Of a stretch of DNA of 45,130 nucleotides, positions 1 to 45,130 are shown piece by piece. The stretch comes from Nitrospira sp. GTDB taxonomy: Bacteria > Nitrospirota > Nitrospiria > Nitrospirales > Nitrospiraceae. Below the pieces are notes generated by a model that searched no databases, had not been told where the DNA came from, and worked only from the letters and a program-made list of their open reading frames with translations. Every line of letters begins with the position of its first letter. Positions within the stretch are counted from its first letter, which is position 1. Location of the stretch: NCBI GenBank assembly GCA_024330925.1, contig JANDJK010000012.1:1-45130 (forward strand). Direction: 5' to 3'. The translations under genes and the position numbers were made by a program.

Positions 1-1
1 G

Positions 2-523
2 CTAATCCTTCACCTTGACGGTGATGTGAATCGGCTCCAACGGATTGTCTCGTTCATCGCGCGCGACAGTAGCAATCTTGTCGATGACGTCGAGACCGCG
101 AAACACTTCGCCAAAGACGGTGTAGCACCGATCGAGGCCGTTGTTGTCATCCAAACAAATAAAGAATTGTGAGCCGTTGTCGTTGAAGTCACGTGTGCTG
201 TTGCTCTCGCGCGGCATTTTGGCCATAGAAACTGCACCGCGTTTGTGGGGACGATCATTAGGTTCCGGTGAAAGGAAATAGCCGGGACTGCCGGTTCCGT
301 GGAGCGATCGATCGGGCAGTTTGCTCAGCGGGTCTCCCCCTTGAATGATGAAGCCGGGCACGACCCGATGGAACGTCGTGCCATTGAAGAAACCTATTTT
401 GGCCAGGTTGATGAAATTTTGGACATGGCGCGGGGCATCATCGGGGTAGAAGCGAATTGCGATTTCTCCAAATTTAGTGATGAGGATCGCGCGCGGATCT
501 TTCTTTTGGAACCGGATGAGCAT
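2..523 (-). CDS. Peptidyl-prolyl cis-trans isomerase, cyclophilin type
   Basis: Catalyses cis-trans isomerisation of Xaa-Pro bonds. The single cyclophilin domain fills the protein and carries the hallmark FHRVVPGFIIQGGD, with the catalytic Arg in FHRV, followed by GSQFFICL and FGEVFRGLDVIDKI. No signal peptide is visible, so a cytoplasmic location is inferred. The frame extends upstream to an ATG at 550 and a TTG at 559 (up to 185 residues), none with a clear ribosome site. I prefer the ATG at 523 because it gives 173 residues, close to the family norm. The stop codon lies at the window edge (2-4), so the gene is complete. A second cyclophilin is at 39781-40293. The product is secure; the start is not. 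Confidence 0.9.
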   Translation of the reverse strand: MLIRFQKKDPRAILITKFGEIAIRFYPDDAPRHVQNFINLAKIGFFNGTTFHRVVPGFIIQGGDPLSKLPDRSLHGTGSPGYFLSPEPNDRPHKRGAVSMAKMPRESNSTRDFNDNGSQFFICLDDNNGLDRCYTVFGEVFRGLDVIDKIATVARDERDNPLEPIHITVKVKD

Positions 524-583
524 GAGACTTACTCTAGCAAGGGGCCACATGGATGACAAGATGCACCACCTGTACTCGTTGGC

Positions 584-1933
584 TCAACTTTGGAAGGGCA
601 GCGAGTGGCTGTTGGGGGTGGCATCCTGTTCCAAACCGCTGGCTGGGTTGATCCATAACCATATCAGGCCTCCAGCGAAGGCGATCAGCGCCGCGACGGA
701 GAGGGAGAAGGGCCATCCCCATTGTTCGGCGATCCAGGGTGTAAGGGAGGGGGAGATGGCCCCACCGAGGTTCGCTCCCATGTTCATGAGCCCAGACAGG
801 CTGCCGGCATGGGTTTTTGACAAATCGCTGGTGGACGCCCAGTAGGCTCCGACCGAGAAGTAGAGCCATCCAGCGCCAATAGAGAGAGCAGCGATGGCCC
901 AATAGGGTGAGTCGATGGTGCCGCCGCCACCAATGAACACGGCAGCGAGCACCATCCCTGTGAGTCCAACAAGACGGCGCCCTCGAAGGAGGCCTTTCCT
1001 GACTGCCAGTTGGTCTGTGACCCACCCACCCAACGGACAGAAGACAAAAATGGCGAGGAATGGTGCAGCGGCATAGAGGCCGCTTTGCAAGACAGTAAAC
1101 CCGCGGACATCTACAAGGTAAAGATAAAACCATGAGAGGTAAATATAGGCCACGTATCCCAGACAGGTATAACTCAACACCAGCCACCAGACAGATGGGG
1201 TTTGTCGCCAGCTTTTCCAAGGGATGCGAATCGGTTGGGTGGCTTGGTTATCGGAGAGAGTCGGTTGTTTGCCGCTTGGGAGATGACCATCGGGATGGTC
1301 GCGGGCCATGTTCCACCAACACACCGCCAATCCGATACCGAGAGCGGCGGAGAGATAAAAGGCTGTCTGCCAGCCATAGTTCACCATGATCCAGGCAGTC
1401 AGCGGGGGAGTGATGGCGGAGCCGACACCGATCCCCCCAATGGTCAGGCCGATGCCCATGCCGCGTTCGTGAACTGGCAGCCAATCCGTCACGGCACGAT
1501 TGAAGGTCGGCAGGGCAACCGCTTCGCCCATACCCAGCAAAAACCGAACGAGAATCAAGGCTCCAAGAACTCCTAGTAGACTGGCGAGCCCCGATGTGGC
1601 GGCGATGGCGGTGAACGCAGTAAAGCCAGACCACCACAGAAGGCCGATAGTCAGTACCAGACGGGCTCCCCACCGGTCGGCCAGCCATCCGCCAGGAATT
1701 TGAAAGAGGGCATACCCAATTACGAACGATGAAAATACAAACCCCATCTGTTGGTTGGTGAGGCCCAATGCTGGCATCATCTGGCGCGCAGTGACAGAGA
1801 TGTTGACGCGATCAATGTAGGTCACGATGCTGACAGCAAAGAGAAGGCCGAGGATCAGCCAACGCTGAGGGGAAGGAGCTGGAAACGGTTGGGAATGAAA
1901 GAGGAGCCTTTGCACGGTGCCGTTGCCACTCAT
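584..1933 (-). CDS. MFS transporter, anion:cation symporter-like
   Basis: A 449-residue inner-membrane permease of the major facilitator superfamily with about 12 hydrophobic helices. The first helix holds VTYIDRVNISV, typical of the ACS (anion:cation symporter) family, whose members import organic acids such as hexuronates, glucarate or phthalate. The loop between helices 2 and 3 carries the MFS signature as GGWLADRWGARLVL, and an RFLLGMGEAVALPTFNRAV stretch matches the family's helix 4. The substrate cannot be read from sequence. It stands alone on the minus strand upstream of the cyclophilin. The ATG at 1933 has no strong ribosome site. Confidence 0.85.
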   Translation of the reverse strand: MSGNGTVQRLLFHSQPFPAPSPQRWLILGLLFAVSIVTYIDRVNISVTARQMMPALGLTNQQMGFVFSSFVIGYALFQIPGGWLADRWGARLVLTIGLLWWSGFTAFTAIAATSGLASLLGVLGALILVRFLLGMGEAVALPTFNRAVTDWLPVHERGMGIGLTIGGIGVGSAITPPLTAWIMVNYGWQTAFYLSAALGIGLAVCWWNMARDHPDGHLPSGKQPTLSDNQATQPIRIPWKSWRQTPSVWWLVLSYTCLGYVAYIYLSWFYLYLVDVRGFTVLQSGLYAAAPFLAIFVFCPLGGWVTDQLAVRKGLLRGRRLVGLTGMVLAAVFIGGGGTIDSPYWAIAALSIGAGWLYFSVGAYWASTSDLSKTHAGSLSGLMNMGANLGGAISPSLTPWIAEQWGWPFSLSVAALIAFAGGLIWLWINPASGLEQDATPNSHSLPFQS

Positions 1934-2038
1934 GCTGGTTTCTTGGTCAAGAAGAGAGAGGGAGGCGGCTTGCTCACCTCATCGAAGAGGACGCCGCGTC
2001 CGCGGTGGGTTTGGAGCTCCCTTGTGCCCTCCTAGGTG

Positions 2039-2088
2039 ATACTCCTGGCTCTTTCTCGACCAAGAACTGGTTAGAACCAGAGGAGTAT
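2039..2088. terminator. Inverted repeat between MFS and FKBP genes
   Basis: An 8-base inverted repeat (ATACTCCT at 2039-2046, AGGAGTAT at 2081-2088) encloses a smaller CTGGT/ACCAG hairpin. It lies just past the stop of the minus-strand FKBP gene, so it may end that transcript. No T-run follows on the minus strand, so it is at best an imperfect intrinsic terminator. Confidence 0.3.
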
Positions 2089-2101
2089 GTGTTTACTGAC
2101 A

Positions 2102-2788
2102 TTATTTGGAGAGAATATCCAATAACTCGACCTCGAACACAAGTGTCGAACCAGGTTTGATGACGGGTGGAGAGCCCCGATCTCCGTAGGCGAGATTCGA
2201 AGGGCACACCAAGCGGCTCTTGCCCCCGACTTTGATTTGTTGGACTCCTTCTGTCCAACACTTGATGACTTGATCGAGAGGAAAGGTCGCAGGCTCCCCG
2301 CGTTTAATGGAACTGTCGAACACGGTGCCATCAATCAAGGTTCCATGATAGTGAACCTTCACAGTGTCGCTTGCTTTTGGACTAGCACCTGTGCCGAGCT
2401 TGATGGGGATCACAACAGCACCGGATTCTGTCTTGATGGCTCCTTTTTCGGATGCAGCCTTGGCAAGATAGGTGGCTCCGGCCTTTTTTTCCTGTTCAGC
2501 CAATATTCCAAATCTCGTCTGCTGCAGTTCTTGGATTTTAGGGCCGTAGGTTTGGAGATCAACTTTGGGGGGCCGTTTGAGGACGCCGTCCACCATACCG
2601 GTTTTGACCACGTCGAGCTCAGCTTCGCTGAGAGCGAACGTGCTTAGCGACTGGCTGATGGCAAGTCCTAGAGCGTAGAGGGTTTTCTGTTCTTCTGTCG
2701 TTAGTTCCGGAGGAGTGGCCAGCCCAGGTGGACTAGCGATGAGTAAGGAAACGACCACGCTGACCGTGCTGAGGATGATCGTACGCAT
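2102..2788 (-). CDS. FKBP-type peptidyl-prolyl isomerase, exported
   Basis: A 228-residue periplasmic prolyl isomerase or chaperone of the FkpA/Mip/FklB kind. An N-terminal signal peptide (hydrophobic residues about 4-18, then SPPGLATPP) is followed by a helical dimerisation-type domain (YALGLAISQSLSTF; residues about 25-110) and a C-terminal FKBP domain (about 125-225) with VKVHYHGTLIDGTVFDSS, ACPSNLAYGDRG-like text (here VCPSNLAYGDRG) and a final LVFEVELLDI. The reading frame is open 34 codons further upstream, but ATG 2788 is preceded by AAGGA at good spacing and directly starts the signal peptide. Whether it is soluble in the periplasm or outer-membrane associated is not visible; no lipobox Cys is present. 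Confidence 0.9.
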   Translation of the reverse strand: MRTIILSTVSVVVSLLIASPPGLATPPELTTEEQKTLYALGLAISQSLSTFALSEAELDVVKTGMVDGVLKRPPKVDLQTYGPKIQELQQTRFGILAEQEKKAGATYLAKAASEKGAIKTESGAVVIPIKLGTGASPKASDTVKVHYHGTLIDGTVFDSSIKRGEPATFPLDQVIKCWTEGVQQIKVGGKSRLVCPSNLAYGDRGSPPVIKPGSTLVFEVELLDILSK

Positions 2789-2939
2789 TCGAGATCCTTT
2801 CTTGTGAAAAAAGAAAAAGAACAAATATCCTTTGCCATACGATACGCTACTACCCGGAGCCGTACAACAGAAATTTGCATTCACTGACAAATGCGCCTCG
2901 GCAGAGGGAAGGTGAAAGATCGTCGGGATTGTCGGGAAA

Positions 2940-3033
2940 TGGCGGAGAGGGAGGGATTTGAACCCTCGGTAGAGGTTTTAGCCCCTACGACGGTTTAGCA
3001 AACCGTTGCCTTCGGCCACTCGGCCACCTCTCC
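2940..3033 (-). tRNA. tRNA-Ser (anticodon GCU)
   Basis: On the minus strand the acceptor arms GGAGAGG (3027-3033) and CCTCTCC (2944-2950) pair perfectly. The anticodon loop reads TTGCTAA between GGTT and AACC arms, giving GCT. A long variable arm (GTAGGGGCTAAAACCTCTAC) is typical of class II tRNA-Ser. The T loop is GGTTCAAATCC. The discriminator base is G and the 3' CCA is encoded (2940-2942). Confidence 0.97.
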
Positions 3034-3166
3034 TCCGTGATCGCGATTCCGTTCCAGAAGCGATGTCAGAGCAACACCCCGTTGCGACAGTCGACCAGCA
3101 CCTGCAATGACTGTTGCAAGACAGACTGGATCTTACCGCAGCTTTTGGGAACGGCACAAGAGCGAC

Positions 3167-3754
3167 TCAGATTCGAGAACAGTACGATCGTTCGGTTATC
3201 CCCCGTCGAAGCCAATGGAGGATCTGCACACTACGGGCGTGGAGCTGTGTCGAGTATTCTTCAAGGTGGAGTTGCTGCGCCCATTGCAGAACCTTGGTGC
3301 GCAGCCGAATGTACAGCGCCTGCAAAGGGGTGGGCGTGTCAGCATCTGAAGGCGAGGCTACGGCAAAAGAGCGAGCCAAGATCCCTCCTTCGTCCGATGA
3401 ACTGATATAGCGAAACTCTACATTCCCTGGTCGTACCGCTCCGCTGATGGCCAACATCTCCAAGGTCTTGCGAGTGTCTGCCTTGCGGGCACGATAGGAC
3501 TGCCAGAGCGCCAGTGGTTTTGCCAACATGTCCTTATGACTGGGGAGTTTGAGGTCTACCAAGTTCTTCCAGAAGCCATCGTCAAGCTGACGCGGGCGGT
3601 TGCACTGGATACAACGTGCCAACACATCGGATGCTTCTTCACTAGGCGTGGAAGAATGGACAAGCAGCTGATAGCGGTAGCCGCCACAGAAGGGGCAAGC
3701 TTTCCCTCGAATTTCTCGCCGCACTGTTCCAATTTTTCCAAGTTGTTTTTTCAT
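3167..3754 (-). CDS. Zinc-ribbon protein of unknown function
   Basis: I do not recognise the family. The 195-residue product opens with a basic segment and a four-cysteine zinc ribbon: CPFCGG (C20, C23) and CIQCNR (C48, C51). The remainder is helical and rich in Arg, Lys, Leu and Gln without membrane segments; the C-terminal part (LRTKVLQWAQQLHLEEYSTQ) looks amphipathic. The frame is open 27 codons upstream, but ATG 3754 has a strong AGGAGGG ribosome site, so I start there. A nucleic-acid-binding role is suggested only by the ribbon and basic charge. It sits between two tRNA-Ser genes, upstream of the GCU tRNA. Confidence 0.7.
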   Translation of the reverse strand: MKKQLGKIGTVRREIRGKACPFCGGYRYQLLVHSSTPSEEASDVLARCIQCNRPRQLDDGFWKNLVDLKLPSHKDMLAKPLALWQSYRARKADTRKTLEMLAISGAVRPGNVEFRYISSSDEGGILARSFAVASPSDADTPTPLQALYIRLRTKVLQWAQQLHLEEYSTQLHARSVQILHWLRRGITERSYCSRI

Positions 3755-3986
3755 CGGTACCCTCCTCTTGCTCCGTGGTTCAACTCTTAAAATTGCGTAG
3801 ACGCTCTCTCGTGCTCTCGCTCGGTGCCTCTGCACTCATCTTCTGTGCAGCATAGCGAGGAGAGGTGGGGATGAAAATACCGAAGAGGTAGGAGGCCGGC
3901 TAACCAAAAGAGGGATGTCCTTTTTCTTGGGAGAGCAGGGGTGAGCGATCAGCACCTGCAGAAGAGCATCGGGTAAAGTCACTGCG

Positions 3987-4352
3987 TTAAAAGCGAATCA
4001 AAATGTGGTCAATCGAGGTGTTGGATACTCCACCCATGGGCGGGGTGGCTTGCTGGGAAGCTTTAAATTGGTTCAGCCGTCTCCGAGCTTCTGGGGAAAG
4101 GGACAAGAGATCGACCTTGATCCGATGGTTCTCGATCCATTCAACTTCGGCCAGTTCGACTGAGAGTGGTGAATCATCATTCGGCAGCCACATTCGAAGC
4201 TTTACATAATCACCGGCACGAAGTTGCGTTGGGAGCGCAGTTGTTTGGTTAGGGGTGGTCAGATCGTAGAGACAACCATCTGCCTCTAACCCAGTGCTGT
4301 CTGTGGCGAGCAGGCAAGTAATTGCTACACGAGAGAGCGGTTGAAGCGACAT
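3987..4352 (-). CDS. PilZ-like domain protein
   Basis: A 121-residue single-domain protein whose layout fits PilZ, the cyclic-di-GMP-binding beta barrel: a short N-terminal strand (RVAITCLLA), GCLYDLTT in place of the usual D-x-S-x-x-G motif, then GDYVKLRMWLP, VELAEVEWIENHRIKVDLLSL and a C-terminal helix (SPEARRRLNQF). The canonical RxxxR and (D/N)xSxxG ligand residues are not convincingly conserved, so it may not bind c-di-GMP. No signal peptide or membrane segment is seen. The assignment rests on pattern and length, not on a search. Confidence 0.5.
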   Translation of the reverse strand: MSLQPLSRVAITCLLATDSTGLEADGCLYDLTTPNQTTALPTQLRAGDYVKLRMWLPNDDSPLSVELAEVEWIENHRIKVDLLSLSPEARRRLNQFKASQQATPPMGGVSNTSIDHILIRF

Positions 4353-4537
4353 CGCAACAATCCTCCTTCGATTTTCAACAGATGGCTGCGTTACCAGCCG
4401 CTGGCGGGTAGTACCTTAATACGACACCCTCGATCTCTTCAACTCCCTCAGCAGGCTAAGTGGACCCTACAAAAGGGTTAAGGGGAATTCTTTGTGTTCC
4501 GTTGAGATGGTGATGAGACAGGCAGCGAAGGAATGTG

Positions 4538-5365
4538 TCACCAGATTCCAGCCTCTCCTTCCGAACAGGAGCGTGCTTTGGGGAGTGGCTGATAGGGGCG
4601 CGTGCTGTCCGGGACCGGGTGCAGTTCAGGGAGGAGAGAAGAAGGATCAAACAATGGTTCTTCCGTTGCGAAACCATTGCTCGATCGTAGCAGCGCTTCA
4701 CGGTTTAAAATCTTAAGGGCATTGGTACGGGAAACGATCGGTGGGTAGTCGTGGAACTGGTCCGATGCTACAAAAGGAACTTGAATGGTCACGGTTCGTC
4801 GGTCTTGATAAATGAACTTGCGCAATGTGTCGTCAAGCGGCGTCGTCAAGCTCAGCACGACGGATGAATGGGGAGCAATAGCCGGAATTACGACATTGAA
4901 CCACCGGCGACCGTCATTGGGCGGTGTTTCCATCTGTCCTGTTGCTTCCATGGGAGGAGCGGTCGAAACCTGAGTGGTGAGTCCGATGGCTGGAGAGCGA
5001 AGACCGACGTGTAGGTTGCTTACCTGATCATCCGACACATTGTCGATCAACAACTTGATCACGATCCATGAGCCCTCAGAGGGAAGGGGGCGATCGCTCG
5101 GGAACGTTTGTTCGTAGCGGCGGAGGCTACAATTGGTTACCAGGTTCCGTTTCTCAAACACATAGGTAGGTGAGATTTCCTGTGTAACCCTGGTTCGTTC
5201 ATAGGTGTAAAAAGCCACGCCGACGTTGATCATCGTGGGTTTGAACCAGGCGACGATGGTGGGAAGGAAAAACGGAACGATGACGGCGAACAGACCGACA
5301 ATGATGATCTTGTTCAGCCACGTTTGCTGCTGAAACCACTGCCAACAAGCCCGCAAGATTTTCAT
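4538..5365 (-). CDS. Membrane-anchored protein of unknown function
   Basis: Unrecognised 275-residue protein. One transmembrane helix (residues about 18-42, NKIIIVGLFAVIVPFFLPTIV) is preceded by a short Trp/Gln-rich cytoplasmic tail, so the rest is probably periplasmic. The soluble part is rich in beta-strand-like text (GSWIVIKLLIDNVSDDQVSNL, IPAIAPHSSVVLSLTTPLDD), resembling an immunoglobulin-like or DUF-type extracytoplasmic domain, and ends in a Pro-rich tail. It lies immediately after tRNA-Ser(UGA) in minus-strand order. ATG 5365 is the natural start because the hydrophobic anchor follows directly. Confidence 0.6.
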   Translation of the reverse strand: MKILRACWQWFQQQTWLNKIIIVGLFAVIVPFFLPTIVAWFKPTMINVGVAFYTYERTRVTQEISPTYVFEKRNLVTNCSLRRYEQTFPSDRPLPSEGSWIVIKLLIDNVSDDQVSNLHVGLRSPAIGLTTQVSTAPPMEATGQMETPPNDGRRWFNVVIPAIAPHSSVVLSLTTPLDDTLRKFIYQDRRTVTIQVPFVASDQFHDYPPIVSRTNALKILNREALLRSSNGFATEEPLFDPSSLLPELHPVPDSTRPYQPLPKARSCSEGEAGIW

Positions 5366-5448
5366 GCGATTCCGTCGTCGGTGAACCGGTCAGGCGTCAT
5401 ACCATCGGGCTCAGGGCCGAAGATGAATCACAACAACATGCTGCATGA

Positions 5449-5538
5449 TGGCGGAGGGGGCGAGATTTGAACTCGCGGATGAGTTGCCCCATCTCCGGTT
5501 TTCAAGACCGGTCCGTTCGGCCGCTCCGGCACCCCTCC
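5449..5538 (-). tRNA. tRNA-Ser (anticodon UGA)
   Basis: On the minus strand the acceptor arms GGAGGGG (5532-5538) and CCCCTCC (5453-5459) pair perfectly. The anticodon loop CTTGAAA lies between CCGGT and ACCGG arms and gives TGA. A long variable arm marks tRNA-Ser. The T loop is GAGTTCAAATCTC. The discriminator is G and CCA is encoded (5449-5451). Confidence 0.97.
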
Positions 5539-6190
5539 GGGACTACTACGCACAGGCGCCTAGTTTATCACTTCCGGTGGGAAGTATCATACGTCTATGA
5601 TGCCTGTGGAAGGAGGTGGCCATCCTTGCGCATTACCCCATAGTGAGGAGTGAGGTGGAATATTTGAGCCGGCTGTTGACTACGAGCCAAGGGGAGCGAG
5701 CCTGGAGGCCATGGTGTTTGCAAATGGAAAGGGAGGAACCGCTAGCAGGAGCGGTCTGCCATGTCGCACCGGGAGACTGAGCGGAAACCAAGCGGTACCC
5801 ATTGGCCAACTGCCTTTCCGAAACCGCCGATCATGTGCTGCTCTTGACCACCCTTCACCAGGGCGATGAAGAGTGCTTGGTGCACTTTCTTCCTCTGGTG
5901 GACTTCGATCTGTTTCCCGAGCCCCACGCATAGTGCCAGCGGCCCGTACAATGTGAAGGGATGTCGGCGGTCATCTGTCGCGCTTACCCGAATGGTCCTC
6001 TAGCGACGTCTGGTGAGGTCCACCGGTGCCATCCACGAGTTGCTGAAGTGGCGCCTGAAGAAGCAGGCAGCTTCGCACAGAGATTGCCGCCCTTCAAGGA
6101 ACTGGTCGAACAGGTCCAACGAGTTCGGGAGTTGGCAACCGACTCGAAGTTGGCAGCACGTAAAGAAGTGCCTGGGTGAAGCCCCGTTCA
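5539..6190. other. Gene-poor decayed DNA upstream of tRNA-Ser(UGA)
   Basis: No reading frame here has a credible start, ribosome site and family match. Short open stretches exist on both strands, for example a minus-strand frame near 5742-5951 and a plus-strand frame near 5961-6179, with protein-like composition, which suggests eroded genes. I could not name them. A perfect 6-base hairpin (ACCGCT/AGCGGT, 5738-5755) is present. The stretch is continuous with the methylase remnant that follows. Confidence 0.5.
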
Positions 6191-6739
6191 TGGAACTCAA
6201 GGACCTGTTTGCGTGCGGCGCAGCGGCAGGCGGCCGCAGGGACCTCGCCACGGGTTGCAACCCTCTGGTCGAGAAGAAGGGCAAATATCGTTTGCGTGAC
6301 TTTACGGGGCGGGGCGCGCACGAGAAGTTGGGCCTGCCGGAGGATGGTGGGCGCCGGCTCCCTCATCGACGTGCTATACCAAATCCTGTAGCTGGTAGAA
6401 AATCAGCCGTGCAAGCTGAATCAGTTTCTCAACGAGGCCACCCCAACCGGGAGCGCCTGCGTTTGGTGGCTCAAGCCCTGGCCAGGACGGTGTTGGAACG
6501 GGGGCGTCGGAGGGTTGGAGAATGAACGATCCAGCGGATGGACAACCCCCCAAGAGCGTTCAGCGTGACCAAAACTGCTCGCGAACTGGAAAACGCTCAT
6601 GGAAAAGGGAGCCATGCCGGTCTTTGATCAGGGCAGAGCAAAACAAGTCTTGCCCGCGTATGCTTTTGATGACTGGAGGACCGCATCGGCATCGTCGTGT
6701 GACGACAGATGGAATGTATCGTGGGCGTACTTTGTTTGA
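6190..6739 (+). pseudogene. Remnant of DUF1156-type DNA methylase, C-terminal end
   Basis: Conserved text survives in all three plus-strand frames in the right order: NPLVEKKGKYRLRDFTGRG and HEKLGLPEDGG (from 6259), then SLIDVLYQIL, an in-frame TAG, LVENQPCKLNQFLNEA, then a frame change to PNRERLRLVAQALA (about 6443-6485), then TTPQERSA, a TGA, and KLLANWKTLMEKG, closing at a TGA at 6737-6739. From memory this order matches the extreme C-terminus of large DUF1156 putative DNA methylases, which are often found in defence islands with DUF499 proteins. At least two frameshifts and two stops show it is dead. No upstream catalytic part (NPPY-type motif) is present, so this is a 3' fragment only. 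The decay is directly seen; the family name is from recalled sequence similarity. Confidence 0.5.
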
Positions 6740-6768
6740 ACAAAGGAGTTGATGTAGGGAGAGATAAG

Positions 6769-8055
6769 CTACCGATTATTCGGAACCAATCGTTCCACCC
6801 CACCCATGTAGGGACGGAGCACTTCCGGGATCGATATCGAGCCGTCCGGCTGCTGATAGTGTTCGAGGATCGCGACCATTGTCCGACCAACGGCCAGCCC
6901 CGATCCGTTCAAAGTGTGGACGAAATCCAACTTGGCGTCTTTTTTCCCCGGGCGATATCTGATATTGGCTCGCCGTGCTTGAAAGGCTTCAAAGTTACTA
7001 CATGACGAAATTTCCCGGTACTGTCCTTGCGAAGGCAGCCAGACTTCGATGTCGTAGGTTTTGGCGGCGGAAAATCCCAGATCGCCGGTACACAGTGTGA
7101 CTACCCGGTAGGGGAGGTTCAAACTCTGCAAAATGACTTCAGCATGGCTCGTCAGCCGTTCGAGTTCTTGATATGACTGCTCCGGTGTTGTGAATGCAAC
7201 GAGTTCGACCTTGTTAAACTGATGGAGTCGAATTAGGCCGCGGGTATCTTTTCCGTAGGATCCTGCCTCACGTCGGAAGCAGGGGGTGTAGGCAGTGTAG
7301 CGAAGGGGTAACTGGTTCTCGGCCAGGATTTCGTCTCGATGGAGATTGGTAACCGGCACTTCGGCTGTAGGGATCAGAAACCAGTCCTCGTCACGCAAAC
7401 GAAAAAGATCCTCTTCAAACTTGGGAAGTTGTCCGGTTCCAGTCATTGTTTGCCGGTTGACGATCAGCGGTGGAAAGACCTCGCAATAGCCGTGCTGGCT
7501 GGTATGGACATCAAGCATGTAGTTGATCAAGGCTCGTTCGAGTCGAGCGCCTGCCCCCTGCAAGAGGGCGAAGCGGGCTCCCGCGATTTTGGCGGCACGA
7601 TCAAAGTCCAACATTCCGAGGGCTTCGCCAATTTCCCAGTGGGGCTTCGGGGGAATGGCAAAGGAAGGGATTGTTCCCCATCGGCGTACTTCAACGTTGT
7701 GGGTAGAGTCCGGACCTTGCGGAACCGTCTGGTGTGGCAGGTTGGGGATGCGCAGCGCAAGCTCGTTCAGGACCTCCTCTGTTTCACGCAACCGGGCTTC
7801 GATCTCTTTGATGCGGTCCCCGATGTGCTTCATCGCCGCGATGGCTTCGTCAGCCGGTTCGCCGCTTCGACGCCGGCGGGCGACGTCGTCGGATCCTTTT
7901 TTGAGTTCATGTCGCAGTTGCTCGGCTTGAGTTGTCAACGCGCGCCGTTCCTCGCTGAGCTTTTGGATAGTGTCCCATGGCACATCACAGCCACGGGACC
8001 CCAAGGTTGTGCGAAGAGTCTCGATATGGTCTCGGAGATATTTGGGGTCATGCAT
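6769..8055 (-). CDS. serS: Serine--tRNA ligase
   Basis: Charges tRNA-Ser (and tRNA-Sec where present) with serine in the cytoplasm. The 428-residue product starts [12 protein letters not shown] and has the long N-terminal antiparallel coiled coil that grips the tRNA variable arm (residues about 30-105). The class II catalytic core follows with motif 2 ([18 protein letters not shown], then HQFNKVE) and motif 3 ([16 protein letters not shown]). The frame continues 23 codons upstream, but ATG 8055 has GAGG at suitable spacing and gives the normal N-terminus. It lies 1.2 kb upstream of tRNA-Ser(UGA) on the same strand, and the two tRNA-Ser genes are its substrates. Length is normal. Confidence 0.97.
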
Positions 8056-8171
8056 GACAATGCCTCTGGCAATGGAATGGGGATGGAATCTAGCATCCGA
8101 GCCGGAGAGAGTCAATGAAACCAAACGTCGCTCGAGTGTGAAACAGAAAAGGCGGGGAACAGAAGGAGGGT

Positions 8172-9254
8172 GTGTTGACTGATCTGCTGCCTGCTACGTT
8201 GACAGGAAGCGCAAGAACGGAACACCATAGTGCCAGGATGAGAGCTATTGCCAATCCTCCCAATCCATACGAATCCCAATATCGGGAGTTACTCGAGCCG
8301 GCTGGTTCCGTCACGCTGGAGGTCTATGAAGATAGCAGTCGAGAAATTTTGAGTCGTAACGACAGTCCGGACCTGTCATTTCGGTGGAGTCTGAATCCCT
8401 ATCGGGGGTGTTTTCATGCCTGCGCCTATTGTTATGCACGACCGTCGCATGAGTATTGGGGATTTGGCGCGGGAACAGACTTTGACAGTAAGATCATGAT
8501 CAAAAAAAACGCTCCCACTCTTTTGCGACAGACCTTTGATAAGTCTTCATGGCAAGGGGAACTCATCGTCTTTTCGGGTAATACGGACTGTTATCAACCG
8601 TTGGAAGCCGTTTATGGCCTGACGAGGGCCTGTCTGGCTGTCTGTGCTGACTATCGGAACCCCGTTGGGATTATTACGAAAGGTGCGCTGATCTTGCGTG
8701 ATTTGGATTTGCTGGAGCGTCTACAGCGCGAAGCGTGGTTGTGCGTGTACATCAGCATCCCCTTTGCGTCTGATGCGGTGGCCAGAAAAGTGGAACCCCA
8801 TGCTCCCTCGGTTTCGAAGCGATTTGACGTCATTCGCGCTCTGGCCAACAAGGGCATACGAGTCGGTATTTCTCTGGCACCGCTCATTCCAGGGTTAAAC
8901 GAAAGCGATATCCCTGAGTTGTTAGAGCGGGCGAAAGCAGCAGGCGCTTCTACCGCCTTTGCCACGTTGTTGAGGCTCAGTGGTAGTCTGGAACCTGTTT
9001 TCTTACAACGGATGAGCGAACTGTTTCCTGATCGTGTTGGAAAAATTGTCAATCGGTTGCGGGAGGTACGCGGGGGACGCTTGACGCAAAGCGAGTTTTT
9101 CAAGCGTCAGCTTGGTACGGGAACCTATTGGGAGATCATTGAACAGTTGTTCAAGGTGGCCAAGCGACGCGCAGGCTTTTCTGATGATGATCCTGATGAA
9201 GCAGTGCCCAAGACGTTTCGCAGACCAGGTGGTGAACAGGGATGTTTGTTTTAG
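8172..9254 (+). CDS. Radical SAM protein, PA0069/SplB-like
   Basis: A 360-residue radical SAM protein with the cluster-binding motif [11 protein letters not shown] (C80, C84, C87). The surrounding text ([21 protein letters not shown] and [12 protein letters not shown]) is typical of the PA0069 family, relatives of spore photoproduct lyase whose substrate is unknown. The TIM-barrel continues to about residue 300 ([26 protein letters not shown]). The N-terminal end is ambiguous: an AAGGAGGG lies at 8163-8170, directly before GTG 8172, so TTG 8175 or ATG 8238 are also possible. It is divergent from serS with 116 bases between them. Role unknown; family confident. Confidence 0.85.
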
Positions 9255-9335
9255 CGAGAAACGGCGTGGGGGCTGTGCTCCTTAAGAAGCCGCCCTCTGT
9301 GCCTAGCTGCTTTAGACAAGGGGAGCCGTCATCGC

Positions 9336-9887
9336 TTATTTGTTGACCTGATCAAATTCCTTGAGGACTTGCTCGGTTAAGTCGATGGCATCTTTGTGAT
9401 AGAGGACGATCTTCATGGTCTGCTCGCTGCCCTTATCCACGACTAGCGAGTAGCCGCCCTTTTCGGCCACGGTTTTGGTTGCCGCCATGATCTTTTTCAT
9501 GTACTCATCGACCAACTCTTTTTGCTTTCGCTGGAGTTCTTGATTGAATTCTTGCGCACGTTTTTGATAGTCCTGCACCTTAGTTCGGAATTGTGTTTCT
9601 TTCTCTCGTTTTTCCGTTTCGCTCATCTTGGTCGCTTGCTCGCGAAGCTGCTTTTCGGCATTGCGTAGGTCTTCTTCGTCTTTGGACAAGAGCTTTTGCC
9701 GGATGGAGACGTATTCCTTTAATCCTTCCAGCGCCCGTTTGCCCGCCTTTGACTTCTCCAGCACGATTTGGGGATCCACGACGCCCATTTTGAAGTCTTC
9801 AGCGGCTGAAACAGGGGACGAAAGCCACGAACAGGGGAGGATGATGAGCAAGCTCGCCAGGAAATGACGCACCGACAAGATTGACAT
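9336..9887 (-). CDS. OmpH/Skp-family periplasmic chaperone
   Basis: A 183-residue exported protein: signal peptide (hydrophobic 8-24, SSPVSAAED), then a short strand (FKMGVVDPQIVLEKSKAGKRAL) and long charged coiled-coil tentacles (about 55-140), then GGYSLVVDKG and a C-terminal strand. This is the Skp/OmpH (17 kDa) layout that holds unfolded outer-membrane proteins in the periplasm. ATG 9887 is favoured because AAGGAG sits 6-10 bases upstream; an in-frame TTG two codons earlier lacks this. Skp often sits near bamA/lpx genes, but here it is alone with a small unknown gene. Confidence 0.88.
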   Translation of the reverse strand: MSILSVRHFLASLLIILPCSWLSSPVSAAEDFKMGVVDPQIVLEKSKAGKRALEGLKEYVSIRQKLLSKDEEDLRNAEKQLREQATKMSETEKREKETQFRTKVQDYQKRAQEFNQELQRKQKELVDEYMKKIMAATKTVAEKGGYSLVVDKGSEQTMKIVLYHKDAIDLTEQVLKEFDQVNK

Positions 9888-9963
9888 GGACAAACTCCTT
9901 TAAAAAAGATGAAATGGCGGGGGCAGCATAGCTGGGTGGTCCAGCTCTGTCAAGTAAAGGGAA

Positions 9964-10374
9964 TTACCATGAGTCAAAGTTTATGGGATCTTCGCCAATG
10001 ACAGGATCAATGCCATGGGCCCATTTGAGTCGGCGCGCCTCCGCTCGCAAGGTCCGTTCATCCACCAAGTCGATGGCAAAGGGATCACGGACCCGTTTTA
10101 ACCGTTCTGTGGCGAGGGGGGGCTTGTAGCCCAATTCTTTCATAGCACGGGCCAGGAGATTGAGCTGTGTAATGCGAGACGCATCGTTCAGGATGGCGAG
10201 GGCTTCTTCGGCGGAGCGGGTGGGCGATTTCGTATTTTGGAGATAGTCGATCACACGTTTCTTCAGTTCGGCCCGTTGCACTTCGGTCAATGTCGGGAGC
10301 ATGAGCTCAACCAAAAGTGCATTTGTCGAGCCGGCAAATGAGGGTAGGCCAAAGAGTCGACGAACCCATCCCAT
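9964..10374 (-). CDS. Conserved small protein of unknown function
   Basis: A 136-residue soluble, helical, charged protein beginning MGWVRRLFGLPSFAG. It has no membrane segments and no motif I can name; SPTRSAEEALAILNDASRITQLNLLARAMKELG reads as two amphipathic helices. ATG 10374 is preceded by a strong GGAGGAG. The composition matches its neighbours, and the ribosome site and clean frame support a real gene. It ends 76 bases before the start of the Skp-like gene and may be co-transcribed with it. Function unknown. Confidence 0.65.
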   Translation of the reverse strand: MGWVRRLFGLPSFAGSTNALLVELMLPTLTEVQRAELKKRVIDYLQNTKSPTRSAEEALAILNDASRITQLNLLARAMKELGYKPPLATERLKRVRDPFAIDLVDERTLRAEARRLKWAHGIDPVIGEDPINFDSW

Positions 10375-10476
10375 TTCATCTCTCCTCCGTCGGTAGGCGT
10401 CCCCCGCTCGCAAACCGCGACGAGTCTACTGAAAACAAACGGCGATTTTCCAGAGTCTGTTCGCCGGGTTTCTTCT

Positions 10477-10827
10477 TCAGCGCCGCTCTGTCGCTTGGCG
10501 GTTGAGGCGGGCCGCCACGGCGAAGTGAAAGAAGTAGCGATCCAGCGAGGCCCAATCACTGCCGTAGTGGGTTCCGCCATCCATGGCGTCGCACACGACT
10601 TCGCGCGCACGGGTCAATTCTTTGCGGCGGCCCGTCCACCTGGGATCGGCGATGGTCACATCCAACAGTTCGAGGGCTCAGACAAAGGCCTGCTCGCAAC
10701 GACCTCGATCCCTGTCGGACCACCGGCCGGCGCGAGCCACCTCGCTCCCGACGTTGGCTAATTGCTCTCTGAGCGACAGCGAATGCCATCGTCCCGATGC
10801 CAAGTGTTTATAGAATGGGAGCCATGG
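10477..10827 (-). pseudogene. Broken gene for a small helical conserved protein
   Basis: A continuous minus-strand frame reads HLASGRWHSLSLREQLANVG, SEVARAGRWSDRDRGRCEQ, AFV, then an in-frame TGA, then ALELLDVTIADPRWTGRRKE, LTRAREVVCDAM and SLDRYFFHFAVAARLNRQ to a TGA at 10477-10479. This matches, from memory, a widespread unnamed family with a pattern like W-L-S-x-x-E-Q-(L/M)-A-N-(V/I)-G-S-E-V then R-A-L-E-L-L-D-(V/L)-T-I-A-D-P. The stop probably arose from CGA (Arg) by a C-to-T change, since an Arg is expected there. A start codon is not evident. It could in principle be two short proteins, but decay is simpler, because the upstream neighbour is also broken. Confidence 0.6.
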
Positions 10828-10834
10828 GGGGATG

Positions 10835-11178
10835 TCAGTCTCGTATCAATCGATGGATGGTCGTCACAATGGTGTTGCGCATCTCGGCCTGTTCACGAAT
10901 CGCGATCAGTTTTCTTGCGAAGGGCGGTGGTGATCATTGCATCGAACTCAATCCGCTCCGAATCTAGTTGAGCACGATAGCGATTGACACCCCACACATT
11001 CTCCTAATGTGATCCATCGTCCAATCAACAGAGCTGCCTCATCGGCGTGCAGCTCGCCGCCGAGCGCCGTGATGGCTCGATCGACACCGACAACGGCCTT
11101 GACCATGTCGCCGAATTGTTGTGCTGCAATGGTTCAACGTTCGCTTGTGGCTAGAGGTTCGCGGGCGATGAAGAGCAC
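10835..11178 (-). pseudogene. DUF5674-family gene remnant
   Basis: From a possible GTG at 11178 the minus strand reads LFIAREPLATSER, an in-frame TGA, then TIAAQQFGDMVKAVV, GVDRAITALGGELHADEAAL and, after a frame change, WGVNRYRAQLDSERIEFDAM and, after another, IAIREQAEMRNTIVTTIHRL to a TGA at 10835-10837. The order FGDMVKAVV / GGELHADE / DLWG-N-Y / IEF is that of DUF5674 proteins, small proteins of unknown role found in phage-, plasmid- and defence-associated loci. At least two frameshifts and one internal stop make it a pseudogene. It lies directly upstream of the other broken gene on the same strand, so the two were probably one unit. Confidence 0.6.
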
Positions 11179-11430
11179 ATGCTTTTATCGAGATGAAAAC
11201 TCTTGTTCAACTCGGGTCGAGCGAACACACGATCGTGGACGACTCTTGTGTTTGTCAAGCGTCGTGGAGATCACCGAACTGCTTGGGCATGATCCCTGAC
11301 TGACGTGTGACCGGCAAATACGTCCGCAATATTCATTCTTTACATTGTCACGATCCCGGGAGCAAGCTCAATGGCACGTCGCCGTGTCTTGAGCGATTGT
11401 CCCGAAATCTCCCTGCCTTCAACCCCCTTG
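11179..11430. other. Gap with no gene seen
   Basis: Between the DUF5674 remnant and the moaC promoter I see no credible coding frame, repeat or RNA. Plus-strand frames here are short, without ribosome sites or recognisable protein text. Confidence 0.5.
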
Positions 11431-11431
11431 C

Positions 11432-11461
11432 TTGACCTTAGTTTCCGGCGGCCTCTATAAT
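11432..11461 (+). promoter_or_regulatory. Sigma-70-type promoter for the moa operon
   Basis: TTGACC (11432-11437), an 18-base spacer and a perfect TATAAT (11456-11461). Transcription would begin near 11468, which leaves about 40 bases of leader before the preferred moaC ATG at 11508. No long structured leader (Moco riboswitch) fits in this space. Confidence 0.75.
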
Positions 11462-11507
11462 CTGATGCTCCAACAGCCTGATGCAACGTACTGATTCAGC
11501 AAACAAA

Positions 11508-12020
11508 ATGACTGAATTTACCCACTTTAACGAGGCCGGCCGAGCCAGGATGGTGGATGTGACCGCCAAGACCTTCACCGAGCGGGTGGCGACAGCACAG
11601 GCCACTGTGCTCATGAAACCAGAAACGTTAGAGCAGATCCAACGCGGAAAGATCACGAAGGGGGATGTGCTGGCGGTCGCCCAAGTGGCCGGGGTGATGG
11701 GGGCCAAGCGAACCCCGGATCTTATTCCCATGTGTCATCCGCTGTTGCTCTCCAGTGTGGACATCAGTTTTAAAGAAGAATCGCAGCCCAATGCTCACGG
11801 CCTCTGTTCCATTACGATCCTGGCGACCGTCAAGACGACGGGACAGACGGGGGTGGAGATGGAGGCGATGACAGCGGTCTCGGTGGCGGCGCTCACGATC
11901 TACGACATGTGCAAGGCGGTCGATCGAGGGATGACCGTGACCGATGTCTGTTTGCTCAGCAAGTCGGGTGGCAAATCGGGCACCTACACGAGGCCGGCAC
12001 AGGCCGGAGCTGCTCCATGA
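11508..12020 (+). CDS. moaC: Cyclic pyranopterin monophosphate synthase MoaC
   Basis: Converts the MoaA product 3',8-cyclo-7,8-dihydro-GTP into cyclic pyranopterin monophosphate, the second half-step of molybdopterin synthesis. The 170-residue protein contains the conserved [10 protein letters not shown] block and [20 protein letters not shown] followed by [15 protein letters not shown], which carry the active-site His, Lys and Asp. The frame is open to an ATG at 11481, but [18 protein letters not shown] from 11508 is the usual N-terminus and lies at a sensible distance from the promoter. The stop overlaps the next gene as ATGA, implying translational coupling. Confidence 0.96.
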
Positions 12021-12727
12021 CGGCTACGGTCAAGCTCTTCGGAATGACCAAGTCCCTGGCTGGGAATCGCGGACACTTGACGCTCTCTTTGCCGGCCGGC
12101 AGCAAGGTGCGGGATCTTGTGTGCCTGCTGGATCGGGACTATCCGCAGATCGGAGCCTTGGTCCAGAAAAAGAAGGTGCTGGTGTCGGTGAATCAAGAAA
12201 TTGCACCTGAGGACGCGGAAATCAGGGAAGCCGACGAGATCGCCCTGTTGCCGCCCTTTGCCGGGGGAGCGTTTGATGCCGTTCTGTCGGAGCAGGGCGA
12301 AGCCGGTGAGTTTGCACGGGTTCAGCGTGAGAACTTCTCGATCGACCGGGAGCTGGATCGTGTCCGCCGCCGGTCCACCAGGATCGGCGGGATCGCCACG
12401 TTTCTCGGCATCGCCAGGGATTGGTCGCGGGGCCGGGAAGTGGACCGGATCACGTTTGAACATTATGAAGGCATGGCTCAGAAAAAATTGCGAGAGATCC
12501 GTGAACGGGTGCTCAAGGACTTCGACATTCTCGAGCTGTTGATCGTCCATCGGTATGGGGAGATCGCCATTGGAGAGAATATCGTGCTCATTATCGCGGC
12601 GGCTGAGCATCGGGCTGAGGCCTTTCGAGCCTGCAAGTGGGCGATCGACGAATTAAAGCAAATCACTCCCATCTGGAAACTTGAACACACGCCACAAGGC
12701 GACGTGTGGGTGGAAGAACACCCCTGA
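12017..12727 (+). CDS. Fused molybdopterin synthase, MoaD-MoaE
   Basis: One 236-residue protein joins both subunits of molybdopterin synthase, which turns cPMP into molybdopterin. Residues about 1-84 are the ubiquitin-like MoaD sulfur carrier ending in PPFAGG (Gly83-Gly84). Residues about 100-236 are MoaE, with [36 protein letters not shown]-like text ([13 protein letters not shown]) and a C-terminal [11 protein letters not shown]. In separate MoaD the Gly-Gly is the free C-terminus that is thiocarboxylated. Here it is internal, so cleavage after Gly84 is expected for activity, as reported for the mycobacterial MoaX fusion. The start ATG overlaps the moaC stop by 4 bases. Confidence 0.93.
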
Positions 12728-12744
12728 GAGGTTGGTGACCGAAC

Positions 12745-13824
12745 ATGGACGACCTCTCCCTGTCATGTTCCCGCCGTCAATTTACGGGTGAATCGGTTTA
12801 CGACCTGTACGGCCGGCCGCTGCGAAGTCTCCGACTGTCCGTCACCGATCGCTGCAATCTGCGCTGCCGCTACTGCATGCCGGAAGAAGACTATGTGTGG
12901 CTGCCTCGCGAAGACGTGTTGAGCTTCGAAGAAATGGCGACCCTCGCCGGTTATTTTGTTGATGTGGGAGTGGACAAGGTCCGGCTGACAGGTGGGGAGC
13001 CGCTCCTGCGACGGGACCTTCCTCGGCTCGTCCGGTTGCTCGCGCAAAATCGGGGGATTACGGAAATTGCTCTGACGACAAACGGCGTGCTGCTGGCCGA
13101 ACAGGCACAGGCCCTCTATGACGCGGGGCTCCATCGGGTGACCGTGAGTTTGGATACGTTGAAACCGGACCGGTTCCGACGGTTGACCGGCCGCGATGAA
13201 TTTGATCGTGTTCTGGAGGGGATTGCAGCGGCTCGGACGGTCGGGTTTCCTAACCTCAAGCTGGATACGGTCATGATCCGCGGGTTCAATGACGATGAGC
13301 TTGTACCCCTCATTGAGTTTGCCAGACACATCGGCGCCGAGGTGCGGTTTATCGAGTACATGGATGTGGGCGGCGCCAATGAATGGACGATGGACAAAGT
13401 GCTGTCGTGTCAGGTGATGTTGGAGCAATTGAGCCGGCGTTATGGCGAAATTGTGGCGATTGCCGGCCGCGGGGCTGCTCCAGCTCAACGGTACCGGCTA
13501 GCAGATGGCACGACGTTTGGCATTATCCCTTCCACAACGATGCCGTTTTGTAGGCAGTGTGATCGGAGCCGTGTCACGGCCGACGGGATGTGGTACCTCT
13601 GCCTCTATGCGCTGGAGGGTATTGATCTGCGGGGGCCGCTCCGACAAGGTGCTGGGCCAAACCACATCCGCGAGTTGATCCGGGCCGGTTGGCGATCTCG
13701 CCGCGATCGCGGTGCTGAGATGCGGAAAGAACTGGAACGAACAGGGATGCGAGAGCGAGAACTGATTGGTATCGAACGATTGCGCGAAGATCCTCATCTT
13801 GAGATGCATGCAAGGGGAGGATAG
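12745..13824 (+). CDS. moaA: GTP 3',8-cyclase MoaA
   Basis: Radical SAM enzyme that starts molybdopterin synthesis from GTP. The N-terminal cluster motif is CNLRCRYC (C37, C41, C44). The second, GTP-binding cluster is near the C-terminus as FCRQCDRSRVTADG followed by a third Cys in LCLYA. The LTGGEPLLRRDL block is typical. The protein ends in Gly-Gly, as functional MoaA does, and is about 30 residues longer than many MoaA at the N-terminus. It is 17 bases behind moaD-moaE, with an AGGTTGG-like site, and completes a three-gene operon. moaB, moeA and mobA are not in the window. Confidence 0.96.
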   Translation: MDDLSLSCSRRQFTGESVYDLYGRPLRSLRLSVTDRCNLRCRYCMPEEDYVWLPREDVLSFEEMATLAGYFVDVGVDKVRLTGGEPLLRRDLPRLVRLLAQNRGITEIALTTNGVLLAEQAQALYDAGLHRVTVSLDTLKPDRFRRLTGRDEFDRVLEGIAAARTVGFPNLKLDTVMIRGFNDDELVPLIEFARHIGAEVRFIEYMDVGGANEWTMDKVLSCQVMLEQLSRRYGEIVAIAGRGAAPAQRYRLADGTTFGIIPSTTMPFCRQCDRSRVTADGMWYLCLYALEGIDLRGPLRQGAGPNHIRELIRAGWRSRRDRGAEMRKELERTGMRERELIGIERLREDPHLEMHARGG

Positions 13825-13863
13825 CTCCATGGGGGCCTGTGATGATCAGGAGAAGCGACGGCC

Positions 13864-14348
13864 ATGAGTGAGCCGTCCAATACGACAGGGGTTGCATGGG
13901 GCTTTCTGCGAGGGCTTCGGCATGTGTTCGACGCTGTTCATCTGGCCGCCGTCTCGACGGTGTTGGCCGAACGACCGTCATTCCGGGCGTCGGGCGCCGT
14001 CGGATTCTGGTGGGGCGTCGGCCTTACGGCGACGCTGCTGGCTGTGGGAGCGGTCGTCTTCGTGTTCGGGATTCGTCTGTTGGAGCGGTTTGAAGGAGTC
14101 GCCGAAACCGGAGTCGGGATCGTGCTTGTCATGCTGGGCGGACATTCGAACTTCAAACTCTTAACGGAGCGGTGGCATGGTGCGGGTTGGCAGATCGGCA
14201 GCCTTGATGCTTGTGATCGCGGTGTCTGCTTTAGGACTTAAGGACGGTGTTGTTGTCCATTGCGGTGTTCGGCGCCGGATCGATCCTCGGCATGATGGTA
14301 GTTGATTGGCGATCACGCCTTTCACAGATGTATTCATTTGTCCTTTAA
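13864..14348 (+). pseudogene. NicO/UreH-type nickel permease, frameshifted
   Basis: The first frame (13864 on) reads GFLRGLRHVFDAVHLAAVST, FWWGVGLTATLLAVGAVVFVF and TGVGIVLVMLGGHSNFKLL, the N-terminal half of a NicO-type (HupE/UreH/NiCoT-related) metal permease. It then derails. The next frame carries on with VGRSAALMLVIAVSALGLKD (about 14179-14240). The third frame continues with VLLSIAVFGAGSILGMMVVDW to a TAA at 14346-14348. The three parts are in native order, so this is one gene broken by at least two indels, and probably shortened. The family's H-x4-DH metal motif is already eroded (HVFDAVH). It follows moaA and may have been its co-transcribed neighbour. Confidence 0.7.
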
Positions 14349-14539
14349 CAGAGAGGTGTGTTGTTGCAAGGGTGCGCTGGAGCAGCAAGGGTCGGAGTAG
14401 GGGGATAGACGGTGCCTCAACAGATGGCGTTCGCATGAAACCGAATCTGGTCCGTTGCGCAAAGAAAACATGTGTGGAAAAGAGCGAGAAGCGTCTTACG
14501 GGCAGGAGGGAGTGTTGGCGTTTGTCGTGAGGAGATGCC

Positions 14540-15376
14540 ATGGCCTGGTTTAAGAAGGAGAAACCGGTAGAAATCTCTCCGGCGCGTTCTAAAGGCGCTG
14601 AAGGGATGTGGCTTAAATGCAATCATTGTCGGGAGATCGTCTATCGCAAGGAGGTGGAACGCAACAACAAAGTCTGCCCAAAGTGTGAGTACCATTTTCC
14701 GCTTACGGTCGCAGAGCGGATTGCGTTGCTGATGGATTTGGGAACTTTTCGAGAATGGGACGCTGAGATAGAGGCACAGGATCCTCTCCAGTTCCACGAC
14801 ACGAAATCTTATCGTGAACGGCTCAAGGCTCAGCAAGAAAAAACCGGCCGCAAAGATGCCCTCGTAATTGGGGAAGGACTGATCAATGGTCGGCGAACCG
14901 TGTTGTGTGTGTTTGACTTTGGCTTCATGGGCGGGAGTATGGGGTCGGTGGTGGGTGAGAAGCTCTGTCGTGCAATCGATCGCGCGGTCGAGCACAAATT
15001 GCCCGTGATTCTCGTGACGGCCTCCGGCGGGGCTCGCATGCAGGAGGGTATTCTCTCGCTGATGCAGATGGCTAAAACGTCGGCGGCTGTCGCTCAGTTG
15101 GGAAAAGCCAAATTGCCGTTCATTTGCATCCTCGCCGATCCCACCTTCGGTGGAGTCACAGCCAGTGTGGCCATGTTGGGTGATGTGATTATCGCTGAGC
15201 CGAAGGCTTTGATTGGCTTTGCCGGTCCCCGCGTCATCCAACAGACGATCAAGCAACAGTTGCCGGATCAGTTCCAGCGCGCTGAGTTCCTTCTGGAACA
15301 CGGCATGATCGACATGATCGTTGAGCGCAAGCAACTGAAGGAGACAGTCAGTACACTGATCGCTCATTTGCAGTGA
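14540..15376 (+). CDS. accD: Acetyl-CoA carboxylase carboxyltransferase subunit beta
   Basis: Beta half of the carboxyltransferase that moves the carboxyl group from biotin-BCCP to acetyl-CoA, giving malonyl-CoA for fatty acid synthesis. The 278-residue protein has the N-terminal zinc ribbon CNHC (C27, C30) and CPKC (C46, C49). The crotonase-fold core follows with FGFMGGSMGSVVGEKL, TASGGARMQEGILSLMQMAK and DPTFGGVTASVAMLGD. A GAGGAG ribosome site precedes ATG 14540. accA is not adjacent. It is followed after 27 bases by folC, an accD-folC order that is common in bacteria. Confidence 0.97.
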   Translation: MAWFKKEKPVEISPARSKGAEGMWLKCNHCREIVYRKEVERNNKVCPKCEYHFPLTVAERIALLMDLGTFREWDAEIEAQDPLQFHDTKSYRERLKAQQEKTGRKDALVIGEGLINGRRTVLCVFDFGFMGGSMGSVVGEKLCRAIDRAVEHKLPVILVTASGGARMQEGILSLMQMAKTSAAVAQLGKAKLPFICILADPTFGGVTASVAMLGDVIIAEPKALIGFAGPRVIQQTIKQQLPDQFQRAEFLLEHGMIDMIVERKQLKETVSTLIAHLQ

Positions 15377-15403
15377 CACCACTGCAGGGTTCTTCCGCTG
15401 CCA

Positions 15404-16699
15404 ATGACTTATCCCGCCGCTCTTGACTATCTCTATAGTTTGCAAAAACACGGGATCAAGCTTGGTCTTGATTCTATGCAGGCACTAATGCGTGCGATGG
15501 GGAATGCCGAGCGTCACCTGCGCGTGTTACATGTGGCGGGGACTAACGGGAAGGGGTCCACAGCCGCTATGACTGCTGCTATGCTCGAAGCGGCTGGCTA
15601 TCGGGTAGGCCTGTACACCTCTCCGCATCTAGTGGATTTTCGTGAGCGGATCACAATCAATCGTCACATGATCGGAGAAGACGACGTGGCGGAACTGGTC
15701 GAGATGGTGCGCAATGCCGTACCGCCGTTCCTCACCCCCACATTTTTTGAAGTTACGACTGCCATGGCTCTCCGGTACTTTGCTGATGTGCGGGTGGATG
15801 TGGCTGTGATTGAGGTGGGGTTGGGAGGGCGGTTCGATGCCACGAACATCGTCGAGCCACTGGCCTGTGCGATCACCACGATTGGGCTCGATCACGAAGA
15901 GTATTTGGGGCGTACGCTCGAAGCGATTGCCTTCGAAAAAGCAGGCATCATCAAATCGGGAGTGCCGGTTGTCATGGGAAGAATCGCTCCCGAGGCCGCC
16001 CGCGTGATCCGGAATGTGGCGGTCCAGCGAGATGCCCCACTGTGGAGTCTGGGGAAGGATTTTGAGACGAAGGGTAGTGGTCCCGATCACTTTATCTACT
16101 ATGGGCCAAGATGGATGATCGATGCGCTCAGTTGCAACCTGGCGGGACAGCATCAGTTGGACAATGCGGCCTGTGCGATTGCCTTACTGGAAGCGGCAAC
16201 TCGCTCTGGACTCTCCGTGGGGAATGATGCGATCCGGCGGGGACTGCGTTCTGTTGTATGGGAAGGCCGACTCGAGCTACTCGATGGAGCACCACGTCTT
16301 TTGCTGGATGGAGCGCACAATCCCGCTGCTGCTCTGACACTGGCTCGGTATCTCGAGGAATTTCACAGGAGTCACCCGGGGTCTGCCGTGATCTTGATCT
16401 GGGGGATGATGCGGGACAAAGACCATCGTGCTTTTATTGCTCCGTTGCTTCCGCTTGTTTCAGAAATCGTTGTGACTCAAGCCGGATTGGCCCGTTCTGC
16501 AGAGATCAAGACTCTTCGGGCGGTGTTGGCGGAGTGGCCACACCCTGTGTGGGAAGCTCCCTCGTCAGTAGATGCTCTTCGGTTAGCCAAAGAGCGGGCG
16601 GCTGCGCGCGATCTTGTGTGTGTGACTGGATCGCTCATGCTATTGGGTGACGTGAAAGCGTCGCTGCGCGGCGCGGGACCGCCGGTGCTGCGAGGATAG
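15404..16699 (+). CDS. folC: Folylpolyglutamate/dihydrofolate synthase
   Basis: Adds glutamate residues to folates and, in bifunctional enzymes, makes dihydrofolate from dihydropteroate. The 431-residue Mur-ligase-fold protein carries the ATP-binding loop GTNGKGST (46-53), the following SPHLVDFRERI, the EVGLGGRFDATN block and the C-terminal DGAHNPAA. Length is normal. It is wedged between accD and lptD with gaps of 27 and 10 bases, suggesting one transcript. Whether both activities are present cannot be told from sequence. Confidence 0.95.
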   Translation: MTYPAALDYLYSLQKHGIKLGLDSMQALMRAMGNAERHLRVLHVAGTNGKGSTAAMTAAMLEAAGYRVGLYTSPHLVDFRERITINRHMIGEDDVAELVEMVRNAVPPFLTPTFFEVTTAMALRYFADVRVDVAVIEVGLGGRFDATNIVEPLACAITTIGLDHEEYLGRTLEAIAFEKAGIIKSGVPVVMGRIAPEAARVIRNVAVQRDAPLWSLGKDFETKGSGPDHFIYYGPRWMIDALSCNLAGQHQLDNAACAIALLEAATRSGLSVGNDAIRRGLRSVVWEGRLELLDGAPRLLLDGAHNPAAALTLARYLEEFHRSHPGSAVILIWGMMRDKDHRAFIAPLLPLVSEIVVTQAGLARSAEIKTLRAVLAEWPHPVWEAPSSVDALRLAKERAAARDLVCVTGSLMLLGDVKASLRGAGPPVLRG

Positions 16700-16709
16700 C
16701 GAGAGCGGG

Positions 16710-19136
16710 ATGGCTGCTTCCGGCCGACTGATATGGCGATATCGGATCCTTGTGTGGGTGACGGTGTTGGTATGGACAGCTCCTACCCTTGTGGTAGCCG
16801 AAACGGAGACGACTGCCGAGGGACCAGCTCGTTCCTCCCCTTCGTTAGACGTCACCGCGGAGCGTCTTGAGTATCGCCAGGATCAAGAGGCCTATGAAGC
16901 GGAAGGATCAGTTGTTGTTCGGTATGGAAAGATCACACTGACGGCCGATCATGTGATTATTCATGTATTGCCAGGTGTCCTTACCGCCACTGGCCACGTT
17001 CACCTGACGGATCCGCAGACGGATGTTACCGCTGAGCGGCTGGAACTGAACGTGAATACTGAGGCCGGTGTCGTTACACACGGTCAGCTCTATGCGGCTT
17101 CCACTAATTCGTATGTAACTGGCAAACTGTTGCAACGGTTCTCGGATTCTCACTATCGCGTTAAAGAAGGAACGTTCACCAACTGCGATGCACAGGGAGG
17201 AGAGGTGCCGGCTTGGCGCCTGACGTTTGCTGACCTGGATGCTAAGATCGGTGAGACGTTGTCGTTCAGTGGGGCATGGTTTTGTATCAACGATCTGCCG
17301 GTGCTCCCTGTACCGAAAATGATTTATCCCTTAACGAGGCGCAAGACCGGCTTTTTGATTCCCATTGTTTCGTACGACAATCGATTTGGTTTTCATGCAC
17401 AAGGCAGTTTCTATTGGGCGATCAATCCCAGTCAAGACCTCACGATTGCTCCAAAGTACTATAGCAATCTTGGATACGGCGCCGATTTTGATTATCGCTA
17501 TGTGCTGAATCGGCGATCCCGTGGACAATGGCACGTCGGGTATTTGCAACAGACGGAGTTACCCAACGTCCAGACGACTGGTCAAATGGCAGAGGATGTA
17601 AGGCGGGCCCGTGCCATGATCTCTGGCAGCCACACCCAGATATTTGACGAGACGCTGCTGCTCCGGGCCAATGTAGGGTTTGTGACAGATCCCAACTATT
17701 TTCAACAACTGAGTAACGCTGGGACCTTACGGGCTTCTCCCAGTAATGAGTCCAACGTGCTGGCGGCAAAACAGCTCCCGTATGGTAACCTATATCTCTT
17801 GGGGCGCTACCTTCAGCCCTTACAAGCTGGGGGGCGGGATACGTTCCAGCGTCTGCCGGAAGTGGGATACAACTTGCCGGATGTGCCATTGTTCAATTCC
17901 CCGTTCCTCTTGGGAATGGAAGGTACCTTCGTCAATTTTTATCGCGAAGAAGGGTTTACGTTACATCGTGTGGATATTGTGCCGGGCCTCTCGACAGACA
18001 TACTCGATCTTGGACATGTCTTGGGGATCCGACCACAGGCCAAATTTCGCGAGGTCTACTACAGTCGTGGTGCACAGACGACCGCCTCCCAGCACCGGGA
18101 AACCTTTTGGGTGGGAGTCGATGTGATGTCCAAGTTGACGCGCCGCTACCAACTCGAACGGGGAGGAGGGGTACTCCATACGATAGAGCCGTCGGTTACC
18201 TATGAGTATGTACCGGCTACGGATCAGTCCAGTTTGGCTCTGATCGATCAAGTAGATGACTTACCGAAAAAGAATCTACTGACCTATGCCTTGCGGAACA
18301 AACTGCTGGAGCAACGTGATGGACAGTCGTTCAATTGGCTGGATGTGACGGTCGCTCAAAGTTATCAGGTGGGAGAGGTGCAGACGAAAGCAAGAGATTT
18401 CACTTCTGGTGTCGATCCACTGGTGGGATCCGTGACACAGCCGATTCAGCCGAGAATGGTTCCCATTGAGGGGAGGAAGTTTTCCGATGTATGGGTGCGG
18501 GCTGTGATTGGCAACACGATGCCTCATGTGGTTCGGTCACAACTGGATGCTGCCGGCTTTGAGCGTTCATCAGGTCTTCTGAGTGCGGGTATGCGACCGC
18601 CGATCAATCAGTATCTTATATTCGATGCGTTCATTGATCCGTACGAAGGCACTGTCAGTCAGGTTAACTCTGATATTCGGTTGCAAGAAGAGAGCAATTG
18701 GTATGTTGAGATCGGTCAGCGGTATTCGCGAAGTGGCCTCCGCGTCAGGCGAGGTGACATCTGGAATCCACTGTCGTTTGGTGAGGTCTACGCTCCGACC
18801 AAAGAAATTTTGTTTCTCACGGCGTCGGGTGCCTTCCGCACACCCTGGGGGTGGACCATCGGGGCCAGGGGGTACTATGACGTGAAGACTAAGAAGAGCC
18901 CTGAGTACGATGTGGTAGCACTGTACCAAAATCCTTGTAAGTGTTGGTCAGTAGGATTTTACTATGTGCAATTTCCTGACCGTTACCAGTTCAATTTTCT
19001 GTTGGGTCTGACAGGACTGGGATGGACCGAAAACACCGGCACTGCCGTTATACGGTCCATTCTTTCTCCTCTCTTGTGGGGAGAGCGAGGACTTCCCTGG
19101 TATGTGCCATGGGGGCAATACGGAATCAGAAGCTGA
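16710..19136 (+). CDS. lptD: LPS-assembly protein LptD
   Basis: Outer-membrane translocon that inserts lipopolysaccharide into the outer leaflet together with LptE. The 808-residue protein has a signal peptide (about 12-30), an N-terminal OstA/LptA-like beta-jellyroll (LDVTAERLEYRQDQEAYEAE, about 45-160) and a large C-terminal beta barrel. Two cysteines lie in the N-terminal part (C159, C192) and two near the end (C743, C745 in NPCKCW), a layout suited to the inter-domain disulfides known for this family. The ATG at 16710 is 10 bases past folC with a weak ribosome site. Its presence is the strongest evidence here for an LPS-bearing cell. Confidence 0.93.
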   Translation: MAASGRLIWRYRILVWVTVLVWTAPTLVVAETETTAEGPARSSPSLDVTAERLEYRQDQEAYEAEGSVVVRYGKITLTADHVIIHVLPGVLTATGHVHLTDPQTDVTAERLELNVNTEAGVVTHGQLYAASTNSYVTGKLLQRFSDSHYRVKEGTFTNCDAQGGEVPAWRLTFADLDAKIGETLSFSGAWFCINDLPVLPVPKMIYPLTRRKTGFLIPIVSYDNRFGFHAQGSFYWAINPSQDLTIAPKYYSNLGYGADFDYRYVLNRRSRGQWHVGYLQQTELPNVQTTGQMAEDVRRARAMISGSHTQIFDETLLLRANVGFVTDPNYFQQLSNAGTLRASPSNESNVLAAKQLPYGNLYLLGRYLQPLQAGGRDTFQRLPEVGYNLPDVPLFNSPFLLGMEGTFVNFYREEGFTLHRVDIVPGLSTDILDLGHVLGIRPQAKFREVYYSRGAQTTASQHRETFWVGVDVMSKLTRRYQLERGGGVLHTIEPSVTYEYVPATDQSSLALIDQVDDLPKKNLLTYALRNKLLEQRDGQSFNWLDVTVAQSYQVGEVQTKARDFTSGVDPLVGSVTQPIQPRMVPIEGRKFSDVWVRAVIGNTMPHVVRSQLDAAGFERSSGLLSAGMRPPINQYLIFDAFIDPYEGTVSQVNSDIRLQEESNWYVEIGQRYSRSGLRVRRGDIWNPLSFGEVYAPTKEILFLTASGAFRTPWGWTIGARGYYDVKTKKSPEYDVVALYQNPCKCWSVGFYYVQFPDRYQFNFLLGLTGLGWTENTGTAVIRSILSPLLWGERGLPWYVPWGQYGIRS

Positions 19137-19228
19137 GATCGGATGTGGGAGGACGGTTCGACTGTGAGTCGTTGAAGAGGATAAGAGGTCAGAAGCTATC
19201 AGGGGGAAGATGCCGAGGCTGCGAGGAT

Positions 19229-19257
19229 TTGACAGTACACCACTGGTGGGGTACGAT
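19229..19257 (+). promoter_or_regulatory. Sigma-70-type promoter for trxA
   Basis: A perfect TTGACA (19229-19234), a 17-base spacer and TACGAT (19252-19257), about 50 bases upstream of the trxA start. It would give trxA, and perhaps recN behind it, transcription independent of lptD. Confidence 0.7.
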
Positions 19258-19310
19258 GCCTCGGTGTTTCTAAGACAAGCAACGATTTTCTCTTAACGCA
19301 AGGAGGAAAC

Positions 19311-19658
19311 GTGGTGGGGAATGCCTTAAAAGTAGAAGAGTCGACGTGGGATACTGAGGTTCTTAAAGCCACTGAGCTCGTGATGGTCGATTTTTGGGCG
19401 GTGTGGTGTGGCCCCTGTCAAATGGTTGCGCCGATCATCGATGAATTGGCCGAAGAGTATGCTGGCAAGCTCAAGGTCCGCAAGCTCAATACGGACGAGA
19501 ATCCAGAGATTGCTGGTCGCTACCAGGTGATGAGTATTCCCACCATCATTTTCTTTAAAGACGGTCAGCCAGTAGAAAAGTTGGTGGGAGCGAGGCCCAA
19601 ACGACAATTTAAGGAAGTGATTGACTCACTGCTCACCAAATATGCCGGCACCGTCTAA
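19311..19658 (+). CDS. trxA: Thioredoxin
   Basis: Small cytoplasmic disulfide reductase of 115 residues with the active site WCGPC (C33, C36) inside [16 protein letters not shown], the conserved cis-Pro in SIPTIIFF, and the terminal helix. It begins with GTG 19311 (a second GTG follows), set by an AAGGAGG site 5 bases upstream. It reduces ribonucleotide reductase and peroxiredoxins; the window's Bcp peroxiredoxin at 31367 is a possible client. It has its own promoter. Confidence 0.97.
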
Positions 19659-19678
19659 GTGGTGCTGCCGCCGCAGCC

Positions 19679-21358
19679 ATGTTGAGCGCGCTGCGTATCT
19701 CTAATTTTGCTATTCTGGGACAGCTTGAGATCACGATCGAACCAGGGTTTACCGTCCTCACGGGAGAAACTGGTGCGGGTAAGTCTCTGCTCATTGATGC
19801 TATCGAACTTCTTGTGGGGGGACGGGCTTCCAGTGATCAGATTCGCTTTGGCGAGGAAGAAGCCAGCGTGGAAGCGGTCTTCGAGATTCCTGGGGGGCAT
19901 CCTCTGCTGGTCACTTTGCGTGAGCAAGGGGTCATGGGGGCGACGGGAAATCAACTGGTGGTACGGCGAGTCATTACAAGGTCTGGGCGGAATCGGGTCT
20001 ATCTCAACGGAGTGATGAGTCCCGTTCATGCGTTGGAGGTATTGGGCGGAACGCTCATCGATATTCACGGTCAGCATGACCAACAATCGCTGCTACGTCC
20101 GGCAACGCAGTTGGAGGTTCTCGATGCCTTTGGCCATTTGCAATCGTTGAGGGATCGATATCAGGAACAGTATCGCGAGTGGATGCACCTACGACAGGTT
20201 CGAGAGACCCTTGCCACCAAAGTACGAGAAGTCGCTCAGTATGAGGAGTATTTAAGGTTTCAACAGCGGGAGTTGGAAGAGGCAGCGTTGCGTGTGGATG
20301 AAGAGGAAATGCTGCAGTCCGAACGCCGACGCTTGGGGGCGATTCACCGACTAAGTGAACTGACGGCAGAGGCGCAGGCCAGTTTGGTGGAACGAGGAGG
20401 AGGGGTCTTACCGATCTTAACGGTGGCGGAGCGGGCCCTCGGCGAAATGGCCAAACTGGATAGCATGATGCAGGAGTCTGTCCGCTTGCTTTCCGAAGCG
20501 AAGGTGCTTGTACGGGAAGTGACGGATCGTTTGCGAGATTATGCAAGTCGGTTGGATGCTGATCCTGAACGGCTGGCTGCCATTGAGGATCGGCTGGCGT
20601 TGATTCAACGGCTCAAAAAAAAATACGGTGGCACGGTGGAAGCAGTTCTGGAGACCCATCGTCGGATTCGGGAAGAACTGGAGCATCTGCACCATGCCGA
20701 CGACCAGCTCAGCCAGTGTGATCATCAGGTTCGCGAACGATGGATGCACGTCGTACAACTTGCTGATGAATTGAGTAAGAAGCGACAGGAGACCGCAAGA
20801 CAAATGACCCACAGTGTCCGCCAAGAGCTGGACGCGTTGAAGATGGAGGGTGCCCAGTTTCACATTGAACTTCAGACTTCGGCGCAGGATGATGCCTATG
20901 GTGTGGACGGGCGGGACCGCGTCGAGTTTCTTTTTTCCGCTAATAAAGGAGAACCCCTCAAACCGCTGTCACGGGTGGCGTCAGGGGGAGAATTGTCGAG
21001 AGTGATGCTGGCGCTGAAGTCTGCACTGGCTGGCGTTGATCAGGTGCCAGTGATTATTTTTGACGAAATCGATGCGGGGGTCGGAGGAGCAGCTGCGGGG
21101 GCGATTGGGCGACGACTGAAGGCTTTGGGCCGGTGCCATCAGGTTCTCTGTGTCACTCATTTGCCGCAAGTGGCGTCTCAGGCGGATCATCACTGGTGTC
21201 TGGAGAAAGCAGTGATGAATAATCGGACAACGACGGTGGTACGTTTGCTCAAGGGCGACAGTCGCGAGAAAGAAATTGCTCGCATGCTTGCTGGTGATGC
21301 GATTACCAAAAAGGTCAGGGCAACCGCGGCCGAGCTGATCAGCGGCGCTAACGAGTGA
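19679..21358 (+). CDS. recN: DNA repair protein RecN
   Basis: SMC-like ATPase recruited early to double-strand breaks. The 559-residue protein has Walker A GETGAGKS (29-36), the long central coiled coil (about 150-370), the ABC signature VASGGELSRVMLALK and Walker B VIIFDEIDAGVGG. Length matches the family. It follows trxA after 20 bases. Its last 11 bases overlap the 3' end of the convergent HD-GYP gene. No LexA-like box is obvious ahead of it. Confidence 0.96.
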   Translation: MLSALRISNFAILGQLEITIEPGFTVLTGETGAGKSLLIDAIELLVGGRASSDQIRFGEEEASVEAVFEIPGGHPLLVTLREQGVMGATGNQLVVRRVITRSGRNRVYLNGVMSPVHALEVLGGTLIDIHGQHDQQSLLRPATQLEVLDAFGHLQSLRDRYQEQYREWMHLRQVRETLATKVREVAQYEEYLRFQQRELEEAALRVDEEEMLQSERRRLGAIHRLSELTAEAQASLVERGGGVLPILTVAERALGEMAKLDSMMQESVRLLSEAKVLVREVTDRLRDYASRLDADPERLAAIEDRLALIQRLKKKYGGTVEAVLETHRRIREELEHLHHADDQLSQCDHQVRERWMHVVQLADELSKKRQETARQMTHSVRQELDALKMEGAQFHIELQTSAQDDAYGVDGRDRVEFLFSANKGEPLKPLSRVASGGELSRVMLALKSALAGVDQVPVIIFDEIDAGVGGAAAGAIGRRLKALGRCHQVLCVTHLPQVASQADHHWCLEKAVMNNRTTTVVRLLKGDSREKEIARMLAGDAITKKVRATAAELISGANE

Positions 21359-22505
21359 TCGAGGATGTCGGGAAAGGAAGAGCGTGTTGGTTGGTGAATG
21401 GTGAGGTTGCGAGTGGAGGGAGTGAGGCCCTCGAGATGACGAGGAGGGGAACAAAGAGTTCAACCAGCGTTGGATCAAACAGTGAGCATGATGCTTTTGA
21501 GAGACGGCGAGCAGCTTCCTCAAAGGGTAAAGACTCCTGCTCGGTTGTGTCCACCGTCCACTCGTCAAACGCCTCAGCAATGCTGACAATGCGAGCCCCC
21601 AATGGGATAGCTTCGCCTTGCTGTCCGTGGGGACAGCCGGTTCCATCCCACCGTTCGTGGTGGTGGGAAACAATGTCAATGACTTCTGCCGGCAGCTCCA
21701 GGGCATGAAGAAGTTCCGCACCAAGAAGCGGATGTTGTGTCTCGACTGTTGTGAAGCAATCATGGTGGACGTGCTGATCAACTCCTTGGAGGCATGCGGG
21801 AGAAATCTTGCCAATGTCGTGTAAAAACGCGCCCACTGTCAGTTGCTCGTAAAGAAGAGGGTCGAGGCGAAGCTGCTTTCCCATTAAACCAGCATACAAG
21901 CTGACCCGACATGAATGATTCCATAATTGGCGATCGAAGGCTTCCAGCACATCCGAGAGAAGAAGTGGCCATGGCATCTCAGGAGAAGTGACGGCGTGCG
22001 GCTGAGCTTTGGTCAGAAAAGAGCAATATGTCTCTCTGAAGATGTGCCAGGCTCTCGTGGTGCTGTTGGGTGTCCACAGGTCTGGAGAAGAGCGAAGGGT
22101 GGATCGAATAAAGTCTAAGCGCTGTTTTTTCTCTGCTGTTTGCGTGATGAGAGCTGTTAATTCGTTGGTGTTGAAGGGCTTCAGGAGATATCCCGCCGCT
22201 CCGTGATGCAAGCTTTCCATTGCTGATTTGAGACAGCCATATCCCGTGATGATGATGACTTCGACATCGGGGTAGCGTTGCTTGATGTCCCGCAACAGAT
22301 CAAGGCCGGATGTGTCTGGCAATCGTTGATCGAGTGTCACAAGGTCGATCGGCTGCGTCTCAAGGATGTGAAGTGCGGTGGCAGCATTTTCTGCGACACA
22401 AATGTGAAAATTTTGGTGGAGGAGGAGTTTCAGCGCCTCACGCGGGCCTATTTCATCGTCTACGATCAAAACTGTGGATTGTGGCCGATGGGTGTCTGAT
22501 AACAT
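21348..22505 (-). CDS. Response regulator with HD-GYP-type output domain
   Basis: An N-terminal receiver domain (VLIVDDE, phospho-acceptor Asp in LVTLDQRLPD, Lys in YLLKPF) is joined to an HD-GYP domain (FLHDIGK, then SHHHERWDGTGCPHG). HD-GYP proteins hydrolyse cyclic-di-GMP. Here the eponymous GYP tripeptide reads GCP, so activity may differ, although the HD and HHE residues remain. Starts at 22505, 22556 and 22583 are all in frame and none has a clear ribosome site; 22505 places the receiver at the N-terminus (385 residues). It is the last of three minus-strand signalling genes. The output is unknown; motility, biofilm or stress control is possible. Confidence 0.87.
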   Translation of the reverse strand: MLSDTHRPQSTVLIVDDEIGPREALKLLLHQNFHICVAENAATALHILETQPIDLVTLDQRLPDTSGLDLLRDIKQRYPDVEVIIITGYGCLKSAMESLHHGAAGYLLKPFNTNELTALITQTAEKKQRLDFIRSTLRSSPDLWTPNSTTRAWHIFRETYCSFLTKAQPHAVTSPEMPWPLLLSDVLEAFDRQLWNHSCRVSLYAGLMGKQLRLDPLLYEQLTVGAFLHDIGKISPACLQGVDQHVHHDCFTTVETQHPLLGAELLHALELPAEVIDIVSHHHERWDGTGCPHGQQGEAIPLGARIVSIAEAFDEWTVDTTEQESLPFEEAARRLSKASCSLFDPTLVELFVPLLVISRASLPPLATSPFTNQHALPFPTSSITR

Positions 22506-22655
22506 CGTCGTACGATAGGTCTTGGGAAGGGCGACGGTGACTTGTTTATCTTCCATACACGGACACAGGGGGTCGTCTCCCATGAATGGTGCACAAGCTA
22601 GCACAATAGAACATGTGAGAACAATCGTTGTGAATCAGTCCATTGGGTGACATCG

Positions 22656-24155
22656 TCAGAGTCCTGATGGCGGTGACGATGACGGATCATCATCCTGCAG
22701 TTCACTCTCGAATGGTTGGGTTGCCGGTTCCCGGCCGACTTCATTCACTCCAAACGTGGCTCCGTTGTCGGTCTTACCAATTCCCAGACTATCCATGCGG
22801 TATTTCAGCATGCGTCGGCTGATACCGAGTAAATGGGCAGCGCGGGTCTGGACATAATTGGTGCGTTTGAGCGCGTCCAAAATAATGTCCCGTTCAAACT
22901 CCATGACTGCTTTTTCGAGCGACAAACGCCCGGCCATGATCTCGTCATGGAGTGACGAGGAACGGAGATCCCCTTTGAGCTGGTTGGGGAGGTGTTCGGG
23001 GGTGATGCAGGATGCATGCTGAGACCAGATGAGAGCCTGTTCTACGACATTTTCCAGCTCGCGGACATTGCCGGGCCATGAATATCGCGAAAGCATTTCC
23101 AATGCATCTTTTGAAAACTCGATCGGCGGACGCCGTTCTTCTTCCAATCGCTTTGCAAGGAAATGTTTGGCGAGCAAGATAATATCTTCACCCCGCTCCC
23201 TGAGAGGAGGAAGATACAGAGTAATCACGTGGATGCGATAATACAAGTCTTCGCGGAATTGTCCTTTTCGAACCAACTCCTCTAGGTTTTTATTGGTCGC
23301 TGCCACAATGCGGACGTCTACCTTGATGGGTTGAACGCCACCAACTCTGGTAAATTCCCGTTCCTGGAGGACCCGCAATAATTTGGTCTGGGTGACCAAA
23401 CTCAATTCACCGATCTCATCAAGAAATAGGGTGCCGGTATGGGCAAGCTCGAATTGCCCGGTTCGGCGGGTGGTCGCATCGGTAAAGGCGCCTTTTTCAT
23501 GACCAAATAATTCGCTCTCAATCAATGTTTCGGGTAGGGCTGCACAATTGATGGCCACAAAAGGCCGGTCTTTTCTTGAGCTGTTGTAATGGAGTGCCCT
23601 TGCCACCAGCTCTTTCCCGGTTCCGCTTTCCCCTATGATGAGAACGGTGCTGCGACTGTCAGCGACCTGCTCAATTTTGGCATAGATGTCCTGCATGACC
23701 TGGCTTTTACCAATAAGATTGTGAAAGCCATAGCGTTGCGCCACCTGACTGCGAAGTTGCTTGACTTCGCGTTCCAACGCGGAGGTATTGAGCACACGGT
23801 TCACGGTGAGACGCAGCTCTTCGATATCAAAGGGTTTTGATAAGTAGTCCGCCGCTCCCAGCTTCATGGCATCGACGGCGGTCTTGATAGATTTGGTTCC
23901 GGTCAACATGATGACGGGAACGGTCTTGCTTTCGGCCTTGATGGTCTGAAGGACGGACAGACCGTCGGTACCTGGTAGGATCACATCGAGCAGGACGAGA
24001 TCAGGGCCTTCGCTTCGGAAGATGTGGAGCCCTTCCTGCGCATCTGCTGCTTGAAGAACGTCGTATGTCGACTCAAGAACCGATTTGAGCGACGCACGAA
24101 CCCGTGGCTCATCGTCGATTAAGAGGACTCGCTTTTTGGGAGCACCGCTTTCCAT
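22656..24155 (-). CDS. NtrC-family sigma-54-dependent response regulator
   Basis: A 499-residue activator. Receiver 1-120 with acidic pair D14/D15 in LLIDDEP and phospho-acceptor D57. AAA+ domain about 145-385 with Walker A GESGTGKE (175-182), the sigma-54 contact loop as GAFTDA (222-227) rather than GAFTGA, Walker B FLDEIG, and the R-fingers around REDLYYRI. A C-terminal Fis-type helix-turn-helix sits around TRAAHLLGISRRMLKYRM, followed by an unusual acidic tail. GAFTDA is a known variant. It is 18 bases downstream of the histidine kinase stop, so the two are surely partners. No -24/-12 promoter was found nearby, so the regulon is not visible. Confidence 0.95.
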   Translation of the reverse strand: MESGAPKKRVLLIDDEPRVRASLKSVLESTYDVLQAADAQEGLHIFRSEGPDLVLLDVILPGTDGLSVLQTIKAESKTVPVIMLTGTKSIKTAVDAMKLGAADYLSKPFDIEELRLTVNRVLNTSALEREVKQLRSQVAQRYGFHNLIGKSQVMQDIYAKIEQVADSRSTVLIIGESGTGKELVARALHYNSSRKDRPFVAINCAALPETLIESELFGHEKGAFTDATTRRTGQFELAHTGTLFLDEIGELSLVTQTKLLRVLQEREFTRVGGVQPIKVDVRIVAATNKNLEELVRKGQFREDLYYRIHVITLYLPPLRERGEDIILLAKHFLAKRLEEERRPPIEFSKDALEMLSRYSWPGNVRELENVVEQALIWSQHASCITPEHLPNQLKGDLRSSSLHDEIMAGRLSLEKAVMEFERDIILDALKRTNYVQTRAAHLLGISRRMLKYRMDSLGIGKTDNGATFGVNEVGREPATQPFESELQDDDPSSSPPSGL

Positions 24156-24173
24156 GGGTTCTCTTCCTTGCTA

Positions 24174-25436
24174 TCAACTTACTGCGGGAAACGTAATGCA
24201 AAACGTGGTGCCAATACCTTCCTCGCTGTGAACATGAATCGTCCCTCCGTGTTCTTGAATGATTTGGTGAGCCATAAACAATCCCAGCCCCGCTCCTTCA
24301 TGATCGCGACTTGTGTGTTTGGTTGTGTAAAAAGGATCGAAGATGTGTTCCAGGTCTGCTGGGGAAATGCCGCGACCCGTGTCTTGGATGTCAATCCGCA
24401 CATTTCGCGGGGAGGATTCTCCGATAGAGGTGCGGATGCGCAAGATGCCACCTTGGCTGTTCATCGCGTCAAGTGAATTGGAGAGCACCTGAACGAAAGC
24501 GTGCTTGACGTGCTGTCGGTCGAGCAAGACAGTGGGAAGGTCAGGTGTCAACTGTTGTTCAATGACGATCCCGCGGCTACGAGCATGCGAATCAAGCAGG
24601 TACAGGCAGGAGGTGATAATGTCATTGACATCTTCTTCAGCCAATTGAGGCTCCAGGAAGCGGCTGTAGTCCAAAATTTCAGTGATTAATCGTTCAATAC
24701 GATAGATATCGCTAAGAACTACCTGACTAAACTCTTGGAGAAACGCGGCATCATCCTTTCGTTCTGGAGCAAGCTGAATAAAGGTTTTGATCGAGGTTAG
24801 GGGATTTCTGATTTGGTGAGCAAATCCACTGGCCAGTGTCTCAAGGGATCGTAATCGTTCGGTTCGCCGATCTGACGGTTGCAGGGAGATACGACTCTCC
24901 CTATTCATCAGGACGGTCAGGGTGTTTGCTCCTCCCTGAGCAATGATTTTGAGCCAGATGGTGGGCAGGGAAGGATGGTTGTGGACATTGTGATCTGCTT
25001 GAAGAAGAGCGAAAGCAATCATTCGATCGCGGCTGATCAAGGGGATCGCCCAATGAGCCCGCATTGGCAATGAAGACGGTCTGGTAATGGCAAGGCTTCC
25101 ATCATCTCGGACAGTCCAATCAACAATGTCCCGGTCATGGGTCAGTTGATGAACAATGGGATGAGACAATGAGAGCAGAGGGGGCATAAAAGGCTGGTGA
25201 TCGGCTTCACTGGTTGCCAACGACAAGACCCGATACTGGCCGGCGGCATCTTGGTCCTCTACATAGAGGAACCCGCCGCGGCATGACGTCCAGATCATGA
25301 ATTCTTTCAAGATGCGCTCTGCGACCACAGAGAGAGCGGTCTGCCGTCCAATGTCTTGCAAAAAATTGTGGACATAATCGAGAAATTTCCAGATGGCTTG
25401 GTCGGCATCGTTGTTTAGAGCACGATTGGCACTCAT
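24174..25436 (-). CDS. Sensor histidine kinase with GAF-type input
   Basis: A 420-residue soluble kinase with no transmembrane helix, so it senses a cytoplasmic signal. Residues about 20-190 look like a GAF domain (TALSVVAERILKEF, WAIPLISRDRMIAFALLQAD). The H box is GFAHQIRNPLTSIKTF. The ATP-binding region has QVLSNSLDAM (N box), DIQDTGRGISPADLEHIFDPFYTTK (G1 and F boxes) and GAGLGLFMAHQI (G2 box). It resembles NtrB-type partners. It begins the three-gene signalling cluster; 550 bases of gene-free DNA precede it, the likely place for its promoter. Confidence 0.92.
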   Translation of the reverse strand: MSANRALNNDADQAIWKFLDYVHNFLQDIGRQTALSVVAERILKEFMIWTSCRGGFLYVEDQDAAGQYRVLSLATSEADHQPFMPPLLSLSHPIVHQLTHDRDIVDWTVRDDGSLAITRPSSLPMRAHWAIPLISRDRMIAFALLQADHNVHNHPSLPTIWLKIIAQGGANTLTVLMNRESRISLQPSDRRTERLRSLETLASGFAHQIRNPLTSIKTFIQLAPERKDDAAFLQEFSQVVLSDIYRIERLITEILDYSRFLEPQLAEEDVNDIITSCLYLLDSHARSRGIVIEQQLTPDLPTVLLDRQHVKHAFVQVLSNSLDAMNSQGGILRIRTSIGESSPRNVRIDIQDTGRGISPADLEHIFDPFYTTKHTSRDHEGAGLGLFMAHQIIQEHGGTIHVHSEEGIGTTFCITFPAVS

Positions 25437-25988
25437 GAGGGACAGGGGAGGATTGAGTATGTGTTCCTGTTGATACGCTGCGATGTGTTGTCAATGATTG
25501 CGATCAATGCTGAAACCTGTTTGCCCAAATTTGCTCAACCTAGCTCGTGGTTGATGAAAAAAGTATACCTGCCAAGGCCCGTTTGAGCCAGCGGATTGGG
25601 ATTTTTCCCCGAGAATGAAAAAGCTGCACGACCGGTTTCTGACGGGGAGCCTGTTCAATGCTAGACAGCGCGTTAGGGCCTCCTCTTGAGAAGAGGATCA
25701 ACACAAGCCTGACGAAGTTATCGGTCTTGCCCAGATGCATGCTGTGGAAAATTGCTTATGAAGGGGAGAAGAATGTTCAGGCCCGTCTTGTGCGCCCACG
25801 GTTAAGGTGTTCGCTCGTCGGACAGTGTTCGTCTCTCACGTGGGTGCGAGAGAGACGAGAGTTTCTTCGCATTCTCGCGGGAGACAAAAGAGGCCAGTTC
25901 AGAATGAGAAGCCTGTGCCGTGGTTAGGGGCTGGTGCAGGAGGGAAGGCAGACGACGGGTAGTCTGCCTCCCCTCCGTAACAATGCAG
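25437..25988. other. Gene-free region between two minus-strand units
   Basis: I see no convincing gene on either strand; short frames have neither ribosome sites nor family resemblance. It holds two hairpins: a 9-base stem at 25829-25858 (arms CGTCTCTC and GAGAGACG plus one pair) and the stronger one at 25942-25973. Otherwise it should contain the promoter of the histidine kinase operon, which I could not pick out. Confidence 0.5.
25942..25973 (-). terminator. Strong hairpin after the His-rich secreted protein gene
   Basis: AGGCAGAC (25946-25953) pairs with GTCTGCCT (25962-25969) around an 8-base loop, and GGG/CCC extend the stem after one mismatch. It lies 16 bases past the minus-strand stop. 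No T-run follows on the minus strand, so termination may be partial or the hairpin may protect the transcript end. Confidence 0.45.
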
Positions 25989-26999
25989 TCACTGAACGGC
26001 AGCTGTTGTGTGTTGGTCCGGGCAAGCTCCTCGCGTCATGTAAAGGAGGTAATTACCCATGCCATACTGAGGTTTAGTCTTTTCCAATGGATGGTGGTGA
26101 ACCATGACCATTTCATAGTCATCGACAGTGTTCACCGGAAAGCCATGGCTGTCGTGATAAATTTGATGAGGGAGAAACTCCCGGAGGGTTCCGTCTCGTT
26201 CAACATCGGGGACAGTTCGGAGTAAGGTCTGTTTTTTGGTTTTATTTTCCAGAGCGATCATGAGCAGTTCGTCATGACCGTGAGGATAGGCGTACTTCAC
26301 GCACCCGTCGATGCTGAACTTGAGAGGGGCGGTGTGAACTTGCACCCCCGGCTTGATTTCGATTCCTTCATCTGTTTGATCGGGCGGACGGTCACCAAAC
26401 TTCGTGAAGCATACGATGTTCACGCCGACCTGATAGATATCCAACTCCTGAATGGGCTGGCCTTTCGGTGCAAAATACATGGTAAAGGTAGCGACAACAT
26501 TTTTGGTTGGAGGAGCGCCGTGGTAAAAAGCAACGACGGTCATCAGTCGGTCGTCCTTGGCGAGTTTGACGCCGTAGCCGTCAGGGAAGTGAGTCTCGGC
26601 CATTTCCAGGCCGGCCCCTCCAAAGAAGAGCGGCTCGCCAGGACACGTCAAGCTTGGTTTGCTATTGTTGATCATTAAGATGTGGTGAAGGTAGTTCTTG
26701 GGGAGTGCTTTGCCATCCACCGTGGTCAAGGCTGATTTAAACCCGATCAAATACTTGTCCTCCGGCAATTGAAAGTGAAACCGCGGAATGGAGTCACCCA
26801 TGTCACCTTCATTGTGGCCGGTGGGAAGATCAAGAGGGCCGAAGGTCAGGGTCGCAGAGTTTTCGCCGTAAGTAATTCTTGAGGGGACTTGTTTCTTCAG
26901 GGTGGGAACGACATGGTGGTCGTGTTGGTGTATTCCATCCGCATAGGCGGAAGAACTCATCAAGAAGACCACTGGTAAAGTGATTAGGACTCTTCGCAT
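25989..26999 (-). CDS. Secreted His-rich protein, SURNod19/PHM-like
   Basis: Family not firmly recognised. The 336-residue product has a clear signal peptide (about 4-20, SSSAYADG) followed by a His-rich start (HQHDHH). Further conserved-looking His clusters are YLHHILM, FYHGAPP, YPHGHDELL, YHDSHGF and VHHHPLE. YLHH-I-L with a later H-x-H recalls copper sites of peptidylglycine monooxygenase-like and SURNod19-type folds, so a periplasmic copper-binding or copper-dependent role is a guess. Four to six Cys are spread through the mature protein (TCPGEP, NIVCFTK, GCVKYAYP, GACPDQ) and may form disulfides. ATG 26999 follows GGGAGG; the upstream in-frame GTG lies within that site. Confidence 0.6.
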   Translation of the reverse strand: MRRVLITLPVVFLMSSSAYADGIHQHDHHVVPTLKKQVPSRITYGENSATLTFGPLDLPTGHNEGDMGDSIPRFHFQLPEDKYLIGFKSALTTVDGKALPKNYLHHILMINNSKPSLTCPGEPLFFGGAGLEMAETHFPDGYGVKLAKDDRLMTVVAFYHGAPPTKNVVATFTMYFAPKGQPIQELDIYQVGVNIVCFTKFGDRPPDQTDEGIEIKPGVQVHTAPLKFSIDGCVKYAYPHGHDELLMIALENKTKKQTLLRTVPDVERDGTLREFLPHQIYHDSHGFPVNTVDDYEMVMVHHHPLEKTKPQYGMGNYLLYMTRGACPDQHTTAAVQ

Positions 27000-27055
27000 A
27001 TAACCTCCCACACAGACTTAAAGGATGACCGTGTTTTGAACCGGACTCCGTGGAA

Positions 27056-27070
27056 TGTTCGAGTGTTCGA
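27056..27070. repeat. Tandem heptamer upstream of the His-rich gene
   Basis: TGTTCGA occurs twice with an 8-base period (27056-27062 and 27064-27070), 57 bases upstream of the His-rich gene start. Two close direct copies in a promoter region suggest an operator, but the spacing (8) is short of a helical turn and no regulator can be named. Confidence 0.25.
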
Positions 27071-27111
27071 ATGGACAAAGTATATGGAAAAAGCCATGGT
27101 ATGCTCGCGGG

Positions 27112-28011
27112 TCATTGGAGGGGGCCCCGTGCAGAGCCTGGAGGCGTCACCCGTTTCCACTCGTACGTTCCCCCATGTTCCCGAGGAGGGATCCCCGTAT
27201 GTTTTCCGACACGGGTATACCACCAGATCCCTTTCGCCTCCATGCCATCTTCGGAGAGGAGAAGCTCAAATCCACCCTCGCGATCATTGCCCGGTTGATG
27301 CCAGGTCCCTTGCCACAGGCGATCGGCAAATTTCGTTGTGACGAAGCGCCCTCCGTGTTGGGTATAGGGGCCGTTTCCATTTTTATCCAGTGTGGCCCTG
27401 TACCGTTTATTGTCTTCAACCTCGAGAATCTCCCATTCGCCGCTTAGGTCCGGTATGGCTGAGGCTGAGGGATTGCTGATTAGGATCTGTTGGGCTGGTG
27501 CTGCAGGCGATGCTGCGACCGGATGGGTCATCTGGGCGGAACGGAACGACTCATGAAAGTTCAACAACACCCATTGTCCATTTCGCCGCTCTAGGACGCC
27601 AGTCTCTCGAAGAGGCAATACGGTTCTGGTTTGCTGCTCCCCTGTGCCCACGTACCGGATGTAGTCCAATTCCATGGAAAACCACGCAATATCTCCCTTA
27701 TTCCAAACATTAAGTTCACGGATCGGAATTTCCAATTTTTCGACGTTCCCGAATTCTTCCTGCATCTCCCGCTCAAATTCGGGCCATCCGACGTATTTTC
27801 GTCCTCCAACGGAATAACTGGTAATGTCGGCATCGTGTGCCATGAGGCGAGAAATGGTATCCAAATCCTTTTCGGCGTTGGCTTGCACCAATCGGCGGAT
27901 GACGGCTTCCGGATTGTCCGGCTCAGCCGCTCTTGCCACGATAGGCGATGCATCCGACGCAACGCTCAGTAGAGCGGATAGGCAGCACACCCAGAGATCA
28001 AAACGATGCAT
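27112..28011 (-). CDS. Exported SnoaL/NTF2-like protein with extra C-terminal domain
   Basis: A 299-residue exported protein: signal peptide (about 5-28, ending near VARAAEP), then a SnoaL/DUF4440-like domain (EAVIRRLVQANAEKDLDTIS, VGWPEFEREM, DIAWFSMELDYI, ETGVLERRNGQWVLLNFHES; about 30-150), then a linker and a second beta-rich domain (LSGEWEILEVEDNKRYRATL, FADRLWQGTWHQPGNDREGG, WWYTRVG) of unknown family. NTF2-like domains bind small ligands or act as enzymes; function is not deducible here. ATG 28011 has AGGGAG upstream. It lies upstream of the His-rich protein on the same strand with 112 bases between them, possibly a linked pair. Confidence 0.7.
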   Translation of the reverse strand: MHRFDLWVCCLSALLSVASDASPIVARAAEPDNPEAVIRRLVQANAEKDLDTISRLMAHDADITSYSVGGRKYVGWPEFEREMQEEFGNVEKLEIPIRELNVWNKGDIAWFSMELDYIRYVGTGEQQTRTVLPLRETGVLERRNGQWVLLNFHESFRSAQMTHPVAASPAAPAQQILISNPSASAIPDLSGEWEILEVEDNKRYRATLDKNGNGPYTQHGGRFVTTKFADRLWQGTWHQPGNDREGGFELLLSEDGMEAKGIWWYTRVGKHTGIPPREHGGTYEWKRVTPPGSARGPLQ

Positions 28012-28131
28012 AGCTAGCTCCCTGGAAAAGAACAAACAAATCTAAAGAATGAACTCGGAAGCTACACGGTTTCACGGCGACTTGTCAACCGTGGGGAGGA
28101 GGTTCTAGACTGGCGAGCATTTGGGAGCGTT

Positions 28132-28893
28132 CTACACGTGACCAACCACGACCACTGTGACATTGTCCAGACCGCCGCCATCGAGTGATGCGGCGATAAG
28201 GCTGTCGCAGATCGAAAAAGGGTCTCCCTGACTCTTTGAGCAGATCTCACGAATCCGATTGTCATCCAACATTTTGGTCAGGCCGTCGGAACAGAGCAAG
28301 AGGAGGTCATCTGGGTGCAGAGGATAAGACGAAATTGATGGGCGGATGGAGGAAGACACACCGAGGGCTTGGGTAAGGACATGGCGATCTGGATGGGTTC
28401 GTGCCATTTGGGGAGAAAGAATGCCCCGTTCCAGATATTTTTCGATCAGTGTATGATCGCGTGTCAGTGCGACCAGCTCACCAGCTCGAAAGAGGTATGC
28501 GCGGCTATCGCCAAGGTGCGCCACATAGGCGACAGGCGTTGGATGGGGAGGGATCAACAGTACCACGATGGTGGTCCCCATTCCCTTGAGGGAGGGCTCA
28601 TGATGCACCCGTTCTAGAATGGCTGTGTGAGCATGATGGAGCAAGTCGGACAAGAACGCCACGGGATCTTGAAGCGAGTCTTGCTGGAGACTTTCGACTG
28701 ATGCCTCAATCCTTGTTTTGATGGAGTCAATGGCCGTCTGAGCTGCAATATCGCCTCCGGTGTGTCCCCCCATGCCATCGGCGACGGCCCAGAGACCAAA
28801 GTGGTCCATCAATACATAGGCATCTTGGTTGCTGGAGCGAACCAAACCAATGTCGCTGCGGCCGACGCCGACCCATCTGTTCATGCTGCTCAT
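28132..28893 (-). CDS. PP2C-type Ser/Thr protein phosphatase
   Basis: A 253-residue metal-dependent phosphatase of the bacterial Stp/PphA group. Metal ligands are in place: NQDAYV, VADGMGGHTGGD, GDSRAYLFR, LLCSDGLTKML and GGLDNVTVVVV. There is no membrane segment or extra sensor domain. Such enzymes reverse Hanks-type kinase phosphorylation, but no Ser/Thr kinase gene is in the window. Its ATG overlaps the stop of the upstream nuclease gene as ATGA, so the two are translated as a unit. Confidence 0.94.
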   Translation of the reverse strand: MSSMNRWVGVGRSDIGLVRSSNQDAYVLMDHFGLWAVADGMGGHTGGDIAAQTAIDSIKTRIEASVESLQQDSLQDPVAFLSDLLHHAHTAILERVHHEPSLKGMGTTIVVLLIPPHPTPVAYVAHLGDSRAYLFRAGELVALTRDHTLIEKYLERGILSPQMARTHPDRHVLTQALGVSSSIRPSISSYPLHPDDLLLLCSDGLTKMLDDNRIREICSKSQGDPFSICDSLIAASLDGGGLDNVTVVVVGHV

Positions 28894-29714
28894 GGCGAGA
28901 AAGAGGAACGTGCCTTGTTAGGGACCGTGACCGTTGAGGAGACAGTCTCGACCGTTTCAGGCCCAAACCGTGATCGCATTTCCTTGTAGATCAGGTCCGC
29001 AAGGGGGACAAGATTTTCCGTATCGGCAGTATTGTAGGCGACAAGCGTATCAAGTGCGGTCTGATGGCCTTGGCGCCATTGCGACCATAAGCGGACCGCG
29101 TCTCGGCCATTAAGGCTGGCGAGGGCCGGTGCTCGCTCTATTCCCATCGCCCGCTCGAGTGGTTTCAGTCCTCCGTGCAGTCCTAGGCGGAGCGCGGCTA
29201 AGTAGAGATCAAAGTGTGGCATAGGAAAACGAAGGCAGGGAAACTTGGCTCGCAGATAGGGGACGTCGAAGCCGGTTCCAAAGAACGTCACGAGCAATGT
29301 GCATTGATTAAGCTCGGCTTGGAGCCGATCCACCCTTAAGGTTTCATCGTGAACAAGCGTGAGGGTTTGGCCGTTCCGGTGGAGGCCGATCACGGTTACA
29401 GTTCCTCTCGGATCGTGAAGGGAAAAGCCATTCGTTTCAATGTCAAGATAGAGAATGCCGGATCGGCAATGGTCGTAGAAACGCCAATGTTCAGACTGCC
29501 GGATTTGTGCTGCCAATGGTTGCAGATTGCCCTCGTCAAGGTTAGCCTGTGCCAGAGTGAGCGTTTGGGCAAAGAGGGCTTTCCGCTCCGGCGAGAGTCC
29601 CGGGACATGGGGATGGGCGATGAAGCTGCGCCAATGAAGCAGCCCCTCTTGCCACCAGCGTCGCTCGGTTGCCACGCCCACGCCCTGAAGCAAAATGAAC
29701 GTGGAGGTTAACAC
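28890..29714 (-). CDS. YprB-like RNase H-fold exonuclease
   Basis: A 274-residue protein beginning with a helix-hairpin-like text LTSTFILLQGVGVATERRWW and a helical domain (about 1-95), then a 3'-5' exonuclease-like RNase H fold: LYLDIETNGF (first acidic pair), TFFGTGFDVPYL, HFDLYLAALRLG and LVAYNTADTENLVPL (last Asp). This is the YprB / RNase_H_2 (PF13482) pattern of probable structured-DNA or RNA exonucleases. The GTG at 29714 is chosen because it gives the characteristic N-terminus; a TTG 12 codons upstream is also open. Coupled to the PP2C gene by ATGA overlap. Confidence 0.82.
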   Translation of the reverse strand: MLTSTFILLQGVGVATERRWWQEGLLHWRSFIAHPHVPGLSPERKALFAQTLTLAQANLDEGNLQPLAAQIRQSEHWRFYDHCRSGILYLDIETNGFSLHDPRGTVTVIGLHRNGQTLTLVHDETLRVDRLQAELNQCTLLVTFFGTGFDVPYLRAKFPCLRFPMPHFDLYLAALRLGLHGGLKPLERAMGIERAPALASLNGRDAVRLWSQWRQGHQTALDTLVAYNTADTENLVPLADLIYKEMRSRFGPETVETVSSTVTVPNKARSSFSP

Positions 29715-29818
29715 GCACGGATTGTAGCCTTGATTTCGGATAGAAGACAAGCTAGAGTTGCCAAAACCTTCCTGGTTGTCGATACGTTGATTCCATAGCC
29801 CACGACGTTCGTTGTTTC

Positions 29819-30244
29819 ATGGCGCGGTTGCCAAAACGTATCCGTATCGTGGTGGGGGGAGTGCAGCTCGACGCCGAACTCAAAGATACGAAAACCGCCG
29901 AGCAGCTCTACGCCATGCTCCCGTACTCAGCACCGGTTTATACCTGGGGCGAGGAATTCTATTGTCACTTGCCGGGCGTGATCGATTATCGGGAGACTGC
30001 TACGACGAAGGTACGAGTCGGCGACGTTGCCTATTGGGGCGTCGGCCATGTGTTGACAATCTTCTTTGGCCGGACGCCGATGAGTATTGGTGATGATCCC
30101 GTTCCTGCTGACAGGGTGAATGTGATTGGGCGGATCCTGGGAGACGCGACCGCATTGCGGCGTGCCCTGGGGGCTTCCACCATCAGTCTTGACCGGATAG
30201 AGGAACCAAAGGACGAACTGTGCGCCTCTCCAAAGAGCGTGTGA
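29819..30244 (+). CDS. Cyclophilin-like fold protein (PF04126 type)
   Basis: A 141-residue cytoplasmic protein with the pattern of the TM1367-like cyclophilin-fold family: IRIVVGGVQLDAELKDTKTA, LPYSAPVYTWGEEFYCHLPG, VGDVAYWGVGHVLTIFFGRTP and INVIGRI-like text (VNVIGRILGD). These proteins share the cyclophilin barrel but lack its catalytic Arg, so isomerase activity is not expected. Function unknown. Its last 25 bases overlap the next gene, implying coupled translation. Confidence 0.75.
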   Translation: MARLPKRIRIVVGGVQLDAELKDTKTAEQLYAMLPYSAPVYTWGEEFYCHLPGVIDYRETATTKVRVGDVAYWGVGHVLTIFFGRTPMSIGDDPVPADRVNVIGRILGDATALRRALGASTISLDRIEEPKDELCASPKSV

Positions 30245-30510
30245 AGTATATAGCCGAACAGGTGGTAAAGCACCTTCAAGAAGCGGGAGATATTACTCTT
30301 ACCGAGGGGGGGCGTTCTCTACATTCTCTCGTTGAGAGGTTGGAACAGGCTATCACTGAGGAACTGTTGGTAGAGGATCGCTTGAATGCTGAGGTCCGTC
30401 GGCTCCTTCAAAGCTATGAAAAGCAGATCGAGGAGGGGCAGGTTGATTATCAAAAGATGTTTCATCTCATCAAACAAAAGTTGATTCGTGAGCGGGGGCT
30501 TGTCCTGTAG
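30220..30510 (+). CDS. DUF507 family protein (first copy)
   Basis: A 96-residue, highly charged, all-helical protein with the DUF507 layout: LSKERVKYIAEQVVKHLQ at the N-terminus, LEQAITEELLVEDRLNAEVR in the middle and YQKMFHLIKQKLIRERGLVL at the end. It is cytoplasmic and of unknown function. It starts at a GTG inside the preceding gene (25-base overlap). A second DUF507 gene follows after 39 bases, as is common for this family. Confidence 0.85.
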   Translation: MRLSKERVKYIAEQVVKHLQEAGDITLTEGGRSLHSLVERLEQAITEELLVEDRLNAEVRRLLQSYEKQIEEGQVDYQKMFHLIKQKLIRERGLVL

Positions 30511-30549
30511 ACAAGTTGATGCACGAGACCTTGGAAAGAAGGTGGAGAG

Positions 30550-30822
30550 GTGTTAAGCAACGAGAAAATCGCCCACTTGTCTCACGTGATTGTGCAGGAG
30601 GTGATGCGTCATCCCGCGGTGATGGTGAGAAGTGACAGAGAGCGGATGTTGAAAACTATCAAGCGGGTGTTCGTTGCCGCATTGGCAGTAGAGGAAGAGA
30701 TTGATCGCACGGTACGGTCGAAGTTGGCGTCCTATTCGCGGAGGATTGTTGAAGGTAGCACGGAGTGGGAAATCCTCTATCGAAAAACTTTTGAAGAGGA
30801 AAGCCGGAAACGAAAGGTGTAA
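30550..30822 (+). CDS. DUF507 family protein (second copy)
   Basis: A 90-residue diverged paralogue of the upstream gene: LSNEKIAHLSHVIVQEVMRH, AALAVEEEIDRTVRSKLAS and EWEILYRKTFEEESRKRKV align in order with the first copy. The GTG at 30550 has AAGGTGG upstream. The tandem pair probably forms a hetero-oligomer; this is inference. No catalytic residues are apparent. Confidence 0.82.
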   Translation: MLSNEKIAHLSHVIVQEVMRHPAVMVRSDRERMLKTIKRVFVAALAVEEEIDRTVRSKLASYSRRIVEGSTEWEILYRKTFEEESRKRKV

Positions 30823-30881
30823 AAAAGAGGGCTCAGCGTTGCTCGAGAGAGAAGAGCGAGAACGGAAGGGAGGCAATCAAC

Positions 30882-31331
30882 TTGGACGGCGGTAGGAAGC
30901 GGTTCTTGCTTCTCAGCTTGGTCGTGTTGATAGCTGGCGCCGATGGCTGTGCGTCGAAACGAAAACCGCTTGTTCCCCTGGCTCTAACTGGGGTGACGGT
31001 TAGCCGCGACGCGATTGCGTGGACAGAGGAGGGGACCAAAGCGTATCACGCCAAACAGTTTGAGGAAGCGAAGCGATATTTTGCCCAAGCTATGGCGGCT
31101 GCACCTGAGTCAGGGCAGGCCCACTACAACTACGCGCTGGCCCTCAATGCTTTGGGAGAAAAAGCGGTTGCGCGGCACCATTTTCTGGAGGCGGCGAATC
31201 TTGCTCCTGGGGACAAGGTGATTTGGGATTCTCCGGCTTTAGCACCATATGGCGATCCTGAAAGTAGAAAACAAAGGGGAGAACGTCCGTACGGAACAGG
31301 GCGGTCCACGTTTGGGGGAATGTCTCGATGA
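30882..31331 (+). CDS. TPR-repeat probable lipoprotein
   Basis: A 149-residue exported protein: hydrophobic signal (about 8-20), a possible but weak lipobox (ADGC, Cys23), then two TPR-like units (EEGTKAYHAKQFEEAKRYFA and AHYNYALALNALGEKAVARH, about 48-115) and a Gly/Arg-rich tail. TPR proteins scaffold protein-protein contacts; the partner is unknown. It starts at TTG 30882, supported by AGGGAGG eight bases upstream. It lies between the DUF507 pair and bcp. Confidence 0.75.
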   Translation: MDGGRKRFLLLSLVVLIAGADGCASKRKPLVPLALTGVTVSRDAIAWTEEGTKAYHAKQFEEAKRYFAQAMAAAPESGQAHYNYALALNALGEKAVARHHFLEAANLAPGDKVIWDSPALAPYGDPESRKQRGERPYGTGRSTFGGMSR

Positions 31332-31366
31332 CGGCAATGTTATTTTTTTGATGGGGAAATTGTCTT

Positions 31367-31834
31367 ATGGGGAAAGCACTCGCAATCGGAGATGAGGCTC
31401 CGGAACTTGGGATTCCGGATCAGGACGGGAAGATTGTCACGCTTCAACAGTTTCGAGGCACGCAAGTGGTGCTGTATTTTTATCCAAAGGATGACACCCC
31501 TGGGTGCACGAAGGAGTCCTGCGATTTTCGCGATACGGAGGCCCAAATCATGCGGGCTGGTGGAACGATCGTCGGCGTCAGTTTGGATAGCCAAGAGTCG
31601 CACCAGAAGTTCATCAAGAAATTTGGCCTGCCCTTTCCCTTACTGAGCGATGAAGATGCACGGGTATCGAAAGCTTACGGAGTGTACAAGCAGAAAAACA
31701 TGTATGGGAAAAAGTATTGGGGCATCGAACGGAGCACGTTCATTATTGACCCTGGCGGACGGATCAAGGCCATTTTTCGCAAGGTGAAAGTGGATGGCCA
31801 TGCCGATCAGGTGTTGGCTGCCTTAAAGGCGTAG
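31367..31834 (+). CDS. bcp: Thioredoxin-dependent peroxiredoxin, Bcp/PrxQ type
   Basis: A 155-residue cytoplasmic peroxidase that reduces hydrogen peroxide and organic hydroperoxides using thioredoxin. It has DDTPGCTKESCDFRD with the peroxidatic Cys47 and the resolving Cys52 five residues on, the classic PrxQ spacing, plus the conserved RSTFIIDPGG. Length is normal and ATG 31367 has weak ribosome context. The trxA product at 19311 could be its reductant. Confidence 0.95.
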   Translation: MGKALAIGDEAPELGIPDQDGKIVTLQQFRGTQVVLYFYPKDDTPGCTKESCDFRDTEAQIMRAGGTIVGVSLDSQESHQKFIKKFGLPFPLLSDEDARVSKAYGVYKQKNMYGKKYWGIERSTFIIDPGGRIKAIFRKVKVDGHADQVLAALKA

Positions 31835-31864
31835 TGGGTGCTTCGGGTACATCATGGGTCTACC

Positions 31865-32764
31865 ATGGTGATACGGCTCAGCGGAAGGGGTTCTTGTACT
31901 GGTTGCCTCATAGGATTAGTCATTGTTCTGTTTGGTATTACGACCGTTGCCTTTGCTGCGGCCAAAATAGACGCAACGCTCCTTGCCAAAGACACACTAG
32001 CCATTCCTGGCCAAGTGGCCACCATTGAAGCTCGTCTTACTTCCAGCACCGCGATAGCGCTGGCAGGGTTGGGAGGGGAACCGATCGAACTGTTGGTCAA
32101 CAGCAACGTTGTTGCAACGGGGATGACCGGTGGTGATGGGAAGGTGTTTTTGCACTATCGCGTGCCCAAACAAGGGCAAAAACAGGGTGTCTTACGGGTT
32201 CGTGTTCGCCTTGGTAACAGCTCGCGGGTGTTACCGGTTGAGGGAGACGCTCATCTCGCCGTGTGGGAGCAGCGAGATCCTATTCTCGTGGTGGAGTTAG
32301 CTGCCTTGATGGAACAAGCGGGGGCTCGATTCCCCGTTCCTCTACCCCTTCCTCTGATTGGAGCGACCCTGGAGTGGGAATGGAAACCGATGCCTGATGC
32401 TGCTCAAGAGCTTACCAAATTAACCCAGTTTTATTATCGCGTCGTCTATGTTACCTGGTTGCCGTCTCCTGATGCGGACGGATTCCGTGTGGTGCATCAA
32501 ACTCGGATATGGCTGGCCCAGCATCAGTTTCCCCCTGGTTACGTGTTGGTGCTTCCCTCTGGTGGAATGTTGGGTCAGAAACTTGATGAACTACGAGAAG
32601 CGGGATGGAAGACGCTGAAAGTGGGGGTTGGCCGATCCAAGGAGTTTGTCGCAGCTTTTCTCGAGCGACGGTTGGAGGCCATTATGGTGCCTGAACCGTC
32701 GGGAGAGGCTCCTCCCAAAACCCGTGTAGCCAAGGATTGGAAAGAGGTAAGAAAAAAAATTTAA
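31865..32764 (+). CDS. Secreted protein: Ig-like plus LNS2/HAD-like domain
   Basis: A 299-residue exported protein. Signal peptide (hydrophobic about 12-31, VAFAAAKI), then an Ig-like beta domain (PGQVATIEARLTSS, EPIELLVNSNVVATGMTGGD, KVFLHYRVPKQ; about 40-115). The C-terminal part (about 165-290) reads YRVVYVTWLPSPDADGF, QTRIWLAQHQFPPGYVLVLP, KLDELREAGWKTLKVGVGRS and AAFLERRLEAIMV. The order xVYVTxxP ... TRxWL ... FPPGxVL ... GVG resembles the lipin LNS2/HAD fold, but the nucleophile motif DxDxT is missing, so catalysis is doubtful. An upstream in-frame GTG (31838) is possible; 31865 starts the signal peptide better. Domain naming is by eye. Confidence 0.55.
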   Translation: MVIRLSGRGSCTGCLIGLVIVLFGITTVAFAAAKIDATLLAKDTLAIPGQVATIEARLTSSTAIALAGLGGEPIELLVNSNVVATGMTGGDGKVFLHYRVPKQGQKQGVLRVRVRLGNSSRVLPVEGDAHLAVWEQRDPILVVELAALMEQAGARFPVPLPLPLIGATLEWEWKPMPDAAQELTKLTQFYYRVVYVTWLPSPDADGFRVVHQTRIWLAQHQFPPGYVLVLPSGGMLGQKLDELREAGWKTLKVGVGRSKEFVAAFLERRLEAIMVPEPSGEAPPKTRVAKDWKEVRKKI

Positions 32765-33422
32765 ATGATGATTCTGCTCTCCCGTCATCAGAGGAACAGC
32801 GAAACGATAAGTCTTCTGTACCTTCGCCGCGTCTCGCCGCTTATGTAGAACAGATCAGATCTGTCCAGCCTGAAGACGAGGACCATGCTGACAACAGGGT
32901 GAGTCGTTCGGGGTGATGGTCATGGCCCGAACGATGGTTTTGCTTGATAACGGACCGTGAAGAAGGTGGTTCTCTCTCTCAAGACTAAGGCTGGAGAGTA
33001 GGAGTCCTTCTTGAAATTCTTCGGTGCTGTCTGCTGTCTTGCGCAGCTTCTTTCCTGATTTGTGCCAGTGGGTAGGGATTGTCAGCCGGTCCAGAGAGGG
33101 AAGCTGGTATTCCTTGGAGCATGTCTTTGACCCCATGGAACACGAGGTTGAGTGAAATCATGATGTAAATGTGCAGAACATGGGGATGCGGGTCATCATC
33201 ACGGAATCATCGTCGGAAGAAAGGGTAAGGAATGGGCAAGACCTGTCGTGTTTTTGTCTGAACTCTGATAGCTGTCGGTTTGCGTATTCTAAAAAGATGG
33301 CTGAAATGGTCACGCGATATCATCAGGGGACATCGATTGTCTTGGCCACTTCATCTGTATGTGCCGGATCACATATCCGAGCATGCCGTTTGGGGAAAAG
33401 AGAGACTCATGAGGAACGACTC
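32765..33422. other. Gap with weak frames only
   Basis: No convincing gene. A minus-strand frame (32855-33136) and plus-strand frames exist but lack ribosome sites and protein-like text. A near-perfect palindrome, ACAGATC-A-GATCTGT, lies at 32850-32864 and might be an operator. The promoter of the downstream operon should be here or just after. Confidence 0.45.
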
Positions 33423-33788
33423 ATGGAGCAACAAGCTGTTTCTCATGGTAGCCATTCTCGGCGAAGTGACGAGACCGCAGCGTTCAAAGTGTCGGACGGG
33501 GGCTGTCTGTGGTCTTCCACCATCGTCGTCATCTATTACGCGTCCGCCTTCTCCTTTCTCGCACTGACAGTAAGCGCGATTCCTGTGAGGGGCCTCTGCC
33601 GTGAGGTCTGGGTCGGTATACTGTTTATTGTGTTGATCGAATGGGTGACTGTGAACGGCACGGGATGGCCTGCAAAAGTTGATCTGTTCTTGATCGTGGC
33701 GGGTGTTACCATTCTCAGTGGGTTCTCCAAAACCATCCTTCTCCGTCGTTTCTCTCGATCCTTTCTTTTGAGGGAGCCCTTACTTTAA
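33423..33788 (+). CDS. Small integral membrane protein of unknown function
   Basis: A 121-residue protein with a polar N-terminal tail (about 35 residues) and two to three hydrophobic segments: IVVIYYASAFSFLALTVSAI, VWVGILFIVLIEWVTVN and VDLFLIVAGVTILSGF. The frame is open a further 84 codons upstream, but that part looks non-coding, and ATG 33423 has GAGGA at 7 bases. It ends 68 bases before the preferred radA start. Function unknown. Confidence 0.5.
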   Translation: MEQQAVSHGSHSRRSDETAAFKVSDGGCLWSSTIVVIYYASAFSFLALTVSAIPVRGLCREVWVGILFIVLIEWVTVNGTGWPAKVDLFLIVAGVTILSGFSKTILLRRFSRSFLLREPLL

Positions 33789-33856
33789 GATTGTCTTATC
33801 CACGGTCCTCTTTCGGGGGACAGTTTTCGAAACGCAGTGCTTCGCGGGTCGGTCGT

Positions 33857-35266
33857 ATGAAGGCAAAGACCGCTTTTGTTTGTCAAACTTGCGGATATCG
33901 TGCACTGAGATGGCTAGGGCGCTGTCCTGATTGCGGAGGATGGAATTCGATTAAAGAAGAGCGTCAGGCAGCGATGGGAAAAGGCCGGCCCCTATCGCCG
34001 CCAGTTGCTGAAGCGCGGGCAATCCCGATCGGCGCTATTGAAGTGGTGGGCGAAGAACGCTGCCGCACGCACATCGGAGAATTCGACCGTGTGCTGGGAG
34101 GGGGGGTGGTACCGGGAGCGGTGATGTTGATCGGTGGCGATCCTGGCATTGGCAAAACCACGTTGTTGCTGCAGGCCCTGCCAAAGCTTGCTACGGCGGA
34201 CGCGCCCGTTCTGTACGTTTCGGGCGAAGAGTCGCCTCGTCAGATTAAAATGCGCAGCCAGCGGTTGGGGATTGATCATCCGGGCCTGTTGATTCTTGCG
34301 GAAACGTCGTTAGAGGGGATTTTGAAAATAGTCCAAGAGGTTCGACCTGCTGCTTTGGTGGTGGATTCCATTCAAACCGTCTATACGGAGCAGGTAACGT
34401 CGGCTCCCGGCAGCGTCAGCCAAGTGCAAGAAGTTGCCGGTCAATTGATGTGGTTCGCCAAACGGACTGGCGTACCTGTTTTTATCATTGGTCATGTCAC
34501 CAAAGAAGGAGCGATCGCCGGGCCCCGTTTGCTCGAGCACATTGTGGACACGGTTCTGTATTTTGAAGGAGATCGAAGCCATAGTTATCGCGTACTGCGG
34601 GCAGTCAAAAACCGTTTTGGTTCGACAAACGAAATCGGTGTCTTTGAGATGAAGGACACTGGGCTTGAAGCAGTCAGCAATCCATCCGAGCTGTTTTTGG
34701 CTGAACGTCCCCCGCGAAGTGCAGGGTCTGTTGTCGTCTGCAGTCTAGAGGGCAGCAGACCCATCTTGGTCGAAGTGCAGGCGCTTGTTTCTGAAACAGG
34801 GTATGCTATGCCCAAACGAGTTGCCAACGGGGTTGATCTCAATCGGGTGGCCATGCTGTTGGCTGTGATGGAAAAACGGTTGGGTGTGCGACTTTCAGGA
34901 CAAGACGTCTATGTGAATGTTGTCGGTGGCTTGCGGATTGATGAACCAGCAACGGACCTTGGCATTGTTGCGGCTGTGATGTCCAGTTTGCGTGATATCC
35001 CTATTGAATCCCATTGGTTGGTGGTAGGCGAAGTTGGCCTCGGAGGCGAAGTGCGAGCTGTGAGCCAAGCGGAACTTCGGATCCGCGAGGCAGCCAAAAT
35101 GGGGTTTAAGCGGTGTCTGCTTCCTGAGCGGAACCTGGCCAAACTTGATTTGATCGAGGGCATGGACATGGAATTGATTGGCAGCGCGGATATCCGTGAG
35201 GGATTAGATGTGGTGCTGGCCTCGGCAATGTTCGGCGACCAACACCACAGGACACATGAGACGTGA
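33857..35266 (+). CDS. radA: DNA repair protein RadA
   Basis: A RecA-like helicase that extends heteroduplex during recombination. The 469-residue protein has an N-terminal C4 zinc finger (FVCQTCGYRALRWLGRCPDC), Walker A GGDPGIGKTTLL, the RadA-specific KNRFGSTNEIG motif and a C-terminal Lon-protease-like domain (VYVNVVGGLRIDEPATDLGI). The frame continues upstream to a TTG at 33791, but MKAKTAFVCQTCG from 33857 is the family-like N-terminus; no strong ribosome site was seen. Its stop overlaps the next start as GTGA. Confidence 0.95.
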   Translation: MKAKTAFVCQTCGYRALRWLGRCPDCGGWNSIKEERQAAMGKGRPLSPPVAEARAIPIGAIEVVGEERCRTHIGEFDRVLGGGVVPGAVMLIGGDPGIGKTTLLLQALPKLATADAPVLYVSGEESPRQIKMRSQRLGIDHPGLLILAETSLEGILKIVQEVRPAALVVDSIQTVYTEQVTSAPGSVSQVQEVAGQLMWFAKRTGVPVFIIGHVTKEGAIAGPRLLEHIVDTVLYFEGDRSHSYRVLRAVKNRFGSTNEIGVFEMKDTGLEAVSNPSELFLAERPPRSAGSVVVCSLEGSRPILVEVQALVSETGYAMPKRVANGVDLNRVAMLLAVMEKRLGVRLSGQDVYVNVVGGLRIDEPATDLGIVAAVMSSLRDIPIESHWLVVGEVGLGGEVRAVSQAELRIREAAKMGFKRCLLPERNLAKLDLIEGMDMELIGSADIREGLDVVLASAMFGDQHHRTHET

Positions 35267-36135
35267 GACCCATGAGATGTGAACGGACTGCTCTCGGGAG
35301 TGTCATGGTTGCCATAGTGGTGATGGCTGTTATGTCGGGATGTGCGGGAGTTTTCTCCCCACGGGCCATCCCGCCGCGGAGCGTCACAGCGGAAGAATTG
35401 GCGTCCCTGCTTCATCGGCGGGAGGCGGCACTCTCATCGCTCAAAGGGTTGTTTACGGCGAAGGTCCGTGGTGGCTGGTTTCCCATCGCCTCGCGGGTTG
35501 AAGGAGCTGTGTACTACCGTCGGCCTCACGCGATGCGATTGCGTGGATTTACGCCCCTGGGGAGCGAACTGTTCGAATTTATTCAAACGGACGATTTTTA
35601 TCTGCTTCGTCTGCCGACTATGGGGCGATTGTTACGAGGTCGATCATCCGAGTTCTTATCGGGAGAGTTCTCATCGGAGGGAAGGAAAGAGCAATCGCTA
35701 GCTCGTCCATTTCAACTAAGTGCATGGGCCGTTGGCGGAGTATTGGGTACGGGGAGGATTACCAGTGGCGAAACAGTGCACGTGGAGGAAGAAGGGGATC
35801 GCTATCGGTTCGAGGTCTATAGTGGAACGCAAAATGATAGTCGGCTCACCAGACCGACTCGCCGTTTGTGGTTTGACCGCCGAACGTTGTTGGTTGTCCA
35901 AGAAGACCGGCTGGCAAAAAATGGAGTGATTGATGCGACCATCCGCTATGAAGATTTCCGCCCTGTGGGAGGGGCTGAGAGAGAGGGGACCGATGGGGGA
36001 GCGGATGGTGTCTTGATGCGGCCGTTTAAAATTGTTCTCGAAGATGGGCAGGGCCAAGGAAGCATCCAGATCACGTTCCATGAAATCCTGCCCAATCAAC
36101 CAATCGGGACCGACGAGTTGGGGGAAGCCTTGTGA
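35263..36135 (+). CDS. Lipoprotein, LolB/DUF4292-like
   Basis: A 290-residue lipoprotein with a signal peptide and lipobox VMSGC. The mature part has the half-barrel pattern of LolA/LolB/DUF4292 proteins: LKGLFTAKVRGGWFPIASRV, GAVYYRRPHAMRLRGFTPLG, LFEFIQTDDFYLLRLP, RRLWFDRRTLLVVQEDR and IRYEDFRP. Such folds carry lipids or lipoproteins across the periplasm; an outer-membrane lipoprotein-receptor role is possible but unproved. GTG 35263 overlaps the radA stop; ATG 35272 is an alternative. It also overlaps tsaB by GTGA at its end. Confidence 0.75.
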   Translation: MRPMRCERTALGSVMVAIVVMAVMSGCAGVFSPRAIPPRSVTAEELASLLHRREAALSSLKGLFTAKVRGGWFPIASRVEGAVYYRRPHAMRLRGFTPLGSELFEFIQTDDFYLLRLPTMGRLLRGRSSEFLSGEFSSEGRKEQSLARPFQLSAWAVGGVLGTGRITSGETVHVEEEGDRYRFEVYSGTQNDSRLTRPTRRLWFDRRTLLVVQEDRLAKNGVIDATIRYEDFRPVGGAEREGTDGGADGVLMRPFKIVLEDGQGQGSIQITFHEILPNQPIGTDELGEAL

Positions 36136-36968
36136 CACGAGAAACAATTCTGGCAGTGGAGACAGCGACATCCTGGCAAAGTGTTGCGATTGTTGAGGAT
36201 GAGGGTGTTGTCGCTCAGGAACAACACGATGTGGGCGTGAGGCATGGGCTGACCCTGTTGTCCACCATTGATCGAATGCTGAAGCAAACTGGGCTATTGC
36301 TCACTGATCTCGACGGTTTGGCCTGTTCCATTGGCCCCGGCTCTTTTACGGGAATTCGTGTAGGGCTAGCGACCTGCCTTGGGTTACGGATGGCTACTGG
36401 TTTGCCGCTGATGGTGATCCCAACACTGGAGGCCATGGCATTCATGGTCCAGAAGCGAACCTCGACAGCCTCGCTGCTCTGCCCGATCTTGCCAGGTCGG
36501 AGTGGCGAACTCTATTGGGCCCTTTTTAAAAGTGGAGAGGAAGGACAGCTTGAGCGTGTGATGCAAGAACGTGTCGGTCCTCCTGAGGCCGTCGGTGCCA
36601 GTCTAAGCACTGACACAATGGTGTTTGGGGGGGGATGGTCAACTATGGAGGCACACATCCGGATGCAGGTGGCTCCGTCGGTTACGTTCCATCTGGCTCC
36701 AGAAGGGTGCGAACGGCCGTCTGCTGTCGCCGTTGGGTTGCTCGGCCTGCAAAAGTTGCGAGCTGGAAAGGTGGCCGGTGATTCGGTTGTGCCGCTGTAT
36801 GTCCAGCGGGCCGAGGCGGAGATCGTTTATGAGCGGTCGGGAGGTATTTCGCCTGCTGTTCGGCGACAGGAGCGAGTCATGGCCAAAATTGCCCGCCGCC
36901 AGGCCAAAAAGCGTCAGCCCCAACAATCAGCAGGATGTCGGGAAACATCTCATGATGGCCGACTTTGA
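36132..36968 (+). CDS. tsaB: tRNA t6A biosynthesis protein TsaB
   Basis: Partner of TsaD in adding threonylcarbamoyl to A37 of ANN-decoding tRNAs. The 278-residue ASKHA-fold protein begins ILAVETATSWQSVAIVED and has the signature SIGPGSFTGIRVGLAT. TsaB lacks its own catalysis and scaffolds TsaD; tsaD and tsaE are not in the window. It starts at a GTG overlapping the lipoprotein stop and ends with a basic tail (KIARRQAKKRQPQQ) unusual for the family. It overlaps rimI by 17 bases. Confidence 0.92.
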   Translation: MTRETILAVETATSWQSVAIVEDEGVVAQEQHDVGVRHGLTLLSTIDRMLKQTGLLLTDLDGLACSIGPGSFTGIRVGLATCLGLRMATGLPLMVIPTLEAMAFMVQKRTSTASLLCPILPGRSGELYWALFKSGEEGQLERVMQERVGPPEAVGASLSTDTMVFGGGWSTMEAHIRMQVAPSVTFHLAPEGCERPSAVAVGLLGLQKLRAGKVAGDSVVPLYVQRAEAEIVYERSGGISPAVRRQERVMAKIARRQAKKRQPQQSAGCRETSHDGRL

Positions 36969-37479
36969 CATTATCCCGGCCACGGAAGATTTTCTGCCCG
37001 CGCTTGTGGAACTTGATCGCGCTTGCTTCTCACCCCCGTGGACGAGCAAAATGTGGGAGGCTGAGTTACGTGGCAATCCGTTCTCCCATGTGTTGGTTGC
37101 CGTGCTGCGGGCAAGGGTCGAAAGAGAAGATGCCAAGCTGATAGGGTTTCATTGCTTTTGGATGGTGTTTGAAGAACTTCGATTGATGAGGCTTGCCGTG
37201 CAGGAATCAAAACGGCGGCAAGGGGTAGGGCGCGCACTTGCTATTGCAGCTCTTGAATGGGGGCGTCAACGAGGAGTTTCACGTGCAATGCTGGAAGTGA
37301 GGAGTTCAAATGGGGCGGCGCAGCAACTGTATCGAGGGTTGGGCTTTTCCCCGAGAGGGGTCCGTCGTGGCTATTATTCGGATCCGACGGAGGACGCTGT
37401 ATTGATGGAGATGGATTCCTTGGCATTGCCGGTGGAACTCTTGCAGAAAACGGTGGAAGAGGGAGCGGCAGAGGGATAA
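36952..37479 (+). CDS. rimI: Ribosomal-protein-alanine N-acetyltransferase RimI
   Basis: A 175-residue GNAT acetyltransferase, in E. coli acting on the N-terminus of ribosomal protein S18. It carries RRQGVGRALAIAALEWGRQRG, the acetyl-CoA pyrophosphate loop, and EVRSSNGAAQQLYRGLGF, typical of RimI. ATG 36952 (a second ATG follows at 36955) lies inside tsaB in another frame; the tsaB-rimI pairing is common and supports the call. A helical tail extends about 20 residues past the core. Confidence 0.9.
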   Translation: MMADFDIIPATEDFLPALVELDRACFSPPWTSKMWEAELRGNPFSHVLVAVLRARVEREDAKLIGFHCFWMVFEELRLMRLAVQESKRRQGVGRALAIAALEWGRQRGVSRAMLEVRSSNGAAQQLYRGLGFSPRGVRRGYYSDPTEDAVLMEMDSLALPVELLQKTVEEGAAEG

Positions 37480-37542
37480 TGAAGGCCGGGGAGGAGAGAG
37501 GTCCAGCAGATGAGTGTATACAACATCAACCAGGAGGTGTGT

Positions 37543-37797
37543 ATGCCGACAGACGAGTTCATCGTGGAACAGCTGCGCCAATCCAATCCGGAGTTTCGAG
37601 AATTGGAAGCGAGTCATCACCGTTTGGATCGTGAATTGAACGAACTGCAGAAGCGGCATGTCTTGACGCCGGCAGAGGAAATGGAAAAAAAACGAATCCA
37701 AAAGGAAAAGCTGGCCACAAAGGACCGACTTGCAGCGTTGATCCGACAGTACCGCAATCGCTATCAGTCAGTAGCCCACGAAGCCTCCACTCATTAG
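37543..37797 (+). CDS. DUF465/YdcH family protein
   Basis: An 84-residue helical hairpin protein. NELQKRHVLTPAEEMEKKRI and QKEKLATKDRLAALIRQYR match the DUF465 (YdcH) pattern. ATG 37543 is set by AGGAGG six bases upstream; an earlier in-frame ATG at 37510 lacks a site. Function unknown; the family is often found beside secretion or division genes. It lies 50 bases before tatC. Confidence 0.85.
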   Translation: MPTDEFIVEQLRQSNPEFRELEASHHRLDRELNELQKRHVLTPAEEMEKKRIQKEKLATKDRLAALIRQYRNRYQSVAHEASTH

Positions 37798-37846
37798 GTG
37801 AGAGAAGGAAAGAACAGCCGCCGGTTCATCCGGAGGCTGAAGAGCC

Positions 37847-38623
37847 ATGGATTCTTTCGTTAGTTATCCCTTTGCCGCCCATCTTCGAACCGTTAAGCGT
37901 CGCTTGCTCATCATAGGCGCCACCATCCTCGGGTGGTTCGCACTCACCTTTTCGTTTTCGGCTGAGCTTATGGCATGGATGAATCGGCCGTTTCGCAATC
38001 AGCTTGCCTTTTACAGTCCCACCGAAGCACTCTTTGCCGCGATCAAAGTATCGTTTCTTGCCGCCGTCATCTTGAGTCTGCCCGTCATCTTTTATCAGGG
38101 CTGGCAGTTAATCGCCCCGGCGCTCCTTCCGAACGAACGGCGATGGGCTGTGCCCTTGTTGTGCCTTGCTGGCGGCTCCTTCATGCTGGGGGTGATTTTT
38201 TGCAACCTTGTCGTCCTTCCCCTGGTCATCAATTTTTTTGTGAGCTTTGGCCTTGATCGCGATGTCACGCCACAGCTCAGTGTGGGAACCTACGTTGATT
38301 TTAACGTTAAATTTCTATTGATATTCGGTTTCGCGTTTGAGTTACCCCTTGTGATGACCCTGCTGTCGGTCGCAGAGCTGATACCAGCAGAGACGTTTGC
38401 CCGATATCGCAAGCATGCTGTTTTGGGAGCGTTGATTATCTCGGCGGTTGTCACCCCTGATGCCACTGTGTTCACTATGTTGCTGATGGCTGTCCCGCTG
38501 ATGCTGTTGTATGAGATTGGGATTTGGGGGGCTCGGTTGTTTGGACGTCGTGTCAAACCTCCTATCGACCTGCCTCTCGATCCTGATGTACCGATGGGAA
38601 CCGCAGGGACTCGAATACGATGA
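37847..38623 (+). CDS. tatC: Sec-independent protein translocase TatC
   Basis: Core receptor of the twin-arginine translocon, which exports folded proteins. The 258-residue protein has six transmembrane helices. Recognisable parts are FYSPTEALFAAIKVSF, FYQGWQLIAPALLPNERR (with the conserved Glu in the first periplasmic-cytoplasmic loop), FGFAFELPLVMTLL and VVTPDATVFTMLLMAVPL. The usual N-terminal HLxELRxRL reads HLRTVKRRLL, so the conserved Glu of the signal-binding site is replaced. No tatA or tatB lies beside it. Start ATG 37847 follows a GGAGGCTGAAGAG site. Confidence 0.93.
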   Translation: MDSFVSYPFAAHLRTVKRRLLIIGATILGWFALTFSFSAELMAWMNRPFRNQLAFYSPTEALFAAIKVSFLAAVILSLPVIFYQGWQLIAPALLPNERRWAVPLLCLAGGSFMLGVIFCNLVVLPLVINFFVSFGLDRDVTPQLSVGTYVDFNVKFLLIFGFAFELPLVMTLLSVAELIPAETFARYRKHAVLGALIISAVVTPDATVFTMLLMAVPLMLLYEIGIWGARLFGRRVKPPIDLPLDPDVPMGTAGTRIR

Positions 38624-39762
38624 TGAGCTACGGGGTTGACTGGCAGAGGAACCAGCGATGTGATGGGTTTACGATGGGGGCTGGACTCTGGCTGCTGTTG
38701 ATCGTTCCTTCCCTTGGGGGGGCAGATGAGGGAAACACGAACAGTATGCGTGTCAGTCTAGAGGGGGGGACAAGTGTCCGTTGGCAAGGGACGCGATCCG
38801 ATGTGGAGGAAGAATTTCCTGTCAGTGTGCAGGCATTAACCAGTACTGACTCCGGGGTCCTGTTTGCTGGCTCGTTTGGTCATGGCATTTTTCGCACCGT
38901 TGATCGGGGGGGGACGTGGGTGTCGGTCGGAACAGGAGTGACTGACCCCTTTATTCTGAGTTTGACAGTCGGGCACGATGGCTCCATTTACGCAGGAACA
39001 TTAAGAGGGGGCGTCTTCCGGTCGCGTGATGGGGGGGCGACATGGCAGGCGATGAACACTGGCCTCAAGCGCCTCCAGGTCAAGACGCTCATGGCAGCAG
39101 CGGATGCGTTGTATGCGGGAACAGGCGACGGTGTGTATCGCTTTGAGGAAGCAACCAATCAGTGGAGAGTGGTCACTGCTGGACTTGACGATGTGTTGGT
39201 TCAGGCACTGGCGCGTGCTCCCGACGGGACGTTGTATGTGGGAACATCAGGGAAGGGGGTCCTGCGCTATGTCCCTCAGTCGTCGTCCTGGGTTCGTTTG
39301 TCACAGGGGTTAAAGAATCGAGACGGCTTGATTGAAAACTTCATCCGGGTGCTGGTGATTGATCAAGACCAGGCCATTTGGGCTGGTACGTTTGATGGGG
39401 GCGTTTTCCGGAGTACAGACGGGGGAACGACGTGGCGGCCGATCAGCCGGAGGCTCCCCAATGATTCGATTCGTGGAATTGTCTTTTCGGGCACGGACGT
39501 GATCGTCGCGACAGGAAACGGCATTTTCAAAACCTCCGACCACGGCAAGCGATGGGAAGCAATTAATAAAGGGTTGAAAAGTTTATCTATTCAAACGTTG
39601 ATTGCTTCCGTAGACGGCTGTCTCTATGCGGGTACTCACCAAGGAGTCTTCCGCAGTGACGATGGCAGGACTTGGATTGCCATGAATCAAGGATTAGCAG
39701 GAGGCTCCCTGCCCGTTCCGTTTCGCTTTCAAGAATACCATGATCAGCGTGCCCCTTTTTGA
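38620..39762 (+). CDS. YCF48/BNR-like beta-propeller protein
   Basis: A 380-residue protein built from about seven repeats with Asp-box text (GGVFRSRDGGATWQ, GGVFRSTDGGTTWR, GIFKTSDHGKRWE, GVFRSDDGRTW) between strands such as LYAGTGDGVYRF and IWAGTFDGGVF. This is the sialidase/photosystem-assembly YCF48-type propeller. The N-terminus has a hydrophobic stretch (GLWLLLIVPSLGG), so it is probably exported. Its ATG overlaps the tatC stop by 4 bases, tying it to tatC. Role unknown; a Tat- or envelope-assembly task is an inference. Confidence 0.8.
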   Translation: MMSYGVDWQRNQRCDGFTMGAGLWLLLIVPSLGGADEGNTNSMRVSLEGGTSVRWQGTRSDVEEEFPVSVQALTSTDSGVLFAGSFGHGIFRTVDRGGTWVSVGTGVTDPFILSLTVGHDGSIYAGTLRGGVFRSRDGGATWQAMNTGLKRLQVKTLMAAADALYAGTGDGVYRFEEATNQWRVVTAGLDDVLVQALARAPDGTLYVGTSGKGVLRYVPQSSSWVRLSQGLKNRDGLIENFIRVLVIDQDQAIWAGTFDGGVFRSTDGGTTWRPISRRLPNDSIRGIVFSGTDVIVATGNGIFKTSDHGKRWEAINKGLKSLSIQTLIASVDGCLYAGTHQGVFRSDDGRTWIAMNQGLAGGSLPVPFRFQEYHDQRAPF

Positions 39763-39780
39763 AACGAAAGGATTTCAATC

Positions 39781-40293
39781 ATGGCAACTTTGCAGCAAGA
39801 TGTGCGGGCAACCATTGCAGTTGCGATGAAGGGGATCTCTCTGGGGAAAATTATACTTAAGTTTTTTCCAGAGGTCGCGCCCAATCACGTGGCAAACTTT
39901 TTGAGGCTTGCCCGGGAGGGGTTTTACAACGGCACTACATTTCATCGCGTGATCCCTGGCTTTGTCATTCAAGGAGGCGATCCCCAGAGCAAACAAGCAA
40001 ACCGCGCGCTACATGGAACAGGTGGGCCTGGCTATACCCTCAAGGCTGAATTCAACAGCAAATCCCACAAACGAGGCATTGTCTCGATGGCCAGAAGCAG
40101 TGATCCCAACAGTGCAGGATCCCAATTTTTCATTTGTGTCGCCGATGCTCCTTTCTTGGATGGGCAGTACACGGTGTTTGGCGAGGTGGTCAGTGGGATG
40201 GATGTGGTGGACACGGTGGCCAATGTGAAATGTGACGGACGGGATAACCCAGTGGAACGTGTTGAGATGACAGTGACTGTCCAGGAAGGGTGA
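39781..40293 (+). CDS. Peptidyl-prolyl cis-trans isomerase, cyclophilin type
   Basis: A 170-residue single-domain cyclophilin with FHRVIPGFVIQGGD, GSQFFICVADAPFLDGQYT and FGEVVSGMDVVDTV. No signal peptide, so cytoplasmic. It lies 18 bases after the propeller gene. It resembles the cyclophilin at 2-523 but is a different paralogue (about half the residues differ by eye). ATG 39781 follows AAAGG-like text (GAAAGG). Confidence 0.94.
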   Translation: MATLQQDVRATIAVAMKGISLGKIILKFFPEVAPNHVANFLRLAREGFYNGTTFHRVIPGFVIQGGDPQSKQANRALHGTGGPGYTLKAEFNSKSHKRGIVSMARSSDPNSAGSQFFICVADAPFLDGQYTVFGEVVSGMDVVDTVANVKCDGRDNPVERVEMTVTVQEG

Positions 40294-40332
40294 CATACCG
40301 AGTGTGCAGTGAGAGGAGCGGTGGAGTGCAAC

Positions 40333-41136
40333 ATGGAGGCACAATCCGACGGTCGTCTGAGGTGCTTCCTGTCATTGACGGTCATGGTAGTTGCTTTGAT
40401 GGCGCTAATGAATGGCTGCGCCATTCCTCAGGTTCCGTCCCGTATTGTCTATGAAGATCCGGTCAATTTTGTGCGGCTGGATATGGACGACACCGTGTTG
40501 CCGGAATGGCCGCAAGGCCATTTTTCGCATCCCGCTCCCTTAGGTAAAGAAGTGATGCGGGTTGTGTTATCTGGCCTGAGGATTCAAGAACATCGCATTC
40601 TGCCCCAACAATGGATTCAAGGTGTGGCTCCTCGTGTTCCGGCTTTTGACGAGGAAGAAATCGAGTGGTTGTCTGAACAGTTGGCGGAAGGACTGGCGCA
40701 GGCGCGCTATAACGAACGGGTGACATTTTACTTAAGCGAGCCGCTTACCTTTTTCCGCCGCATGGTAACGTCGGGGGGACTGTATGTGCGAGGAAACGAA
40801 TTGCACATCGTATTGGGAAACTGGAGGATCATCTATGGGATTCCTGCGTATGGCATGATCTACGACCGTCGCTATCCGATGCGGCCTACTGCTGCAAAAG
40901 GATTTGATCTCCTGTTTGAACCGGCCGAAGCGGTCATTCCACAACACAGTAGCTTGCTGGATAATCTATTTGCCAACACGAAGGACGAATTGGTGATCGA
41001 CTTGAGCAAATTGGCTGTTTCACCCACGACTGAATCGGGTGAGCCCACCTCGTCTCATTCTGTGAATTCGATGGAGCATATGAGGAGGTTTACTCGGATG
41101 CCATCCGCCCCATTGCCATCAACGGCACAGTCTTAA
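40333..41136 (+). CDS. Lipoprotein of unknown function
   Basis: A 267-residue lipoprotein with signal peptide and lipobox LMNGC. I do not recognise the mature family. It has VDxxDTVLPEWP-like text (LDMDDTVLPEWPQGHF), a helical region (FDEEEIEWLSEQLAEGLAQAR) and a beta-rich part (VTSGGLYVRGNELHIVLGNW, GIPAYGMIYDRRYPM). ATG 40333 is favoured by GGAG six bases upstream; an in-frame ATG-free start at 40309 is less likely. Its last 47 bases overlap the 3' end of the convergent glycosyltransferase. Confidence 0.7.
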   Translation: MEAQSDGRLRCFLSLTVMVVALMALMNGCAIPQVPSRIVYEDPVNFVRLDMDDTVLPEWPQGHFSHPAPLGKEVMRVVLSGLRIQEHRILPQQWIQGVAPRVPAFDEEEIEWLSEQLAEGLAQARYNERVTFYLSEPLTFFRRMVTSGGLYVRGNELHIVLGNWRIIYGIPAYGMIYDRRYPMRPTAAKGFDLLFEPAEAVIPQHSSLLDNLFANTKDELVIDLSKLAVSPTTESGEPTSSHSVNSMEHMRRFTRMPSAPLPSTAQS

Positions 41137-42031
41137 TAGCCTCGTAAATGACGGGCCATCCCAGTTTACTGCGGCCGTGGGCTCGATTCCGAAAACGAAT
41201 CGGAATTTCACGCACCCGTGCATTCCGTCGAAGCGCTCGCCACGCCATCTCAACCTGAAACACATATCCCTTCGCATAGACGCCTTGAAGATCGAGCTGG
41301 GTTAAGAGTGTTCGGCGGAAACAACGGAATCCGCCGGTCCAATCGCGGATCTTGCTACCGAGGAACAGTCGGACATAGCAATTAGCAAGTTGGGAAATGA
41401 GGCGCCGGCGTACATCCCAACCCTCTACACTGCCACCAGGAATATAACGACTGCCGATGACCAGGTCGGCCGATGTGCTGTGGTAAACCAGCCTTGGCAA
41501 GTCCCAGGGGGCATGGCTCAGGTCGCAGTCCATCTCGATGATGAGGTAGTAATCCCGTGCAAGCGCCCACTGAAATCCTGCAAGATAGGCCGAGCCTAGT
41601 CCGTCTTTTTGTGGACGATGGAGCACATGAATAAAGGGATGCCGCCGACTGAGCTCATCCGCCAATATGCCGGTGCCGTCAGGAGAATTGTCGTCGACGA
41701 TGAGGATATCCGTCATCAGGTATTTGCGGATGGCATTCGTTACTATCTCGAGGTTTTGCCGCTCATTGTATGTGGGAAGCACGACAAGAATGGGCTGATC
41801 GAACTGAAAAGCACAACGAGGAAACAGGGAACCAATTGATGATGGAGGGGGAGGGAGGAGGTCTGATTTCTCTGAAACGGAAGGCCAATCAATGGCCACA
41901 AGGGCACTATCGATGCCTTTGGTGATCAAGGCTTCGGCTACTTCGAATGTGGGCACGAGAAAGAGCTCATCGGGCTTGGATTCGCTCAGATGAGACAGCT
42001 CCTCCACGCTGGTAATGCGTCGATACCGCAT
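41090..42031 (-). CDS. Polyprenol-phosphate glycosyltransferase, GT2 (DPM1-like)
   Basis: A family 2 glycosyltransferase that would load a sugar, often mannose, onto a polyprenyl phosphate for glycan assembly. The GT-A domain runs from about residue 80: VVLPTYNERQNLEIV, DILIVDDNSPDGT, the DxD in IIEMDCDLSHAPWDLPRL, IGSRYIPGGSVEGW, RDWTGGFRCFRR and RSKLGW. Residues 1-78 form an N-terminal extension (MRYRRITSVEELSHLSESKP onward) not seen in minimal DPM1-like enzymes. There are no C-terminal membrane helices. The convergent lipoprotein overlaps its 3' end by 47 bases. Confidence 0.88.
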   Translation of the reverse strand: MRYRRITSVEELSHLSESKPDELFLVPTFEVAEALITKGIDSALVAIDWPSVSEKSDLLPPPPSSIGSLFPRCAFQFDQPILVVLPTYNERQNLEIVTNAIRKYLMTDILIVDDNSPDGTGILADELSRRHPFIHVLHRPQKDGLGSAYLAGFQWALARDYYLIIEMDCDLSHAPWDLPRLVYHSTSADLVIGSRYIPGGSVEGWDVRRRLISQLANCYVRLFLGSKIRDWTGGFRCFRRTLLTQLDLQGVYAKGYVFQVEMAWRALRRNARVREIPIRFRNRAHGRSKLGWPVIYEAIKTVPLMAMGRMASE

Positions 42032-42407
42032 GACGATCCGATCTTTCGCCTATCGGCTGTAGGGAGTAATGGGAAACATATTAGAAACGGGTTGTGGGAA
42101 CCATAGCAGTCTTGGTGCCTTCGGGCGCTTTATCAAGAATGCGACAACTGAGCATCTGCTGATGCCATGGCCGATTCTGCGTAGTGCAAATGCGCCCAGC
42201 ACACAGTCCAGAAAGATTAGCCCCCTTCATCCTGTCATGACTTCTCCGCGCTCCCATCATGATTGTAGAGAACCACCGTGATGTGAACAAGATGATGAGA
42301 GAAGTGTGACAACTGTATTTTGACAGTGACTGAAAGGCTGTGCTAAGTTCGCCCCCAGTTTTGCAAGAGGCGACAATTCTTTTTCTAGCATCACTTAGGT
42401 GCACTAT
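42032..42407. other. Intergenic stretch before the flavoprotein gene
   Basis: No coding frame of note lies between the divergent glycosyltransferase and the oxidoreductase gene. It should hold the promoters of both. One plus-strand candidate is described separately. No repeat or RNA was seen. Confidence 0.5.
42320..42349 (+). promoter_or_regulatory. Candidate promoter for the flavoprotein gene
   Basis: A perfect TTGACA (42320-42325), an 18-base spacer and a weak -10 (TAAGTT, 42344-42349) preceded by an extended-minus-10 TG at 42341-42342. It is about 60 bases upstream of ATG 42408. Confidence 0.4.
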
Positions 42408-43760
42408 ATGAACAAAACACGATCACACGTTGTTATTGTAGTTGGGGCCGGGCCAGCCGGGATGGCGGTGACCAGTGCGCTAGCGAAGGCTGGTCATGAG
42501 GTGATCATTTTAAATCGTGATATTAAATTCGGCGGGTTGGCTGAGTACGGTATTTTCCCCGCCAAACTCAAGTTGCGGGGTGGACTTAAGAAGCAGTATT
42601 GGGCATTGCTGGAACAGCCCAATGTCCATTATTTCGGCAATGTCTCGGTGGGAATAGGGAAGGATCTTACGGTTGAGGAGGTGCGGGGGCTTGGTGCTTC
42701 GGCTGTGGTATTTACAGTAGGGGCCCAGGGCACCAAGGCAATCGGCGTCGAAGGCGATACTGCCCAGGGGGTCTATCATGCCAAAGACGTGGTGTACCAC
42801 TTCAATCGCTTGCCCGGCTATGCTGATCGCCCCTTTGAGATGGGCAACCACGTTGTTGTGATTGGGGCTGGTGATGTGATGGTTGACATTGCTCATTGGC
42901 TCATCCGCTATAAAAAAATTGAGCGAGTCACCGCCGTTGTGCGGCGTGGGCCAGCGGAGCGGAAATACAATCCCAAGGAAATCAGGGCTATATGCGCTAA
43001 TATGGATCTCGATCGCATCAAACAAGAGTTTGATCGCATCAGAGAGCGCCTAATCGCTGTAGGACAGAGTCCTGATCTGGTGTTAAAGGAGCTCTTGGAT
43101 GAGTTCACAACGTGCGAGCCCAAAGTCAGTGAGACGAAAATGGATTTTCGCTTTCTTGCATCTCCCAAGCGTATTCTTGTGGGAGACAACCATCGTGTCA
43201 GAGGGCTAGAGCTCGAAGACAACAAACTCGAGCGGAAAGGCGACGATGTCGTAGCGGTAGGACTGAAGCGATTTGAGGAATTCCCCTGCGATGCCGTGAT
43301 TTTTGCTGTAGGCGACAAAGTGGACGAGACGCTGGGGCTCCCTTATAAGGGAGGCATGTATGTGACAAATCCGCATAAAACAGGCAATGAGCCGGATGAT
43401 GCCATGTTTCAAGCATACGACGAGTCGGCGGGGCAGGTGGTGGAAGGTGTGTTCTTGGCAGGATGGGCGAGAAAAGCCAGCGAAGGACTCGTGGGGGTTG
43501 CTAAGCGCGATGGTGACTGGTGCGCTGAAGTGGTGGAGCGATACTTGGCAACCAAGACTCCTGGTGAAGACATATCCTCTGTTCTTGAAAAGTTGCGTCA
43601 AAAATTGAGAGAACACAAAAGTTATCCTGTGACTGTGCAGGGGCTGCGTGTGATTGAGGCTGCTGAGCGGGCCCACCCGGGCGATCCGACCTGTATCGGA
43701 GAATTTAAATTTGCTTCCAATCATGAAATGATTCGTGTGATCGAACAAGCAAGCTTTTGA
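42408..43760 (+). CDS. FAD/NAD(P) oxidoreductase, ferredoxin-NADP reductase-like
   Basis: A 450-residue two-dinucleotide flavoprotein of the adrenodoxin-reductase / glutamate-synthase-small-subunit group. The FAD Rossmann motif is VVGAGPAGMAVTSALAKAGH, then FGGLAEYGIFPAKL, and the NADP-site Rossmann motif VVVIGAGDVMVDIAHWL with following RRGPAERKY. The C-terminal AVGDKVDETLGLP and VFLAGWARKASEGLVGVAK are typical. There is no N-terminal iron-sulfur domain, so it may be a ferredoxin:NADP reductase. ATG 42408 is preferred over one three codons earlier (42399); neither has a strong site. It is convergent with NAD kinase. Confidence 0.85.
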   Translation: MNKTRSHVVIVVGAGPAGMAVTSALAKAGHEVIILNRDIKFGGLAEYGIFPAKLKLRGGLKKQYWALLEQPNVHYFGNVSVGIGKDLTVEEVRGLGASAVVFTVGAQGTKAIGVEGDTAQGVYHAKDVVYHFNRLPGYADRPFEMGNHVVVIGAGDVMVDIAHWLIRYKKIERVTAVVRRGPAERKYNPKEIRAICANMDLDRIKQEFDRIRERLIAVGQSPDLVLKELLDEFTTCEPKVSETKMDFRFLASPKRILVGDNHRVRGLELEDNKLERKGDDVVAVGLKRFEEFPCDAVIFAVGDKVDETLGLPYKGGMYVTNPHKTGNEPDDAMFQAYDESAGQVVEGVFLAGWARKASEGLVGVAKRDGDWCAEVVERYLATKTPGEDISSVLEKLRQKLREHKSYPVTVQGLRVIEAAERAHPGDPTCIGEFKFASNHEMIRVIEQASF

Positions 43761-43781
43761 TCGGCTCTGTCGCTGCCAGCG

Positions 43782-44642
43782 TTATCTGTCTCCCCACTTC
43801 AGCTTCTCCCGTAAGACATCGTAGTAGTGGCTTTCGGGAAAGCGGATGAGTTTGGTTCGACGGTCGGACACTCGAACAAGCGCCGTATCTCCTTCAACAA
43901 TTGCCACTCCAACTTGCCCGTCCAAGGTGGCCATGGCTCCGTCATCCCTACTCGTTAGGACGACTTCGATTTCCATGTCTGCGGGGACAATCAACGGGCG
44001 ATGGGTCAATGTATGTGGACTAATGGGAGTAAGGATCAACGCCTGAACGGATGGGTTCACGATGGGGCCACCAGCAGATAAAGAATAGGCTGTCGAACCA
44101 GTCGGTGTGCTAATAATTAAACCATCGGCTCGAAGGTTGGTAATGAATTGCCCTTGAATAGCAATTTTCAAGGCGATCATGCGGGCAAGGGTACCTTTGC
44201 TGATCACAATGTCGTTTAAGACGATACCAGACGCCACGGTTTCTCCATGGCGATGAATAAGTGCCTGAAGCATCAATCGCTCGTCGATGATGAAATCGTT
44301 GGCGAACAAGCGGTCAAGCGCACGGTACAGATCGTTGAGAGGCACCTCCGTCAAGAACCCCAAACCGCCCACATTCACTCCGAGAATGGGAATACCGCGC
44401 TCTGCTGCTAGTCGCGCAGCGGATAGAATCGTCCCGTCTCCCCCTAGGACAATCAGAACATCGGCTTGAGCTGCCAATTGCGATTTTTGTACTCCGCCTT
44501 GTTCGTGCAAGAGGGCGGTAGCAGCCATGTCCAGCAACACGGTAGCGGACCGTTCCCTTAACCAAGACACGAGTTCTTGGAGAGTCGGTTTGATCTCTGA
44601 AGACTTTGGTTTGATCAGGATACCTATGGTCTTGCCTTGCAT
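43782..44642 (-). CDS. nadK: NAD kinase
   Basis: Phosphorylates NAD to NADP in the cytoplasm, the only de novo NADP source. The 286-residue protein begins QGKTIGILIKPKSSE and has the catalytic VLGGDGTIL motif, GVNVGGLGFLTE, and TPTGSTAYSLSAGGPIVNP. Length is usual. The ATG at 44642 is preceded by no strong site. Its 3' end is 21 bases from the convergent NADP-type flavoprotein. Confidence 0.96.
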   Translation of the reverse strand: MQGKTIGILIKPKSSEIKPTLQELVSWLRERSATVLLDMAATALLHEQGGVQKSQLAAQADVLIVLGGDGTILSAARLAAERGIPILGVNVGGLGFLTEVPLNDLYRALDRLFANDFIIDERLMLQALIHRHGETVASGIVLNDIVISKGTLARMIALKIAIQGQFITNLRADGLIISTPTGSTAYSLSAGGPIVNPSVQALILTPISPHTLTHRPLIVPADMEIEVVLTSRDDGAMATLDGQVGVAIVEGDTALVRVSDRRTKLIRFPESHYYDVLREKLKWGDR

Positions 44643-45001
44643 GCGAACTCACACACCCATACGGCTGGGAAGAGAACCATGCCTCTGCCGTTGAGGAAGG
44701 AGGCGGATTGTATCGAGGACGTTCTTGTCCTGTCAATGAAGAAGGGATCGAAGGAGAAATGGCTGTTCTACAAGAACGAGGGGTGGAAATGAACTACCTC
44801 TTATGGTCACACATTCATGATGACCTTTGAAAAACGGTGAATGATTCGCCGTATCGTTCGTCTTCATTCGTTACGCTGTTCTTTGGTGTGCAACCTTGAC
44901 TCATAGAGGTACCGCGGTTAAAATTAATTCAGCTTTTTCGCGTGGTTTGTTGCGAGCGCTGGGTGCTCGTTTAGAAGTCGAGAGCGAGAGAAGGAGGCAG
45001 G
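44643..45001. other. Intergenic region before clpC
   Basis: Divergent upstream region for nadK (minus) and clpC (plus). No coding frame is evident. It contains the clpC promoter described next. I saw no CtsR-type heptad repeat. Confidence 0.5.
44896..44924 (+). promoter_or_regulatory. Sigma-70-type promoter for clpC
   Basis: TTGACT (44896-44901), a 17-base spacer and TAAAAT (44919-44924), each one base from consensus, about 78 bases upstream of the clpC start. Confidence 0.7.
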
Positions 45002-45130
45002 ATGTTCGAACGATTTACGGATAAGGGTCGCAAGATCATCATCCTTGCGCGGGAAGAAGCTGAGCGCCATCAAAACGATTACTTGGGAACAGAACACCTT
45101 GTTTTGGCGATCCTGCGCGAGTCGGATGGC
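45002..45130 (+). CDS. clpC: ATP-dependent Clp protease ATP-binding subunit ClpC (partial)
   Basis: The first 43 codons of a Clp ATPase run off the window edge. FERFTDKGRKIIILAREEAE and YLGTEHLVLAILRE match the N-terminal Clp_N repeat of ClpC, the AAA+ unfoldase that feeds ClpP. The ATG at 45002 has AAGGAGG eight bases upstream. AAA+ domains lie beyond the window, so ClpC versus ClpA/ClpB is judged from the N-terminus only. Confidence 0.9.
   Translation, partial: MFERFTDKGRKIIILAREEAERHQNDYLGTEHLVLAILRESDG

Follow-up and report, generated by a model that had tools for sequence, protein, structure and literature searches.

The 336-amino-acid protein encoded on the minus strand of the DNA analyzed (45,130 nucleotides of Nitrospira sp.; referred to as the window) is predicted, with high confidence, to adopt the two-domain fold of peptidylglycine alpha-hydroxylating monooxygenase (PHM) and dopamine beta-hydroxylase (DBH), with which animals produce peptide hormones and noradrenaline. 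Computation established the gene, the PHM-type two-domain fold of its modeled product, and invariant His-His (HH), His-X-His (HxH), and Met residues at the PHM ligand positions; copper is likely to occupy the two predicted PHM-type sites. The protein is probably an exported periplasmic type-2 dicopper protein, and most likely an O2-dependent monooxygenase that acts on a substrate other than a C-terminal-glycine peptide. To our knowledge, PHM and DBH have been studied almost wholly in animals.

The features of the gene and its product are summarized in Table 1. A Sec signal peptide was recognized by eye rather than by a prediction program; its A-x-A site ends at A20, a residue identical throughout 24 aligned sequences. 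The protein contained 20 His (6.0%), 4 Cys, and 12 Met residues; its His content ranked second among the 30 ORFs of at least 200 amino acids in the window (median, 2.3%), a mechanical list in which some frames may not be genes. The sequence-only reading had described a signal peptide and an HQHDHH head, both of which were present (the former by eye), together with six further His clusters and spaced Cys pairs, which were not found as such. A pattern scan, in which a group was defined as two His with three or fewer residues between them, detected four groups beyond the head, HH (105), HGH (240), HQIYH (278), and HHH (301), plus single His, and the four Cys (119, 197, 233, and 326) were single residues far apart in the sequence. 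Promoter and terminator scans gave results at chance level. The genome from which the window derives (90.6% complete) contained one match to the protein.

Table 1. Positions of the PHM-fold gene, its predicted functional residues, and the upstream partner gene in the window
Feature	Position	Strand	Basis
PHM/DBH-fold exported protein gene (ORF of 336 aa; ATG at 26999, TGA at 25989)	25989..26999	-	ORF, fold search, homologues
GGGAGG, ribosome-binding-site-like, four bases 5' of ATG	27004..27009	-	sequence
Signal peptide, residues 1-20, A-x-A end	26940..26999	-	read by eye
HQHDHH head at the N-terminus (residues 24-29), may be an accessory metal site	26913..26930	-	H26 96/99, H28 93/99
H62	26814..26816	-	conservation, 98/99
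H105-H106, predicted CuH ligands (PHM H107-H108, DBH H262-H263)	26682..26687	-	99/99; range-constrained alignment 6/6 settings
H160, candidate third CuH ligand (PHM H172)	26520..26522	-	98/99; domain-1 register F158 2/3, H160 1/3
H240-G-H242, predicted CuM ligands (PHM H242/H244, DBH H412/H414)	26274..26282	-	99/99; PHM 6/6, DBH 2/3 settings
Q279, may correspond to PHM Q272	26163..26165	-	99/99
H302 and H303, additional conserved His	26091..26096	-	conservation, 99/99 and 88/99
M314, predicted CuM Met ligand (PHM M314, DBH M487)	26058..26060	-	99/99; structural range ends
C119, likely disulfide	26643..26645	-	invariant
C197, likely disulfide	26409..26411	-	invariant
C233, may pair with C326 like PHM C227-C334	26301..26303	-	invariant
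C326	26022..26024	-	invariant
Upstream partner gene (299 aa)	27112..28011	-	SnoaL_3 match, model, adjacency

The AlphaFold2 model, built with 24 aligned sequences, was of moderate confidence: pTM 0.75, mean pLDDT 73, and 68 residues under 50. In a Foldseek search against the PDB, PHM occupied rows 1-26 (best E, 1.0e-8) and DBH row 27, after which E climbed to 1.7e-4 with unrelated capsid/jelly-roll proteins. A comparison with the PHM fold, which the earlier reading had proposed as a check, was borne out by VIA-align: Z was 17.1 for PHM (6ala_C; 231 aligned, rmsd 2.9) and 16.5 for DBH (4zel_A; 238 aligned, rmsd 3.1), and the next fold was a PNGase (7zgn_A) at 9.8. The modeled protein therefore has the two-domain catalytic core that characterizes the PHM/DBH type-2 dicopper monooxygenases.

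At the sequence level, neither hmmscan against Pfam nor a search of NCBIfam assigned the protein to a family with E allowed up to 1. SURNod19 (PF07712), which the earlier reading had suggested as a fold for comparison, was likewise not matched by Pfam at that threshold. When six divergent relatives were searched against Pfam at E up to 10, one weak unrelated match (E 0.23) was obtained. Neither Cu2_monooxygen (PF01082) nor Cu2_monoox_C (PF03712) recognized the protein: a whole-genome search with PF01082 gave nothing at E up to 10, and PF03712 matched 0/148 Nitrospirota genomes in a search whose controls were silent too. Among PDB sequences, phmmer and a profile search gave nothing credible (best E of 0.71 and 0.73, respectively), and hhalign/profile comparison with rat PHM remained at background level. 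Homology to PHM/DBH was not established from the sequence by itself; the fold carries most of the weight. We did not file the protein in the PHM/DBH Pfam family because the sequence models were silent and the PHM substrate residues were replaced (see below); the best reading is a known fold, PHM/DBH-like in outline, carried by a new family of sequences. The open-access literature searched listed no report of a Nitrospira protein resembling PHM, and such an absence is weak evidence.

Conservation was analyzed in 99 distinct sequences, derived from 151 placements of 290-399 amino acids (shorter and longer ones were left out); they were mostly close relatives, with identities to the window protein under 63% in 13 of the 99 and of 37% in the least alike. 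H105, H106, C119, C197, C233, H240, H242, Q279, H302, M314, Y317, Y320, and C326 were identical in all of them, and further conserved residues included H160, H62, and N316 (each in 98), H26 (96), H28 (93), and H303 (88). Among 79 homologues, H75, H137, H222, H282, H285, and H330 were variable. We know of no PHM equivalent of H302 or H303. C233 and C326, located on either side of the domain-2 core, were likened to C227 and C334 of PHM, which we take to form a disulfide pair. The most divergent copy (L143:5856-6884, 37%) lacked H26, H28, and H62, and had Asp at position 160 and Thr at 316, but retained HH, HxH, Q279, H302, M314, and the Cys residues. The HQHDHH head was rejected as the main copper site because it was lost in divergent copies that still keep HH, HxH, and Met. 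The canonical form of an ATCUN motif was not found either, the first His being the fourth residue after cleavage at A20 in most relatives (by eye). The new periplasmic copper protein proposed in the sequence-only reading was supported by the PHM/DBH fold and the conserved ligand residues, with two corrections: the PHM-type ligands are not supplied by the head or by several of the His clusters, and the presence of copper is a prediction. A fold without clustered His ligands, named in that reading as evidence against it, was not seen, HH, HxH, and Met being conserved at the PHM ligand positions.

In two papers, the CuH ligands of PHM are given as H107, H108, and H172 (PMC6123673), H242 and H244 are placed at a copper site and M314I is described as a CuM-site mutation (PMC6123673, PMC4846438), and the ligands of DBH are H262, H263, and H333, and H412, H414, and M487 (PMC4846438). 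These DBH numbers agreed with chain positions at a constant offset of 39. The two coppers of PHM are about 11 Å apart (PMC6123673, PMC4846438). The motifs were placed by profile alignment with structural ranges imposed, using 10 shuffles per setting. H107/H108 of PHM fell on H105/H106, and H242/H244 on H240/H242, in 6/6 range-constrained settings each; H412/H414 of DBH fell on H240/H242 in 2/3. Only the range-constrained alignment placed HH and HxH, whereas unconstrained alignment mostly misplaced the motifs (PHM HH on H105/H106 in 1/5 settings, and DBH HxH on H240/H242 in 1/4) and was not taken as support. Scores were above the shuffle mean by 1.6 to 3.1 sd for domain 1, 1.8 to 2.0 for the full length, and 2.4 to 3.3 for domain 2 of DBH, and that for domain 2 of PHM was below the mean of the shuffles.

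The assignment of M314 to PHM M314 and DBH M487 was derived from the ends of the structural ranges and would hold if the last strand (315-323) contains no gap: all 25 PHM rows ended at 324-324 or 323-323, and DBH at 323-496. In the range-constrained alignment, PHM M314 fell on M314 in 1/3 domain-2 settings and on M297 in 2/3; full-length settings gave M297 in 3/3, and DBH M487 was left unaligned in 3/3 range-constrained settings. The CuM set of HxH plus Met is represented by H240/H242/M314, of which the Met depends on the structural range ends. As for the CuH set, HH was present (H105/H106), and the third His was in register with F158 or H160, the latter being the Asp position of the divergent copy described above: PHM H172 fell on F158 in 2/3 and H160 in 1/3 domain-1 settings, and, at full length, on F158 twice and C197 once.

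Overall, the protein and rat PHM (6ala, 1opm, 1phm) shared an all-beta core of two domains, spanning residues 42-324, as well as N316, secretion, Cys residues able to form disulfides, and the HH, HxH, and Met of the ligand positions. On the other hand, identity in the structural alignment was about 12%, and sequence profiles did not connect the two; the Nitrospira protein had four Cys versus ten at the PHM positions checked, an extra invariant His (H302), and the N-terminal His head, and its third CuH His is a candidate. The residues of PHM that we take to be the peptide-carboxylate anchors, R240, N316, and Y318, corresponded to Y238 (by counting from the HxH register), N316, and L318 (both by the last-strand register). 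Peptide amidation is unlikely because R240 and Y318 are replaced. Human DBH (4zel) shared the catalytic core fold and the equivalents of H262/H263, H412/H414, and M487, but was only 10% identical, and 336 amino acids leave no room for its DOMON or dimerisation domain.

A contig scan with six short peptides, which picks up close relatives only, yielded 51 loci, including one of N. moscoviensis, with titles of Nitrospira or Nitrospiraceae except for one Nitrosospira. This Nitrosospira-titled locus (L016, isolate CMX) is perhaps a misnomer. In the phylum Nitrospirota, matches were found in 33/148 genomes with the protein as a query and in 80/295 with a 24-row profile, the latter comprising 77/79 genomes of the window's family, whose named relatives are Nitrospiraceae, and 3/216 other Nitrospirota; the family count of 79 relies on a kinship-ordered listing, in which 195 match-less genomes are unlisted. 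The three matches beyond the family were from the same order (G125 and G284) and the same class (G157), and the two family genomes with no match (G161 and G288) were small (1.8 and 2.2 Mb). The exported PHM-fold protein was thus near-universal, occurring in nearly all sampled genomes of the Nitrospira family. Neither a relative of the protein nor PHM was found on plasmids. The window's genome encoded AMO-family (PF02461) proteins outside the window (G000:C120:523-1230 and G000:C130:3-563), so its organism is probably a comammox-type Nitrospira. A tie to ammonia oxidation was rejected: in the 148-genome sample, 32/32 genomes of the family carried the PHM-fold gene and 13/32 had an AMO match, and the gene was also present in 19/19 of those with no such match, which argues against a role tied to this process. 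TIGR03479 matched 141/148 genomes and is thus not specific for NXR (nitrite oxidoreductase).

The only close and near-constant neighbor was the upstream partner gene, which encodes a protein with a signal-like N-terminus, an NTF2/SnoaL-like domain (about 30-158; SnoaL_3 in Pfam, 1e-15), and, at its C-terminus, an all-beta domain (about 188-287). In a search with its model (mean pLDDT 83.5, pTM 0.59), NTF2-like proteins were retrieved over about residues 29-165, with a best Z of 17.6. Of 148 locus-level matches with at least 500 nt upstream, a redundant set with several loci from the same genomes, 137 had the partner match on the same strand, its end lying 25 to about 125 nt upstream of the PHM-fold gene; the PHM-fold copies of the 11 exceptions were 37 to 62% identical. 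Small molecules are the common ligands or substrates of NTF2/SnoaL domains, which suggests a small-molecule role for the partner. Downstream, 552 bp off, was a sensor kinase gene, relatives of which were present in 10 of the 13 loci listed; together with a gene for a sigma-54 response regulator it occupied 22656-25436 of the window on the same strand. An additional gene of about 1,400 codons lay in between in 6 of the 13 loci listed, and its copy in L010 encoded PAS, PilZ, hydrolase, and methyltransferase domains.

Second-clade copies were carried by L153 and L154, which were sisters at 100/99 support. In both (L153:6608-13385 and L154:3952-8379), the PHM-fold copy was followed by genes for a 2OG-Fe(II) oxygenase and then a short protein. 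The oxygenase of L153 matched the HalD model PF23169 at 2e-12 and was 65% identical to its L154 counterpart, and the short proteins were 42% identical and had no family match. Two FGE/SUMF1-type genes were located upstream in L154, and SMBP-like, chlorite dismutase, Rieske oxygenase, and CopD-like genes downstream in L153. In G250 (L143:2446-11802), two tandem, highly divergent copies were adjoined by genes for two TonB-dependent receptors and one DyP-type peroxidase. No model was above the cut-off for these receptors among the best 25 of 30 and the best 25 of 31 matches.

In the proposed mechanism, Sec would carry the protein out of the cytoplasm, and copper would be bound at H105/H106, probably with H160, as CuH (the electron relay), and at H240/H242/M314 as CuM (the O2 site). 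A periplasmic reductant would load the electrons. A small substrate would sit between the domains, where O2 bound at CuM may attack one of its C-H or N-H bonds; the NTF2/SnoaL-like partner may bind or further convert the substrate or product.

A catalytic oxygenase is predicted somewhat in preference to a carrier. The latter, a non-catalytic protein for copper transfer, scavenging, or storage on the PHM fold, in which HH, HxH/Met, and the His head hold copper for copper enzymes or importers, is possible but unlikely. It would account for the conserved His beyond the PHM ligands (H26, H28, H62, H302, and H303), the position of the head near the predicted mature N-terminus, the TonB-dependent receptors adjoining the tandem copies in G250, and ammonia monooxygenase, a copper enzyme, in the window's genome. 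However, the invariant core is a catalytic-type pair of sites, whereas the head varies; the gene also occurs in the 19 family genomes with no AMO match; for one of the G250 receptors, a copper-receptor model was far below siderophore and B12 models among the matches listed; and the fold of the partner is of the NTF2/SnoaL type that handles small molecules.

Within the oxygenase reading, a more specific function is conceivable but improbable: action on nitrogen oxides or an N-containing nitrification metabolite (e.g. NO or nitrite at CuM), together with the NTF2/SnoaL-like partner, conserved across nitrite oxidisers and comammox organisms. By their PDB titles, 3mib and 3mlk are PHM crystals with bound nitrite, and CuH of PHM is reported to take no such ligand (PMC6123673, PMC4846438), from which we infer that nitrite is bound at CuM.

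A copper-free protein with two jelly-roll domains, the likeness of which to PHM would be architectural only, is also improbable. PNGase F and bacterial PNGases, which we take not to be copper enzymes, share two jelly-roll domains, PNGase-type and similar hydrolases were the next matches (Z of 9.8 to 8.2), and no sequence family was matched; however, this match was much weaker, with a clear gap to the PHM/DBH chains (12.9 to 17.1), and HH, HxH, and Met were invariant at the ligand positions. A PHM proper that amidates the C termini of peptides is hardly credible in spite of the same fold, CuM ligand set, and N316, given the replaced anchors, a length of 336 amino acids that leaves no room for a PAL (lyase) domain, and no PF03712 match in the Nitrospirota genomes (with silent controls).

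The PHM-fold protein was previously unannotated, with no sequence link to the known PHM/DBH family, and now has a concrete set of residues for testing. If its assignment as a type-2 dicopper monooxygenase is correct, the environmentally central Nitrospira family would possess a copper enzyme that has yet to be explored.
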